NCBI GenBank assembly: GCA_947373155.1 | Contig: CANBWO010000007.1 | Span: 1 to 64,000, forward strand | Source: Microbacteriaceae bacterium | GTDB lineage: Bacteria; Actinomycetota; Actinomycetes; Actinomycetales; Microbacteriaceae | Direction: 5' to 3' | Length of the DNA: 64,000 bases | Shown: positions 1-64,000 of the stretch, in pieces | Layout: each line of letters opens with the position of its first letter | How positions within the stretch are numbered: position 1 is the stretch's first letter | Made by a program: the position numbers and the translations under genes | Notes under the pieces: model-generated | Told to the model about the DNA's origin: nothing | Databases searched by the model: none | Seen by the model: the letters and a program-made list of their open reading frames with translations, nothing else

Positions 1-31
1 TTCAGGCGCAATCAACTTGTTGCGCAAAATG

Positions 32-59
32 AAAAACCCCACCGCTTGGTGGGGTTTTT
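32..59. terminator. Putative intrinsic terminator hairpin
   Basis: aaaaaccccacc-gctt-ggtggggttttt near-perfect inverted repeat. Confidence 0.65.
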
Positions 60-147
60 CATTTCTGGTAGGCCCCGTCGGGCTCGACGCCCTATTCGCT
101 TCGCGAACAGGGTCCCAGTCGGTTCTCGCCTCGACGCGAACCAAAAA

Positions 148-174
148 TAAAAACCCCACCAAAGGTGAGGTTTT
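148..174 (-). terminator. Putative intrinsic terminator downstream of tRNA-Lys
   Basis: aaaaccccacc-aaa-ggtgaggtttt inverted repeat with flanking A/T tracts. Confidence 0.6.
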
Positions 175-180
175 CATTTC

Positions 181-257
181 TGGTAGGCCCCGTCGGGCTC
201 GAACCGACGACCCACGGATTAAAAGTCCGTTGCTCTAACCAACTGAGCTAGAGGCCC
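181..257 (-). tRNA. tRNA-Lys (anticodon TTT), CCA encoded
   Basis: Reverse complement gggcctctagctcagttggttagagcaacggacttttaatccgtgggtcgtcggttcgagcccgacggggcctacca folds as a cloverleaf; anticodon loop cttttaa. Confidence 0.95.
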
Positions 258-454
258 ATGTGCGCCAAAGTTTCTGACACAACTTGAAAGAGTTTACCAG
301 CAACTGTTTGGGCGTGCATTCGAACAATAGTTTTGCACTGCACGAATGTCCGACACGCGTCAATAGTGGTAGCACCATACAAAACGATCGCGGTTTTTGG
401 CTGGGTGCTTCTATTGGGGCAACGGGTAATTTCCCGGAACTAAAAGGAGAGATT

Positions 455-1093
455 ATGTCTTTTAACAAGAATTCAAAGACCCTCAGCGCTGTAGCCGCTT
501 TGGGAGCAACCGCAATGCTACTCATCGGCTCGCTTAGCTCTGCCTCGGCTGCCGAGAGCAAGTCCTCGGACTCCAAGGAATCTAAGCCAGTTTGCGTGGA
601 AGGTCAGCGCAACATTGGAACCGTTCTGGCTCCAATTTGTGTTGCAAATGGCGCAAGCGCATACGAGATCGCTGTGAAGCTTGGCTTCACTCCAGCGAAT
701 CCAGTTACTTGGATTGCAAGCCTAAAGGGCGAAAAGGGAGACCAGGGGCTAGTTGGCCCAGTTGGCCCTCAAGGCGCTACCGGCCCTCAGGGTGTATCAG
801 GTGATGTAGGTCCTCGTGGTGAGCAAGGCGTCATTGGCCTAACTGGCCTCCAGGGAACCAAGGGCGACAAGGGAGACACTGGAGCTGCAGGAGCGGCTGG
901 TGCAAAGGGCGACAAGGGCGACACTGGAGCAGCTGGCGCAGATGCCAATGTAATCGGCACCGCTTGTTCGTTCGACACCGGTTCCGGCGAGCACGCCAAG
1001 CACCACACCGGCGTCTGGGGCTTCGACAAGATCAACAACGGTTTTGCAGCCTACGGTTGCATCTTGGCCGGAAACGACCAGGGCGACGACTAA
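455..1093 (+). CDS. Secreted collagen-like (Gly-X-Y repeat) protein
   Basis: ATG at 455 preceded by aaaggagag RBS; signal peptide MSFNKNSKTLSAVAALGATAMLLIGSLSSASA; about 24 consecutive G-X-Y triplets (GEKGDQGLVGPVGPQGATGPQG...GDKGDTGAAGAD). Confidence 0.85.
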   Translation: MSFNKNSKTLSAVAALGATAMLLIGSLSSASAAESKSSDSKESKPVCVEGQRNIGTVLAPICVANGASAYEIAVKLGFTPANPVTWIASLKGEKGDQGLVGPVGPQGATGPQGVSGDVGPRGEQGVIGLTGLQGTKGDKGDTGAAGAAGAKGDKGDTGAAGADANVIGTACSFDTGSGEHAKHHTGVWGFDKINNGFAAYGCILAGNDQGDD

Positions 1094-1109
1094 ACCTCGA
1101 AACCAAACA

Positions 1110-1140
1110 AAGAGCCAGTCCTTCGGGGCTGGCTCTTTCA
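1110..1140 (+). terminator. Intrinsic terminator after collagen-like gene
   Basis: aaagagccagtccttcggggctggctctttcattt hairpin plus T-rich tail. Confidence 0.7.
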
Positions 1141-1382
1141 TTTGTTCGGCTAGCCACCCGCGCCACGCCGAGCCTTTAGCGGTTATTCGGTTGTCACTAT
1201 GCTCGCCAAAACCAGCTCGAAACCTGTGCTTTTATTGCATCAAGGACGGCAACCAGAAGGCTACTGGCAAAGACCCCGAAACGTCGGCATTTTTGCAGTC
1301 GGTTCTCTAGGCAACAACTTGGAGCGCTTCTGAGTTGAAGGTTAGGAATCAAAAGCTAAAGTGGCTGACGTTTCCTTTTTAA

Positions 1383-2852
1383 CTACCAACTCTGGGTAGC
1401 GGCAACCGCAGCCAGCCATCGCTGATATTGCAGGTGGTTGATTTTCTCCGGTTCAAAGCGATCTCCGGCAACCGCAACCAGTTCGGTTTTGTCTTTCCAG
1501 ACTCCCGCGCCCAATCCTGCCAAATACGCAGCCCCAAGACCTGTGGTGTCCAAGTTGGCCGGTCTCTCCACGGGAATCGCCAGTACGTTCGCCTGGGTCT
1601 GTACCAGCAGGTTGCTGCCTGCGGCCCCTCCGTCGGTTTTGAGTCGCTTTAGCGCTATTCCACTGCTGGCAGCCATGGCATCCACCAGGGCACGAACACT
1701 AAAAGCGATCGACTCCAAAGTGGCTCGGGCAACGTGACCGCGGCTGGTACCTCGAGTGATACCCAACAGCGAGCCTCTAACATTCGGGTCCCAGAACGGT
1801 GCGCCAAGGCCGCTAAGGGCCGGCACAAAAAACACGCCATCGCTGTTTGGTTCGGTGAGGGCCAGGGCATCAACATCGCTGGCTTTTTGAATAATGCCAA
1901 GACCGTCGCGCAACCATTGCACCGCAGCCCCGGCGATAAAAACCGACCCCTCGAGCGCGTAGGCTCGCTCGCCATTCGCGCCCAGGTATGCCACGGTTGC
2001 CAAAAGTTTTGGGTCGCGGCTAAGCACCTTATCGCCCGTGTTCTGCAGCAAGAAGGCCCCGGTGCCATAGGTGCACTTGGCGTCGCCAACTTCAAACCCA
2101 AGGTGGCCAAAGAGCGCGGCCTGCTGATCCCCGGCGCAACCCGTCACGGGTGCACTAATGCCTAGGAAGTGCTCCGGATCGCTGCTAGCCAAGTGCCCCC
2201 AACTAGGAACAATGGTTGGCAAAGCCTGCAGTGGTACCTCAAACAGCTCCAGCAGCTGCGAATCCCAACTCATTGAACGGATGTTCATTAACTGGGTGCG
2301 GCTGGCGTTGGTGGCATCGGTGATGTGGGCGGCACCACCGGAGATGCGAGCAATCAAATACGAATCAACCGTTCCAATTGCTGCCTGACCCGAGTCGATG
2401 CTGCGCCAAGTCTTTGGATCGTTTCGTTTCACCCACAAAATCTTGCTAGACGAAAAATAAGGGTCCAGTGGCAGCCCCGTTGCTTGGCGCACCCATTCCC
2501 GAGCATCCTCAAACTTGGCATCGGTTAGTAAATCGGCGGTTCGGCGATCCTGCCAAACAATAGCCTTGCGCGGTGCCTGCAAAGTTGTACGGTTCCAAAA
2601 AACCGCGGTCTCACGCTGGTTAGTAATGCCAATGGCTCCAACGGCGTCGGCGGTTACTCCGGCTGCCTCCAGGGCTCCCGACACGGCCGCCAGGGTTGCT
2701 TGCCAGATTTGTTCGGGGTCGTGCTCCACCCAACCGGGTTGCGGAAAATGCTGTTCGAACTCGCTGTATCCGCGCCCCACCGCAACCGAATCGGCCCCAA
2801 CCAGCTGGGCAGTAACACCCGTGGTTCCCGCATCGATGCTCAGAATCAACAT
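1383..2852 (-). CDS. glpK: Glycerol kinase
   Basis: MLILSIDAGTTGVTAQLV... FGGY kinase motifs; YGTGAFLLQNTG; GGAAGSNLLVQTQANVLAIPVERP. Confidence 0.93.
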   Translation of the reverse strand: MLILSIDAGTTGVTAQLVGADSVAVGRGYSEFEQHFPQPGWVEHDPEQIWQATLAAVSGALEAAGVTADAVGAIGITNQRETAVFWNRTTLQAPRKAIVWQDRRTADLLTDAKFEDAREWVRQATGLPLDPYFSSSKILWVKRNDPKTWRSIDSGQAAIGTVDSYLIARISGGAAHITDATNASRTQLMNIRSMSWDSQLLELFEVPLQALPTIVPSWGHLASSDPEHFLGISAPVTGCAGDQQAALFGHLGFEVGDAKCTYGTGAFLLQNTGDKVLSRDPKLLATVAYLGANGERAYALEGSVFIAGAAVQWLRDGLGIIQKASDVDALALTEPNSDGVFFVPALSGLGAPFWDPNVRGSLLGITRGTSRGHVARATLESIAFSVRALVDAMAASSGIALKRLKTDGGAAGSNLLVQTQANVLAIPVERPANLDTTGLGAAYLAGLGAGVWKDKTELVAVAGDRFEPEKINHLQYQRWLAAVAATQSW

Positions 2853-2856
2853 GACT

Positions 2857-3744
2857 CTAGTGTTGCATTGGTTCGTAGGGAACCATAGCCTCTTTAGATT
2901 TTTTGGTCGGCCATTCAACCACCAACATCGATGCAAAAAGCAATACTCCACCAATAACTGTCTTGGGCTGCAGCACTTCTTGACCGGCCCAAACGGCGAT
3001 GATGGCGGTGAACACCACCTCGAAGGTTAGGTAGATAGAGACTCGGCTGCTGTCCATGATTCCCTGTGCCCAGGTCTGAACGAAAAACGCCACGGCGGTG
3101 CTGAGAACAGCCGTAAAAACAATGGCAAACCAGCCGCTGAAACCTACCGGGGCGGTGTAGCCGTCGGTTAGCGATAAAGCGGTGCAGAGCACGCCCACAA
3201 CCGCCAGCTGAATCACAGTGAGGGCGTATGGATCTTCGCCCGGGCTCCAAACCGAGAGACCAAAAATATGCAGGGCAAAGAACAAACCGCAAGCCACCAC
3301 CCAGAGCTGCGCGGCCTCAAAACTCACTCCGTTGATACTTATGAACGCCAAGCCTGCGGTGGCCAAAACCACTCCGGCAATAACCTGTCTGCTGATTCGC
3401 TTGCGCAGCAGCGCCCAGGTTAGTAGAGGCACGAACACCACGTATAGGCCGGTTAGAAATCCGGTGATGGCGGCGGTGGTCACGGCAAGTCCAATAGTTT
3501 GGGTCACGTAGGCAATGCCCAGCAGCAAGCCAAGACCAATTCCCTTGAGTAAAAGTTTTCCCCTGAGTTGGCCCAGCACCTTTGGTTTGGCGGCGATCAT
3601 TACTGCGGTAGCCAGCATGAATCGCGTACCCAGAAAGTCGTACAACGGCTGTGTTTCGATTGCGTCCTTCATGAGGACAAATGCCCCGCCCCAAACCGCG
3701 GCTACGGCAATCAAAGCTAGGGGAGCAAAGCGGGCTGATTTCAC
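2857..3744 (-). CDS. EamA/DMT superfamily transporter
   Basis: About 10 hydrophobic segments; LIAVAAVWGGAFVLMKDAIE start typical of EamA; C-terminal QEVLQPKTVIGGVLLFASMLVVE. Confidence 0.85.
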   Translation of the reverse strand: MKSARFAPLALIAVAAVWGGAFVLMKDAIETQPLYDFLGTRFMLATAVMIAAKPKVLGQLRGKLLLKGIGLGLLLGIAYVTQTIGLAVTTAAITGFLTGLYVVFVPLLTWALLRKRISRQVIAGVVLATAGLAFISINGVSFEAAQLWVVACGLFFALHIFGLSVWSPGEDPYALTVIQLAVVGVLCTALSLTDGYTAPVGFSGWFAIVFTAVLSTAVAFFVQTWAQGIMDSSRVSIYLTFEVVFTAIIAVWAGQEVLQPKTVIGGVLLFASMLVVEWPTKKSKEAMVPYEPMQH

Positions 3745-3757
3745 CTAAGCGAGTCTA

Positions 3758-5287
3758 TTAGCGTTGACCCGTTGCCACGTATTTCACCATCGATGGAAAA
3801 ACGAAACCGTGCATTGGCCAAACGCTCCACCAATAGGCGTGACCAAGCAGGCCCTTTGGCGCGTAAACGGCTCGCTGAACCACGCGGGTTTTGCCATCCA
3901 TGGTCTTATCGATCTTCCATTCCAGCCAGGCCAGTCCGGGCATAACCATCTCGGCTCTAAGCCTTAGCAGCGCGACCGGGCTCGATGCGGTGGGCCTTTC
4001 GATTGCCTCTACTCGCCAGAAATCTAGCGATTCGCCTTCCATTAGGTGGTTTGGGTCTCGTCTTCCGCGTCTAAGACCCGCGCCTCCAAGCAGTTTGTCG
4101 GCTATTCCTCGAAGCCGCCAAGCCCAGGTGGCTGTGGAATACCCGTTGTCGCCACCAATCGACTCTGCTCTGGCCCAAACGGCCTCGATTGACTCGCCGG
4201 TCAGCACCTCGCGTACATCGGTGTAGAGCGATCCACCGGCCCAGTCCGGGTCGGTGGGCAGCGGGTCCGATGGAGCTCCTGGGAAAGAGGCATTGGACCA
4301 ACTGGTTTCCACGTTGGCTTCTTTGATTCGTTTTAGGGCAAGTTGCACTGCCCTCGGGAACTCGGTGAGGCCGCCTTCCGGGTCTGGAATCAGTTTGCGG
4401 ATTTCATCGTTGCGGGCAACCACCTCGTTTTTGAGGCTGGCCACCAGGCGCTTTGCCAAAGTGAAAGGCACTGGGGTAACCAAGCCCACCCAGCCGCTGG
4501 AAAGCTTTGGGGTCAAAACCGGAATCGGAATGATGATGCGTTTTCTTAGGCCAGCCGACAACGCATACTGCTGCATCATGTCTTTATAGGTGTAAACGTT
4601 TGGTCCACCGATGTCGTAGTCGCCGGAAACATAACTTGGCAGCGCCGCCGCGCCCACCAGATACCTCAGCACGTCTCGAATGGCGATCGGTTGGATTCTG
4701 GTTTCCACCCACTTGGGAGTGGTCATAATTGGCAGACGCTCGGTTAGGTATCGCAGCATCTCAAAGCTGGCCGAACCCGAACCAATCACCACTCCGGCGC
4801 GCAGTTCAATGGTTGGAACGCCAGATGCCCTCAGGATTTCGCCCACTTCGGCACGGGATTGCAGGTGTGCCGAAAGGCTCTGTGGCCGCTGGTCAACCAT
4901 TCCGCCTAAGTAAATAAGCCTGCGAACCTTGGCCTGCTTGGCAAGTCTTGCAAACGCGCCGGCCATGGTGCTTTCTTCGGCTTCAAAGTCGTTCTTGCTC
5001 ATCAGTGAGTGCAATAGATAGTAGGCAACATTGATGCCCGCGAGCGCTTCGGCCAATACTGCCTCGCTAGTGGCATCGCCTTCTATGATCTCTACCTGAC
5101 TAAACCACTCGTGATCTTTCAGGCGGCTAGCGTGCCTGGCCAAGATGCGCACACGATAGCCACGAAGCAGTAGTTCGCGAATCAGTCGGCCACCAATGTA
5201 GCCGGTGGCGCCCGTTACAAGACAGAGCGCGGGAGAGCCATCGCTGCTTTGCAACATTGGTAGGTCAAAAGCTAAAGACTGAGACAT
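3758..5287 (-). CDS. NAD(P)-binding SDR-like protein with C-terminal DUF2867-like domain
   Basis: Rossmann motif LVTGATGYIGGRLIRELL; C-terminal region resembles DUF2867-containing fusions. Confidence 0.8.
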   Translation of the reverse strand: MSQSLAFDLPMLQSSDGSPALCLVTGATGYIGGRLIRELLLRGYRVRILARHASRLKDHEWFSQVEIIEGDATSEAVLAEALAGINVAYYLLHSLMSKNDFEAEESTMAGAFARLAKQAKVRRLIYLGGMVDQRPQSLSAHLQSRAEVGEILRASGVPTIELRAGVVIGSGSASFEMLRYLTERLPIMTTPKWVETRIQPIAIRDVLRYLVGAAALPSYVSGDYDIGGPNVYTYKDMMQQYALSAGLRKRIIIPIPVLTPKLSSGWVGLVTPVPFTLAKRLVASLKNEVVARNDEIRKLIPDPEGGLTEFPRAVQLALKRIKEANVETSWSNASFPGAPSDPLPTDPDWAGGSLYTDVREVLTGESIEAVWARAESIGGDNGYSTATWAWRLRGIADKLLGGAGLRRGRRDPNHLMEGESLDFWRVEAIERPTASSPVALLRLRAEMVMPGLAWLEWKIDKTMDGKTRVVQRAVYAPKGLLGHAYWWSVWPMHGFVFPSMVKYVATGQR

Positions 5288-5327
5288 CGGCGACTCCTTT
5301 GTGGTTCAAGCCAGCCGGCCTCAACCT

Positions 5328-6269
5328 TTATTCCGCAATGAAAGGAGCGTAGTCCTCGATTGCCACAATCTTGCGCTTGTGACCAGGTGTTGCCGGCGTT
5401 AGGTGGACCACCATCAGGTGCCCAGGTTTTAGTGCACGGCCCTCGTGAAGCCGAATCTCCTGGCCAGCATCGCCGTAACTAGACACCGCATCCAGAATGC
5501 TGGGCAGGCTGGGTCGGTGGCTGCAAAGCACGCTGGGGCGTCCGTCATCGATGATGTCGTGCACCACTTTATTGGTTCGAGCCGGACCATTGCTGGAACC
5601 CAGTTCGCTCAGTTGATGGCGTTCAATTACTGGTATTTTGCGGCTGATTGCAAATGGAGCAACTGTCTCGTAACAACGAAGCCAAGGAGAGCTAAAGATT
5701 CGCTTAATTCCAAAGGCGCCCAGAATCGGTGCAATCGATTTTGCTTGGCTGAACCCAATCGGGAGCAACGGACGCTTACCGTCTGGGCCAGACCAATCTG
5801 TGCGGGGAGTGGCCTTGGCGTGGCGAAGCAAAATGAATGGCTTGGTTCTAAGCAAGCCGCGCTTGTGGTACTCAACCAGAGTGGCCAAGAACACTTTGTC
5901 GGCGTCGTAGGAGAGCACTTTGGCGGCTTCAATCGGGCTCATCCAAAGCACTTCGTCTACTTCTTCGTGAGGAACAAACTTGCTCTTGGCAAGGGCCGAA
6001 TCGGTCACGCGAGCGGCCCAGATGTGAACCTCTTTTGGCTGGCCGTTTGGCAGCGTATAGTGCTGCGCTCCCAGGCTGATGCCGAGGCGAATCTTTAGCC
6101 CGGTCTCTTCTAAAACCTCGCGAACAGCGGTCTGCGGAAGCACTTCGCCCGGGTCAAGTTTCCCCTTGGCCCAGCCGTAATCGTCGTATCGCCCGCGGTG
6201 GATCAGGCCCACCATTAGGTGACCGTCTTTTTCTCGCCAAAGCACAGCACCCGCCGCGTAAACAGTCAT
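5328..6269 (-). CDS. NUDIX hydrolase / histidine phosphatase fusion (MutT1-like)
   Basis: N-terminal Nudix box GKLDPGEVLPQTAVREVLEETGL; C-terminal RHAKATPRTDWSGPDGKRPL phosphohistidine motif. Confidence 0.88.
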   Translation of the reverse strand: MTVYAAGAVLWREKDGHLMVGLIHRGRYDDYGWAKGKLDPGEVLPQTAVREVLEETGLKIRLGISLGAQHYTLPNGQPKEVHIWAARVTDSALAKSKFVPHEEVDEVLWMSPIEAAKVLSYDADKVFLATLVEYHKRGLLRTKPFILLRHAKATPRTDWSGPDGKRPLLPIGFSQAKSIAPILGAFGIKRIFSSPWLRCYETVAPFAISRKIPVIERHQLSELGSSNGPARTNKVVHDIIDDGRPSVLCSHRPSLPSILDAVSSYGDAGQEIRLHEGRALKPGHLMVVHLTPATPGHKRKIVAIEDYAPFIAE

Positions 6270-8395
6270 TACTTGCGGGCTCCGCGCTTTGCGATCACAT
6301 CGTGCATGATCTTGTCTTGCACGTCTACCAGCGGTTTGCCATTTGCATCTTGATAGTGACGGGACCAGTCGCCATCGCTGTCTAGGTGCCAGCTGCTGCT
6401 GCCATCATCCATGCACAGATCAAACAGACCATTCAGTTCCTTGATTTGGTCTGGCGCGACAATTCGAACTAGAGCCTCAACGCGGCGGTCTAGGTTGCGG
6501 TGCATCATGTCTGCCGAGCCAATGAATACCGCAGGGTCTCCGCCACCGGCAAAGGTGAACACGCGACTGTGCTCGAGGTAGCGGCCCAGAACTGAACGAA
6601 CCTTGATGGTCTTGCTCAGGCCAGGAACACCCGGACGAAGCGAACACATACCACGCACCAGAACCTCAACCGGAACCCCAGCCTGCGATGCCTTATAGAG
6701 AGAATCGATGATCTGCTCGTCTACAAGGGAGTTCACCTTCACACGAATCTTGGCAGGCTTTCCGGCCTTGTGGTGAGCGATCTCTCGTTCAATGCGGCTG
6801 GTTAGTCCGTCGCGTACGCCGTTCGGAGAGACCAAAAGGGTCTTGAAAGTGCTGTCCGGAGCAAAGCCGCTCAGGCGGTTGAACAACTTGGTCAGGTCTT
6901 CGCCCAGGCTCTCGCGAGCGCTCAGCAAACCAAAGTCCTCATAGAAACGAGCTGTCTTTGGGTTGTAGTTTCCGGTACCAATGTGACAGTAGCGGCGCAG
7001 GCTGTTGCCCTCCTGGCGAATCACAAGGGAGAGCTTGCAGTGAGTCTTTAGGCCAACGATTCCGTAAACCACGTGAACCCCGGCCTGCTCCAGTTTGCGA
7101 GCCCAGGCGATGTTGTTTTGCTCATCGAAGCGAGCCTTGATTTCAACCAGAGCCAAAACCTGCTTGCCGGCTTCCGCCGCCTGAATCAGGGCGTCCACGA
7201 TTGGGCTGTCTCCGCTGGTGCGGTAAAGCGTTTGCTTAATCGCCAGCACGTTTGGGTCGGCTGCGGCTTGCTCCAAGAATGCCTGCACGCTAGTGGTGAA
7301 TGACTCATACGGGTGGTGCAACAGAACTTCGCGCTCGCGCAGCACGCTAAAGATATCGGTCACGCCGTCGTCGCCATCGCTGAGGTAGCGGTTGGTCACT
7401 ACCTGGTGCTGGGCAAAGTGAAGCTCAGGGCGCTTCATGAAGGCCATCTCGCTCAAACCCTTTAGGTCTAGCGGGGCTGGCAAGTGATAAACGTCTTCGT
7501 CTTCAACATCTAGTTCGCGAACCAAGAGCTCAAGCACCTGAGGGTTGATGTCGTTGGCTACCTCGAGTCGAACTGGAGGCCCAAAACGGCGGCGCAGCAG
7601 CTCTTTCTCGAGGGCAATCAGCAGGTTTTCGCCGTCTTCTTCGTCGACCTCAAGGTCTTCGTTGCGGGTGACTCTAAAAGTGTGGTGCTGTAGTACATCC
7701 ATGCCTGGAAATAACATGCCAAGGAACTGGCCGATGATTTCCTCGAGTGGTACAAATCGAGCGTTGGTTGCGCCCGAGTTTCCGGGTACTCGAACAAATC
7801 TTGGCAATAGTGGCGGAACCTTTACTCGGGCAAAGTGCTCCGAACTGGTTTCCGGGTTTGCCAGTACCACGGCCAGGTTCAGGCTAAGGCCACTGATGTA
7901 AGGGAACGGGTGGGCTGGGTCTACCGCCAGAGGAGTTAGCACAGGGAAGATCTGACTCTGGAACTGAAGCTTCAGAGCCTCTTGTTCCTCAGCCGAGAGG
8001 TCGGTCCACTTGAGAAGGTTGATGCCGTGCTTGCTGAGGCCTGGCTCCAACACCTCTACAAAGAGTTTGGCGTGACGCTCTTGAAGGGCATGGGCTTCTT
8101 GGGAAATCTGGGTTAGAACAGCCTGCGGGCTAAGACCGCTGCTTGCTGTAACAGCAAGACCGGTTGCAATGCGACGCTTCAGTCCTGCAACTCGAACCAT
8201 AAAGAATTCGTCTAGGTTGCTGGCAAAGATGCTGGCAAAGTTAAGGCGCTCCAGTAGGAACATGTCTGGGTCTTCGGCGAGTTCTAAAACTCTTTGGTTG
8301 AACTTAAGCCAACTCAGTTCGCGGTCCAGAAAGCGATCTGGGCCAAATTCGCCCTGGTTTTCGGGCATGGTGACAGCCATGGTTTCTTCAGACAT
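6269..8395 (-). CDS. ppk: Polyphosphate kinase (RNA degradosome polyphosphate kinase)
   Basis: [62 protein letters not shown]. Confidence 0.95.
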
Positions 8396-8457
8396 AACTA
8401 AATCCTGCCATCTTGGCTAAAACTTTTTTGGTTACTAGGTTTCTTAAAAGTGAACAC

Positions 8458-9144
8458 TTAGTACTCGCTGGACGCGTACTCGTTGTCCTCGAGCGAGGTG
8501 TTGAAGCGGTATCCAACATTTCTCACGGTTCCAATCAGTGATTCCAGATCGCCGAGTTTGGCCCTCAACCTACGAATATGAACGTCAACTGTTCTAGTGC
8601 CGCCAAAGTAGTCGTAGCCCCAGACTTCGCTAAGTAACTGTTCGCGGGTAAACACCCGGCCGGTGTGCTGCGCCAAGAACCTAAGCAGCTCAAATTCCTT
8701 GTAGGTCAGGTCTAGCGGTTTTCCATGAACCTTGGCGCTGTAGCTTGCTTCATCAATAACCACACCGCTCGCGCTGATGGTGTCTGGTTTTTCAACGAGT
8801 TTGCCGCGACCAAGCGCGGTTCTAATGCGTGCCTCGATCTCGCCCGGGCCCGCGCTCTCCAAAATAAAGTCAGTGGCACCCCACTCGGCATTTATCGCCG
8901 GCAGCCCGCCCTCGCCCAGAACAATGATTAGTGGGCTGGACATTCCGGTGGTGTTCAACACCTTGGCGAGGGACTTTGCACCAACTAAGTCGTGGCGGGC
9001 ATCCAAGATAACCAGGTCTGCCACCGGGGCGCTAACCAAAGCGGCTGGTTGCGCGGGGATGACTCTTACGCGGTGGCTCAACAATCCCAGCGCAGGCAAC
9101 ACATCGCTGTTCGGCGATGCAGCCAAAACTAGAATCTGTGCCAT
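8458..9144 (-). CDS. glnR: Winged-helix response-regulator-like transcription factor, GlnR-like
   Basis: [31 protein letters not shown]...[22 protein letters not shown] and [12 protein letters not shown] resemble actinobacterial GlnR; OmpR-type winged-helix C terminus. Confidence 0.7.
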
Positions 9145-9221
9145 TACGCTCCCCACGGGTTTCGACTAGTTTACCGCCTGTTTGCCACAGCGTTTCAATA
9201 GTTCTAGGGCATGATTGACAC

Positions 9222-9479
9222 ATGAGAGCACGCTGGTTTCTGGTCATAGCGCTTTGGATTTCCACAGCGGTCTGTGCCGTGTTGGCAATCCGTTTTGCGC
9301 CAGAGGGCCAAGCGTTCGCTTGGTTCGGCGCAATTCTTGCCGGTTCGGTCGCCACGGTTTCTCTGGTGCACCTGATTAAGGCTTCACCAACCGGGTTTGT
9401 TCGCGAATTGGTTTACGTGGCCGGTGGCAGCTATCTAATCCTCGCTCTGACCAGCATTTACCTCTTTGTAAAAGGTTAG
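9222..9479 (+). CDS. Small membrane protein (hypothetical)
   Basis: 85 aa, three predicted hydrophobic segments; consistent operon position. Confidence 0.6.
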   Translation: MRARWFLVIALWISTAVCAVLAIRFAPEGQAFAWFGAILAGSVATVSLVHLIKASPTGFVRELVYVAGGSYLILALTSIYLFVKG

Positions 9480-9488
9480 AATTCCAAC

Positions 9489-9599
9489 ATGAATCTTCCT
9501 TGGGACATCCTGTTCACCGGCCTCCTGGTTTTGGCCGGCATTGCCATCGCTGCTATTTCTATTTTGGTTTTGGTCAAACTCTTTAAGGGTCAGAAGTAG
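9489..9599 (+). CDS. 36-aa single-TM microprotein (not in supplied ORF track)
   Basis: ATG at 9489: MNLPWDILFTGLLVLAGIAIAAISILVLVKLFKGQK*; sits between 9479 and the next ORF with no spare space. Confidence 0.45.
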   Translation: MNLPWDILFTGLLVLAGIAIAAISILVLVKLFKGQK

Positions 9600-10211
9600 T
9601 TGTTCGTTCTTCCCGACGGGCTTCCAATTGAGCTGACGCCGCTGGCGTTTGTGGTTGGCACGTGGCAGGGCACCGGCGTTATCAGTTATGCCCACCGTCG
9701 AAACGAAAATGACGAACCGATTCAATACGAGTTCAGCCAGAATGTGACCTTCTTTCACAACGGCGAAAACTACCTAACTTACCAATCCACCGCCAAGTTG
9801 CTAGATGAAGCTGGCACCATTCTGCCGAGCGAATTGGGTTACTGGAAACTGGCTCGTCCGGCTGCGGAATACGACCACGGTCCAGGGCTTTTGCCGGGCA
9901 TCGGTGATTCCTTGATTCAAACCCACGATGACCTCGAGGCGCTTCGAAACTCCACTGGAGGGTTCGACATCGAGGCCTCCATCATTCACCCGAGCGGCAT
10001 CAGCGAGCACTATCTGGGAACCGTCAAGGGCGCTCGAATCGATCTGGCTACCGCATTGGGGTCTAGTAGACCCGAGAATTCCAAGGAGTATTCGGGCGGA
10101 AGCCGAGTTTACGGTTTGGTAGAGGGTGCACTGCTTTGGGCCTGGGATATTGCGGCTTTGGGCAACCCGCTAGCTTCGCACGCTTCCGCCCGACTCGAAC
10201 GCGTTCACTAG
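9600..10211 (+). CDS. FABP/nitrobindin-like (DUF1794-type) protein
   Basis: LAFVVGTWQGTGVISYAHR... typical of nitrobindin-like heme-binding domain; TTG start. Confidence 0.7.
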   Translation: MFVLPDGLPIELTPLAFVVGTWQGTGVISYAHRRNENDEPIQYEFSQNVTFFHNGENYLTYQSTAKLLDEAGTILPSELGYWKLARPAAEYDHGPGLLPGIGDSLIQTHDDLEALRNSTGGFDIEASIIHPSGISEHYLGTVKGARIDLATALGSSRPENSKEYSGGSRVYGLVEGALLWAWDIAALGNPLASHASARLERVH

Positions 10212-10212
10212 C

Positions 10213-11229
10213 ATGCCAAAAATCCTTAACCCTCTGGTAGCACAACGGCAGATACTGGCCGGCAAGGCACTGGTTAGGCAAGAAAATCTAAGCGTTATTT
10301 CCGTTGCGGGGGAGGATCGCCTAACCTGGCTGCACTCGCTGCTGAGCCAGAACATCAAGAATCTAACTCCGAGGCAGAGCACCCAGGCCTGTTTGCTTGA
10401 TCCGCAGGGACACGTTGAGCAACTTATAAACCTGGTAGACGACGGCGAAACCGCCTGGCTCCTGGTGGCAATCGATTCTGCACCTGCCCTAATGGGCTGG
10501 CTGACCAAGATGGTTTTCCGAATGAAGGTCACTGTTCAAGACCGAACGGCCGAGTTGCAGATTGTTGCATCTTGGGGGAAACCGGTTGAACTCGACGTTC
10601 CGGTGGTGAGCTGGACCGATGGCTGGTTAGAAACCGCAATCGGCGGTTACCGCTACGGGCAAAAACCCACTGAGCCTTGGAATCTGGTTTTGAATCTGAT
10701 TCCGGCGGAGTCGCTTTCGCAGCTCGAGGCCAGCAGCGAATGGGGTAGCCCAGAGGCTCTAGAAGCCCTGCGCATTGCTGCACACAGGCCAACCGCTGCC
10801 GAAGTAGATGCCAAAACTTTGCCTCACGAACTTGATCTTCTGGCCAGCGCCGTGCACCTGAATAAGGGTTGCTACCGGGGTCAGGAAACCGTGGCTAAAG
10901 TACACAACCTTGGGCACCCACCGCGTCGTTTGGTTTTGCTGCACCTCGATGGCTCGGGACACACGCTTCCGTATGTGGGCGACACCGTGGCTCTGGCAGC
11001 CGATTTTGAGTCGGTCAAGGGTCGAATTACCTCGGTTGGTCAGCACTACGAAATGGGGCCGATCGCTCTTGCGGTGGTTTCCCGCAACACACCTCTAGAC
11101 GCCACCTTGGTTGCGCTGGGGGAGCACGAGGCAATCTCCGGTACCCAAGAGGTCATTGTTCCCATGGATGCTGGCAAAACCGTTGACGTACCTAAACTGC
11201 CCAGATTGTTGATGGGCGGCAAGAAGTGA
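10213..11229 (+). CDS. ygfZ: Folate-binding protein YgfZ/GcvT-like
   Basis: LDLLASAVHLNKGCYRGQETVAKVHNLGHPPRRLVLL contains the K-G-C-Y-x-G-Q-E signature. Confidence 0.9.
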   Translation: MPKILNPLVAQRQILAGKALVRQENLSVISVAGEDRLTWLHSLLSQNIKNLTPRQSTQACLLDPQGHVEQLINLVDDGETAWLLVAIDSAPALMGWLTKMVFRMKVTVQDRTAELQIVASWGKPVELDVPVVSWTDGWLETAIGGYRYGQKPTEPWNLVLNLIPAESLSQLEASSEWGSPEALEALRIAAHRPTAAEVDAKTLPHELDLLASAVHLNKGCYRGQETVAKVHNLGHPPRRLVLLHLDGSGHTLPYVGDTVALAADFESVKGRITSVGQHYEMGPIALAVVSRNTPLDATLVALGEHEAISGTQEVIVPMDAGKTVDVPKLPRLLMGGKK

Positions 11230-12338
11230 GTTTCTTAGATACCCAATCGTTCAAGAAAGCTAAGGCAAAGGGCCGGCTGCACTGGAACTTTAGGGAATCT
11301 ATCCGACGAGTTTTGGAATCGCTTGCTCCATCGCTGCAAATCACCATAGCCGCCACAATCGCCTATCTGGTAGCCCACTTTTGGCTTGGCCACCAGGTTC
11401 CTTTCTTGGCGGTAACCGTAGCCATTACCTCGTTGGGTCTAACCCGCGATGCTCGACCTAGGCGCATTGCTCAAACCGCCGCGGGCATGGTTACCGGTAT
11501 TGCTCTGAGCGAGACCATGTTGCTGGTATTTGGCAAGGGTTATTGGCAAATGCCGGCGCTCATTCTGCTGGTGCTCTTGCTTGCCAGATTCGTTACCAAC
11601 AGCTCCACTTTTGCCTTGGCAGCCGCCACGCAATCGGCGCTGGTTTACCTCACGGTGGCACCGGTCGGCGGCCCCTTCATGCGCTCTTTCGACGGCCTGA
11701 TAGGCGCAGGCGTTTCTCTGCTGGCAACCGCGCTGATTCCGCGAGACCCTCGCGGGCTTGCCAGAACCGATGCCCAAAAGCTGTTTGAAGTATTTCTTGA
11801 GTCCCTCGAGGCCATCAAAGTTGCCTTGAAAAACAGCGATGTGCAAACCGCGGACGCCACCTTGAACACTGTTAGACGCACTCAGCCGTTGATTGATAAC
11901 TGGCGCATGAGCCTAGACTCTGCAATCGCGATCAGCCGGATTTCACCTTTTTTGCGCAAGTACCAGGATGAGCTCCGCGGCCAACTGCGTCTGATGCGCG
12001 GCATGGATCTAGCCACCAGAAACCTGCGCGTTGTGGTTCGCCGAATCGACTTTCTAATACGCGATGGCCAGCGCCGACCCTATTTGGTGGAACTTATCGA
12101 ACAAATCGAGCAGGGTGTTTTGCTGCTGCGGCAGGGCATCGATGACCCCGAGCGGGAACATGAGGCTCTTGAGCTGTTCCTGGAGATCATTCACCAGTTG
12201 GACCCAAAGAAATTCGGCATAGCTGATCAGCTTCGCGAGGCGAGTGTTCTGCTGTTGCTTCGGCCACTTTTGATCGATTTGCTGTGCGCCGCCGGCATGC
12301 CCGCAGAAGAAGCCAAGGCAGAATTGCCAGTTATTTAG
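11226..12338 (+). CDS. FUSC family (aromatic acid exporter-like) membrane protein
   Basis: N-terminal TM bundle, PFLAVTVAITSLGLTRDARPRRIAQTAAGMVTGI; long helical C terminus; GTG start. Confidence 0.75.
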   Translation: MSFLDTQSFKKAKAKGRLHWNFRESIRRVLESLAPSLQITIAATIAYLVAHFWLGHQVPFLAVTVAITSLGLTRDARPRRIAQTAAGMVTGIALSETMLLVFGKGYWQMPALILLVLLLARFVTNSSTFALAAATQSALVYLTVAPVGGPFMRSFDGLIGAGVSLLATALIPRDPRGLARTDAQKLFEVFLESLEAIKVALKNSDVQTADATLNTVRRTQPLIDNWRMSLDSAIAISRISPFLRKYQDELRGQLRLMRGMDLATRNLRVVVRRIDFLIRDGQRRPYLVELIEQIEQGVLLLRQGIDDPEREHEALELFLEIIHQLDPKKFGIADQLREASVLLLLRPLLIDLLCAAGMPAEEAKAELPVI

Positions 12339-13146
12339 CCGCCACTGCATCCCAGGCCACCGTTATTTCCCCTAGGCGCCAGCGTTTGGCGTCTTGTTTT
12401 ATTGGCCAACCCGCCTGGGTCATGCTTTTGCAAACCGCCAACCAGCGCTGGCTCGCGCCAAATACGCCAAGCGGCGCGTGGGTGTTCCAGTGCAAATCAA
12501 GATCTTGCAAGAACTTGTGAATCGGCTGCCCGGCAATGTTGTGGTGGATCAGTGCCTTGGGAAGTCGCTCGGCTACTTTGCTTGGGTTCACCAAACCAGA
12601 AAGCCTTAGCGAAACCGTGAACCAAATTGGCTGCTGGGAATCAAGAGTTACCCAACTGGCTAGGCGACCGATTTCATCGCAGGTGCCCTCGATCAATAAT
12701 CCGTTTGGGCTGAGTCTGGATTGCATCAGCGCCCAGGCGGCCGCTACCTCGGATTCGTCGTATTGGCGAAGCACATTGAAAGCACGAATCAGATCTGCTT
12801 TTGCCGAGTTACCAAACTCGCTCGGAAGCGGGGTTTCGAAACCACCCAGGGTGAAATGCAAGTGCTCATGCGCAACCGCAAGTCCACGGTCAACCCGCTC
12901 GCGATCGATTTCCACCCCAACAACTCGGGTCTTTGGGTTCACAGTTTGGCAACGGGCCAGCAGCTCCACCGCGGTGATCGGGCTTCCACCAAAGCCCAGG
13001 TCCACCACAATGGGGGCATCGATGTTTTTCAACACCGGCAGGGCGCAAAGGTAGCGATCAACCCTGCGCAACCGATTTGGATTGGTTGTGCCTCTGGTAA
13101 TTGTTCCCACTGGTTTCTTGACTGCCACGGCTTCAAATTTAGCCAA
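12331..13146 (-). CDS. Class I SAM-dependent methyltransferase
   Basis: [32 protein letters not shown]-binding motif I-like. Confidence 0.75.
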
Positions 13147-13160
13147 CTAAACTTGGAGGC

Positions 13161-13916
13161 ATGTCACACAAATACACTCTTGTTCTTTTGCGCCACGGCA
13201 ACTCCGTTTGGAACCAGGAAAATCTCTTCACCGGTTGGGTGGATGTGGACCTAAGCGACCAGGGTCGTGCCGAGGCAAAGCGTGCGGGCGAGCTTTTGGC
13301 CGAATCTGGTATCAAGCCAGACCTGCTTTACACCTCGCGTCTAAAGCGCGCCATCAACACCGCTCACATTGCGCTAAATGCTGCTGAGCGTTCCTGGATC
13401 GATGTAAAGCGCGACTGGCGCCTAAACGAGCGCCACTACGGTGCGCTGCAGGGTAAGGACAAGGCTCAGACCTTGGCCGAGTACGGTGCAGAGCAGTTCC
13501 AGATTTGGCGTCGTTCGTTCGACGTACCACCTCCTCCAATCGATGACGCCGACGAGTATTCGCAGGCTCACGACGAGCGTTACGCCGAGCTTGGCTCGAA
13601 CGTTCCAAAGACCGAGTGCCTCAAGGATGTCTTGGTCCGAATGATGCCGCTTTGGAACGACGAGATCAAGGCAGACCTAATCGGTGGCAAGACCGTTTTG
13701 GTTACCGCGCACGGCAACTCGCTGCGAGCTTTGGTAAAGCACCTAGATGGCATCAGCGATGAGGATATCGCCGAACTGAACATTCCTACTGGAATCCCGC
13801 TGGTTTACAAGCTAGACGAAAATTTCAAGCCGGTTGTTGCCGGTGGCGAGTACCTAGACCCAGAGGCCGCAGCAGCTGGCGCCGCCGCTGTTGCCGCACA
13901 GGGCGCCAAGAAGTAG
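13161..13916 (+). CDS. gpmA: 2,3-bisphosphoglycerate-dependent phosphoglycerate mutase
   Basis: [64 protein letters not shown]. Confidence 0.95.
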
Positions 13917-13926
13917 CTTTTCAACA

Positions 13927-13970
13927 AATAAAAAACCTCCCGAGCGCCTGCTCGGGAGGTTTTTTATTAC
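13927..13970. terminator. Bidirectional intrinsic terminator
   Basis: aaaaaacctcccgagcgcctgctcgggaggtttttta between convergent gpmA and phoU. Confidence 0.85.
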
Positions 13971-13976
13971 AAGCCT

Positions 13977-14627
13977 TTAGTCGTTCTCGTGCCACTCACC
14001 GGTGGTTAGGTAAGAGACCTTGGTGCTGATGTCGACCACGTGGTCGGCGAAGCGCTCGTGGTATCGGCTGGCCAGGGTCACGTCCACGGTGTACATGGCG
14101 TTTTCCTTCCAGTCGTCGCCCAAAACCGTGTCGAATACGCCGCGGTGCAGTTCGTCGACTCTGGCGTCCTCTGCCTGAATCTGGCGGGCTAGATCTACGT
14201 CGGTGTTGCCCAGAAGTTCAGTTACCTTGCGAGCCAACTCCACGTCTAGCGCGCCCATCTCTTGGAAAGTGGCGCGAAGCGAAGCCGGAACTGCCGAACC
14301 AGGGAAACGGTAGCGAGCGATAGCAGCGATGTGCCCGGCGAGGGCTCCCATGCGCTCAAGCGAGGCACTGATGCGAAGAGCGGACACCAAAACGCGAAGG
14401 TCGCGAGCCACCGGTGACTGCTTGGCAAGCACGCGAATGACAAGTTCGTCTAGGGCAAGCGCGCGGTTCTCGTTGGCTTCGGCTAGGGCGATTGCTTCGT
14501 CTGCAAGGGCCACATCGTTGTTCAGGAACGCCTTAGAAGACTTTTCCATGATGTTGGTGACAGATTCTGCGATCTCCACCAAACGAGTCTGTACATCGGT
14601 CAGTTGATTCTGAAAAACCTCGCGCAT
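13977..14627 (-). CDS. phoU: Phosphate signalling complex protein PhoU
   Basis: MREVFQNQLTDVQTRLVEIAESVTNIMEKSSKAF; VARDLRVLVSALRISASLERMGALAGHIA. Confidence 0.92.
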   Translation of the reverse strand: MREVFQNQLTDVQTRLVEIAESVTNIMEKSSKAFLNNDVALADEAIALAEANENRALALDELVIRVLAKQSPVARDLRVLVSALRISASLERMGALAGHIAAIARYRFPGSAVPASLRATFQEMGALDVELARKVTELLGNTDVDLARQIQAEDARVDELHRGVFDTVLGDDWKENAMYTVDVTLASRYHERFADHVVDISTKVSYLTTGEWHEND

Positions 14628-14850
14628 GAACTGCTCTCCTTCTATGTATCTGAACTAAGTTCCCAGCCCACAGTTAACGAAGTAAAAACATTGTCTAAAC
14701 TCCGCGGTAATTGCTGGCACCACTAGGAATGACAGCATACCCCCATTGGCAATATGTCTTAGGCTAAACGCTAAGTACACGTTTTGTTAACCAATTGAAC
14801 AACTGCTTTGTTGTTGGTTGGTCTACCACTAAAAGCAGGAAGGGTCTGGC

Positions 14851-15903
14851 GTGTTTCAGATGACTGCCGAAGGCGCTATTTCTCAAGAAATCAGTGACCT
14901 TCTCGACGTCCTCGGAGCAGCTAGCCTCATCATTGACAATCAAGGCACCGTGGTTCGAGGTAGTGCAAATGCCGTGCAACTCGGCTTGGTTTCCTCCAAC
15001 CTTTTGGTACACCGTTCGCTCTCCGAGATGGTCGGCAGTGCACGTGCGAGTCGGTCTCCTATGGAATCCGAGTTCGAACTAGTCACCGGCATGCGTGGCG
15101 AACGCAGTTACGTTTACGCCAGAGCCGGGCGCATCGATTCCAAGCACATTTTGCTCTTGGTAGAAGACCGCACCGAAGCCCGCCGAGTGGATGAAACGCG
15201 CCGCGATTTTATTGCCAACATCTCTCACGAACTCAAGACCCCCATCGGTGCAATCGGTTTGTTGTCAGAAGCCCTGGTGGAAAACACCGACGACCAAGAT
15301 ATGGTCAAGCGCTTTGCAGCCAACTTGCAACGCGAGAGCACTCGCCTAGCGAATTTGGTTCAGGACATCATCCAGCTGTCGCGTGTGCAATCGGCCGAAA
15401 CCAGCATGAACTTTGGGCCTGTGGATTTAGCCGGTGTGATCCACGATGCCGTTGAGCGCAACCAGGTAATGGCAGACAAAAAGGGCATTAAGTTCAAGGT
15501 TGCTACCCCGCAGGGCCATGTGGTGAACGGCGATGCCGAAGCGCTTGGCATGGCAATCAAAAACCTCATCGAGAACGCAGTTATTTACAGCGATGAAGAC
15601 AGCCAGGTGGGTATCGGTCTTCGTTCAGTCAAGGGCATCGCGGAAATCACTGTCATCGACAGCGGTATAGGTATAAGCGTGGAAGATCAAGAGCGCATCT
15701 TTGAGCGTTTTTATCGGGTAGACCAGTCCCGTTCTCGCCAAACCGGCGGTACCGGCCTCGGCCTCGCGATCGTGAAACACGTAGCTCTGAATCACCGCGG
15801 CGAAGTGCGTTTGTTCAGCCAGCCCGGAACCGGTTCCACCTTCACTCTTCGTATTCCAGAAGCGCCATCTCAACTAACCGAAAACGGTAAGGATAAAGAA
15901 TGA
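14851..15903 (+). CDS. senX3: Sensor histidine kinase SenX3-like
   Basis: RRDFIANISHELKTPIGAIGLLSEAL H-box; N, G1, G2 boxes; adjacent to RegX3-like regulator and PhoU/Gpm. Confidence 0.88.
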   Translation: MFQMTAEGAISQEISDLLDVLGAASLIIDNQGTVVRGSANAVQLGLVSSNLLVHRSLSEMVGSARASRSPMESEFELVTGMRGERSYVYARAGRIDSKHILLLVEDRTEARRVDETRRDFIANISHELKTPIGAIGLLSEALVENTDDQDMVKRFAANLQRESTRLANLVQDIIQLSRVQSAETSMNFGPVDLAGVIHDAVERNQVMADKKGIKFKVATPQGHVVNGDAEALGMAIKNLIENAVIYSDEDSQVGIGLRSVKGIAEITVIDSGIGISVEDQERIFERFYRVDQSRSRQTGGTGLGLAIVKHVALNHRGEVRLFSQPGTGSTFTLRIPEAPSQLTENGKDKE

Positions 15904-16580
15904 CCAAAGTTCTAGTAGTCGAAGACGAGCAGTCTCTTAGGGAACCTCTGGTTTACCTCCTTCAAAAGGAGGGATACACCGCAATCGAAGCCGAGGATGG
16001 AATCAAGGCTGTTGCGTTGTTCGAGAGCGAAAATCCAGACCTGATATTGCTAGACCTAATGTTGCCTGGCAAGAGCGGTAGCGAAGTGTGCCGCATCATC
16101 CGCGCCACCAGCAATGTGCCAATCATCATGCTTACCGCCAAAGACTCGGAGATCGACAAGGTAGTCGGTTTGGAAATCGGCGCCGACGACTACGTGACCA
16201 AGCCTTACTCAACCCGCGAACTGTTGGCCCGCATGAAGGCAGTGCTTCGACGCAGGGTGGAACCTGCCGTGGTTGCGACCAACATCATCGAAGCCGGTCC
16301 GGTAACCATGGATGTAGAGCGTCACCAGGTGTTCGTTCACGGCGAGAAGGTTTCCATGCCGCTCAAGGAGTTTGAGCTACTGGAACTGCTGCTGGAAAAC
16401 GTGAACCGCGTGCTAACCCGTGGGCAGATTATCGACCGCGTGTGGGGCAGCAACTACTACGGCGACACCAAGACCCTCGATGTGCACATCAAGCGCATCC
16501 GCAGCAAGATCGAAGACGACCCGGCTCGTCCGATTCACCTGCTAACCGTTCGTGGACTCGGTTACAAGTTCGAGGTCTAG
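15900..16580 (+). CDS. regX3: OmpR/PhoB-family response regulator RegX3-like
   Basis: MTKVLVVEDEQSLREPLVYLL; LILLDLMLPGKSGSEVCR; winged-helix domain; 4-nt overlap with senX3. Confidence 0.9.
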   Translation: MTKVLVVEDEQSLREPLVYLLQKEGYTAIEAEDGIKAVALFESENPDLILLDLMLPGKSGSEVCRIIRATSNVPIIMLTAKDSEIDKVVGLEIGADDYVTKPYSTRELLARMKAVLRRRVEPAVVATNIIEAGPVTMDVERHQVFVHGEKVSMPLKEFELLELLLENVNRVLTRGQIIDRVWGSNYYGDTKTLDVHIKRIRSKIEDDPARPIHLLTVRGLGYKFEV

Positions 16581-16613
16581 CCAGCAGTTTTGGTTTCTAC
16601 TTACCATATCGAC

Positions 16614-16655
16614 GCAAAAAATCCTGCCCGGTTACCTGGGCGGGATTTTTGTTGA
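16614..16655. terminator. Intrinsic terminator between convergent regX3 and lipoprotein gene
   Basis: aaaaaatcctgcccggttacctgggcgggatttttg. Confidence 0.75.
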
Positions 16656-16661
16656 AAAGTA

Positions 16662-17216
16662 TTAGTTGCTTGGGCTAGCCGAAGGGCTGGGCACAGGCGT
16701 CACGTTTGGCGCAATGGGAGCAGCGCTGGCGAAACCAGCTACCAAGTCCTTGTAGTAGTCGATGGTTCCATCTAGCACAGGAACCTCGATTGCCTGCCAC
16801 TGGCCACCAACGGCAACCTCAAGCTTTAGCAGGCCACCCACCTTGCCGGTCAAAGCTAGCTCGCTGGTGTGAATTACGCCATCGGTGCCTGCGTAGCCAA
16901 AGCCAGCAACGCTGTTTGCGGCAACATCGATGGTCTGGGTTTTGCTGTTATCGCCATCAACCTGAAAACTGACCTGTTGAGCCTTGGTGCCGCCGTTGAC
17001 AATCGAACCGTAGAGGCCGTAGACGGTGCCATCGGTGAGAACTATGAAGTTTCGTAGGTCAACCTGCTGGTTGCGGTTTGGGTGGAAATCGATTCCCGAG
17101 CCGTCGCTCGGTGCGTAGCTCTGCAAGCTTTCTGGGGCTGGGTTGAAGCTGCAACCAGCTACCGACAAAAGTACCGCTGCGGTGACTGCAACTGCGGCAA
17201 GCTTACGAACTAGCAA
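16662..17216 (-). CDS. Putative lipoprotein of unknown function
   Basis: TTG start at 17216 preceded by AGGAGG; LLVRKLAAVAVTAAVLLSVAGC lipobox. Confidence 0.75.
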   Translation of the reverse strand: MLVRKLAAVAVTAAVLLSVAGCSFNPAPESLQSYAPSDGSGIDFHPNRNQQVDLRNFIVLTDGTVYGLYGSIVNGGTKAQQVSFQVDGDNSKTQTIDVAANSVAGFGYAGTDGVIHTSELALTGKVGGLLKLEVAVGGQWQAIEVPVLDGTIDYYKDLVAGFASAAPIAPNVTPVPSPSASPSN

Positions 17217-17312
17217 TTTTCCTCCTGAAAACAGCGCAAAGCGCCCTCCTATTTTACCCCTATAAATCAAGCCATTCTGTGGTAAAATGAACTTTTCGAG
17301 AGGGAATCCTTA

Positions 17313-17795
17313 ATGCGTTTTGAAGTTGGAGAGACCGTTGTTTATCCACACCACGGTGCAGCCCAGATTATTGAAAAGGCTGATCGCACTGTGCGCGGAG
17401 AAACTCGCGCCTACTTGCAACTAAAGGTTGCCCAGACAGAACTAACCATTTGGGTTCCTCAGGAAAACGTCGAGATGGTGGGCGTTCGCGACGTAATCGA
17501 TAACGACGGCGTTGAGCAGGTTTTCGGCGTTCTGAAGGCCGATTTCATCGAAGAGCCAACCAACTGGAGCCGCCGTTACAAGGCCAACCTAGAAAAGCTT
17601 GCATCGGGCGATGTAGTCAAGGTTTCCGAGGTAGTTCGAGACCTATGGCGTCGCGACCAGGACCGCGGACTTTCCGCAGGTGAGAAGCGCATGTTGGCAA
17701 AGGCGCGTCAGATTCTTGAATCCGAGCTAGCCCTTGCCCGCAAGCTAGACGAGCTTGGTGCCACAGCTTTGCTAGACCAGGTTCTAGCTTCTTAG
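17313..17795 (+). CDS. carD: CarD-family transcriptional regulator
   Basis: [62 protein letters not shown]. Confidence 0.95.
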
Positions 17796-17823
17796 TAAAA
17801 CTTCTTAGGCATTTGGGGTAACC

Positions 17824-18990
17824 ATGCGCGATGTTTTAGTGGTGTTGGTTGCCGCTGGTTCTGGCACCAGGCTTGGCGCGGGCATTCCAAAGGCCTTAGC
17901 CCGGTTGTCCGGCAAACCTCTTTTTGAGCACGCTCTTCAAAGCATTGTGGCCATGCCCAACCTTTTTCAGGTTGTTATTGCCATTCCTGCCGACCACCAC
18001 GCGGACTTTGCCCCGATAGCGCAGCGTTACGCCAGCCCGGAGGTGAACATTCTTCTGGTTGCCGGCGGCGAAACCCGTCAGCAGTCCATAGCCAACGCGC
18101 TTTCAGTAGCCGATGACGGTCACAGCATTACTCTCGTCCACGATGCCGCTCGCGCTCTGGCGACAACGGCTTTGTTTAGTCGGGTAGCCAACGCAGTTCG
18201 CGAAAGTGGTTCTGGTGTGCTGCCGGTGCTTCCCGTAGTAGACACCATCAAACGCGCCCAAGCAGAGCAGATCGTAGAGACGGTAGACCGCAGCCACCTG
18301 CGAATCGCACAGACCCCGCAGGGTTTTCCATCGCAGCAATTATTGGCGGCCTACGCCCTTGCCCAGCAAGAGGCCAAGACCGAATACACCGATGACTCCT
18401 CTTTGTTTGATGCCGCGGGTCACCGAATGATCAGTGTTGTGGGGGAGCCCAAGGCTTTCAAGATCACCACTCCGGCAGACCTAGCCGCCGCCGAACAACA
18501 CTTTCAAAGCACCCTTCGAACCGGAATCGGAACCGATGTGCACCGGTTTTCCGCCGATGGGAAAAAACCGCTTATTTTGGCTGGAATCGAATGGCCTAAT
18601 GAGGTCGCTTTAGAGGGCCACAGCGATGGCGATGCCGTGGCTCATGCCGTGGTGGATGCACTTTTGGCCGCGGCCGGTCTGGGGGACATCGGTGGCAACT
18701 TTGGCGTTGACCGCCCGGAATACGCTGGCGCGAGAGGAGAGGTCTTTATCCGCGGAACACTCGAGCTTTTGGCGGCCAACGGTTGGACCGTTCAAAACGT
18801 TTCGGTTCAACTGATAGGTAACCGACCAAAGGTTTCTCCCATGCGCGAAGCAGCTCAGGCAAAAATGACTCAGTTGGTTGGAGCGCCCGTAACCATAGGC
18901 GCCACCACCACCGATGGCCTAGGGTTCTTGGGAAACAGCGAGGGCGTGGCGGCCGTTGCCACAGCGCTTATCGCGGGCAGTGCAAAGTAG
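17824..18990 (+). CDS. ispDF: Bifunctional IspD/IspF (MEP pathway)
   Basis: N-term IspD VLVAAGSGTRLGAGIPKAL; C-term IspF GIGTDVHRF...ALEGHSDGDAVAHAVVDALLAAAGLGDIG. Confidence 0.93.
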   Translation: MRDVLVVLVAAGSGTRLGAGIPKALARLSGKPLFEHALQSIVAMPNLFQVVIAIPADHHADFAPIAQRYASPEVNILLVAGGETRQQSIANALSVADDGHSITLVHDAARALATTALFSRVANAVRESGSGVLPVLPVVDTIKRAQAEQIVETVDRSHLRIAQTPQGFPSQQLLAAYALAQQEAKTEYTDDSSLFDAAGHRMISVVGEPKAFKITTPADLAAAEQHFQSTLRTGIGTDVHRFSADGKKPLILAGIEWPNEVALEGHSDGDAVAHAVVDALLAAAGLGDIGGNFGVDRPEYAGARGEVFIRGTLELLAANGWTVQNVSVQLIGNRPKVSPMREAAQAKMTQLVGAPVTIGATTTDGLGFLGNSEGVAAVATALIAGSAK

Positions 18991-18999
18991 GCTAACCCT

Positions 19000-20463
19000 G
19001 TGAGCTTGCACCTTTACGATTCCCACTCTCAGTCCACCAGAGCCTTTGAGCCACTGGTTCCCGGGCAGGTCGGCATATACCTTTGCGGTCCTACCGTGCA
19101 AAGCGAACCGCACGTGGGGCACCTGCGTTCTGCCCTGGTTTACGACCAGCTGCGTCGCTGGCTTAGCGCCAATGGTTTGCAAGTAACCCTAGTTCGCAAT
19201 GTGACTGACATCGATGACAAGGTGCTGGCCAACGCGGTTGTTCGCGGCCAGCAGTGGTGGGCCTTGGCTTACCAGATGGAACTTGAGTTCAACGCGACGT
19301 ATCGTGCGCTAAATATTGCTCCACCCACCTATGAACCGCGAGCCACCGCGAGCATCCCGGAAATGCTTGCGCTGATTGAGCGCCTGATTGCGGCCGGCTA
19401 TGCCTATCAAGCCACCGATGGCAGTGCAGATGTTTACTTTGCCGCTAGCAAGTGGCCCGCTTACGGTGAGCTAACCAACCAGAAGATCGAAGACATGGCA
19501 GAGGCGGCCGATGCCGACCCCGCCAGCATCATTGGCAAGGGCAAGCAGGACCCAAGGGACTTTGCACTTTGGAAGGCAGCCAAGCCTGGGGAGCCCGAGA
19601 GCGCTATTTGGCAGACTCGCTTTGGTGCCGGTCGTCCGGGATGGCACATCGAATGCTCGGCCATGAGCACCAAGTACCTGGGCAGCTCCTTTGATATTCA
19701 CGGTGGTGGGTTAGACCTTAGATTCCCTCACCACGAGAACGAACTTGCTCAAAGCCGCGCCGCCGGAGATGCCTTTGCCAATTTCTGGCTGCACAACGGC
19801 TTGGTCAACGTAAATGGTCAGAAGATGAGTAAATCTCAGGGGAATAGCATCTTTGCCAGTCACCTGCTAGATTCCGGGTCGAGGCTGGCGGTGCGCTACT
19901 GGCTGGGTTCGGCTCATTACCGTTCGGTGTTGGATTACAACGATGGAGTGATTGCCGAGGCACAGGCCGCGCTGGAGCGTATTGGTGGATTCTTAGACCG
20001 CGGCTACCGCGCGCTGGCTGGTTCTGCGGATTCCCCGCAACACGTGATTGGGCAAGATTTGGCCTCAAGTTATGCCAACCTGCCAGCCGAATTTGTGGTC
20101 GCCATGGATGACGATCTGAACATTCCGATGGCGCTCGCCGCGGTTTACGAGGCTGTTCGAGCCGGCAACTCCGCCCTAGATTCCAATGAATTTGCGGCCG
20201 TAGGGGTGCATATTTTGGCGGTTCGGAGTATGCTGGCTGTTTTGGGCATTGACCCACTAGCGCCGGAATGGGCTGAGCAGGGCGCAAACCCAGCCGAACA
20301 CCAGGCGCTTGACTCACTGATTCAAGCTCTCATTGCAGATCGCAACGAAGCTCGCGCCAACAAGGATTTTGCACGTGCAGATGCAATCCGAAATCAACTT
20401 ACGCAGGCCGGCATTGCTCTGAGCGATTCCGCGGCCTCGACTCATTGGAGTGTAAATGGCTAA
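19000..20463 (+). CDS. cysS: Cysteinyl-tRNA synthetase
   Basis: GIYLCGPTVQSEPHVGHLRSALVYDQL; HIECSAMSTKYLG; KMSKSQGN (KMSKS). Confidence 0.95.
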   Translation: MSLHLYDSHSQSTRAFEPLVPGQVGIYLCGPTVQSEPHVGHLRSALVYDQLRRWLSANGLQVTLVRNVTDIDDKVLANAVVRGQQWWALAYQMELEFNATYRALNIAPPTYEPRATASIPEMLALIERLIAAGYAYQATDGSADVYFAASKWPAYGELTNQKIEDMAEAADADPASIIGKGKQDPRDFALWKAAKPGEPESAIWQTRFGAGRPGWHIECSAMSTKYLGSSFDIHGGGLDLRFPHHENELAQSRAAGDAFANFWLHNGLVNVNGQKMSKSQGNSIFASHLLDSGSRLAVRYWLGSAHYRSVLDYNDGVIAEAQAALERIGGFLDRGYRALAGSADSPQHVIGQDLASSYANLPAEFVVAMDDDLNIPMALAAVYEAVRAGNSALDSNEFAAVGVHILAVRSMLAVLGIDPLAPEWAEQGANPAEHQALDSLIQALIADRNEARANKDFARADAIRNQLTQAGIALSDSAASTHWSVNG

Positions 20464-21676
20464 AGTACAGCGCCCGGGAGCCGCCAAGCGCGGCAAGGGC
20501 TCAAAAGTAGGCAGTGGAGGAAATGGCAAGCAGGCTCTTGAGGGCCGCGGACCAACCCCAAAGGCAGAAGACCGTAAGGGGCACCCAAAGCAAAAAGCAG
20601 CCGCTCGTCGCGAGAAGGCAAAGGCATTTGGTGTAATCGCACCGATCAAGGGTCTTCGCGGTGCGGCTCGTGCCGAAGTACAAGATGCCAACAACCGCGT
20701 AATTAGTCGCAGCGGCGGAAACGTTGTTGTGGCTGCGCCAACCGAAGGCCGCAGCGCGGCTCCGGCAGGCCGTTCAGCAGCTGGTCGTTCCACCGGTCGT
20801 TCTGGTGGTGCCGGCGTTGGCATGAAGCGTGGCGAGTACTTGGCGCCATCGGCTCGTACCGCGGGTTCCGCAGGTGCTGCTGGTCGTAACACTCAGCGCG
20901 TTGCAAAGGCGGAGAACGCTTCGGAAACCCTCAGTGGTCGTAACTCGGTCCTTGAGGCACTTCGCGCCAAGATTCCAGCAACCGCCATGTACCTCGCCAT
21001 TCGTATCGAGATGGACGACCGCGTAAAAGAGGCAATCACCATTGCCAACGCTCGTCAGATTCCGATTCACGAAATCACTCGCCCAGAAATCGACCGCATG
21101 ACCGGCATGGATGCGGTTCACCAGGGAATCGCTCTTTCGGTGCCGCCATACAACTATGCACACCCAATGGAAATGCTCGACAAGATTCTGAGCCGTGGAC
21201 AGCAGCCGCTTTTGGTAGCTCTAGACGGCATCACCGATCCTCGTAACCTGGGTGCCATCATTCGTTCCGTGGCCGCTTTTGGTGGCCAGGGTGTAATCCT
21301 GCCGCAGCGTCGCTCTACCGGAGTGACCGCATCGGCTTGGAAGACCTCCGCCGGCGCCGCAGCTCGTATCCCAGTAGCTCTTGCCGGAAACCTAACCACC
21401 ACCTTGAAGGAATTCAAGAAGCGTGGAGTGTTTGTGGTTGGCCTAGACGGCGACGGCGATATGTCGCTTCCTAACTTTGACCTAGCAACATCGCCACTAC
21501 TTTTGGTGGTTGGCTCCGAGGGTAAGGGGCTTTCCCGCCTAGTTACCGAGAACTGTGATGCCATTTTGAGCATTCCTATTCACGGCGACACCGAGTCGCT
21601 CAATGCCGGAATCGCAGCATCGGTTTCGCTATACGAGGTTGCCAAGCGCCGCTTAGAAGCCGGCCGCAAGCTCTAA
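20456..21676 (+). CDS. rlmB: 23S rRNA 2'-O-methyltransferase RlmB-like (SpoU family) with long basic N-terminal extension
   Basis: SpoU core GITDPRNLGAIIRSVAAFGGQGVILPQRRS...VVGSEGKGLSRLV...IPIHGDTESLNAGIAASVSLYE; N-terminal low-complexity K/R/A/G-rich extension. Confidence 0.9.
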   Translation: MAKVQRPGAAKRGKGSKVGSGGNGKQALEGRGPTPKAEDRKGHPKQKAAARREKAKAFGVIAPIKGLRGAARAEVQDANNRVISRSGGNVVVAAPTEGRSAAPAGRSAAGRSTGRSGGAGVGMKRGEYLAPSARTAGSAGAAGRNTQRVAKAENASETLSGRNSVLEALRAKIPATAMYLAIRIEMDDRVKEAITIANARQIPIHEITRPEIDRMTGMDAVHQGIALSVPPYNYAHPMEMLDKILSRGQQPLLVALDGITDPRNLGAIIRSVAAFGGQGVILPQRRSTGVTASAWKTSAGAAARIPVALAGNLTTTLKEFKKRGVFVVGLDGDGDMSLPNFDLATSPLLLVVGSEGKGLSRLVTENCDAILSIPIHGDTESLNAGIAASVSLYEVAKRRLEAGRKL

Positions 21677-21689
21677 CCAAGCCAAACAA

Positions 21690-21726
21690 AATGCCCTGCG
21701 GATAAATCTGCAGGGCATTTTGCAAT
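21690..21726. terminator. Intrinsic terminator between convergent rlmB and DUF4032 genes
   Basis: aaaatgccctgcggataaatctgcagggcatttt. Confidence 0.75.
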
Positions 21727-21733
21727 TCTTGCT

Positions 21734-23044
21734 CTAGACCAAATCGCGCCAATCAATTTCGTCGTCATCAATTACGGTGATGGTCCCGGTTGGTACCGGA
21801 TCCGGCAGGTTGATTGATCCCGTGGTGTTTGGCATGATCAGGGCTTCTTCATCGCGGCGATTCGAAAGTACGTTGGTCACGTAGTGTTGCACGGCCTGGG
21901 CCATGCTCACGTCGCCTTCGCGTTCTTCGCTCATGTACCAGCGGTGTTCCAAAACCTGGTGATAAATCTCGGCAGGTTCCAGCTTGCCCGTAAGTTCCTT
22001 GGGAATGGCCAAAATCACCGGCTCAAAGCTGTGGCTCAACCACTCGTGCGCCAAAACCTCTTCGTCTATTCCAAGGCGTTTGTGTTCCACCTTGTACTGG
22101 TCAAGGTCGTTCAACAGCCTGCGGGCCTGGTTTTCCTCAACGTCAAGCCCGGTAAGACGCAGCAAACGACGACCATGGTGTCCAGCATCTACCACCTTGG
22201 GTTGAATTCGCACCTTGGTGCCGGCCGCGGTGGTTTCAATGGAGAGTTCTTCGATATCAAAGCCAAGCTCATTGAGTCTTTTTACCCGGTGGCTGATCTT
22301 CCAACGTTCACTGGCATCTATGACCTGGGCGCTGGTTAGTTCACTCCAGAGTTCGCGATATGCGCTCACAATTCGGTCGCTAATCACCACCGGATCAAGT
22401 CCAGATGAGGCGTGATTGCTGGCCATTAGGTCCATCAGTTCACCAGCGATGTTTACACGTGCGATCTCGAGGTCGTTCTCTCGCTGCCCGTTGCTCAGCC
22501 CCGACTCGTAAAGATGCCCGGTCTCGGCATCTACCAGGTAGGCCGCAAAGGCTCCGGCATCGCGGCGGAACAAGGTATTACTAAGGCTCACATCGCCCCA
22601 GAAAAAACCAGCGATGTGCAGGCGCACTAGCAGAAGCGCCAGAGCATCAACGAGCCTGGTGGCGGTGTCGTGCCTAAGCCCTTGGCTCCACATTGCTCGG
22701 TAAGGCAGGCTGAACTTGAGGTGCCGGGTGACCAAAACGGCTAGCAGTGGCTCGCCCTCCGGGGTGGCGCGGCCGCTGATAATGGCAAACGGTTCCACGC
22801 AAGGCACATCTAACTTGATTAGATTCTTGAGCATTTCGTACTCTCGCTTGGCGAGTTCCGGAAGCGTCTCCTTGATGGCGATTACGTAGTCGCCAAGGTG
22901 GGCAAAGCGCACAGTATGGCGACTTAGACCCTTTGGTAGGGCAGCGATGTTCTCTGCCGGCCATTCGTCTAAAGGCAAATGCCACGGTAGATCCAGCAGT
23001 GCTGGTTCTACCGTGGCAGCCGTTATTGAAAGATTAGAAGTCAT
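21734..23044 (-). CDS. DUF4032 domain-containing protein (kinase-like fold)
   Basis: LVRLHIAGFFWGDVSLSNTLFRRDAGAFAAYLVDAETGHLY kinase-like catalytic loop; typical DUF4032 architecture. Confidence 0.8.
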   Translation of the reverse strand: MTSNLSITAATVEPALLDLPWHLPLDEWPAENIAALPKGLSRHTVRFAHLGDYVIAIKETLPELAKREYEMLKNLIKLDVPCVEPFAIISGRATPEGEPLLAVLVTRHLKFSLPYRAMWSQGLRHDTATRLVDALALLLVRLHIAGFFWGDVSLSNTLFRRDAGAFAAYLVDAETGHLYESGLSNGQRENDLEIARVNIAGELMDLMASNHASSGLDPVVISDRIVSAYRELWSELTSAQVIDASERWKISHRVKRLNELGFDIEELSIETTAAGTKVRIQPKVVDAGHHGRRLLRLTGLDVEENQARRLLNDLDQYKVEHKRLGIDEEVLAHEWLSHSFEPVILAIPKELTGKLEPAEIYHQVLEHRWYMSEEREGDVSMAQAVQHYVTNVLSNRRDEEALIMPNTTGSINLPDPVPTGTITVIDDDEIDWRDLV

Positions 23045-23075
23045 GTAACTTCAGATCCATCGATACTTTTGATAC

Positions 23076-24152
23076 TTAGTTCAGGCGCAGACCCGACTCA
23101 ACATCAAAGATGTGAGTGATTCCACCCTGAGGCTTCAGGGTAACGGTGTCGCCAGCGTGTGGGTGGTCGGTGCCGTGAACACGAGCAACAACCTCAACTG
23201 AAGCGCCCTCAACGGTGGAGTTTCCGTAGATGAAGCCGTCGGCTCCAAGCTCTTCAACAACATCGATGCTTACGCTGATGCCCTCACCGTTGGTGACGAT
23301 TAGGTCCTCTGGGCGAAGACCCACGGTTAGCTTGGTTGCGTTGGTCTTGCCAAGCACGTCTGCTGGAACCGGGATAACTACGTTTCCAAACTGAACGCCA
23401 CCATTGACGATAGGAAGCTGGATTAGGTTCATGGCTGGGGAGCCGATGAAGCCTGCAACGAATACGTTGGCTGGGCGCTCGTAAAGGTTACGAGGGGTGT
23501 CAACCTGCTGAAGTAGGCCGTCCTTTAGAACAGCTACGCGGTCTCCCATGGTCATTGCCTCAACCTGGTCGTGGGTAACGTAAACGGTGGTTACGCCAAG
23601 ACGACGCTGAAGCGAAGCGATCTGGGTACGGGTCTGGACACGAAGCTTGGCGTCTAGGTTCGATAGTGGCTCATCCATGAGGAATACCTGTGGCTTACGA
23701 ACAATGGCACGGCCCATGGCAACGCGCTGACGCTGACCACCCGAAAGTGCCTTTGGCTTGCGGCCAAGGTATGGCTCTAGGTCTAGAAGCTTGGCTGCCT
23801 CAAGAACGCGCTCGGCGCGCTCTTCCTTGCTAACTCCAGCAATCTTTAGCGCAAAGCCCATGTTCTCTGCAACGGTCATGTGAGGGTACAACGCGTAGTT
23901 CTGGAAAACCATTGCGATGTCGCGGTCCTTAGGAGGTACGTCGGTTACGTCGCGGTCGCCAATCAGAATGCGACCCTCGTTTACGTCCTCTAGTCCGGCT
24001 AGCATGCGCAGCGAGGTGGACTTGCCACAACCCGAAGGGCCTACTAGAACTAGGAATTCGCCATCGGCGATTTCGATGTTTAGCTTGTCAACTGCCGCGC
24101 GAGCGGTGCCAGGGTAAAGGCGAGTTGCAGCCTCAAATGTTACTGATGCCAT
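23076..24152 (-). CDS. ABC transporter ATP-binding protein (UgpC/MsmK-type, MalK-like)
   Basis: Walker A GPSGCGKST, LSGGQRQRVAMGRAIVRKPQVFLMDEPLSNLDAKLR; C-terminal TOBE region. Confidence 0.9.
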   Translation of the reverse strand: MASVTFEAATRLYPGTARAAVDKLNIEIADGEFLVLVGPSGCGKSTSLRMLAGLEDVNEGRILIGDRDVTDVPPKDRDIAMVFQNYALYPHMTVAENMGFALKIAGVSKEERAERVLEAAKLLDLEPYLGRKPKALSGGQRQRVAMGRAIVRKPQVFLMDEPLSNLDAKLRVQTRTQIASLQRRLGVTTVYVTHDQVEAMTMGDRVAVLKDGLLQQVDTPRNLYERPANVFVAGFIGSPAMNLIQLPIVNGGVQFGNVVIPVPADVLGKTNATKLTVGLRPEDLIVTNGEGISVSIDVVEELGADGFIYGNSTVEGASVEVVARVHGTDHPHAGDTVTLKPQGGITHIFDVESGLRLN

Positions 24153-24328
24153 TTTTATTTATCTCTTTCATCGGCAGGTACGTGCCGAACGATCCGTAGT
24201 GAAAAGTGCTCATGGCTAGTGCCAAGAACCTATTTATTATCCCAGTAATGCTGCTTGGTATATCATTAGAAAGGTAACTAGGCCATAACTATCGGGTCAC
24301 GGTTTACCCCCTAATCATTGAGGAAGAC

Positions 24329-25204
24329 ATGTCTCCAAACGAATCACGTCAAACTCGCGCGGAACAGCGTGAAGCCACCCGCCAGAAAGCCCGCGAAATG
24401 CGCGAGGCCAGCGCTCGCAAGGAACGCAACCGTAGCCTGTTTATCAGGCTTGGCGTTGTGGCTGGCCTTTTGATTATTGTTGCCATTATTTCCACCGCAA
24501 TCATCACTGGAACCGCCAAGAATGCCAGTGGTAAGGGCACCCCTGCCAACATGATTTACGACAACGGCATCAAGATTGGCACCAACCTTGAGGCGTTCAC
24601 CGCCGACCAAACTCCAGCTCCAAACCCAAACGCGGGTGTTGGTTCAAACGGCCAGGTGCCAAACATTCAGGTTTATCTGGACTACCAGTGCCCGATTTGC
24701 CAGATTTTTGAGGCTGGCAACTCAGATCAGATTCGCAGTCTGGTCAGCAAGGGTGCCGCAACCGTCGAGATCCACCCACTATCGTTCCTAGACCACTCTT
24801 CGCCAAACGCTTACTCAAGCCGCGCGGAGAACGCAGCTCTCTGTGTTGCCACCTACAGCCCGAACCAGTTCTTCGATTTCAACGCTCTTTTGTTCAAGCA
24901 CCAGAATGCTGAGAACACCGCGGGACCAGAAAATTCTGAGCTGATTCAGCGCACCACCGAGGTCAAAGTCAGCAACGCCTCCAAGATTGCAGACTGCATT
25001 AACTCAAAGGCCTATGGAAAGTGGATTAGCGACACCACCGCAACCGTAATCAACCCGAAGTACACCGTGAAGGGCACAAACATTACCGTTGGAGGCACTC
25101 CTGTGGTGGTGGTAAACGGTCAGCAGTACAGCCCGGCTACCGTTGCCGAGCTAGGCGATCCAGCTCGCTTTGCTCAGTTCTTCCAGCAGGCATCAAAGAA
25201 GTAA
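24329..25204 (+). CDS. Membrane-anchored DsbA-family thioredoxin-like protein
   Basis: N-terminal TM; YLDYQCPICQIFEAGN CxxC; DsbA-type C-terminal GTPVVVVNGQQ. Confidence 0.88.
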   Translation: MSPNESRQTRAEQREATRQKAREMREASARKERNRSLFIRLGVVAGLLIIVAIISTAIITGTAKNASGKGTPANMIYDNGIKIGTNLEAFTADQTPAPNPNAGVGSNGQVPNIQVYLDYQCPICQIFEAGNSDQIRSLVSKGAATVEIHPLSFLDHSSPNAYSSRAENAALCVATYSPNQFFDFNALLFKHQNAENTAGPENSELIQRTTEVKVSNASKIADCINSKAYGKWISDTTATVINPKYTVKGTNITVGGTPVVVVNGQQYSPATVAELGDPARFAQFFQQASKK

Positions 25205-25277
25205 TTTTTGAAAAACTAAAATGGTCGAACCACATAAGGTTCGACCCTTTTAGTTTGCCTAAGCTAACTCGTTGCCG

Positions 25278-25646
25278 CTAACTCGTTGCCTCGCGGCTCA
25301 TTAGGCCAATCTGATTGCCTTCGCTGTCTTCTATAAAGGCCAACCATTCGTTCCCCGGGGTGTCGAAAAGACCATCGGGGTCTGGGAAAACCACGTGTGG
25401 TTCACTGCTCACTTTGATGCCGGCGGCGCGCCAAACCTCTATTTGCGTTCGCACGTCTGGCACTTCTAGGTACACCACCGTGTTGGCCGAGTTCACGTCT
25501 AGGAACAATCGCACACCGGCAAGGTCAAAGAAAGCAAAGCCGGGTGGGTTGAAAACAGCGATGGGCATGGCTCCAAGCAAGTTTTTGTAAAACGCTGCTG
25601 CGCGGTCTATGTCTATGGCCTTAAGGCCCATTTGCCTAAACTTCAT
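25278..25646 (-). CDS. VOC family (glyoxalase/bleomycin resistance) protein
   Basis: KFRQMGLKAIDIDRAAAFYKNLLG; VYLEVPDV; WLAFIEDSEGNQIGLM. Confidence 0.85.
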   Translation of the reverse strand: MKFRQMGLKAIDIDRAAAFYKNLLGAMPIAVFNPPGFAFFDLAGVRLFLDVNSANTVVYLEVPDVRTQIEVWRAAGIKVSSEPHVVFPDPDGLFDTPGNEWLAFIEDSEGNQIGLMSREATS

Positions 25647-25655
25647 ACCAATAAT

Positions 25656-25853
25656 CTAGCTGCGATGGATGATCGAAACCAAGAAGTGCCAGCCGAACCA
25701 CCACCAAGCCAAAATCAACCCCAATCGGGTTCCTCTGTAGTGCAATATTCGGTGGAAAAATTCGCTCAGCGATGCCACCGAACCTCCGTTGCCTCTGGTG
25801 GTGTACCAGAGGACTACAGCCAATAGCAGCATCAGAAGGTAACCGGCTACCAT
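25656..25853 (-). CDS. DUF6186-like small membrane protein
   Basis: MVAGYLLMLLLAVVLWYTTRGNGGSVASLSEFFHRILHYRGTRLGLILAWWWFGWHFLVSIIHRS within the longer 25656-26066 ORF. Confidence 0.65.
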   Translation of the reverse strand: MVAGYLLMLLLAVVLWYTTRGNGGSVASLSEFFHRILHYRGTRLGLILAWWWFGWHFLVSIIHRS

Positions 25854-25864
25854 GATGAACTGAC

Positions 25865-26443
25865 TCAAGGGCGCCGTCCAATCCTGATCAGGCTCAGACC
25901 CACCAAAACCCATACGGCAACAAAGCCGGCCTGTCCAAGAATGCTGTCTAGCAGCGGCACAATGAGGATTGAGATAGTGGGAAAACCCGTGTGAGTGTTG
26001 TGAAGCTGCCCCAAGATATTGGCACTGAACTCCCAAATGCAGGTGAGCACTGCCCAAGACACCCAAAGCAATCGGGCGCGTTTCACGCGTTGCGTCGGGG
26101 GTTTTTTGGGCCCTCTGTGGGTTCCCCAGGCCAGCAGAATTGCCGCGGGCAGAACCAACAAAAGTAAAACTGTTGTTTCTAACGAATGCTTTGGAAACAA
26201 AACCAGCAAAATGCCAACAAACACAAATACCAGGCTAAGTTGCAGGTTTGAAATCTTGCGCGTGGTTCGCAGGTCCCAGCTCTCTGGAACAAAACCAGCC
26301 GCCACGATAATCGCGGTACCCAAAGTAAAAATAACGGTGTCGCCAAGTGAGCCACGAAAAATCTGCAGTCCAGCGGTTAAAGCGAAGGCCACCACCCAGA
26401 GGCTAACTGAGTGGTGACCTTCTTTTTGCATATCCATGAGCAT
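25865..26443 (-). CDS. Multi-pass membrane protein (hypothetical)
   Basis: 192 aa with about 5-6 hydrophobic segments; start MLMDMQKEGHHSVSLW. Confidence 0.65.
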   Translation of the reverse strand: MLMDMQKEGHHSVSLWVVAFALTAGLQIFRGSLGDTVIFTLGTAIIVAAGFVPESWDLRTTRKISNLQLSLVFVFVGILLVLFPKHSLETTVLLLLVLPAAILLAWGTHRGPKKPPTQRVKRARLLWVSWAVLTCIWEFSANILGQLHNTHTGFPTISILIVPLLDSILGQAGFVAVWVLVGLSLIRIGRRP

Positions 26444-26556
26444 ACCTTTCTAGGGGTGGCAGGCTCAGTTATGCGGGCTAACCAGAGAAATGTCAGTTCG
26501 CTCTGGTCAAGCACCGTTTCGAACTACCGCTAATTCAAAACGATGCGGGCTTGGGG

Positions 26557-26982
26557 TTATGGAATCGCACTGCAATCTGCCGCACGGTTGGTATCACCGG
26601 TGTTCACATACTTGGTGGCAAATGTGGAATCCTTGTAGACGCCAATGACAGGGTTTGGATACGATCTCCAGTCGAGCGAAATCGCGTATGTCCTATCACG
26701 GGTATCTAGTGACACCATGTAACCGCCCGTAGTGAGGTCGGTGATACTTGGGTAACTCGAAGGTGTGGTTAGACCACTGATCGTTTGGTCGCTAACCCAA
26801 GAGTTAGAGGCCACAAAAACAGTGTTCCAATCTGCCTGGCAAGTCTTCACCATTGCATTTTTCAGTGTGGCTCCCACGCTAATGCTTACAATGGCGCTGA
26901 GGATGCCAAGGATTACCACGGTAACCAGGAGCTCAACCAATGTGAGTCCGGCGTCCGTGCGCTTAAGTAATACCTTGTACAT
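26557..26982 (-). CDS. Type IV pilin-like prepilin
   Basis: Class III signal: DAGLTLVELLVTVVILGILSAIVSISVG. Confidence 0.88.
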   Translation of the reverse strand: MYKVLLKRTDAGLTLVELLVTVVILGILSAIVSISVGATLKNAMVKTCQADWNTVFVASNSWVSDQTISGLTTPSSYPSITDLTTGGYMVSLDTRDRTYAISLDWRSYPNPVIGVYKDSTFATKYVNTGDTNRAADCSAIP

Positions 26983-27005
26983 CTCTCAGGCCTCTTGTCT
27001 GCTTA

Positions 27006-29087
27006 TTAGTGGGTAGGGGCTACAACGCGGCTAAGGATGCTGTAGTCGCTTCCAATGCGGTTGGTGTAGCCGAACTTGTCATCGATGGCAACGTTTACCG
27101 CACCGATGAAGGTGTGTGCACCGTTCACCTTGTGGGTCTCGTCGTACATCTTTAGCTGAACCTGACGCTCACCAGAGTGGAGGTTCTGGCTCTGCATGCT
27201 TAGCGGGGCTAGGTCCTCTCCATCCTTGACGGCACCAATCTTGATCGACATCGACTTGAATACAGCTCCGTGGCCCCAGGTCGACTTGACGTGAGCGGAC
27301 TGGAACAAGTGAGCCGACGAAGCAGGTGCGTAGCAGCTTCCCTCGAAGTTCACATCGGTGATACCGGTCTGAGCCTTGAAGTCATCGCGGTCCTCGGTCT
27401 GGGTCGAACGCTTAGATTCAGTCTTACGACGCTCATCGCGGTAAGCCTTGCTCTTTGAGTCAGATCCCTTCTCAAGAGAAGCAACTTCTGCATCGGTTGC
27501 CGAGTGTCCAAGGTGCTTGGTAGCCAAAGTGCGCTTCTCGGCTGCACTTAGGTTTCCAGCGTCGTCGTCACCCTCATTGTCGTAAGACGATGGGTTGGCG
27601 TCGTATGCAGCAACACTTGCCGAGTTCTCGTCATCCATGTAGATGAAGTCGCTGGTACCAGCGCTGTTGGTGTGCTTGCTACCGTTGCTGTCGATTTCGT
27701 TCCACGAGAAGTCATCGCCCGCAAGTAGCTTGTTAGGAGCAGCACAGGCGTGTGCCTGGTTCTCGTAGTTAGCGTTCAGCGTGGTTGGGTCGCAGAACCA
27801 AGCCTTGGTTTCACCAATGCGAAGGAACGACTGGTCGGCAAACTGAAGCTGAGCTCCAGGAAGCTTGGTGTCACAGCCAACGATGCGCGAACCGGACTCC
27901 GATGGAACACCGCTCGAGAAACGGATGCCCTTCTTTAGGTACAGCTCGTAACGAGGAGAGGTTGCTCCGTTTGGCTGAAGACGGAAGACGCCAGCCTTGT
28001 CGGTTTTCATCGATGAACCATCGAATGCAGCGAATACGATCGGCGCATTGATTGCGGCACAAGCGGTTACCAGGCTGTTGATGGTCGACAACTTGGTGTC
28101 GTCGATCCAGCCGTAGTAGTTGCCCTTGCTGGTGGTGTACTTGGAGGTGTTAACCCAGACAGCCTTTAGAGTGTGGCTGGCCTTGTCTCCACCGGTCCAG
28201 GTGCGGCTCACCAGGTTGCTAGTGCTGCGGCAGTCACCGCTGATCGAAACCAGCGTGGCATTGTTCTTCACACCAGATGCGCCGTTCACGGTTGGAGCTT
28301 TGTCCAACTTAGAGTTTTCGGTCTTCTGGTAGAACTGCTGAGTGCTGTTAGGCGAAGTCGCATTTGCATCGCTTGGGGCAATTGGCGCAACTGGAGCAGG
28401 CTGAGAACTCTGGCCATTTCCGTTATTCACTGAGGCGCTCACAATTGGAGTTCCGCCGGTGAAGTTGTTGTTACCCGAGGTTGGAGCAATGACCTGAGTT
28501 GGGTTTGATCCCGAACCCGAGTTAAGCTGCAAGGTACATCCGTTGACACCGGTTACAAGTGCGGTGGAGAGGTAGAAACCACCGGCAACCTTGATGGTGC
28601 CCTGGGTGCTACAAGGATTGCTTCCGTTAGGAACAATCGCAAGACCGCCGTCTACACCAACAACACAGCTACTGCCACAGTTGGTGCCGGTTCCGGTTAG
28701 AACAAACGAGGCCAACGGACCAGTCACACCGCTGCTTGCGGACTGAGTACAGCTGATGCTGACTACGGTTCCGCTTGCGGTGGTGTAGCTGAGGTTTGCG
28801 TTGGAGCAGTCGGTCGCACCTGCAGCATTGGTAACTGCGGTAGCACCGAGGTACTGTCCAGGGGAGTTTAGAACTGCGAGCGCGGCTTCAAGAGCCGAAT
28901 TCATGGTTGCTTCTTGGGCTTGGCCCTTAGCAATAGTCGAGTCAACCGCTTTGGAACTTGATGCTGTGAACAGGAACACCGAACTGAGCCAGAGGCTCAG
29001 AAAGACGACCATGAGCAGCACAAGCGCAAGCGCGGCACCCGAATCTGACTTCCCTTTCAGGAAAGCCGTATTCTTTAGGTTCTTCAT
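27006..29087 (-). CDS. Large PilX-like pilus-associated protein (693 aa)
   Basis: N-terminal SDSGAALALVLLMVVFLSLWLSSVFLFTASSSKAVDSTIAKGQAQEA; located in the prepilin operon with ATGA overlap to the upstream gene. Confidence 0.65.
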   Translation of the reverse strand: MKNLKNTAFLKGKSDSGAALALVLLMVVFLSLWLSSVFLFTASSSKAVDSTIAKGQAQEATMNSALEAALAVLNSPGQYLGATAVTNAAGATDCSNANLSYTTASGTVVSISCTQSASSGVTGPLASFVLTGTGTNCGSSCVVGVDGGLAIVPNGSNPCSTQGTIKVAGGFYLSTALVTGVNGCTLQLNSGSGSNPTQVIAPTSGNNNFTGGTPIVSASVNNGNGQSSQPAPVAPIAPSDANATSPNSTQQFYQKTENSKLDKAPTVNGASGVKNNATLVSISGDCRSTSNLVSRTWTGGDKASHTLKAVWVNTSKYTTSKGNYYGWIDDTKLSTINSLVTACAAINAPIVFAAFDGSSMKTDKAGVFRLQPNGATSPRYELYLKKGIRFSSGVPSESGSRIVGCDTKLPGAQLQFADQSFLRIGETKAWFCDPTTLNANYENQAHACAAPNKLLAGDDFSWNEIDSNGSKHTNSAGTSDFIYMDDENSASVAAYDANPSSYDNEGDDDAGNLSAAEKRTLATKHLGHSATDAEVASLEKGSDSKSKAYRDERRKTESKRSTQTEDRDDFKAQTGITDVNFEGSCYAPASSAHLFQSAHVKSTWGHGAVFKSMSIKIGAVKDGEDLAPLSMQSQNLHSGERQVQLKMYDETHKVNGAHTFIGAVNVAIDDKFGYTNRIGSDYSILSRVVAPTH

Positions 29088-29932
29088 CAGTTATCGATCT
29101 TTCGTTTCATATTGGTTGTCAAGCTGTCACTGAATGTGACATCACTTTGGTTGATAGTCACTAGGTCGGCTTTGCCGGCCAGGTTCGTATCATTTTTCTG
29201 AAACGGCAAACGGAACGTGAACGCGGTAATACCCACGTTGCTCGTCGTTGCAGAAACTCCAGTTACAGCGCAGCTGGTCGCCTGACCGCTGCTGTTTGAG
29301 CAGATGACCTGAGTCTGTCCGCTAGCTTGGGTATAAAAGTTTTGACCAAAATTAATGATCTTGCGCTGGCTCGTGGAGCTAGCCAGGTCGGCGCTGCCAC
29401 CGGTGTCGGTGCAAGTGACGCGCCACATTGAGTATCCACCGGTAGTTGCCTCGTTGGCACGCATTTCGTAGCCCACCCAATAGTTCGTAGGCGTGGCGTA
29501 ACTGGCGCTGGTGGTGTTGATGGTGGTCTCGTTCAGAGTAAAGAGTGTGCGCACAAAGTTTGGATTTGCAACGGATGCGCCACGAGCATCGGTAGTGGTT
29601 GGAGAGACCCAGTTATCTGCGTTCTGTGTGGTCATCCAAGAAGAGCAAAGGCCAAAAGTCTGAGTGCGATCGGTTGGGTCTAGGGCAACCGGCGCGGCAT
29701 CCGAGTAAACGTTTACATCTAGGGCAGATCCAAAATCTGCACGCAGCTGCTGCACGTATCCGCCCACTATGTTCTGGGTCACCGCGTGCGAAACCGTGTT
29801 AGCCATTCCATTCGAGACATCGGCAGTTAACCGGAACAATGTGGCCGCCATGAGCGCGGTGACCACTGTGGCAACCAAGACCTCAACAAGGGTTAGTCCT
29901 GAATCCTGCGAAATTTGCGCGCTCATTAGCAC
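29087..29932 (-). CDS. Prepilin-type N-terminal cleavage/methylation domain protein
   Basis: SQDSGLTLVEVLVATVVTALMAATLFRLTADVS. Confidence 0.85.
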   Translation of the reverse strand: MLMSAQISQDSGLTLVEVLVATVVTALMAATLFRLTADVSNGMANTVSHAVTQNIVGGYVQQLRADFGSALDVNVYSDAAPVALDPTDRTQTFGLCSSWMTTQNADNWVSPTTTDARGASVANPNFVRTLFTLNETTINTTSASYATPTNYWVGYEMRANEATTGGYSMWRVTCTDTGGSADLASSTSQRKIINFGQNFYTQASGQTQVICSNSSGQATSCAVTGVSATTSNVGITAFTFRLPFQKNDTNLAGKADLVTINQSDVTFSDSLTTNMKRKIDN

Positions 29933-31545
29933 GTCACCTTGGCGTAAATAGGAATGGTCACACTGGAAAGTCGGGGGTCCTTGATTGCGCCAATTTGTTT
30001 GCTGCTGTCAACGGTTCCGGTGCTCAGGGTGTTGCCGTTGTTGCGGCAAAGTGAGCTGGTTCCGTTGTAGGTCTTGATGTAAACGCGCACCTTGTAGCTA
30101 TCGGTAGCGGCATCGTAGCTCGACGAATAAATATTGCTGCCGCTCAGAACGGTCTTGTCAATGATGCTGGATGGTGCGGACATTCCAGTGAGCGAAGCCA
30201 CGGTTGAACCCGTGCCTGGCAGGCTGTAAACATCTACATAGCAAGAGTTGCCATCGCCCGAAGGGAACTTGCTCAGGTAAGTGGTTCCGGTTGCGGTTGA
30301 AATGCAACGAACGGTAGTTGGCGCACTTTGGAAGTCCAGCTGTGGGCGGCTGAGTGCCGAATAGCTAGCCGCAAGGGTCACGGTTCCCTGAAGCTTGCTG
30401 CCGGTCACCAAGAAGCTAAGTGGCGACTGAGATCCGGTGGTAGAGCTCGCGGTGCTGAATCGGACACAGGCGCTGCGAGTGGTGCAGGTACCCGATGGCT
30501 TGGCCGAACCCGAGGTCAAGATCGAGTATGGTCCGTACGATGTGGTGTTTGCTGTAAAAGCCTCGTCGCCGTATCCGCCGGCAAGGGTAACGCGGATGTC
30601 CTTGCTGCCACAAGCCGAGGATGTTGCACCGTTCGAGGTGTCAATCCAGCCACAGGTGCTAAGTGCAGAAAGGCTAGTGTCTGATCCCGTGATGGTCAAA
30701 GCAGGGTAAACACGAATGGTTAGGTTATTGGCGGCCAACTTGGACCAGTAGTTGGTGTTTAGGTCGAAAGCCTTGATGGTGGTCTTGTAATCCACATAAG
30801 CCGCACCAGAGTTTGCCGCCGTAGTAGCGGTAACCGAAACAGTTGCCGATGAACCGTTAGCGTTAGGCGCCTCGGAAATGGTCACCTTGCCAGGAAGCGG
30901 GCTACCTGCGTCTACCCAGGTGAGGTCGCCAACAAAGGCGGTTGTTAGGTCAGGCAAGGTTGCGTTTACGTTAAAGGTCACCGATGAACCGGCCACGACC
31001 TCCACCAAACCGCTATTTGCTGGTACCACGCGGAAGTCGGTGGTCACCAGGCTGGTTCCGGTGGCGTTATCAAAGATGGTCTTGACTACCTGCGTCTGCT
31101 GCACAACTCCAGTTGGACTGCTGTACTGCAGGGTAATCATCTGGGTGTCGTCAGATGCGTTGTTCTTGGTGGAACAAGGTGCGTAAAGAGTTTGGTTCGC
31201 GGTGCTCACGTAAAGGGTGCGAGACGAGATCGCGATGATCTTGATTACGCCACCATTAATGTTTAGTTCGGTGCCAAAGTGGCTGGTGTAAGGGTCTGGG
31301 GTGTTCTTGTCGCAACCCAAAAAAACGATGTCGCGCTTGAGGCTGTCCGCAGCCTGCTGAAGCTGGTTGCTGGCGTAAATAACGGCAGCGGTCTTACGGA
31401 CGGTAAGGCTAGAGGAGTTGAGTCCGCCAAGCAACGACGAACCAACCACGCCAAGAATTACGATGGCGATGATTACTTCGAGTAGAGAGGAACCTGACTC
31501 TTGTTTTGCCTTTAGGCGCTTGATGATGCTGTTCAATTTAGCCAC
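29926..31545 (-). CDS. Prepilin-like protein with long Ig-like/repeat C-terminal region
   Basis: Likely GTG start at 31545 (VAKLNSIIKRLKAKQESGSSLLEVIIAIVILGVVGSSLLGG), overlapping the PilC stop. Confidence 0.8.
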   Translation of the reverse strand: MAKLNSIIKRLKAKQESGSSLLEVIIAIVILGVVGSSLLGGLNSSSLTVRKTAAVIYASNQLQQAADSLKRDIVFLGCDKNTPDPYTSHFGTELNINGGVIKIIAISSRTLYVSTANQTLYAPCSTKNNASDDTQMITLQYSSPTGVVQQTQVVKTIFDNATGTSLVTTDFRVVPANSGLVEVVAGSSVTFNVNATLPDLTTAFVGDLTWVDAGSPLPGKVTISEAPNANGSSATVSVTATTAANSGAAYVDYKTTIKAFDLNTNYWSKLAANNLTIRVYPALTITGSDTSLSALSTCGWIDTSNGATSSACGSKDIRVTLAGGYGDEAFTANTTSYGPYSILTSGSAKPSGTCTTRSACVRFSTASSTTGSQSPLSFLVTGSKLQGTVTLAASYSALSRPQLDFQSAPTTVRCISTATGTTYLSKFPSGDGNSCYVDVYSLPGTGSTVASLTGMSAPSSIIDKTVLSGSNIYSSSYDAATDSYKVRVYIKTYNGTSSLCRNNGNTLSTGTVDSSKQIGAIKDPRLSSVTIPIYAKVTC

Positions 31546-32806
31546 CCAAACTCTGCGAAGAGTAGATGCCATACATAGCCGAGACCAGAGCAACAGCCAC
31601 GAATCCGGTACCGCCACCGATAACCAAAAGCACGATCGGCTCGATCAGCGCGGTTAGGTTCTTGAGCTTGTAGTCAACTTCGCCGGTGTAGAAAACGGCT
31701 GCGTGCTTTAGCTGCTGGGTCAAAAGACCAGACTGCTCACCCACGCGGAAAATCTGAACAGCTTCCTGCGGAAACATCTTGGTGTCGGCCAGGGGCTCTG
31801 CTAGTCCGCGGCCGGCGATAACGCCATCGCGGGTTTTCTCAACAGCGATCTGGTAGGCACGGTTTCCCATTACCTCAGAGGAAAGCTTGAGTGCGTCTGT
31901 AAGAGGAACACCGGTGTCGTTTAGGCTTCCCAAAATGCGGCAGAAGCGCTCCAGGGCAACAAGCTGAAAAATCGAACCGAATACCGGAAGCTTCAGCATG
32001 AACGAATCGGTTGCTAGGCGTCCGCCATCGGTGCGGCGCCAAGCCTGGATTCCCACAACAGACAGCACAATAACCGCAACAATTGCTGGCCAGTAGGCTC
32101 CAACAAAGTTGGTTACCGCAAGCAAAGTTGCGGTGGCCGGTGGCAGTTCGGTGTCTAGTGACACAAAGAAGGTCTTGAACTTAGGCAGAACCACGGTGGA
32201 AAGCACGATGATCGCGGTTACACCCAAAAGCGAAAGCACGGCAGGGTAGTACATCGCTGATTTCACGGCACGCGCTGCTGCCAGGTCGCGCTCCAGGTAG
32301 ATTGCCAATGTATCGAAGGTGCCCGAAAGGTCTCCGGTACGCTCAGCAGCTCCGAGGATCGCCACATAGTATTCAGGGAAAACAGCCTTGTGCTCGCCCG
32401 CGGCCTTCGCCAGGGTCGCACCATCGCGAACGTCGTCAACCATGGATTCCAGAGTGGAAGCCATGAGCTTGCTCTTGGTGGATTCGCTAAGTAGCTGAAG
32501 CGCCTGAAGAATTGGGATTCCGGCAGAGGTAAAAGCAGAGAGCTGGCGGGTCACCTGAAGCAGAATTGCCCCGGTGACCTTCTCGCCAAGCTCCAAGGAC
32601 ATAAGTCCGTTGTACTCACCAATGGTGGTTACCTTGATGCCCTGCTCCATGGCCATCTGGCGAGCACGGCTTCGGCTGATTGCCTTTACCTGGGTGCTGA
32701 CCTTCTTGCCATCGGTGCTGGTACCAACGACGCGCCAGTTTTTAGGTGCAGCTGGCGCACCGGCCACTGGGGCCTTCTTGCCTAGTCCAAAGAAACTAGT
32801 TGACAT
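31538..32806 (-). CDS. pilC: Type II secretion/type IV pilus inner-membrane platform protein (PilC/GspF)
   Basis: LLQVTRQLSAFTSAGIPILQALQLL; ...VGEQSGLLTQQLKHAAVFYTGEVDYKLKNLTALIEPIVLLVIGGGTGFVAVALVSAMY. Confidence 0.92.
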   Translation of the reverse strand: MSTSFFGLGKKAPVAGAPAAPKNWRVVGTSTDGKKVSTQVKAISRSRARQMAMEQGIKVTTIGEYNGLMSLELGEKVTGAILLQVTRQLSAFTSAGIPILQALQLLSESTKSKLMASTLESMVDDVRDGATLAKAAGEHKAVFPEYYVAILGAAERTGDLSGTFDTLAIYLERDLAAARAVKSAMYYPAVLSLLGVTAIIVLSTVVLPKFKTFFVSLDTELPPATATLLAVTNFVGAYWPAIVAVIVLSVVGIQAWRRTDGGRLATDSFMLKLPVFGSIFQLVALERFCRILGSLNDTGVPLTDALKLSSEVMGNRAYQIAVEKTRDGVIAGRGLAEPLADTKMFPQEAVQIFRVGEQSGLLTQQLKHAAVFYTGEVDYKLKNLTALIEPIVLLVIGGGTGFVAVALVSAMYGIYSSQSLGG

Positions 32807-34238
32807 CCTTGGTTACCAATCGGGTTGCTTCTTGAATCGTGGTTTTGCCTTGTAGGGCAAGGTCGTAGGCTTCGTGCTCGAGGGTCTTTAGGCCCTCTTC
32901 TTCGGCCATACGGTAGAGGTCGGTTGGATCCGGACGAGTGGAGATTAGCTCTCGCATCTTGTCGCTGATCTCAAATACCTGGTAAACACCAACGCGGGAA
33001 CGGAAGCCCGAACCGCGGCAAACCGCACAACCCAAACCGCGACGAAGGGTGACCTTCTTTGGCAGTTCGAAATCGGCGAGCACTAGGCGCTCGGCAGCCG
33101 AAGCGGTGTAGTCCACTGCGCAGTAGTCGCAGACACGGCGAACCAGACGCTGGGAAACAACACCGCGAAGAGCGGCTGCAACCAGGTAAGGCTCGATGTC
33201 CATCTGGAACATACGGTAGACAACGCTCTGGGCGTCGGTGGCGTGAAGCGAGGTGATAACCAGACGGCCCGAAAGAGCTGCCTGAACCGAGATACGTGCG
33301 GTTTCCGCATCGCGGGTCTCACCAACCATGATTACGTCAGGGTCCTGACGAAGTAGGGCACGAAGCTGAGTGGCAAAGCCAATGCCAAGGTCTTCTACCA
33401 CTGGGATGTGGTTAATGCCCTTCATGATGTATTCCACTGGGTCTTCAATGGTGCTCACGTTGAGGTTCTCAACATCGAGGTCGTGAAGAGCCGAGTGAAG
33501 GGTGGTGGTCTTACCCGAGCCGGTTGGTCCTGCGGTAATGACCAGACCGTGCTGAGCGTGCACCATGCGGCGCACCTTACGAAGTTTGTTGTCGTCTAGG
33601 CCAAGTCCGGCTAGGTCGGTTAGACCACGCTTGGTGTCCAGTAGACGCATAACGGCTTTCTCGCCGTACAAAGTGGTAACGGTTGCAAGGCGGCAGTCAA
33701 TCTGGCGTCCCTCAACCTGGATGCTGAACTGGCCGTCCTGTGGGCGGCGACGCTCAACAATGTTGATCTTGGCAAGAACCTTTAGGCGGCTGATAAACGG
33801 CGATGACACGCTGTTTGGAAGGCGAACCATGGTCTCGAGCTGGCCATCGACGCGGGCACGAACCACAAGGTCCGACTCGGTTGGCTCAACGTGGATGTCG
33901 CTGGCGCGAAGCTTCACTGCGCGCTCCAGCACGTCGTTGACCAGGTCGGCCATCGGGCCTTCGCTGTCTACGGACGCGGTTGCGATTGGGTCGAAAGGCT
34001 TGTTGAATCCATCGCGGTAAATGGAGTCAAGTAGTTCAACCAGAAGGTTGTCCTCGACCGGAATCTGGGTGACCTGGGTACCCAATTTGTTTTGAATTTG
34101 CTCGCGTGCGGCTTCGCGAGTGGCTTCATCTTGGCTGGCTGGTAGACCAACTACAAGGACTTCACCATCCTGGCGTAATCCCAATGCTGACAGGCTCTTG
34201 GCCATATCTGCAGGAATCAGATCTGAAACGATATTCAC
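32796..34238 (-). CDS. pilB: Type IV pilus assembly ATPase PilB/GspE
   Basis: ASDIHVEPTESDLVVRARVDG; Walker A GPTGSGKTTTLHSAL; Walker B VIMVGETRDAETA; CxxC pairs in the C terminus. Confidence 0.95.
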   Translation of the reverse strand: MNIVSDLIPADMAKSLSALGLRQDGEVLVVGLPASQDEATREAAREQIQNKLGTQVTQIPVEDNLLVELLDSIYRDGFNKPFDPIATASVDSEGPMADLVNDVLERAVKLRASDIHVEPTESDLVVRARVDGQLETMVRLPNSVSSPFISRLKVLAKINIVERRRPQDGQFSIQVEGRQIDCRLATVTTLYGEKAVMRLLDTKRGLTDLAGLGLDDNKLRKVRRMVHAQHGLVITAGPTGSGKTTTLHSALHDLDVENLNVSTIEDPVEYIMKGINHIPVVEDLGIGFATQLRALLRQDPDVIMVGETRDAETARISVQAALSGRLVITSLHATDAQSVVYRMFQMDIEPYLVAAALRGVVSQRLVRRVCDYCAVDYTASAAERLVLADFELPKKVTLRRGLGCAVCRGSGFRSRVGVYQVFEISDKMRELISTRPDPTDLYRMAEEEGLKTLEHEAYDLALQGKTTIQEATRLVTKDVN

Positions 34239-34340
34239 TCTGTTTTCCTTCCCCTAGTTTGAACTGACTAGGTAATGAAAACACGATGAATATTGGGCTT
34301 CAGGCCCGCCGAGGGGATAGCACTACATTTTTTTTGACAG

Positions 34341-35159
34341 TTAAAACGACCAGGGTGCTAGCACTATATTTTGCAGAAAATCGCCACCCATAAAGCAAAT
34401 CCAGAAGCCCGCGAGCAAAAATGGCCCGAATGGAATAGCGCTCTTGGAATTGCCTTTTTTGGTAAGAAGAATGCCCAGCGAATAGAGCCCGCCAATCAAA
34501 AATGCCACCACAAAAGTTGCTATGGCCGATCGGTAGCTAAACATTCCGGCGGCAATACCAAGACTCACAACCAGTTTCACATCACCCAGCCCCATGCCGT
34601 TTTTACTGAAGACAGCGATGAGAAACAAAAGGAAAGCTGGAATCAAACCGCAGAGCATTGTCCACATGAACGCTACCCAGTCACCGGTTATGACTGCTTG
34701 GGTGACTGCAAAAATTGCGACAGCAATAGCCGCACTGTAGGTCAGCAGGTTGGGTAGTCGATAAAGCTTGATGTCGATCAAAAACAGCGGCACAGTGACA
34801 ATTGCGATTGCGGCGGTGGCTAGGTGAGCCATGCCAAGTTGGGGTGCCGGCCCCGGTGTAAAAGCCGAGACAAATAGCAGTGCGGTGGTGAATTCGATCA
34901 GCGGATATTTGGTGCTGATCTTTAGGCCGCAGCCTTTACACTTGCCACCCAGAAGGAAAAATCCCAGAATCGGAATATTTTCATTCCAACGCAGCTCACG
35001 CTTGCAGTTCGGGCATTGCGATCCGGGGGTAACAATGGACTTGCCATCTGGAACTCGAGATTCCAACACCGTGGCAAAAGAACCAAAACAAGCACCCAAA
35101 ACCACAAGCGTTACCCAGGTGAGCGCTGATCCGAAGGCCGTTAGTTGTTCGCTGTTCAA
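34341..35159 (-). CDS. pilD: Prepilin peptidase (A24)
   Basis: GACFGSFATVLESRVPDGKS; CPNCKRELRWNENIPILGFFLLGGKCKGCG; NGMGLGDVKLVVSLG catalytic GxGD-type motif. Confidence 0.93.
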   Translation of the reverse strand: MNSEQLTAFGSALTWVTLVVLGACFGSFATVLESRVPDGKSIVTPGSQCPNCKRELRWNENIPILGFFLLGGKCKGCGLKISTKYPLIEFTTALLFVSAFTPGPAPQLGMAHLATAAIAIVTVPLFLIDIKLYRLPNLLTYSAAIAVAIFAVTQAVITGDWVAFMWTMLCGLIPAFLLFLIAVFSKNGMGLGDVKLVVSLGIAAGMFSYRSAIATFVVAFLIGGLYSLGILLTKKGNSKSAIPFGPFLLAGFWICFMGGDFLQNIVLAPWSF

Positions 35160-35252
35160 AATCTCTGACCCTCACCGGTAAAACGACTTGTTTCGTTAAA
35201 AAGAAGTGCGGTTGCAATCCTATTGGACTGCAACCGCACTCAAAAGTTGCGA

Positions 35253-35678
35253 CTAAGCGCCAGCCTTGCAAGCGGTTGCGTCGAAGGTTCCAGCAACAAC
35301 TGGGGTGCCTGCAACGGAGATGCTCTTGGTGGTTGCGTTGTAGGTTGCCTTCAAGGTGTAGTCAGCCTTGTCTGCAAGTGCCTTCATGTAGTTAGGAACA
35401 AGAAGTGTGGTTAGCTCTGCATCGGTGTAGTCCAGAGGAGCAGAGGTGTCTGCAGGAACTGCAGGAGTCGAGTTCTGCGATACGTAGCTGTCGAATGCGT
35501 TTACGTAGGTGAGAGCAGATGCGGAACATGCCTTTACGATCGCGGTAGCGCGTGCGTTGTTAACGGCAACAACGGCGATAACGGACAGGATGCCCAGGAT
35601 AAGTACTACTACTAGAAGTTCGATAAGAGTGAAACCCTTGTCTGAGCTCCCCTTTAGCTGCTTGCGGATTGAGTTCAC
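35253..35678 (-). CDS. Type IV major pilin-like prepilin
   Basis: Likely GTG start at 35678; GFTLIELLVVVLILGILSVIAVVAVNNARA. Confidence 0.9.
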   Translation of the reverse strand: MNSIRKQLKGSSDKGFTLIELLVVVLILGILSVIAVVAVNNARATAIVKACSASALTYVNAFDSYVSQNSTPAVPADTSAPLDYTDAELTTLLVPNYMKALADKADYTLKATYNATTKSISVAGTPVVAGTFDATACKAGA

Positions 35679-35855
35679 GGTATTAGCCTTTTCTGTGAAA
35701 TAGATTGGTGTCTTTCTGACAATCACAAGATTAGGAACGTGTTTGCTCTGGCTCTTTCTAACAAAGTAGCAGCCGAACATTTGTGCAAAAAATGGCTAAA
35801 TCTGCCCTTATGTCAGCGTAATTCAGCGAGAAAACCGATTCCGCAGTCGTGCCAG

Positions 35856-35909
35856 TAAACTTATCTGGTGCCCAACAGGGCGCAAGCCGCTTTGGCGCAA
35901 TTGGTAGCG
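35856..35909 (+). repeat. Partial duplicate of tRNA-Thr upstream region plus 5' end
   Basis: 54 bp ungapped match (4 mismatches) to 39408-39461: taaacttat..ggtgcccaac.ggg.gcaagccgctttggcgcaattggtagcg. Confidence 0.92.
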
Positions 35910-35916
35910 GCTGCCA

Positions 35917-37482
35917 TCACAGGTAGTTAGCCACTGTAGTTTTTTTTACTTCGTAGTCCAAGCATGCCTGAATATGTGTCAAAATCTTAGTTCTTGCCTG
36001 GATTTGGTCGTCAGCCTTGGAAATTTTGACCTTAAATGCCTCTGTGTAACTCCCGCTGGTCCAAGCCAATCTAGAAACCCATCTTGCTTCCCAGGTCCCG
36101 ACCCAAGTGTTCGATCTACCAGATTTCTGTAAGTGAAGAAAGCGGTATTCCCCGTCTATTCGAACCTGCATTTGAATTGCGTCAAGGTAAACGTTGACAA
36201 CCAGCAACTTCCATTGCGATTTCGCTGCAATACTAAGCAGGCCCTTCCTCAGCGTCTGAAAAGTCTGCAGTTCTGCGAACTCAAATCCATCGATACTGCC
36301 TATTGCCAAAGAGCTGTTCAAAATGCCTTGCATTTTGTCTATCCTGGGTTGAGCCCATCCTCTATCTACCTCAAGTGCCCAGAGCAGTTTGCCTGTTAAT
36401 CGGTTGATTAGGAATCCAGGTGACTGAGCTGAGGTATGCGCTGCATGCTTTTCTAGTCCGTACTTGTTCAGAGCCCATATCATTTGGTCGATGTTTGTAC
36501 GCACTTGTTTGGTAAGGCGTATGCGCCCCTCACCGACGACTACACCCAAAACAAGCTTGCGTGCGCCAGGAGGGATGATTTTTGTTTTCCGTGAGTTATG
36601 TTGGAATCCAAATTTTTCCAACAGGCGAATTGAGGAGTGCAGGAGACGCTCTGCCTTGCCACGGTCGAATTCGTCTCTGGAGCTTAGGACTATGTCGTCT
36701 GCATAGCGAGTGTAAGTGAGATTATTGCGCTTTGCGAACTCGCTAAATCTCACATCCAGCGGGTAGCAGACCAAGTTGGATATAGCTCCACTAGTAGGCA
36801 TCCCCTGCGGCAAGAACCCCAATTTGTTGGGGTTTCTTCGAAATCTAGAACCTTTTTTTGCTGGCGCAGACCCTTTGTATTTTTCTGGTAGCCAATCCAC
36901 AGGCTCCGAGACCAACCTTGTGAGCAACCTCGCTAGGTAAAAGGCTCTATAACGATTCGCACCAGCGTTTTGAAAAGCCCAGAACACCATTCTTTCGTCT
37001 ATGCCGTGAAAGAAATCTTTGATATCCATTTTGATGATCCAGACAGCGTTCTGGTGCTGCTTTGAGCATTGGACGGCGGATTTTCCTAAGAGATATGCAT
37101 ATGCGTTTTCATGGTAGAGCTGTGGTTCATTTAGGTGTTCACGAAGGAACCATGAGGCATACCCACTTAGTTCCCTTGCGGGGTTCGACAAATAGCGAGT
37201 TTCCCCGTTTGCTTTGGGTACTTGAATCGTCTTGTAAGGGTCGATTTCTCGAGTGAGAGTCGCATGGTAGAACTTCATTTTTGCTGAGATGCCCGACGAG
37301 TACGCATCTTTAAACTGCTTTAATCGAACATCGAAGGTGTTTATCTCTGAAAACTTAGGTGTTTCAACTCTGAAAAATGGGTTTGGAACCTTGGGCTTTG
37401 ATAAAGCTTCGACTGGCACAGCGTTTGACGAGCCAGACGGAACCTGGCTGAGAATGTGGCTTTTTCTAAAAAACTTGAACAT
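35917..37482 (-). CDS. Retron-type reverse transcriptase (candidate)
   Basis: RT motifs: IQVPKANGETRYLSNP, IIKMDIKDFFHGID, LGFLPQGMPTSGAISNLVCYPLD, LTYTRYADDIVLSS (YADD at 36694-36705), HNSRKTKIIPPGARKLVLGVVVG; about 200-aa C-terminal part. Confidence 0.88.
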   Translation of the reverse strand: MFKFFRKSHILSQVPSGSSNAVPVEALSKPKVPNPFFRVETPKFSEINTFDVRLKQFKDAYSSGISAKMKFYHATLTREIDPYKTIQVPKANGETRYLSNPARELSGYASWFLREHLNEPQLYHENAYAYLLGKSAVQCSKQHQNAVWIIKMDIKDFFHGIDERMVFWAFQNAGANRYRAFYLARLLTRLVSEPVDWLPEKYKGSAPAKKGSRFRRNPNKLGFLPQGMPTSGAISNLVCYPLDVRFSEFAKRNNLTYTRYADDIVLSSRDEFDRGKAERLLHSSIRLLEKFGFQHNSRKTKIIPPGARKLVLGVVVGEGRIRLTKQVRTNIDQMIWALNKYGLEKHAAHTSAQSPGFLINRLTGKLLWALEVDRGWAQPRIDKMQGILNSSLAIGSIDGFEFAELQTFQTLRKGLLSIAAKSQWKLLVVNVYLDAIQMQVRIDGEYRFLHLQKSGRSNTWVGTWEARWVSRLAWTSGSYTEAFKVKISKADDQIQARTKILTHIQACLDYEVKKTTVANYL

Positions 37483-37486
37483 TCAA

Positions 37487-37491
37487 CCCCT
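37487..37491 (-). promoter_or_regulatory. RBS of the RT gene
   Basis: Minus strand AGGGG-TTGA-ATG. Confidence 0.6.
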
Positions 37492-37499
37492 AAAAGAAG

Positions 37500-37625
37500 G
37501 TTAGAGGGGTGCATGCTTTGAAATCCGTCCCCAAAGCGAGTAATCGCTACGAAGTGGAAACACCAACCTCAGGCATAAGCCAAGGGTGCGGATTAAATCC
37601 GCACTTTGCCAAGCACCCCTCCAAC
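37500..37625 (-). ncRNA. Candidate retron-like msr-msd ncRNA (about 126 nt)
   Basis: Terminal 13-bp inverted repeat with one G.U (37613-37625 / 37500-37512: GTTGGAGGGGTGC ... GCACCCCTCTAAC on the minus strand); internal hairpins 37586-37604 (8 bp, 3-nt loop) and 37535-37548 (5 bp); immediately upstream of the RT start. Confidence 0.55.
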
Positions 37626-37632
37626 TATTCTC

Positions 37633-37661
37633 AAAGTACCAGAACGTGGTCGTGCACTCAA
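37633..37661 (-). promoter_or_regulatory. Putative sigma70-like promoter for the ncRNA/RT transcript
   Basis: Minus strand TTGAGT-N17-TACTTT; predicted +1 about 37626, right at the outer end of the inverted repeat. Confidence 0.5.
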
Positions 37662-37718
37662 CGTAGGTTGGGGTTCCTACTTGCTTTCAATCTAGGCTCC
37701 CACCTGGCAATATGAGGC

Positions 37719-37767
37719 GGTTGAGGGTTCAAGTTTGGCCGGATACCCCTAGTGGCACTTGTAATGC
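37719..37767 (+). repeat. Two short tRNA-Thr-derived fragments in permuted order
   Basis: ggttgagggttcaagt (37719-37734) matches the T-arm segment and gcacttgtaatgc (37755-37767) matches the anticodon arm of tRNA-Thr at 39438-39510. Confidence 0.5.
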
Positions 37768-38366
37768 CTTGACCTGGCAAGTCTTAATCTCGCGACAAAG
37801 CACTGCCACTTGCCATGTGTGCATTGAGGCATGCTTGCTGCTTTCCAGCGATTCCGAAGATGTCACTTAGTGCATACCTGATGATCGATTTTCTTTAAAG
37901 TCGTATCTTAGGAAAAACTGCACTCGACTTAAAACGATCGCCAAAGTTTTTGATCGTTTGTTTTGCTTTGTGTTGGCAGTGACTAAGAACGGGCGCCCTA
38001 CGGCATTCGGAATTGCTGGGAAGGCTTACGCCTTCAAATAATTATGCTTTCTCCGAATTCTCCATTCCGAGAGCTAGCACTGGAAAAAGATGTATTTTCA
38101 GTCGAGAAAGAATAGTCTCAACCCAAACATTTTTTATGTGGCAGGCGTCCGCTAGCGACTAATAAACTATATGATTTGAGAAAAACGGACGAAATAGCCA
38201 AATCGCAGGAAGACATTGCTTTTAAACCACCAACACTTGGGGGCACAAATCGGGGGCTCTATGGAAAGGTAATTGGTTTGACTGTCGCAATAATTTTTGA
38301 CCTAGAAATGGAGGTCCGGTTGGGCAAGTGTTCTCAACGTGAAGACATTTCCCACCTTGAGAGCCT

Positions 38367-39251
38367 TCAACCACAGTCCACCCACATGCGCACAACTGTT
38401 AAGGGAGTGTTAACAACACTCGAGCCCGCGACTGGGGTTTGCCTCAAAACGAGGTTTTTCTTCGACATCAAACATGAATTAAGCGGCGCAAAGCCAGTTG
38501 ACGTTGGCATGGCAACGCTGAACTTGTAACCGTGTGCCGCTAACTTCCAAGAAACTTGCCCGTCAACCCAGCCTATGATTTTTGGCATTTTTACTGATTT
38601 TGTTTTTTGAGAATCACCCCCAGCCCCAGTGCTGTCAGAAGGATTAGTGCTGCTTGAATTTGGGTTAGAGAATACCCCCTCGCACACTCCCATAAAGAAA
38701 TACGCTTTTTCACCAATGATTGTGACGTGGCTTAAAGTTGTTTCCCCTCTTGACTCTACGGGCAGGACAAAAATCTGCCCTCGTGGCCGAAGCCCTGGCA
38801 TATCGTTGTGTGACCCTTTGGGTAGCTTCCAGTTGGAGTCAGGCATAATTTGGTTCAGCAATGGGTTTTCCGAGTAGTAATAAATGCCGATTTTATGTGC
38901 TTGAGCCAGACACGTTTTAGCTTCAGAACGCTTGTACAAACTTGGGTAGTTGTGGTCCAAAATGTAAGTATCTAGAGCACCAACACCTTTATTCGCTGCT
39001 TGTTGCTCCCCGTAAAACAAGCCCATGACTAGGGCTTTGACTTTGGATGACACACTTTTTGTTTGATCTTTTAATCCGATCGCGATTTTTGTCTCACCAA
39101 CATTCCAGCTTGGAGGCACATTTAAAAGAGCCTCAGCCGCATAATAAATGCGGGGCGGAGCTGGGGCCGCCACCCGATTTGATGCTGCAAAAACTGGCGT
39201 AGGAGTGGACAAACAAACCAAAATCATCCCAGCAAAAATCTTATTTCTCAT
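38367..39251 (-). CDS. Secreted protein with C-terminal PASTA-like region
   Basis: Signal peptide MRNKIFAGMILVCLSTPTPVFA; C terminus WKLAAHGYKFSVAMPTSTG...NLVLRQTPVAGSSVVNTPLTVVRMWV resembles PASTA. Confidence 0.6.
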   Translation of the reverse strand: MRNKIFAGMILVCLSTPTPVFAASNRVAAPAPPRIYYAAEALLNVPPSWNVGETKIAIGLKDQTKSVSSKVKALVMGLFYGEQQAANKGVGALDTYILDHNYPSLYKRSEAKTCLAQAHKIGIYYYSENPLLNQIMPDSNWKLPKGSHNDMPGLRPRGQIFVLPVESRGETTLSHVTIIGEKAYFFMGVCEGVFSNPNSSSTNPSDSTGAGGDSQKTKSVKMPKIIGWVDGQVSWKLAAHGYKFSVAMPTSTGFAPLNSCLMSKKNLVLRQTPVAGSSVVNTPLTVVRMWVDCG

Positions 39252-39437
39252 TAACATCCCCCTTTAGCAATCGCGAACTTACTTCAGATTATTAGATGGT
39301 GAGAACGCCTGTGAACTTTTTCTAGGACGCTTTAGAAACTGTGTAGGGTTTCCTGAGGCGTGGTCGCCTTCCCCGACGAGGTTTTCCAGTTGTGAATTCA
39401 AAACGGCTAAACTTATTCGGTGCCCAACTGGGTGCAA

Positions 39438-39510
39438 GCCGCTTTGGCGCAATTGGTAGCGCACCGCACTTGTAATGCGGGGGTTGAGGGTTCGAGTCCC
39501 TTAGGCGGCT
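39438..39510 (+). tRNA. tRNA-Thr (anticodon TGT), CCA not encoded
   Basis: gccgctttggcgcaattggtagcgcaccgcacttgtaatgcgggggttgagggttcgagtcccttaggcggct cloverleaf; loop cttgtaa. Confidence 0.95.
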
Positions 39511-39556
39511 CTCGCACAAGCTCGGACCGCTGTCGCGGTCGCGGTCTTCTTGCTTA

Positions 39557-39751
39557 CTAAACGTGCAGCGCGTGCAATCCCGCGAACACTGCAAACGCAG
39601 GCCAAACAATGGCCTTGAGGATCCCCAAAACTCCGCCCCAGAAATCGTGGCTCTGGCCAACGAAATAAACCGCTGCCCCAATAAAGGTCAAAAAGTAGAC
39701 ACCGCTGGTGTTTTTGTCGTTTCCGAATTTGAACTTGTACTTCTTTGCCAT
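39557..39751 (-). CDS. Small membrane protein (hypothetical)
   Basis: MAKKYKFKFGNDKNTSGVYFLTFIGAAVYFVGQSHDFWGGVLGILKAIVWPAFAVFAGLHALHV; RBS upstream (gagaaac/aaggag). Confidence 0.7.
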   Translation of the reverse strand: MAKKYKFKFGNDKNTSGVYFLTFIGAAVYFVGQSHDFWGGVLGILKAIVWPAFAVFAGLHALHV

Positions 39752-39761
39752 TTGTTTCTCC

Positions 39762-40178
39762 TTACTCTGTTTCAAAAGTAATGCTGACAGAGTTAATGCA
39801 GAAACGGTCACCGGTAGGGGTCTGTGGCGCGTCTTCGAAAACGTGACCAAGGTGGCTTCCGCAGTTGGAACACAGAACTTCTTGGCGAACCATGCCGTGG
39901 CTGCGGTCTTCACGGATTACCACCGCGTGATCTGCCTGAGGCTCATAAAAACTTGGCCAACCGCAGTGGGAATCAAACTTGGTTTCACTTTTAAAGAGGA
40001 AAGCGTTACAGGCGCGGCATTTAAAGCTGCCGGTGCGGTGTTCCTCTAGCAGTTCGCCCGTGTAGGCACGTTCGGTGCCCGCTTGGCGCAAAACGAAGTA
40101 CTCAAACTCGGTCAACTCTGAACGCCACTGTTCATCTGTCTTGTTCACTGGGAAATCCATCGATGTTCCTTTGCTCAA
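39762..40178 (-). CDS. msrB: Peptide-methionine (R)-S-oxide reductase
   Basis: CRACNAFLFKSETKFDSHCGWPSFYEP; CSNCGSHLGHVFEDAPQTPTGDRFCINSVSITF. Confidence 0.95.
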   Translation of the reverse strand: MSKGTSMDFPVNKTDEQWRSELTEFEYFVLRQAGTERAYTGELLEEHRTGSFKCRACNAFLFKSETKFDSHCGWPSFYEPQADHAVVIREDRSHGMVRQEVLCSNCGSHLGHVFEDAPQTPTGDRFCINSVSITFETE

Positions 40179-40240
40179 AGCCGGCTTCCACTCGGGGGAG
40201 CGGGCGTAATATTGGACTACTTTCTATCCAAGCAGGATTC

Positions 40241-40780
40241 ATGTCAAAAGACTTCCCAAAAGACGAGTTGGACTCGGTCACAGCCCCTGGCGGCCGTCAC
40301 CGCGCCAAGCGCACCTTGGCTAGTAGGTTTGGCTCCTTTGTTCGCTATGCGGCGGTAGTGGTGGTTTTGGCCGGAATCGGCATCGGTGTATTGAATGTGA
40401 CCAGCAACAACAGCCAATTCGCGGGCAATGTCGTGGGCACCGGCGGAAACCAAACGCAGGGCTTCCAAGAAAACGGGCTCGGCGTGACAGTCATTGACTC
40501 CACCGACAAAGAGGATTTGGCGGGCAAAGCGGCCCAGCTGCTGTTCGACGCAGGTTGGAATGTGCTTTCCGCTGTGAACGTGCCGGCCACCATCGGTGCC
40601 ATTGGATCTACCGGAGCAACCCAGGTAAGCACCGATGCGCGCACAGTTGTCTACGCGGTTTCACCTGCGGCGGAGTCGGCGGCTGGCAAGGTGGCTAAGG
40701 CTCTTGGCAACTATCAAGTCGTGGTTTCGAGTGCCTACCAAGGGCCGATCACCGTTGTTCTAAACGCTGACTACAAGTAA
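40241..40780 (+). CDS. LytR C-terminal-domain-like membrane protein
   Basis: Single TM; GLGVTVIDSTDKEDLAGKAAQLLFDAGWNVLSAVNV resembles LytR_C. Confidence 0.75.
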   Translation: MSKDFPKDELDSVTAPGGRHRAKRTLASRFGSFVRYAAVVVVLAGIGIGVLNVTSNNSQFAGNVVGTGGNQTQGFQENGLGVTVIDSTDKEDLAGKAAQLLFDAGWNVLSAVNVPATIGAIGSTGATQVSTDARTVVYAVSPAAESAAGKVAKALGNYQVVVSSAYQGPITVVLNADYK

Positions 40781-40997
40781 ATAAGGGTGGTTTCACCCTG
40801 TTTTGTATAACTTTCCAATAACCATGCGGGATATCGGCTTGTAAACGCTTTACTTAAGTGCCTCAAACGCCGATAGACTCCAAGTAGTCGTTTTCGAGCG
40901 GCATTCTTTGAGTGCAAGCGAGTCATAGTTACCTTCGGTGTCTATGCGACCCGGCTGGGAGTCTTCCAGCTGTACAACATAGTTACAGGAGCATTAC

Positions 40998-41198
40998 ATG
41001 GCACAGGGAACCGTAAAGTGGTTCAACTCTGAAAAGGGTTTTGGATTCATCACTCAGGACGGCGGAGCAGACGTATTCGTACACTTCACCGCAATCGAGA
41101 GCGATGGCTACCGCGAGCTTAAGGAAAACCAGCGAGTTGAGTTCGACGTGAAGAGCGGCGACAAGGGCCCACAGGCCGACAAAGTTCGCATGATCTAA
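40998..41198 (+). CDS. cspA: Cold shock protein
   Basis: [33 protein letters not shown]. Confidence 0.95.
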
Positions 41199-41215
41199 GC
41201 TTTTAGCAACCAAGA

Positions 41216-41248
41216 AGTCCTCTCCTTCGGGAGGGGATTTTTTCTTTA
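41216..41248 (+). terminator. Intrinsic terminator after csp gene
   Basis: tcctctccttcgggaggggattttttc. Confidence 0.75.
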
Positions 41249-41284
41249 ACCGGTATTTTCCCTCAGGGCGTAGCGTTTGCGTTT

Positions 41285-41305
41285 GCACTCGTTGGTAGAG
41301 AGTGC
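41285..41305. promoter_or_regulatory. CIRCE-like element 1 (HrcA operator)
   Basis: GCACTC-N9-GAGTGC. Confidence 0.75.
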
Positions 41306-41314
41306 CAAAATGGA

Positions 41315-41341
41315 TTAGCACTCTCTTACTGTGAGTGCCAG
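41315..41341. promoter_or_regulatory. CIRCE element 2 (HrcA operator)
   Basis: TTAGCACTC-N9-GAGTGCCAG upstream of groL. Confidence 0.88.
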
Positions 41342-41375
41342 TAAATCAACTTATTCCAAACGGGAGAAACCCTAA

Positions 41376-42995
<1,620 letters not shown>

Positions 42996-43007
42996 AGTTC
43001 TCCAAAA

Positions 43008-43046
43008 AACAAAAGGACCAGTCGAGAGGCTGGTCCTTTTGTTTTG
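43008..43046. terminator. Intrinsic terminator after groL
   Basis: aaaaggaccagtcgagaggctggtccttttgtttt. Confidence 0.8.
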
Positions 43047-43052
43047 CCTAGA

Positions 43053-43343
43053 TCAAGCCAAGAACAAACGTTGGTTGGCAAGTTCGATCTCCGTGTATTG
43101 CTTAGCGGCTAAAGCCAAGGCTTGCCCCAGCTCGCCCAGTTGCTGTTCCACCAAACCGGCGGTGCTGCGCCACTTGGCGGCTAGCTCCTGAAAACTATTC
43201 GCAGCCTGCCCCTGCCACGAACCCTGAAGTGAAACCAGCTGGGCATGAAGGGTTTCTACGTCTGTTTGTAGCTTTTGAATTGTGCTTTGAATCACACCAT
43301 TGGCCGCCAAAACCTCTTGGCTATCAACCAAAAATCGAGTCAT
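43053..43343 (-). CDS. WXG100-family (EsxA-like) protein
   Basis: MTRFLVDSQEVLAANGVIQSTIQKLQTDVETLHAQLVSLQGSWQGQAANSFQELAAKW; WxG motif in about 96 aa helical protein. Confidence 0.8.
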   Translation of the reverse strand: MTRFLVDSQEVLAANGVIQSTIQKLQTDVETLHAQLVSLQGSWQGQAANSFQELAAKWRSTAGLVEQQLGELGQALALAAKQYTEIELANQRLFLA

Positions 43344-43456
43344 GATTTTCCTTTCGTTTCGCCCATCATGCTCGCCCGCAGGTAAGTAAAAAGACAAAAC
43401 CCAAGTTCTGTTGAGAACTTGGGTTTGTCAGAAACTGTGTAGTGTACGACGCGAAA

Positions 43457-44911
43457 CTAGTTGAAACTCACCCTAAAGGTTGCTCCACCACCCGGAGTCT
43501 CGAGCGCGCTAATGCTGGCTCCATGTTGAGCCACAATGGTCGAAACAATCGCCAACCCAAGTCCCGAACCGCCAGTTTCGCGGTTGCGCGAATTGTCTGC
43601 TCGGTAGAACCTTTCAAATACCTTGCCGCGAAGCTGTTCCGGGATTCCCTCACCATGATCACGAACCTCAAGCACGGTGGCCTTGCCGCTTGTCCCGATT
43701 GCAATCTCTACTGAATCTTGGGGTTTAGAGAAACGGCAGGCATTGGCCAACAAGTTTGTTAGTACCTGACGCAACTGACCGGAATCGCCGTTGATTACAA
43801 CCTCGGAGCTATCCTGCAGCGGATTTCCCGCTAGGTCGGTCACCACAATAGTGCGGTTGTTATCGGCCACCGAGGCATCCTTGGCAGCGCGCTGAGCGAG
43901 CGAAACCAGATCCACGGGTTCTTTGACTGACTTGGCGCTTTCATCCAGGCGAGCCAACGCCAAAAGCGACTCCACAAGATCTCCCATGCGAATAGCCTCG
44001 GCTTCGATTCGCTCCATCGCGTCGGCTACATCAGCCTTTTCGGGCAGCGCACCAATTCGGTAAAGCTCTGCGTAGCCGCGCACCGAAACCAATGGAGTTC
44101 TAAGTTCGTGAGAGGCATCGGCTACGAATCTGCGCATCTGATCCACGGTTTGGTTACGCGACTTCATGGCAGTCTCTATGGAGTTCAACATGGAGTTCAG
44201 CGAACGATTGATTCGAGAAATCTCGGTTTTGCCAGGTCGCTCTAGCAAGCGCTGTCCGATATCACCGTCGGCAACGGCTGCAGCGGTTCGCTCCACTTCG
44301 GCTAGCGGCCGAAGCGCCTGGGTGATAATCAACCAGGTGGCTAAGCCACTCAGAATCAGCAGTAGCAAGCCAAAGCTGGTTCCAATTCCTCGGTACTGGT
44401 CAAGCAGGGCATCGTTGCTGCTGGTTGGCAACGCCACAACTAAGCTACCCGGCATGCCCTTGAGCGGCACCGCAATAATGCGCCAGGTCTTCCATCCAAA
44501 CTTGGAGTGAATGCTCGATTCAAACGGCATTCCGTTATTGGCAAGAACGTAACTGGAACTAAAGCCCGAAAGATTTGGCACATCCTGGTTGGCTCGAGTA
44601 GAAGAAACCAGACCAATCAAAAGGTTGCCAGAGGTGTCTAGGTAAGCGATGTAGTAATCGCTCGGAAGACGGGGTAGTTCGAGTTGGCGAGTTGCCAAGC
44701 GCTCTTCAAGGTTGGCGGGATCCTCATGATCCAGAGTCGAAGCGGTGGTTACCAGCAGGGTATCGATGTTCTGTTGGAGATAGGTGCGAAGCAATGAGAT
44801 GGTTCCAAGGCTGGAAACCAGTAGAAGAACACCGATGACCGCCATGCTCAGAGTGGTGAGCTTAGCTCGGAGCGATATCTGCTCCCAAACTGAGGTAAAG
44901 CGACCTGGCAC
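43457..44911 (-). CDS. HAMP-domain sensor histidine kinase
   Basis: Two TMs, HAMP, RRFVADASHELRTPLVSVRGYAELYR, ATP-binding GEGIPEQLRGKVFERFYRADNSRNRETGGSGLGLAIV. Confidence 0.93.
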   Translation of the reverse strand: MPGRFTSVWEQISLRAKLTTLSMAVIGVLLLVSSLGTISLLRTYLQQNIDTLLVTTASTLDHEDPANLEERLATRQLELPRLPSDYYIAYLDTSGNLLIGLVSSTRANQDVPNLSGFSSSYVLANNGMPFESSIHSKFGWKTWRIIAVPLKGMPGSLVVALPTSSNDALLDQYRGIGTSFGLLLLILSGLATWLIITQALRPLAEVERTAAAVADGDIGQRLLERPGKTEISRINRSLNSMLNSIETAMKSRNQTVDQMRRFVADASHELRTPLVSVRGYAELYRIGALPEKADVADAMERIEAEAIRMGDLVESLLALARLDESAKSVKEPVDLVSLAQRAAKDASVADNNRTIVVTDLAGNPLQDSSEVVINGDSGQLRQVLTNLLANACRFSKPQDSVEIAIGTSGKATVLEVRDHGEGIPEQLRGKVFERFYRADNSRNRETGGSGLGLAIVSTIVAQHGASISALETPGGGATFRVSFN

Positions 44912-44913
44912 GA

Positions 44914-45633
44914 CTAGGCCTTTTTAGTGGATCGGTACATGTAGCCAACACCGCGCTTGGTGATAATCACAGGTTCTACGGTTAGTGCGTCTAGTTTGCG
45001 GCGCAGGTATGAGACATAGGATTCAACGATTGCAGTGTTGCCACCAAAGTCGTAATCCCAAACGTGGTTCAAAATCTGTTCTTTCTTGAGAACCTGATTT
45101 GGGTTACTCATCAAAAAGTGAAGCAGGTTGTACTCGGTGGGGCTTAGATCTACCAATGTTCCGTTGGCGTAAACCTCGTGGGCATCGTTGTTAATTCGCA
45201 CCTCGCCAACTTCTAGAACGGCATCCTGACTTTCAGCGGCCTTGGTGCGACGCAAAATGGCTTGGATGCGAGCCACAATCTCGGCCAAACTGAAAGGCTT
45301 GGTAACGTAGTCGTCGCCGCCAACGGTAAGACCTGTTATTTTGTCTTCGGTTTCGTCGCGTGCGGTGAGGAACAGAACCGGGGCGGTAATACCCATGGAA
45401 CGAATCTTTTTGGTGACGCTAAAACCACTCATATCCGGGAGCATCACGTCTAGCAAAATGATGTCTGGTTCACCCTTTTCGGCGGCGTCCACGGCGTCGT
45501 GTCCGTTGCCAACCGCGTGAGTTCTAAATCCCTCAAAACGCAGGTGGCGGGTAAGTAGGTCTCTGATGCTGGGTTCGTCATCGACGATTAGAACTTTGAT
45601 GCCGTCTTCTGATGGGTTCTGCAAACTGTTCAT
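44914..45633 (-). CDS. OmpR-family response regulator
   Basis: KVLIVDDEPSIRDLLTRHLRFEGF; IILLDVMLPDMSGFSVTKKI; winged-helix domain. Confidence 0.93.
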   Translation of the reverse strand: MNSLQNPSEDGIKVLIVDDEPSIRDLLTRHLRFEGFRTHAVGNGHDAVDAAEKGEPDIILLDVMLPDMSGFSVTKKIRSMGITAPVLFLTARDETEDKITGLTVGGDDYVTKPFSLAEIVARIQAILRRTKAAESQDAVLEVGEVRINNDAHEVYANGTLVDLSPTEYNLLHFLMSNPNQVLKKEQILNHVWDYDFGGNTAIVESYVSYLRRKLDALTVEPVIITKRGVGYMYRSTKKA

Positions 45634-45699
45634 GACACCACCTTCCCAGACTTTTCTGAGAATAACCTGATAAAAGGTTGAGTGTTGTTTGGGAGTTAC

Positions 45700-47334
45700 C
45701 TAGAGGTCTTGAACATCCAGGATTTGATAGGCGTATCCCTGTTCGGCCAGGAACCTTTGGCGATTCTGAGCGAAGTCCTGATCCACCGTGTCCCTCGAAA
45801 TCAAGGTGTAGAAGTTAGCCGAGCGGCCGTCCGCCTTAGGCCTTAGGAGTCGGCCGAGGCGCTGGGCTTCTTCTTGGCGGCTACCGAACGAACCGGAAAT
45901 CTGAATCGCGACCGAAGCTTCGGGCAGGTCAACGCTAAAGTTGGCCACCTTTGACACAACTAATGTGGTTTCAGTTCCGTTTCTAAAAGCCTCAAAAAGG
46001 CGTTCGCGTTCATCTACCGGGGTATCGCCCGTAATCTGAGGCACTCCGAGTGCTCCAGCAACAGCTGCAATCTGATCCAAGTATTGCCCAATGATTAGCG
46101 TTGGTTCGCCAGCGTGCTTTTTCATGAGCTTGCGAATCACATCGATTTTTACCGTTGATGTTGCCGCCAGTCGGTATCGCTCATCGAGGCTGGCAATAGC
46201 GTATTCCAAACGTTCGATTTCGGGTAGGTCCACCCGAACCTCAAAGCAGGCAGCCGGCGCAATGTAACCCTGCTGCTCGATTTCTTTCCAAGGTGCGTCG
46301 TAGCGCTTTGGCCCAATCAGGCTAAAGACATCGCCCTCTTTGCCGTCCTCGCGCACCAGTGTGGCGGTCAGTCCAAGCCGGCGTCTGGCCTGCAAATCCG
46401 CTGTCATCTTGAAGATCGGCGCGGGCAATAGGTGCACTTCGTCGTAGACGATGAGTCCCCAGTCCTTGGCGTTCAGCAGTGCCAGGTGGGCGTATTCGCT
46501 CTTACGTTTGGTGGTCAAGATTTGATAGGTGGCAATAGTCACCGGTTTGACTTCTTTAGTGCTCCCGGAGTACTCGCCAATCTCGTCTTCGGTCAGCGAC
46601 GTGCGGCGGATCAGTTCTGCCTTCCACTGCCTGGCACTCACAGTGTTGGTAACCAAAATCAGTGTGCTGGTCTTGGCCACGCTCATGGCGCCAGCCCCAA
46701 CGATGGTCTTGCCCGCTCCACAGGGGAGAACAACAACACCGCTTCCGCCATCCCAGAATTTATCTACCGCGGCACGCTGATAATCGCGAATGCCCCAGCC
46801 AGTTTGGTCTAATTCGATTGGGTGCGGAGTGCCTGGAGTGTAACCGGCGAAGTCCTCGGCGGGCCATCCCAGCTTTAGTAGCTCTTGCTTTACCTGACCG
46901 CGCGCCCAAGGGCGGATGCGGAAGGCATTGGCCGATACTTGGGCCTCTAGCAGCTCTGCAATCTTGCGCTGACGCGAGGCCTCGAGCAAAACCGGAACCG
47001 AGTCACTTCGAAGTTCAAGGTCGCCCTCGCTAGAGCGTGCAATAGTTAGGCGCCCGTAGCGGGCCATGGTTTCAGTGATGTCGGTTCGAACCGCGGCCGG
47101 AACCGGAAACTTGGCGTAGCGGTCTAGCACCCCAAGCACAAAGTCGCTGTCGTGGCCTGCGGCACGGGCGTTCCAAAGCCCCAAACGCGTGATCCGGTAA
47201 GTGTGAATGTGCTCTGGAGCTCGCTCTAACTCGGCAAAGATGCTGAGCTCGTGGCGGGCGTCTCCCGCGGCTGGATGGTCGACTTCGAGTAGAGCAGTTT
47301 TATCGCTCTGAACAATCAACGGCCCCATAGACAT
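45700..47334 (-). CDS. XPB/Rad25-like DNA helicase
   Basis: VVVLPCGAGKTIVGAGAM Walker A; IVYDEVHLLPAP; RLGLTATLVREDG; QEEAQRLGRLLRPK. Confidence 0.92.
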   Translation of the reverse strand: MSMGPLIVQSDKTALLEVDHPAAGDARHELSIFAELERAPEHIHTYRITRLGLWNARAAGHDSDFVLGVLDRYAKFPVPAAVRTDITETMARYGRLTIARSSEGDLELRSDSVPVLLEASRQRKIAELLEAQVSANAFRIRPWARGQVKQELLKLGWPAEDFAGYTPGTPHPIELDQTGWGIRDYQRAAVDKFWDGGSGVVVLPCGAGKTIVGAGAMSVAKTSTLILVTNTVSARQWKAELIRRTSLTEDEIGEYSGSTKEVKPVTIATYQILTTKRKSEYAHLALLNAKDWGLIVYDEVHLLPAPIFKMTADLQARRRLGLTATLVREDGKEGDVFSLIGPKRYDAPWKEIEQQGYIAPAACFEVRVDLPEIERLEYAIASLDERYRLAATSTVKIDVIRKLMKKHAGEPTLIIGQYLDQIAAVAGALGVPQITGDTPVDERERLFEAFRNGTETTLVVSKVANFSVDLPEASVAIQISGSFGSRQEEAQRLGRLLRPKADGRSANFYTLISRDTVDQDFAQNRQRFLAEQGYAYQILDVQDL

Positions 47335-47350
47335 AAGTTCTAGCCTATTG

Positions 47351-49168
47351 CTAGAAATTCACCCGCACGATGCGTTCCAAGGGAAGGGTTCGCTCAATAT
47401 CAGCTTTTTTGTCGAGACCGCGAAGGCGCCCGTTAGCCAGAGAAGTTGGCAGAACTCGAAACTCGACTTCACTGCCATCGCGGCTGGTAAGTACAACGTT
47501 GAGCTCAGCCTTGTTTTTCAACGCCAGCTGGATTTGCCTGAGCAAATCCTGGTCGTCGGGTTCGGCGCCAACTCGGTCGTCGGCCCGGCGCAACTGCTCC
47601 ACTAGCTCGATGATCGGGTCGGATACCGAGGCGGAAACGCCGGCAGCCCAAGACCGTTTGGCCTGTGGTGAAACCACATTGCCCTCGGAGTCGATTCTTA
47701 CGGGAACGTAACCCACGTCACGCAAGCCAAAATAAACCACCTCGGATTCAAAACGGGTGGCAAGGCTGCTTGCTGTGATGGCAAAAAGGCCAAACGGACG
47801 AAGGCGAACATCGTTGAGGATTTCAGTGAGCAACAGGCCATCGGTGCTTTGAATCAGGGTGCGCTCTGTGCCCTTGCCTTCAAGGAGCCTAAGGCGGCCA
47901 AAACGTGACTCTGCTTCGCGTAATAGGTACTCAACCGGCTGTGGCAAAGCCTTGCCACTCAAATCGGCAAGTAGGTCTCGAATCTGCTGGCCAGTCAATC
48001 CGCATTCCAGCCCGTGGCTGAGGCTGAGAGCCGACAAACGGTAAGTGCAGGCAACCGACACTTGCTCGATTTGGGCAAACTTTCGAAGCGTGGATTCCAC
48101 GTTGGTTTCCAGTGGTCCTGGAGCAATCAGGCTCAGGTCGGCTTGCACAATGAGAGTCCCCTGTGCTTTTGGAAGGTGTGGGGTCAGGGCCACAACGGCC
48201 GCCTCGAAGTTTCCGGTGAGGCAGTGAAGGGCCAAGTTTGTTGGCATACCCGAGACACTGAAACCGATTCCCTGAGCTTGCTCCGCCAAAAGGTGCAGTT
48301 CTTGGCCAAGTGATTCGTCGGCAAGTGGGAAAACCTGCGCGAGCGCGTCTACCAGGGTCAAGGATTCATCTTGAGCCAGTAACACACTCAGTTCGCCAGC
48401 GCCTACGCTGCCAAGAGATAACACCCATTGGTGAGCAATAATCTGCCAGCGTTGCATCACCGGGGCATCAAGATAATTTTGTGCGGCCGCGGATAACCAC
48501 CAACGGTCGCCTTCGAGCTGCACCAGTTTGAGTTGCTGAGCCATCATGTAATAGCCGCGCACTGCAGTATTTGACTTACGAAGGTGCCCCGCTAGGCGCT
48601 TGACATCGCCAACACCGAATCCGGTTTTACCCACGTGGCGAATAAGGTGCTCTTCGATATCCAGTACCAGTTCGGTTATCGCTTGCTGAGTCTCAAACGC
48701 AGCGATGGCTGCTAGCCCAAGCGATGCCTCCTGGCTGGTGCCTTGGGGGCGATCCAGCGGTAGCCCGGCCATACCTGCGGGTTGTTCCTTAAGACTAGAT
48801 TTTGCCCTACCGGAGGCCCAGGCTGTCATTAGCGGACCGGCTTGCGAAGCTACTGCTTCGAGCACAGTAAGTCTTCCGCTCGCGCCGCCTCGAACTACCA
48901 GGCCCAACTCCAAAAGCGCAAGGTGGTATGAGTCAAAATCACCGAGCGGTTGTGGTTCCTGGCCCTGAATCAGCTGGGCCAATGCCTCGGCCTCTGAGAC
49001 GGCTAGCTTAACCAGGCAGGAATAAACACTTTTAGGCGCCAACAGTGACTGCGCCAAGTCAAAGAAATCTTTGGGCTGACCAAGCACCTGCCGGCGTCGA
49101 ATCAGGGCTGTCAGTTGGCCGTCATCGCGCGAGCGCAACTCGTTTGCTAGAAGCAGTAAGTCGCTCAT
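47351..49168 (-). CDS. Helicase-associated domain protein (XPB-partner type)
   Basis: 605 aa upstream of the XPB gene; LIVQADLSLIAPGPLE...YRLSALSLSHGLECGLTGQQIRDLLADLSGKALPQPVEYLL. Confidence 0.8.
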   Translation of the reverse strand: MSDLLLLANELRSRDDGQLTALIRRRQVLGQPKDFFDLAQSLLAPKSVYSCLVKLAVSEAEALAQLIQGQEPQPLGDFDSYHLALLELGLVVRGGASGRLTVLEAVASQAGPLMTAWASGRAKSSLKEQPAGMAGLPLDRPQGTSQEASLGLAAIAAFETQQAITELVLDIEEHLIRHVGKTGFGVGDVKRLAGHLRKSNTAVRGYYMMAQQLKLVQLEGDRWWLSAAAQNYLDAPVMQRWQIIAHQWVLSLGSVGAGELSVLLAQDESLTLVDALAQVFPLADESLGQELHLLAEQAQGIGFSVSGMPTNLALHCLTGNFEAAVVALTPHLPKAQGTLIVQADLSLIAPGPLETNVESTLRKFAQIEQVSVACTYRLSALSLSHGLECGLTGQQIRDLLADLSGKALPQPVEYLLREAESRFGRLRLLEGKGTERTLIQSTDGLLLTEILNDVRLRPFGLFAITASSLATRFESEVVYFGLRDVGYVPVRIDSEGNVVSPQAKRSWAAGVSASVSDPIIELVEQLRRADDRVGAEPDDQDLLRQIQLALKNKAELNVVLTSRDGSEVEFRVLPTSLANGRLRGLDKKADIERTLPLERIVRVNF

Positions 49169-49197
49169 TTTTGGGTTTTCCCTGTTCGGTAAATCCG

Positions 49198-49467
49198 TTA
49201 TCCGCGGTTCTGTCGGGCTTTGCGAATCACGTTGGTGATTAGCAGGGTAATCATTAGAACCACACCGATGGGAAGGCCCACGACCGGAACTACGCCAACT
49301 ACCGGCGCTACTTTGACGCCGAATCCCAAAAGCGCCAGTGTGACCAGCATTGTGAGGATAGAAACTCCGATCACGCCTGCGGTCATGAACGCCAAAATGT
49401 TTTCACCGCGGTTCTCGCTTAGTGCGATCGGTTTCTTGGTAGCTGGGGTCTTCTTTGCGTTAGCCAT
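49198..49467 (-). CDS. Small two-TM membrane protein (hypothetical)
   Basis: MANAKKTPATKKPIALSENRGENILAFMTAGVIGVSILTML...; 89 aa. Confidence 0.65.
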   Translation of the reverse strand: MANAKKTPATKKPIALSENRGENILAFMTAGVIGVSILTMLVTLALLGFGVKVAPVVGVVPVVGLPIGVVLMITLLITNVIRKARQNRG

Positions 49468-49558
49468 CCTTATAGATTACCTGCGCTAGCCCTCGGAAAC
49501 TAGGCTGCTTTGTTGCGTTGAGGTAAACTATGGGTTGGTTTTTAGAAAGAGGATTCAA

Positions 49559-49942
49559 ATGCCTACCGGAAAAGTTCGCTTCTTCGACGACGAAAAGGGC
49601 TACGGCTTCATCGATTCAGATGAGGGTAGCCAGGTCTTCCTGCACGCCAGCTCGCTGCCTGCAGGTGTTACCTCAGTAAAGAAGAACACTCGCGTTGAGT
49701 TCAGCGTCGCCGATGGCCGCAAGGGTCCTCAGGTTTTGTCGCTTCGTATCATCGATGCCCCACCTAGTCTGGCAAAACTGAGCCGTAAGCCAGCCGATGA
49801 TCTAGCCGTGATTGTGAATGACACCATCGCTGTATTAGACAAGGTCAACGATGGCCTGCGTCACGGACGCCACCCAGAAGGTGCATTGGCTAAGAACGTG
49901 GCCGGCGTGCTGCGCAAGCTAGCCGACGAACTAGAAGCCTAG
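49559..49942 (+). CDS. Cold-shock-domain protein with C-terminal extension
   Basis: MPTGKVRFFDDEKGYGFIDSDEGSQVFLHASSLPAGV. Confidence 0.92.
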   Translation: MPTGKVRFFDDEKGYGFIDSDEGSQVFLHASSLPAGVTSVKKNTRVEFSVADGRKGPQVLSLRIIDAPPSLAKLSRKPADDLAVIVNDTIAVLDKVNDGLRHGRHPEGALAKNVAGVLRKLADELEA

Positions 49943-49944
49943 AC

Positions 49945-50481
49945 ATGACCTTGTTTCTGAGCCAGGCCCGCGCGGCCGCAGTCGAATCGCACGGCGAGCA
50001 CGCCGTAGGCGACTACATTCAGACTCTTCAAGAGGCTCAGGATCAGGTTTTGGCCTACCAGTTTGCAAGCAAGGTCAAGGGATACCCAGACTGGCTATTT
50101 AATGTCTTGCTTTTTGTAGATGGCGACACCGCAACTGTTTCGGAAGTGCTTTTGCTTCCTGGCGAAACCAGCCTCACCGCGCCTTCTTGGGTTCCTTGGA
50201 GTGAGCGCCTGGCAGATTACAAGGCGCTTCAGGCTGCCTTAGAAGCCGATGCCGCTGCCGCAGCAGACGAGGAAGATTCAGAAGAAGACGTGGATGACTC
50301 GCAGGATGGCACTTCTGAAGAAGATGCGACCGCTGCCGAGCCTGCGGAACAGACCGCGGATTTAGCGCTTGCGAACGTGCCAGTAGAAGTAGATACCAAA
50401 GACGAGGCCGACGACAGTGGTGTCGAGGGCAAGGGGTTCTTCAAATGGAAGGGCATTGGGCGCAAAAAGAAGCGTAAGTAA
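49945..50481 (+). CDS. DUF3027 domain-containing protein
   Basis: FASKVKGYPDWLFNVLLFVDGDTATVSEVLLLPGETSLTAPSWVPWSERLADYK; acidic C terminus. Confidence 0.8.
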   Translation: MTLFLSQARAAAVESHGEHAVGDYIQTLQEAQDQVLAYQFASKVKGYPDWLFNVLLFVDGDTATVSEVLLLPGETSLTAPSWVPWSERLADYKALQAALEADAAAAADEEDSEEDVDDSQDGTSEEDATAAEPAEQTADLALANVPVEVDTKDEADDSGVEGKGFFKWKGIGRKKKRK

Positions 50482-50589
50482 CGCTGCCGTCCAAAATATC
50501 AATCCAACACTAATAGCAAGTTTGGCGTTCACCTTGACCGGCTCTGGGTCGGGTTTGCGCTCAACGTGTTTTAGATAAAAGCGCACCAT
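50362..50589 (-). CDS. DUF2530 domain-containing membrane protein
   Basis: MVRFYLKHVERKPDPEPVKVNAKLAISVGLIFWTAALLTLLFAPNALPFEEPLALDTTVVGLVFGIYFYWHVRKR. Confidence 0.7.
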   Translation of the reverse strand: MVRFYLKHVERKPDPEPVKVNAKLAISVGLIFWTAALLTLLFAPNALPFEEPLALDTTVVGLVFGIYFYWHVRKR

Positions 50590-50598
50590 GGGTAAAGA

Positions 50599-51717
50599 CT
50601 AACCCAGCTGACTCACTACGTAGTCGATGCTCTTGGTCAACTGCTGAACATCGCCCAGATCCGTTGCAGTAAACGTGGCCACGCGCAACTGGTTGCGTCC
50701 TAGTTTGCGATACGGCTCGGTGTCCACGATTCCATTGGCCCGCAACACCTTGGCGATGTTTGCGGCATCCACGTCATCGTTGAAATCGATGGTCACAACA
50801 ACCTGAGAGCGGTGCTCTGGGTTTGCCACAAATGGAGTTGCAAAAGCGCTTGCCTCAGCCCAGTCGTAGAGGTGATCGGAGGCAGCCTTGGTTCGGGCAT
50901 CCGCCCAGGCCAAGCCACCGTTTTCGTTCATCCAGTCGGTCTGTTCCGCCAGTAAAAACAGGGTGCTGATTGCCGGAGTATTGAGGGTCTGGTTCAAACG
51001 TGAGTTGTCGATAGCTTGCTTGAGGCTCAGGAACTCCGGAATGTACCGATCGCTGGCCGCTATGCGCTCGGCGCGCTCAATAGCCGCAGGGGACATCAGA
51101 GCAAACCACAAACCGCCATCGCTGGCAAAGTTTTTCTGCGGAGCAAAGTAATAGACATCGGTGGCTAGCGGGTCAAAATCAATACCGCCCGCCGCGCTGG
51201 TGGCATCGGTAAGGAACAAAGCTCCGGCATCGGCTCCTGCTAGGCGCTCAACCGGGGTGACCACGCCGGTGCTGGTTTCGTTCTGGGCGTAGGCGTAGAG
51301 CGAGACATCCGACTCAGCCTCCAGTGCAAGTCTGGAACCCGGGGTGCCATTGATGACGGTGGGTGCGGTGAGCCAAGGAGCTTTCAGTGCGCTTGCAAAT
51401 TTGCTGCCGAATTCTCCGTGAACCAGAGCCTGCGCCTTGCCTTCTGCTAGGCCAAACGAAGCCACGTCCCAAAAAGCTGTGGAGCCACCGTTGCCCATGA
51501 CGATTTCGTATCCCGCAGGATTGTGGAAAAGGTCCATCAGTCCCTCTTGCACGCGCTTTACCAGGTTCTTGACCGGGGCCTGGCGGTGCGAGGTGCCCAT
51601 CAGTTTGGCGCCTTCGGTTGCAAAGGCATCAAGCTGTGCCTGGCGAACTCGCGAAGGGCCACAGCCAAAGCGTCCGTCTAGGGGCAACAGGTTAGCGGGG
51701 ATTTTGATGTCAAACAT
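50599..51717 (-). CDS. serC: Phosphoserine transaminase
   Basis: IPANLLPLDGRFGCGPSRVRQAQLDA; GTSHRQAPVKNLVKRVQEGL; FAPQKNFASDGGLWFAL. Confidence 0.92.
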   Translation of the reverse strand: MFDIKIPANLLPLDGRFGCGPSRVRQAQLDAFATEGAKLMGTSHRQAPVKNLVKRVQEGLMDLFHNPAGYEIVMGNGGSTAFWDVASFGLAEGKAQALVHGEFGSKFASALKAPWLTAPTVINGTPGSRLALEAESDVSLYAYAQNETSTGVVTPVERLAGADAGALFLTDATSAAGGIDFDPLATDVYYFAPQKNFASDGGLWFALMSPAAIERAERIAASDRYIPEFLSLKQAIDNSRLNQTLNTPAISTLFLLAEQTDWMNENGGLAWADARTKAASDHLYDWAEASAFATPFVANPEHRSQVVVTIDFNDDVDAANIAKVLRANGIVDTEPYRKLGRNQLRVATFTATDLGDVQQLTKSIDYVVSQLG

Positions 51718-51806
51718 GTCTAAAAGTTTACCCAGCCGCAAGGCGTGCCTCTTGTTCAGTGGTAATAATTGACCCATTGCCAGTGCATAGCGGAGAGGAA
51801 TCATTC

Positions 51807-52499
51807 ATGGCCGACCTGATCGACACCACAGAGATGTACCTCCGAACCATATTGGAACTCGAAGAAGAGGGCCAAGTTCCGCTGCGAGCTCGAATCAGCG
51901 AGCGCCTAGATCACTCCGGTCCAACGGTGTCTCAAACAATTGGGCGAATGGAACGATTGGGCTATGTAGTGGTCAGCAATGATCGCCACCTTGAACTAAC
52001 CGATTTTGGACGCGAAGAAGCCACCAAAGTTATGCGTAAACATCGTCTGGCCGAGAGGCTCTTGGCCGATGTGATCGGCTTGGAGTGGGAGTTCGTTCAC
52101 GAGGAAGCCTGTCGCTGGGAGCACGTGATTAGCGAGCAGGTTGAGCGCAAGATCATGGCGATGCTCGACAACCCAAGGTTTTCGCCCTACGGCAACCCCA
52201 TTCCTGGCTTAGAAGAATTGGGTGCGGCCAAGAATCAGACTTTCATCGATGGAGTTGTCAGCGTTGCTGCATTGGTTCTAGATGACCCATCCCAAACATT
52301 TACCCTGCGCCGCATCGGCGAACCACTTCAGGTAGATGTAAACCTACTAGCCGACCTGAAATCACTGGGCATTATTCCTGGAGCCCAGGTGGCGATTGAA
52401 TCAAAGGCTTCGCGCTACTTTGTTCGCGCCGTGGGTCAAACCGACGGAGAAAGCTTGGCTGCTGCCGAGGCAGCCCACCTATTTGTGGACGCAAGCTAA
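51807..52499 (+). CDS. DtxR/IdeR-family metal-dependent transcriptional regulator
   Basis: MADLIDTTEMYLRTILELEEEGQVPLRARISERLDHSGPTVSQTIGRMERLGYVVV; C-terminal SH3-like domain. Confidence 0.93.
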   Translation: MADLIDTTEMYLRTILELEEEGQVPLRARISERLDHSGPTVSQTIGRMERLGYVVVSNDRHLELTDFGREEATKVMRKHRLAERLLADVIGLEWEFVHEEACRWEHVISEQVERKIMAMLDNPRFSPYGNPIPGLEELGAAKNQTFIDGVVSVAALVLDDPSQTFTLRRIGEPLQVDVNLLADLKSLGIIPGAQVAIESKASRYFVRAVGQTDGESLAAAEAAHLFVDAS

Positions 52500-52580
52500 C
52501 TGGCAATTTGCTGAGTATGTCGCAACTGCCCGCTGCAAAGAGTGACACCGTGCCGGTGATTTGGTAAACTCTTCAAGTTG

Positions 52581-52697
52581 CTGCCACAAACCTGGTGGCA
52601 ATCGGACGCAGGTGGTCGCCAAAGCCCACAGCCTGCGTTTTTAGAACGAATAGTTTCGGTGTGGGAAAGCGGCATTAGCCGCCTGCGATTCGGAGGT
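52581..52697 (+). ncRNA. Structured 5' leader upstream of NlpC/P60 gene (possible riboregulator)
   Basis: Hairpins 52582-52600, 52606-52638 and 52669-52682; potential pseudoknot CCCACA (52625-52630) with TGTGGG (52660-52665). Confidence 0.45.
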
Positions 52698-52704
52698 TTG
52701 AATT

Positions 52705-53607
52705 TTGGCAAAGCAGACTAACGGTCGGCATCGCGCGGACGTTCAAGTGAACGTCTTCGAGACCATGGAACTGCGCTCCCGCAGATCGATTCGCGAATCA
52801 GAGCGCAAACGCTCGTCGCGCTCGGACAAACGCGCCGCCAAACGCGCACTCAAGGTTCAGCAGGTAATCGCTGCACAAGGCAACCAGCTCGAAACTTCTA
52901 GCGGCTACGTCTTGACAAGTAAGCCAAAAGTTAAGTTTTCAAAGCGCCGCGATGTTCGCAACTTCATAACAATGCTTACGGCAAGTGGAATCATCACCAC
53001 GGTCGGCTTGCCGGCGTATGCCTTTAGCCCCGACGTGGCTGCGATGGCCCGATTCAGCACCACGAATGCTGCTGACGTGGCTAACGCGGCAGATACGCAG
53101 CACCTCACCGTGGCCGCTGTGAACACCGTGAACTTCGACCGAACCCACTACCAGTCGGCTTCGGCGGCAGAGATCGAGCGAATGCTGACCGCAAGTCGTT
53201 ACATCTCTTACAGCGGACCAACGGCTGCCGACTTTGTGTCGAACCCACCGTTTTCCAAATTGGACGCCACCAACATCCTCAAGGTTGCTAACAAGTACGT
53301 GGGAACCCCTTACGTTTTCGGTGGAGAAAACCCGAACGGCTTCGACTGCTCCGGCTATGTCCGCTTTGTTTTTGCCCAGTTCGGAACTGACCTTCCGCAC
53401 TCGGTTATCGGCCAGAGCCGATTTGGAATCAAGGTGAAACCCGAAGACGCACTGCCGGGTGACATCGTGGTTCTGAACGACCTGAGCCACGACGGAATTT
53501 ATGCCGGAAACGGTAACTTCTATCACGCACCGCGTCCTGGCGACACCGTGAAACTTGCGCCGATCTTCACCAGCAACGTTTTCTTCATCCGCCTGGCAAC
53601 CAACTAG
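52705..53607 (+). CDS. NlpC/P60 (C40) family cell-wall peptidase
   Basis: TTG start with cggagg RBS; VGTPYVFGGENPNGFDCSGYVRFVFAQFG; DALPGDIVVLNDLSHDGIYAGNGNFYHAPRPGDTV. Confidence 0.93.
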   Translation: MAKQTNGRHRADVQVNVFETMELRSRRSIRESERKRSSRSDKRAAKRALKVQQVIAAQGNQLETSSGYVLTSKPKVKFSKRRDVRNFITMLTASGIITTVGLPAYAFSPDVAAMARFSTTNAADVANAADTQHLTVAAVNTVNFDRTHYQSASAAEIERMLTASRYISYSGPTAADFVSNPPFSKLDATNILKVANKYVGTPYVFGGENPNGFDCSGYVRFVFAQFGTDLPHSVIGQSRFGIKVKPEDALPGDIVVLNDLSHDGIYAGNGNFYHAPRPGDTVKLAPIFTSNVFFIRLATN

Positions 53608-53810
53608 AAAACTTGGCAACCGGCATAAATGCCAAACCGTTACTTTTTGTTTGGTGTTTCTTTACATCGATGTTGGTATCGCGGGCTTATGGTTGCCTCA
53701 AGAATCAGTAATTCATTGGTTTAGGAAGGCAGTCATGCGATTGAAGGTTGTGCCAGCCAAGCACGAGCAACAATTCCAACATTTCTGCCAACCCAGCCTG
53801 GCAATCTAAC

Positions 53811-53845
53811 GCGTCGTCCATTGTGACGGCGCGTTTTTTATTGGC
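53811..53845 (+). terminator. Intrinsic terminator
   Basis: cgcgtcgtccattgtgacggcgcgttttttatt. Confidence 0.65.
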
Positions 53846-53905
53846 TGAAGAGCTGTTCTTACCGAAAACCCATTTGCCATTTGGGCTGCTTCGAAAGGAC
53901 GATTG

Positions 53906-54397
53906 ATGCGCACGTTGGTACTGAATGCTGGATACGAACCGCTCGGTGTGGTTAGTTTCAAGCGAGCCCTGACTCTAGTTCTAAATAACAAGGCCACGGT
54001 GTTGCAACCGGGTGAACACACTGTGAAAAGCGCCACCGAGGAATTCGAACTTCCATCGGTGATTCTGCTATCTCGCTACGTGCGAGTTCCTATGAGCCGT
54101 GCCGTACCGGTTACTCGCAGGGGAGTGTTGCGCAGAGACAATCACAAATGTGCTTATTGCTCGCGAAGCGCAAATACGATCGACCACGTTCAGCCAAAAA
54201 GCCGCGGAGGCAAGGACACTTGGGAGAACCTGGTGGCCTGTTGCCTAAAGTGCAATAACACCAAGAGCGACAAGACCCTGGGCGAGATTGGCTGGAACCT
54301 TCGAGTTGTGCCAAAAATGCCAACCGGAAGTCTCTGGACGGTTCGTGGCACCGACCGAGTTGAACCGCAGTGGGACAACTACCTGGTTGCCGCCTGA
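53906..54397 (+). CDS. HNH endonuclease family protein
   Basis: RGVLRRDNHKCAYCSRSANTIDHVQPKSRGGKDTWENLVACCLKCNNTKSDKTLGEIGW. Confidence 0.93.
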   Translation: MRTLVLNAGYEPLGVVSFKRALTLVLNNKATVLQPGEHTVKSATEEFELPSVILLSRYVRVPMSRAVPVTRRGVLRRDNHKCAYCSRSANTIDHVQPKSRGGKDTWENLVACCLKCNNTKSDKTLGEIGWNLRVVPKMPTGSLWTVRGTDRVEPQWDNYLVAA

Positions 54398-54719
54398 CCC
54401 ATAGCTGACTCGGCAAACGGTGCGGCAAGGCAAATGCTTGATTCGGCTAGCCTCTATGGCTTTGTCATACCCCCTCTGGTAGTCTTTGAACGAGTAATCA
54501 AGCGAGTATTTGCTGGTCTTTGGTGGACGATGTTGGGGCCTGTCCCAACTTTTTTCACTGAGGACCAGAGCATCCCCTTGAGCCTGGCGAGTGCTGGGCG
54601 GGTTTGAATCCCTAGGGCATTTCCGCTTGTTTACTCATTCGCGCGGTCAGACGCCGTCCAATATTCGTTGGATCGGGATTTCCAAGCGTCTCAGAAGACA
54701 AAGAGGATAAAGAGGAAAC

Positions 54720-56966
54720 GTGTCAATCGACATTAACAACCCACTTATGGACGGCACCCAGTTCGCGGTAGCCGTAATCGACAACGGTAAGTACGGAAAG
54801 CGTTATGTACGCTTCGAAACCGGTCGTCTAGCACAGCAGGCACAGGGTGCCGCAGCTGTCTACATGGACGACGAAACCATGCTGTTCAGCGCCACCACTG
54901 CAAGCAAGCAGCCGAAAGACCAGTTCGACTTCTTCCCATTGACTATCGACGTCGAAGAGAAGATGTACGCTGCTGGCCGCATCCCTGGATCGTTCTTCCG
55001 TCGCGAAGGCCGCCCAACCACCGATGCAATTCTTGCCTGCCGTCTAATCGACCGCCCATTGCGCCCATCGTTCGTCGATGGTCTTCGCAACGAGGTACAG
55101 GTTGTAGTTACCGTTTTGGCTATCGAGCCAGACGAGCTATACGACGTAATCGCAATCAACGCCGCATCGATGTCGACTCAGCTTGCTGGTCTGCCATTCA
55201 GCGGTCCAATCGGTGGTGTCCGCGTGGCACTTATCGACAACCAGTGGGTTGCGTTCCCTAAGCACTCGCAGCTAGAGCGCGCAGTATTCGACATGGTCGT
55301 TGCTGGTCGCGTTGTTGTAGAGAACGGCGTCGAAGACGTTGCAATCATGATGGTTGAAGCCGAGTCCACCGAGAACACTTGGGACCTAGTCAAGGCTGGC
55401 GCAACCGCGCCATCTGAGGACATCGTTTCGCAGGGCCTTGAGGCCGCAAAGCCTTTCATCGCTGAGCTAGTTCGCGCCCAGGCGCAGCTGGCTTCGGTAG
55501 CTGCAAAGCCAACCGCCGAGTACCCAGTGTTCTTGCCTTACACCGACAACGTTTATAACCACGTTGCTAAGTTGGCCGAGGTCGAGCTAGGTGCTATCTA
55601 CCAGATCGCAGACAAGACCGCTCGCCAGGACGCCGACGACGCACTTAAGGCAAAGGTCAAGGCAGAGCTCAGCACTGTTCTATCCGAGGAAGAGCAGAAC
55701 CAGATTTCTGCCGCCTACAAGAGCGTTACCAAGAAGGTTGTTCGTACCCGCGTTCTAAAAGAGAAGATCCGTATCGATGGCCGAGGACCACGCGACATCC
55801 GCGTGATCGACGCCGAAGTTGCAGTTATTCCTCGCGTTCACGGTTCGGCCATCTTCCAGCGCGGCGAGACCCAGATCATGGGTATCACCACCTTGAACAT
55901 GCTCAAGATGGAGCAGTCGATTGACTCGCTCAGCCCTGAGACCACCAAGCGCTACATGCACAACTACAACTTCCCTCCTTACAGCACCGGTGAAGTTGGT
56001 CGTGTTGGTACCCCTAAGCGTCGCGAGATTGGCCACGGTGCTCTTGCAGAGCGTGCCCTAGTGCCAGTTCTTCCAACCCGTGCGGAGTTCCCATACGCAA
56101 TCCGTCAGGTATCCGAGGCCCTTGGCTCGAACGGTTCCACCTCGATGGGTTCGGTTTGTGCATCTACCCTTGCTCTACTAAACGCAGGTGTGCCACTTCG
56201 TGCGCCAGTAGCCGGTATCGCAATGGGACTAATCTCTGACGTCATCGATGGCAAGACCGAGTACATCGCAATCACCGACATCCTGGGTGCCGAAGATGCC
56301 CTTGGCGACATGGACTTCAAGGTTGCCGGAACCAGCGACTTCATTACTGCGATTCAGCTAGACACCAAGCTCGACGGCATCCCTGCCACCGTGCTTGCTG
56401 GCGCGCTGCACCAGGCAAAGGAAGCCCGTACCCACATCCTTGGAATCATGAACCAGACCATCAGCCAGCCTGATGAGATGGCTCCAACCGCTCCACGCGT
56501 TATCGCTGTGAAGATCCCGGTTGACAAGATTGGTGAGCTAATCGGCCCTAAGGGCAAGAACATCAACCAGATCCAGGAAGACACCGGAGCCGACATCTCT
56601 ATCGAGGACGACGGCACCGTTTACATTGGCGCAACCGACGGACCTTCGGCTGAGGCCGCTCGTGCCGCTGTGAACGCCATTGCAAACCCTCACGTTCCTG
56701 AGATCGGCGAGCGTTTCCTAGGTACCGTTGTGAAGCTAGCTACCTTTGGTGCTTTCGTTTCGCTGGTACCTGGCAAGGACGGCCTGCTACACATCAGCGA
56801 GCTAAAGAAGATGGCTGGCAAGCGCGTAGAGAACGTCGAAGACGTTCTTGAGGTCGGCCAGAAGCTTCAGGTTGAAATCACCAAGATCGACGACCGTGGA
56901 AAGCTTTCTCTCAGCCCAGTCGTAGAGGGTGAAGAAGGCGCTGACAGCGCCGACGACGCCGAATAG
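54720..56966 (+). CDS. pnp: Polyribonucleotide nucleotidyltransferase (PNPase)
   Basis: Two RNase PH domains; KH ([34 protein letters not shown]) and S1 domain ([32 protein letters not shown]). Confidence 0.97.
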
Positions 56967-57001
56967 TTCAAACCCCAACTAAATAGAGATCTGGTTTCGC
57001 A

Positions 57002-58333
57002 ATGTCTGAAATTCTCTTTCCGCTTGACCAGAACGAAATCTCGTTCACCGCTTCGGGAGGCAGCACGGTTCGCCGTACTGTTCTCCCGAGCGGTGTTCGC
57101 GTTTTATCCGAGACCGTGCCTGGAGCCGCCAGCGCATCGGTAAGTTTCTCGGTTGCAGTGGGTTCCCGCGACGAACAAAACAACCACTTCGGCAGCACAC
57201 ACTTTCTTGAGCACCTGTTGTTCAAAGGCACCAAAAACCGTACTGCGCTAGATATCGCGGTGGCCTTCGATGCCATCGGTGGTTCCAGTAATGCCAGCAC
57301 GGGCAAAGAGCACACCAGCTACTACGCGCGCGTTCAAGACAAGGCCCTGCCAATTGCCATCGATGTAATTGGCGACATGCTTACCAGCAGCCTCATTGAT
57401 GCGACTGAGTTCGAAAACGAACGCACAGTAATCCTCGAAGAACTAGCCATGAACGATGACGACCCAGAAGATGTGGCTCACGAAGCGTTCTTCGCCGCTG
57501 TTCTAGGCGAACACGAACTTGGTCGCCCAATTGGCGGAACCCCGCAGACCATCACCGATGTGTCCCGCGATGCCGTCTGGGAGCACTACAAGGCGAACTA
57601 CCGCCCACAGGATTTGGTCATTGCTGCCGCCGGCGGAGTAGATCACAACCAACTCATCGAACTCGTGGAGAAGTCCCTTACGTCCGCAGGCTGGGATCTT
57701 TCGGTAAAGGCTCACCCGGTAGCCCGCCGGTTGAGCAATCCTGCCGTGATCACCAAGTCTCATGAATTGCAAGTGATCAAGCGCCCAACCAGCCAAGCGA
57801 ACATTCTGGTGGGAATGCAGGGCCTGATCGCCGATGACCCTCGTCGATACGCCATGGGAATCTTGAACACCATTCTTGGTGGCGGAATGTCTTCTCGTTT
57901 GTTCCAGGAGATCCGCGAAAAGCGCGGCTTGGCATACTCCGTTTACAGCTTCAATCAGGGTTATTCAGATGCGTCGGTTTTTGGGCTCTACGCCGGTTGC
58001 TCTCCAAAAAAGACCCGCGAGGTCACCCAGCTGCTTATCAGCGAGTTCGCCAAGGTTGCCAACGATGGCATTACTCAGGCCGAACTTGACCTGGCAAAGG
58101 GCAACATCAGCGGTGGGCTGGCACTCAAGTTCGAGAGCACGCAGGCTCGCATGAGCCGCCTGATCAGCTCCGAGATTGTCAACGGCGAGTTCATCGACCT
58201 CGACTCCACCTTGGCAGCCTTCGAATCGGTGACTCTGGCGCAAGTTCAGAACCTAGCTGCCGACATAGCCGGACGCGACCGTACCATCGTTGCTGTTGGA
58301 GACGTGAAAGAGAGCGACTTCAAGGGCCTATAG
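57002..58333 (+). CDS. M16 family zinc metallopeptidase (insulinase-like)
   Basis: HFLEHLLFKGTKNRT (HxxEH); GGGMSSRLFQEIREKRGLAYSVYSF. Confidence 0.95.
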   Translation: MSEILFPLDQNEISFTASGGSTVRRTVLPSGVRVLSETVPGAASASVSFSVAVGSRDEQNNHFGSTHFLEHLLFKGTKNRTALDIAVAFDAIGGSSNASTGKEHTSYYARVQDKALPIAIDVIGDMLTSSLIDATEFENERTVILEELAMNDDDPEDVAHEAFFAAVLGEHELGRPIGGTPQTITDVSRDAVWEHYKANYRPQDLVIAAAGGVDHNQLIELVEKSLTSAGWDLSVKAHPVARRLSNPAVITKSHELQVIKRPTSQANILVGMQGLIADDPRRYAMGILNTILGGGMSSRLFQEIREKRGLAYSVYSFNQGYSDASVFGLYAGCSPKKTREVTQLLISEFAKVANDGITQAELDLAKGNISGGLALKFESTQARMSRLISSEIVNGEFIDLDSTLAAFESVTLAQVQNLAADIAGRDRTIVAVGDVKESDFKGL

Positions 58334-58381
58334 CCTTTGGGAGTCACCTGAACCAAAATAGAGTTACCTAGAGGAGCCAGA

Positions 58382-59128
58382 ATGACCATCAAAGTTGCCG
58401 TAGTTGGCGCCACCGGCCGCATGGGCAAACTTGCGCTGGAAATCATCGATGCCGCCCAGGATCTGAGCCTCCACGCAGCGCTCGATAGCAAGAGCGAACT
58501 AAACCAGGTGCTTGGCGCCGATGTGGTGCTGGACGTCACTTTGCCGGACGTGAGTCCAAAGGTAGTGGAGTACTGCGTACGTAACGGACTAAAGGTTTTG
58601 GTGGGCACTAGCGGTTGGTCGGCTGCCAAGCTGGGCGCGGTGGAGGGCCAGCTCAAAAGTGCACCCGCAACTGCGGCGGTAACCGTGATTCCAAACTTCA
58701 GCATCGGATCGATGCTTGCCAGCAAGTTCGCTGCCGAAGCTGCCAAGTTCTTCGATTCCATCGAAATCGTAGAAGCTCACCACGCCGGCAAAATCGATTC
58801 ACCTTCCGGTACCGCAGTTCGCACCGCCGAGATGATTGCATCCGCGCGCATCGATGCTGGACTCACCCAACCTTTGATTCCCGGTGTCGGGCAAGAAGCT
58901 CGCGGCCAGGTGGCTGCCGGCGTGCCGATTCACAGCATTCGCTTGGCTGGTATCAGTGCCAAACAGGAGATTTACTTTGGTGGCACCGATGAAGTGCTTA
59001 CTGTGAGCCACGACGTTTCCAGCACGCGTGCCTACATCAAGGGAATCCACCTTTGCCTAGTGGCAACCGCGAAGGCCACCGGATTGACAGTTGGGCTGCA
59101 GGCAGTTGTAGAGCAGAGCGCCAACTGA
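58382..59128 (+). CDS. dapB: 4-hydroxy-tetrahydrodipicolinate reductase
   Basis: MTIKVAVVGATGRMGKLALEII; VEAHHAGKIDSPSGTAVRTAE. Confidence 0.95.
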   Translation: MTIKVAVVGATGRMGKLALEIIDAAQDLSLHAALDSKSELNQVLGADVVLDVTLPDVSPKVVEYCVRNGLKVLVGTSGWSAAKLGAVEGQLKSAPATAAVTVIPNFSIGSMLASKFAAEAAKFFDSIEIVEAHHAGKIDSPSGTAVRTAEMIASARIDAGLTQPLIPGVGQEARGQVAAGVPIHSIRLAGISAKQEIYFGGTDEVLTVSHDVSSTRAYIKGIHLCLVATAKATGLTVGLQAVVEQSAN

Positions 59129-59568
59129 TGCAGGCCAAACTCGGCGCGGTGGTAATGACCGCACTGACCCTCATGTACCTGTGGTTAATGGGTGAGCGTG
59201 GTTGGCTCATGTTGCAACAGCCCTCAGCTATTGCAAAGATCATGGGTTTCCTGATTCTGGTTTTCCCATTGTTTGCGCTTTACGGGATCGGTGCGGAACT
59301 CGTGTTTGGCTCGCGGGTAGAAAAGATGGCATCCCAGGTTGAGCAAGAGGGCCGCTGGCCAATCAAAGACTTGCCAACCCTTCCAAGTGGTCGCCCTGAA
59401 AAGGCTGCGGCGCAGCGAGAGTTTGATCGAATCCGGGAACTGGCCAACTTGGCACCAGAAGACTGGCATTCTTGGTTCGACCTAGGTCTTGCCTACGATG
59501 CCTGCGGTGACCGACGTCGTGCCCGAGCCAGCATGCGCAAAGCCCTAAAGCTGCGTTCCGAAAAATAG
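59128..59568 (+). CDS. TPR-like membrane protein
   Basis: Two N-terminal TMs; APEDWHSWFDLGLAYDACGDRRRARASMRKALKL; start overlaps the dapB stop. Confidence 0.75.
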   Translation: MQAKLGAVVMTALTLMYLWLMGERGWLMLQQPSAIAKIMGFLILVFPLFALYGIGAELVFGSRVEKMASQVEQEGRWPIKDLPTLPSGRPEKAAAQREFDRIRELANLAPEDWHSWFDLGLAYDACGDRRRARASMRKALKLRSEK

Positions 59569-59577
59569 TCATAGCCA

Positions 59578-59616
59578 AAAGAAAACCCGGTCGAATACGT
59601 CGACCGGGTTTTTTGG
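59578..59616. terminator. Intrinsic terminator
   Basis: aaaacccggtcgaatacgtcgaccgggttttttggtttt. Confidence 0.8.
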
Positions 59617-59623
59617 TTTTCAG

Positions 59624-60094
59624 CTAGGCGCTTCGAATCACACGGATTCGCTTGAGTCCCAGGTAAATCTGGCAGCCAAGGCAGTAGCCAACGTAAGCCT
59701 GAAGGAACGAAGCCAAGAACAAAGCGGCGGCCGCTGCGGCTAGGCCATATGGCACGGCCAGTGCGTAGACCGCCAGACCAATCAACGAGACAAAGAGGCC
59801 AACGCCCTGAGCAAACTGTGGCGGACGTGAGTCTTCAAGTTCCTTTGGTGGCGCCAAACGGGGGCGAACCAGCGTGCGGTAAAGCCATCCAAAAGGGTGC
59901 TTGGTGTTTCCAAAGATGGCACCGATGGCAAACAAAACCGCGGCAATGCCGAACAAAATCGCTCCGGTTCCTTCGGTTGCTTTGTCGGTGGCAAAGAAGA
60001 AAATTACAACGCTTAGAACGTTGATGATGGTTGCGCCGAAGCGTGGGCCGCGAGGGTCAATTTGAGTGGCCCCAGTGCTTGAGTTCTTTGTCAT
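59624..60094 (-). CDS. DUF4395 domain-containing membrane protein
   Basis: IDPRGPRFGATIINVLSVVIFF...GWLYRTLVRPRLAPPKELEDSRPPQFAQGVGL. Confidence 0.85.
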   Translation of the reverse strand: MTKNSSTGATQIDPRGPRFGATIINVLSVVIFFFATDKATEGTGAILFGIAAVLFAIGAIFGNTKHPFGWLYRTLVRPRLAPPKELEDSRPPQFAQGVGLFVSLIGLAVYALAVPYGLAAAAAALFLASFLQAYVGYCLGCQIYLGLKRIRVIRSA

Positions 60095-60537
60095 TAGATA
60101 TCGAAGGTTCCTATCTGATCGATTACGGTCTGTTGCTTTGGCGCTCCACCGATGCGGCTTTTCACAAAGCCTCTGCGGTCAAGAACCAGAGTTGTTGGCG
60201 TTTGAAGAACGTTGTACTTATTTGCTAGGTCCAGCCGATTGGTGATGTTAACCTCAAGGTGGGTCACGTTCGAATCAGCTTTTTCCAGTTCACCGAACAT
60301 GCGCGCAGTAGGCCCGCAGAAAACGCAGTAGTCGCTACTGAACTGCAAAAAGGTGACTTTTGTGGTCAGCGCGGTAACCGGCCGACCGTCTTTGACGGCT
60401 CCCAGTTCAATCAGATCAACTTGTTCGCCTGAACTGATTTTGCGCGCGCGACCGGTTGTGAATTTCCAAATCGCGCCAATCAAGCCCGCCAGCAACACCA
60501 AGCTGGCGATCAAAATCAGGCGCAATTCCACGGACAT
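60094..60537 (-). CDS. Membrane-anchored thioredoxin-like protein
   Basis: TFLQFSSDYCVFCGPTARMFGELEKADSNVTHLEVNITNRLDLANKYNVLQTPTTLVLDRRG. Confidence 0.85.
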   Translation of the reverse strand: MSVELRLILIASLVLLAGLIGAIWKFTTGRARKISSGEQVDLIELGAVKDGRPVTALTTKVTFLQFSSDYCVFCGPTARMFGELEKADSNVTHLEVNITNRLDLANKYNVLQTPTTLVLDRRGFVKSRIGGAPKQQTVIDQIGTFDI

Positions 60538-60622
60538 AATCTCAAGGCTATTTCGCTTTTCCCCTGAGCCCAGAACGGTGACGAAAGATTACAGCCCAAC
60601 CTAGAACCGCTAGGCTAAATGC

Positions 60623-61357
60623 GTGTCAGAGATTGTTTTCAGAAGCGATGTAACCGTTGAGTTGGTGCGTTCGAGCGCATCCGACTCCGATGTCCTTTTT
60701 GCTGCCCGAGTTTCCACTCAGGGCGAGCAAACCTTAGAGAGCGCACTTGCCAAGCAAGACGAAGCCGAAACGGCCAAGCGCGACAAGGGACTAATCAACT
60801 ATCTGATGCGCGACCGCCACGGTTCGCCATTCGAGCACACCTCGATGACCTTCTACGTTCAGGCACCAATCTTTGTTTTCCGTGAGTTCATGCGTCACCG
60901 TATCGCCTCCTACAACGAGGAATCGGGACGCTACAAGGAGCTCAGCCCGGTTTTCTACGTTCCTGGTCCAGACCGCAATCTGGTGCAGACCGGTAAAACT
61001 GGCCACTACGAGTTCCACGCTGGATCGGCCGAGCAGGTTGCTCTGGTTGAGCAAGAGGCTCGCACCGCAAGCATTACCGCTTACGAGTCCTACCAGCGCA
61101 TGCTCGAGGCCGGTGTTGCTCGCGAGGTTGCTCGTATTGTGCTGCCTCTCAACATCTACAGCAGCATGTACGTGACCATGAATGCCCGTGCACTCATGAA
61201 CTTCCTCAGCTTGCGCACCAAGCGCGAGGGCACTCACTTTCCTTCGTTCCCGCAGCGCGAGATCGAAATGTGTGCCGAAAAGATGGAAAACTTCTGGGCT
61301 GAACTTATGCCGCACACCTACGATGCCTTCAACAAGAATGGCCGCGTAGCGCCGTAA
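60623..61357 (+). CDS. thyX: FAD-dependent thymidylate synthase
   Basis: RDRHGSPFEHTSMTFYVQAPIFVFREFMRHRIASYNEESGRYKEL (RHRxxSxxxxSxR motif). Confidence 0.96.
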   Translation: MSEIVFRSDVTVELVRSSASDSDVLFAARVSTQGEQTLESALAKQDEAETAKRDKGLINYLMRDRHGSPFEHTSMTFYVQAPIFVFREFMRHRIASYNEESGRYKELSPVFYVPGPDRNLVQTGKTGHYEFHAGSAEQVALVEQEARTASITAYESYQRMLEAGVAREVARIVLPLNIYSSMYVTMNARALMNFLSLRTKREGTHFPSFPQREIEMCAEKMENFWAELMPHTYDAFNKNGRVAP

Positions 61358-61463
61358 TCGAACCAATGTTAGGCATTTGTATCTAATGTCCAGCCGTCCT
61401 GAGTCCAAGCCTGCTAGGTTGTTTCCATTCGTCGATTGTTTGAATATTTTCCGGGGGGAAAAA

Positions 61464-62498
61464 ATGAAGAAACTAGCCATTGGCCTAGCCGTTGCCATAT
61501 TTTTGGGGGTTTTGGGTGCAGCTCCTGCTAAAGCAGAAGAACCGGACTGTATTTCGAAATTGCGCAGTCTTGCATCTAGCGTAAGGACATTAGATGGAGG
61601 AACCGAGTTCGACTTCACGACGCCGTCAGGTTTGCTTTCCTACGATGTCGTTAATCAAAATTTCTCCCCGCTAGATGCAACCAGCAATCAACTCTTGATT
61701 TTTGGTTTCCCGGAAAGACCCACTGACGAGGCTTCGCTATCGCAATGGGTTGATGTTGTGAACAAAGAGTTGGAATTCGATATCAACGACAATGGGTGTT
61801 CAATCTTAGACTCCCTTCGCACTAGCGATGTTGAGCAATATGCCTCACACAACGCAAACGCCTGGTCTGGGTACGTCGCCCTTCCGAGCACTAGCGTCCA
61901 AGCTGTGCAAGGAAGTTTTGTTATACCCCCATTCAACTCAGCATCTTGTCCAGGCGGCACTCTTGCAATTTGGGTGGGAATTGGTGGCACAGGCTCGAAA
62001 CCGCTTGTACAAGCCGGTTGGACGTATGACTCCACTGGGCACGCATTTCCATTTTGGGAAATAGTGACACCAGGAGGCTCTACCCCAATTACGTCGTTTG
62101 GGGTTCCAGCTAACAGCGGTGACCTTGTCACTGCCAAAGTCCAAGTTATTACAGCGACGTCTGATGTGTATTTTCAGTTTATCGACTCTGCCACAGGATC
62201 GAATAAGACAGTCAAGGTCACTCCGCAAGTTCCACTTTCTGCTTTTTATGACCCAACCTCTGCGGATTTCATTACCGAAAGACTCTTCGTGAATGGGGCC
62301 TCATCTCAACTCACAAGATTTTCGACATTTGCCTGGTCAGGAGCAAATGTGACCAGTTCGATGGGAACTATACCGCTTGGCCTCCAAAATCCTCAACAAT
62401 GGTTCATGGTTAACTCGGCCACGGGATCAAGCGTTGCTAAGCCCAGTTCGGTCGTGAGTGATATCGGTTTCAACCAAACTTGGTTAGCTTGTCAATGA
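61464..62498 (+). CDS. Secreted G1-family (eqolisin-like) glutamic peptidase
   Basis: Signal peptide MKKLAIGLAVAIFLGVLGAAPAKA; NAWSGYVA...VQGSFVIPPF...LAIWVGIGGTGSKPLVQAGW (Gln) and DFITERL (Glu), the eqolisin order. Confidence 0.8.
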   Translation: MKKLAIGLAVAIFLGVLGAAPAKAEEPDCISKLRSLASSVRTLDGGTEFDFTTPSGLLSYDVVNQNFSPLDATSNQLLIFGFPERPTDEASLSQWVDVVNKELEFDINDNGCSILDSLRTSDVEQYASHNANAWSGYVALPSTSVQAVQGSFVIPPFNSASCPGGTLAIWVGIGGTGSKPLVQAGWTYDSTGHAFPFWEIVTPGGSTPITSFGVPANSGDLVTAKVQVITATSDVYFQFIDSATGSNKTVKVTPQVPLSAFYDPTSADFITERLFVNGASSQLTRFSTFAWSGANVTSSMGTIPLGLQNPQQWFMVNSATGSSVAKPSSVVSDIGFNQTWLACQ

Positions 62499-62746
62499 GA
62501 CAATTTCCTTCTCGACGAAAAGGCGCGATTTTTTTCGTCTCTGCGATTGTTGCAATAGGGCTAACCTGGGCGATTATTCAACTTTCAAGCCACGGCACTT
62601 GCTTCGCGTTCGAAGGATCCTCGAAGGCCTGGCTACACTCTCACACTCAACTGTCTAGGGAGGTTTGCGAACCCTTCGAAAAACTCGTTAAGGGCCTTCC
62701 CGGCGGTGAAGGTTCGGTACCCTCAGCCGAACTTGTTCACTACTAG
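62495..62746 (+). CDS. Small membrane/secreted protein downstream of the G1 peptidase
   Basis: ATGA overlap with upstream gene; MRQFPSRRKGAIFFVSAIVAIGLTWAIIQLSSHGTCFAFEGSSK... Confidence 0.6.
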   Translation: MRQFPSRRKGAIFFVSAIVAIGLTWAIIQLSSHGTCFAFEGSSKAWLHSHTQLSREVCEPFEKLVKGLPGGEGSVPSAELVHY

Positions 62747-62801
62747 TTCGAAAAAGACTTAGCCTTTATTTCTAATAACTTCGAAGCGCTAGTCTTAAGC
62801 C

Positions 62802-63782
62802 ATGTCGCAGAACGGTAAAGAACTCTTTGGCCAGGTCCTGGTCGCACTGGTAACCCCAATGAACACCGATGGTGAGGTGGACTGGGACTCCACCGAGCGC
62901 CTAATCGACAACGTCATCAGCAATGGTGCAGATGGTGTTGTAGTAACTGGAACCACTGGTGAGACCTCAACGCTCACCGACGCCGAGAAGCTCAAGCTAG
63001 TTACCGTTGCCAAGAGCGTTTCCGCGGGCCGCGCCAAGATCATCACCGGCGGTGGCTCAAACGAAACCGCGCACGCCATTCAGCTTTACAAGGCCTCCGA
63101 GAAAGCCGGAGCAGACGGCGTCATGATCGTGACCCCTTACTACAACAAGCCATCGCAGGCTGGAGTTCTAACTCACTTCCGTCTGATTGCAGATGCCACC
63201 GATTTGCCAGTAATCCTTTACGACATCCCAGGTCGCTCGGGAATCGCGATCGCCTACGACACCTTCCACCGCGCCGCCAAGCACCCGAACATCGTTGCGG
63301 TTAAAGATGCCAAGGGCGACTTGGCTCAGGCATCGAGGATTCTGAACGAAACCGACCTTATCTATTTCTCCGGTGATGACAGCAACGTGTTGCCTCACCT
63401 AAGCATCGGGGCCACCGGCTTGATCGGTGTGACCGCCAACGTGGCTCCGGCGGCTTACCGGGAACTGGTAGATGCGACTAACCGCAACGACTTCAACCAC
63501 GCCCTGGTGGTTCATAACACTCTCGAGCCGCTGCAGCGAGCTGCAATGACTCACGTTCCTGGCACAGTGGCGGCCAAGTACATCCTGCACGGTCTTGGGG
63601 TTATCAATAGCCCTCGTGTTCGTCTGCCATTGGTTGGACCAGAAGACGCCGAGGCCGCGCGCATCGAAAGCGACATTGACAAGGTGGGTCCAATCACCGG
63701 TCTGTCGTTTGCTAACTTCCGTCCAGACCGCAATGCAGCCGCCGGTGGCGCGCTGCCAAAGGTGGCTGGCACAACCAGATAA
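62802..63782 (+). CDS. dapA: 4-hydroxy-tetrahydrodipicolinate synthase
   Basis: VLVALVTPMNTDGEVDWDSTERLID; GTTGETSTLTDAEK; VILYDIPGRSGIAI; VKDAKGD. Confidence 0.96.
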   Translation: MSQNGKELFGQVLVALVTPMNTDGEVDWDSTERLIDNVISNGADGVVVTGTTGETSTLTDAEKLKLVTVAKSVSAGRAKIITGGGSNETAHAIQLYKASEKAGADGVMIVTPYYNKPSQAGVLTHFRLIADATDLPVILYDIPGRSGIAIAYDTFHRAAKHPNIVAVKDAKGDLAQASRILNETDLIYFSGDDSNVLPHLSIGATGLIGVTANVAPAAYRELVDATNRNDFNHALVVHNTLEPLQRAAMTHVPGTVAAKYILHGLGVINSPRVRLPLVGPEDAEAARIESDIDKVGPITGLSFANFRPDRNAAAGGALPKVAGTTR

Positions 63783-63790
63783 GGAACCTA

Positions 63791-64000
63791 ATGGTTCAAA
63801 CCCTCCCAGCCCCAGCAGCACTTCGCCCAGGGGTTCTCCGAATCATTCCGCTCGGCGGAATCGGGGAAATCGGTCGAAACATGACCGTATTCGAAATCGA
63901 CGGCAAAATTCTCATCGTGGACTGCGGTGTTTTGTTCCCTGAGGAACACCATCCAGGCATCGATGTAATCCTTCCCGACTTTGGATATTTGCGTACCCGT
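63791..64000 (+). CDS. rnj: Ribonuclease J (5' portion, truncated by window end)
   Basis: MVQTLPAPAALRPGVLRIIPLGGIGEIGRNMTVFEIDGKILIVDCGVLFPEEHHPGIDVILPDFGYLRTR; in-frame to the end. Confidence 0.92.
   Translation, partial: MVQTLPAPAALRPGVLRIIPLGGIGEIGRNMTVFEIDGKILIVDCGVLFPEEHHPGIDVILPDFGYLRTR

Follow-up and report, generated by a model that had tools for sequence, protein, structure and literature searches.

The locus examined here, in a 64-kb window (the whole stretch of DNA analysed), raises the question of whether an inverted repeat lying directly upstream of a reverse transcriptase (RT) gene frames the RNA of a retron and, if so, what kind of retron it is. What a retron RT recognises is the ncRNA fold enclosed by a1 and a2, and its synthesis begins at the 2'-OH of a conserved guanosine next to the inverted repeats (PMC8989520). 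Our analyses led to the conclusion that the segment at 37500-37625 on the minus strand is probably the msr-msd RNA of a compact, effectively single-gene, III-A-related retron, in which the extra C-terminal domain carried by the RT would stand in for the effector or dock one. The gene and its C-terminal part are as follows.

35917-37482, minus strand: retron-type reverse transcriptase, 521 aa, YADD intact (PADLOC RT_III-A, Pfam RVT_1, tree and fold matches)
35917-36348, minus strand: orphan C-terminal domain of the RT, aa 379-521 plus stop (no relative found; predicted helix, five strands and helix)

Family searches, structure searches and phylogeny concurred in the placement of the RT. Its best PADLOC family was RT_III-A (E 2.7e-98), it matched Pfam RVT_1, and PDB sequence and fold searches returned retron RTs on top, with fold matches to Ec86, Eco7 and Eco2. 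A 99-RT tree placed it inside the III-A branch (clade support 99/98) as a lone long branch with a length of 1.48. The same 99/98 clade also holds III-A RTs linked to a phosphoribosyltransferase (PRTase) and a clade of actinobacterial RTs with metallopeptidase-like fusions, the order of the three not being settled by the tree. The nearest relatives were only 37-38% identical; the 521-codon frame is open, and the residues that are invariant among 48 RTs, including YADD, are all kept. The protein is a retron-clade enzyme with an intact catalytic motif, and it belongs to the III-A branch.

The region upstream of this gene contains the following elements.

37500-37625, minus strand: candidate retron ncRNA (msr-msd), 126 nt (13-bp closing arms, fold z of -4.9, position and plan as in III-A relatives, match to the covariance model R2)
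37613-37625, minus strand: a1 arm GTTGGAGGGGTGC, read in the sequence, with a start resembling the a1 of relatives, e.g. GTTGAGGGGGCCAC in locus L035
37500-37512, minus strand: a2 arm GCACCCCTCTAAC, pairing with a1 (the relatives' ends are CCCTCAAC or CCCTCAGC)
37586-37604, minus strand: first msr hairpin, GTGCGGAT-TTA-ATCCGCAC, 8 bp (sequence and minimum-energy fold)
37567-37585, minus strand: second msr hairpin, CCTTGGC-TTAT-GCCTGAGG (fold)
37535-37548, minus strand: 5-bp hairpin AGCGA-TTAC-TCGCT, inside the putative msd template (sequence and minimum-energy fold)
37633-37661, minus strand: weak promoter-like site TTGAGT-N17-TACTTT (in the sequence)

Inspection of the sequence identified 12 Watson-Crick pairs and one G.U pair between the two arms, so that the 13-bp inverted repeat closing 126 nt reads just as the first-pass annotation had described it; the RT start codon (37482) lies 17 nt downstream of the a2 arm, one less than the approximate 18 nt given there. 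Folding of the minus-strand RNA, which the same annotation had proposed as a check, yielded a stable structure: the minimum-energy fold of a 161-nt stretch had -65.5 kcal/mol and a z of -4.9, and none of 200 shuffles was equally stable. In the predicted fold the a1 and a2 arms close the whole structure, and both of the hairpins named previously (37604-37586, 8 bp; 37548-37535, 5 bp) are included, while the second msr hairpin, directly after the first, had been overlooked. Comparable inverted repeats (13 bp, at most one G.U pair, span 60-250) occur at five places on the two strands of the window, and when the 230 nt preceding the RT were dinucleotide-shuffled, one appeared in only 1 of 3,000 shuffles, which indicates that the a1/a2 repeat is not due to chance. 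The promoter proposed previously, TTGAGT-N17-TACTTT, is present at 37661-37633, and its TACTTT fits the loose TANNNT, but it is weak, with 4 + 3 = 7 of the 12 consensus bases, and was not reported by the promoter scan.

Screening with retron covariance models, also proposed previously, was answered in the negative by Rfam, which gave no retron RNA match and no intron RNA in the window. The scan identified an msiK RNA (RF01747) above the gathering score at 24157-24214 on the minus strand. An integron attC site was considered and rejected: the GTT start and AAC end of the arms sit at the outer ends, and in attC sites this order is reversed.

The RNA was compared with that of III-A relatives, in which the commonest layout is a PRTase_III-A gene, then about 200 nt, then the RT. 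Directly before the RT, the relatives have an RNA of ~215 nt whose long arms are complementary to each other and usually read GTTGAGGG... and ...CCCTCAAC. An alignment anchored on (C/T)TAG and on (A/G)AAG(G)TA(A/G) near the RT start contained 26 clean members of 206-262 nt, with the presumed branch point at (C/T)TA|G, where TAG is invariant in all 26, and with (A/G)AAG just before a2. Their a1/a2 helix comprises 13 outer and six inner pairs; 17 of these 19 pairs were changed on both sides, and the other two were invariant. The covariation score of the whole structure was 0.363, versus 0.193 +/- 0.011 in shuffles, a control that is subject to a tree-relatedness caveat, and at most 0.175 in slid controls, which preserve relatedness. 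Individual folds of the relatives displayed three msr hairpins. An Rfam scan of four relatives did not recognise the upstream RNA at the gathering level; the 26-member alignment and its covariation offer a testable model for an RNA unrecognised by Rfam in the relatives scanned.

The RNA in the window follows the plan GTTGGAGGGG...TTG|G...TCAAAG|CAT...CCCCTCTAAC, with the same order of parts as in the relatives. Side by side with the L035 RNA, GTTGAGGGGGCCAC...CTA|G...GAAG|TAG...GTGGTCTCCTCAAC, it reads GTTGGAGGGGTGC-TTG|G...TCAAAG|CAT-GCACCCCTCTAAC. The outer arm start GTTG.AGG is common to this RNA and the relatives, and AAAG stands beside the second arm at the exact place of the family (A/G)AAG. 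Three further elements can be proposed from this comparison.

37609, minus strand: putative branching guanosine (TTG|G), equivalent to the G of (C/T)TA|G that is invariant in the 26 relatives
37516-37519, minus strand: AAAG, putative template start, directly 5' of the inner a2 strand, where relatives have (A/G)AAG
37516-37566, minus strand: putative msd template, about 50 nt, between the last msr hairpin and AAAG (analogy with relatives)

G37609 is the first base after the a1/a2 helix if the UG/CA pairs past a U.U mismatch extend that helix; its context is TTGG, not the family (C/T)TAG. The branch-adjacent pairs, U-A and A-U in the family, are U-A and G-C here, the third one out being the U.U mismatch, and the double change from A-U to G-C suggests that the last pair beside the branch position has been kept.

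R2, a covariance model built from the anchored relatives with the window left out, matched 37624-37500 over the full length of the model, but weakly (6.8 bits, rank 5 and E 0.5 in 64 kb). Confined to the 884-nt intergenic stretch, the match had an E of 0.0069, and an unrelated place in that stretch scored 5.8 bits. Other held-out relatives scored 15-95 bits, so that the RNA in the window is clearly more divergent or reduced; it has 126 nt versus 206-262 nt in the aligned relatives, and two msr hairpins versus three. At the sequence level the match is compatible with homology to III-A RNA, short of proof. Of the covariation called for in the first-pass annotation, the part concerning the family was borne out, since the a1/a2 helix covaries in the 26 relatives, whereas for the RNA in the window no close homologue was found. 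The proposal that an a1/a2-framed RNA preceding an RT fits a retron ncRNA is supported by the family-wide RNA at the same place, and 37500-37625 is best read as a retron RNA.

The partner protein of type III-A was not detected. PRTase_III-A had no match at the locus or in the whole assembly, which is about 91% complete and represents the small genome (1.57 Mb) of an actinobacterium. No neighbouring effector gene was found beside the RT at the locus, where the neighbours are a type IV pilus operon, a tRNA, MsrB and a protein of 296 aa that had no Pfam match. Lacking the PRTase effector with its winged-helix part, the locus should not be filed as type III-A; with that effector absent, the system consists of one gene and one RNA, and its accurate label is "III-A-related, untyped, probably single-gene". 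With the usual partner toxin gene missing and an RT whose end-piece is unlike known proteins, it looks like a variant, not described before, of a defence system that is already known. The first-pass suggestion of an undescribed retron-like system thus holds for a III-A-related lineage without PRTase and with an orphan C-terminal domain, but not for a new kind of retroelement.

The operon directly downstream of the RT (31538-35780) is a type IV pilus/T2SS-like operon with T2SSF, T2SSE, a prepilin peptidase and a pilin. The prepilin peptidase had only weak matches (about 31-33% identity) in ten other genomes of the genus, suggesting that the pilus region may be an accessory island and rendering synteny in the genus uninformative. 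Farther upstream, at a distance of 220 nt from the ncRNA, there is a second large imperfect inverted repeat of about 188 nt (37839-38026). Its arms pair over about 19 bp and leave a single G bulged (GCTTTCC-AGCGATTCCGAA / TTCGGAATTGCTGGGAAGGC); it folds unusually well on both strands (z of -4.5 on the plus and -3.9 on the minus strand), and had no Rfam, genus, phage, plasmid or R2 match.

The only candidate effector at the locus is the C-terminal domain of the RT, a gain of about 130 residues. No relative of this domain was found in 80 III-A-type loci, 396 genomes of the order, viral contigs, Pfam, PHROGs or PDB; the order-level matches (E 0.002-0.1) were short and mostly to unrelated long frames or stop-containing frames. 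No similarity was found to the PRTase or to the metallopeptidase that is fused to other RTs of the branch. Its structure was predicted twice, from the single sequence (pLDDT 66) and within the full protein with 48 rows (about 70-75 in the C-terminal part); the two predictions agreed on a helix, five strands and a long helix, and both contained an extra compact domain. Foldseek of the single-sequence model against PDB returned nothing below 0.001. A match to one viral protein (6e-4, TM 0.45) was set aside as not interpretable.

The C-terminal domain would most likely replace the PRTase effector or dock an effector encoded elsewhere. A role as RNA-binding support is nearly as plausible for the domain. 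The likeliest alternative, though less probable than not, is that the domain is an RNA-binding or dimerisation add-on offsetting the shortened RNA, in a retron with no toxin or with an unlinked one. The RNA is about 90 nt shorter than those of relatives while the protein gained about 130 residues, and the domain has no catalytic signature, Pfam match or PDB match, points that favour such an add-on. RTs of the same branch, however, carry a fused enzymatic domain, metallopeptidase-like with HELGH, at this very end, which makes effector fusion at the RT C-terminus an existing habit of the III-A branch.

The absence of a PRTase from the assembly could also mean that the RT and RNA are relics of a decayed III-A retron on their way out, and the long RT branch (1.48), the truncated RNA and the occurrence of the RT in only 1 of 68 genomes of the genus point in the same direction. 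We consider decay improbable, because the 521-codon frame is open with YADD and the other invariant residues in place, the a1/a2 helix is unbroken over 13 bp, and a 1.57-Mb genome would be expected to shed dead genes quickly. It is slightly more doubtful still that the inverted repeat is an unrelated structure in the RT leader, such as a regulatory hairpin or a mobile-element remnant, with the RT using another template. The weak R2 score and the second, unexplained inverted repeat 220 nt further upstream would suit such an explanation, but the element agrees with the family RNA in its position, in its arm sequence and in where AAAG is placed, and no similar DNA was found in the genus, phages or plasmids, unlike what a mobile element would lead one to expect. 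That the enzyme is the RT of a group II intron, or of a DRT (UG/Abi) system having an ncRNA of its own, can practically be dismissed, as the cross-matches to the group II RT model (55.6 bits, cut-off 300) and the Drt2 model (41.2 bits, cut-off 390) are far below what those classes demand, whereas retron families match at E 1e-30 to 1e-98, Rfam found no intron RNA and the Pfam scan of the RT found no maturase domain.

For the preferred reading, a compact III-A-related retron, we infer RT-DNA production, the branching guanosine, the template limits, a function in defence and the effector role of the C-terminal domain along the following lines. The RNA would be transcribed together with the RT, just ahead of it; the a1/a2 helix would close the RNA, and the RT would bind the two msr hairpins. 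Judging from position, reverse transcription would be primed by the 2'-OH of G37609 at the helix end. The template may extend from AAAG (37519-37516) towards 37566, which would give a short RT-DNA of about 50 nt. The complex of RT, RNA and DNA would keep the C-terminal domain inactive until a phage disturbs it. In retrons, the RT together with its ncRNA and RT-DNA keeps a toxic effector sequestered until a phage infects (PMC12548924).

A stronger claim, which we regard as possible at somewhat less than an even chance, is that the locus represents a new type of single-gene retron. Its lineage would be a deep sister of III-A that exchanged the PRTase for a small, new, fused effector domain without known relatives, and its RNA would be among the shortest retron RNAs. 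Effector exchange is the main way in which retron types arise. If a III-A-related RT has lost its PRTase and gained an orphan fused domain, this would be another such exchange, in a genome of ~1.6 Mb with few spare genes. An RNA of 126 nt and two msr hairpins would also set the lower bound on the requirements of this RT branch and would be useful for compact RT-DNA tools.

Among known systems, type III-A retrons (RT, PRTase with winged-helix part, and ncRNA) share with the window the RT family and branch, and also the ncRNA directly upstream of the RT, the a1/a2 helix, the arm start GTTG(G)AGG and (A/G)AAG beside a2. The window differs from them by having no PRTase genome-wide, an ncRNA of 126 rather than about 215 nt, TTGG in place of (C/T)TAG, and the orphan C-terminal domain. 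Replacement of the PRTase is documented in Retron-Sda1 of Sphingobacterium daejeonense (PMC12548924), which, like the window, combines a III-A1-like RT and ncRNA with no PRTase/WH effector; HipA-like and DUF3037 genes adjoin it, whereas the RT in the window has no such neighbour and its novelty is fused to the RT. Five loci in or near the III-A branch (L023, L061, L067, L077 and L097) had no nearby PRTase according to a profile from four Microbacteriaceae PRTases; it is possible that they represent further effector exchanges or have divergent PRTases.

The metallopeptidase-fused RTs of the III-A branch resemble the window in having no separate PRTase, an extra C-terminal domain, the same tree branch and, in L054, L062 and L064, their own upstream RNA. 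Metallopeptidase-like fusions without PRTase were observed in 11 actinobacterial loci, mostly from Streptomyces (L049, L052, L054, L059, L062, L064, L065, L066, L068, L090 and L091). The fused domain has HELGH or HELAH motifs and a weak Pfam M78 ImmA/IrrE match, these RTs are covered by the PADLOC model PDLC02944 (597 positions), and the upstream RNA of L054, L062 and L064 has the arms GCAGTCGGC...CTCA|G and AAGG|TGAG...GCTGC. At about 330 aa, that domain differs from the one of about 130 aa in the window, to which it has no similarity. The single-gene fused-effector retrons (I-C with Toprim, VII-A1 with DUF3800, XI with a protease and XII with TIR) belong to other RT branches, and the domain in the window is unrelated to theirs by family search, but they share with the window the arrangement of an RT and an additional C-terminal domain in one gene.
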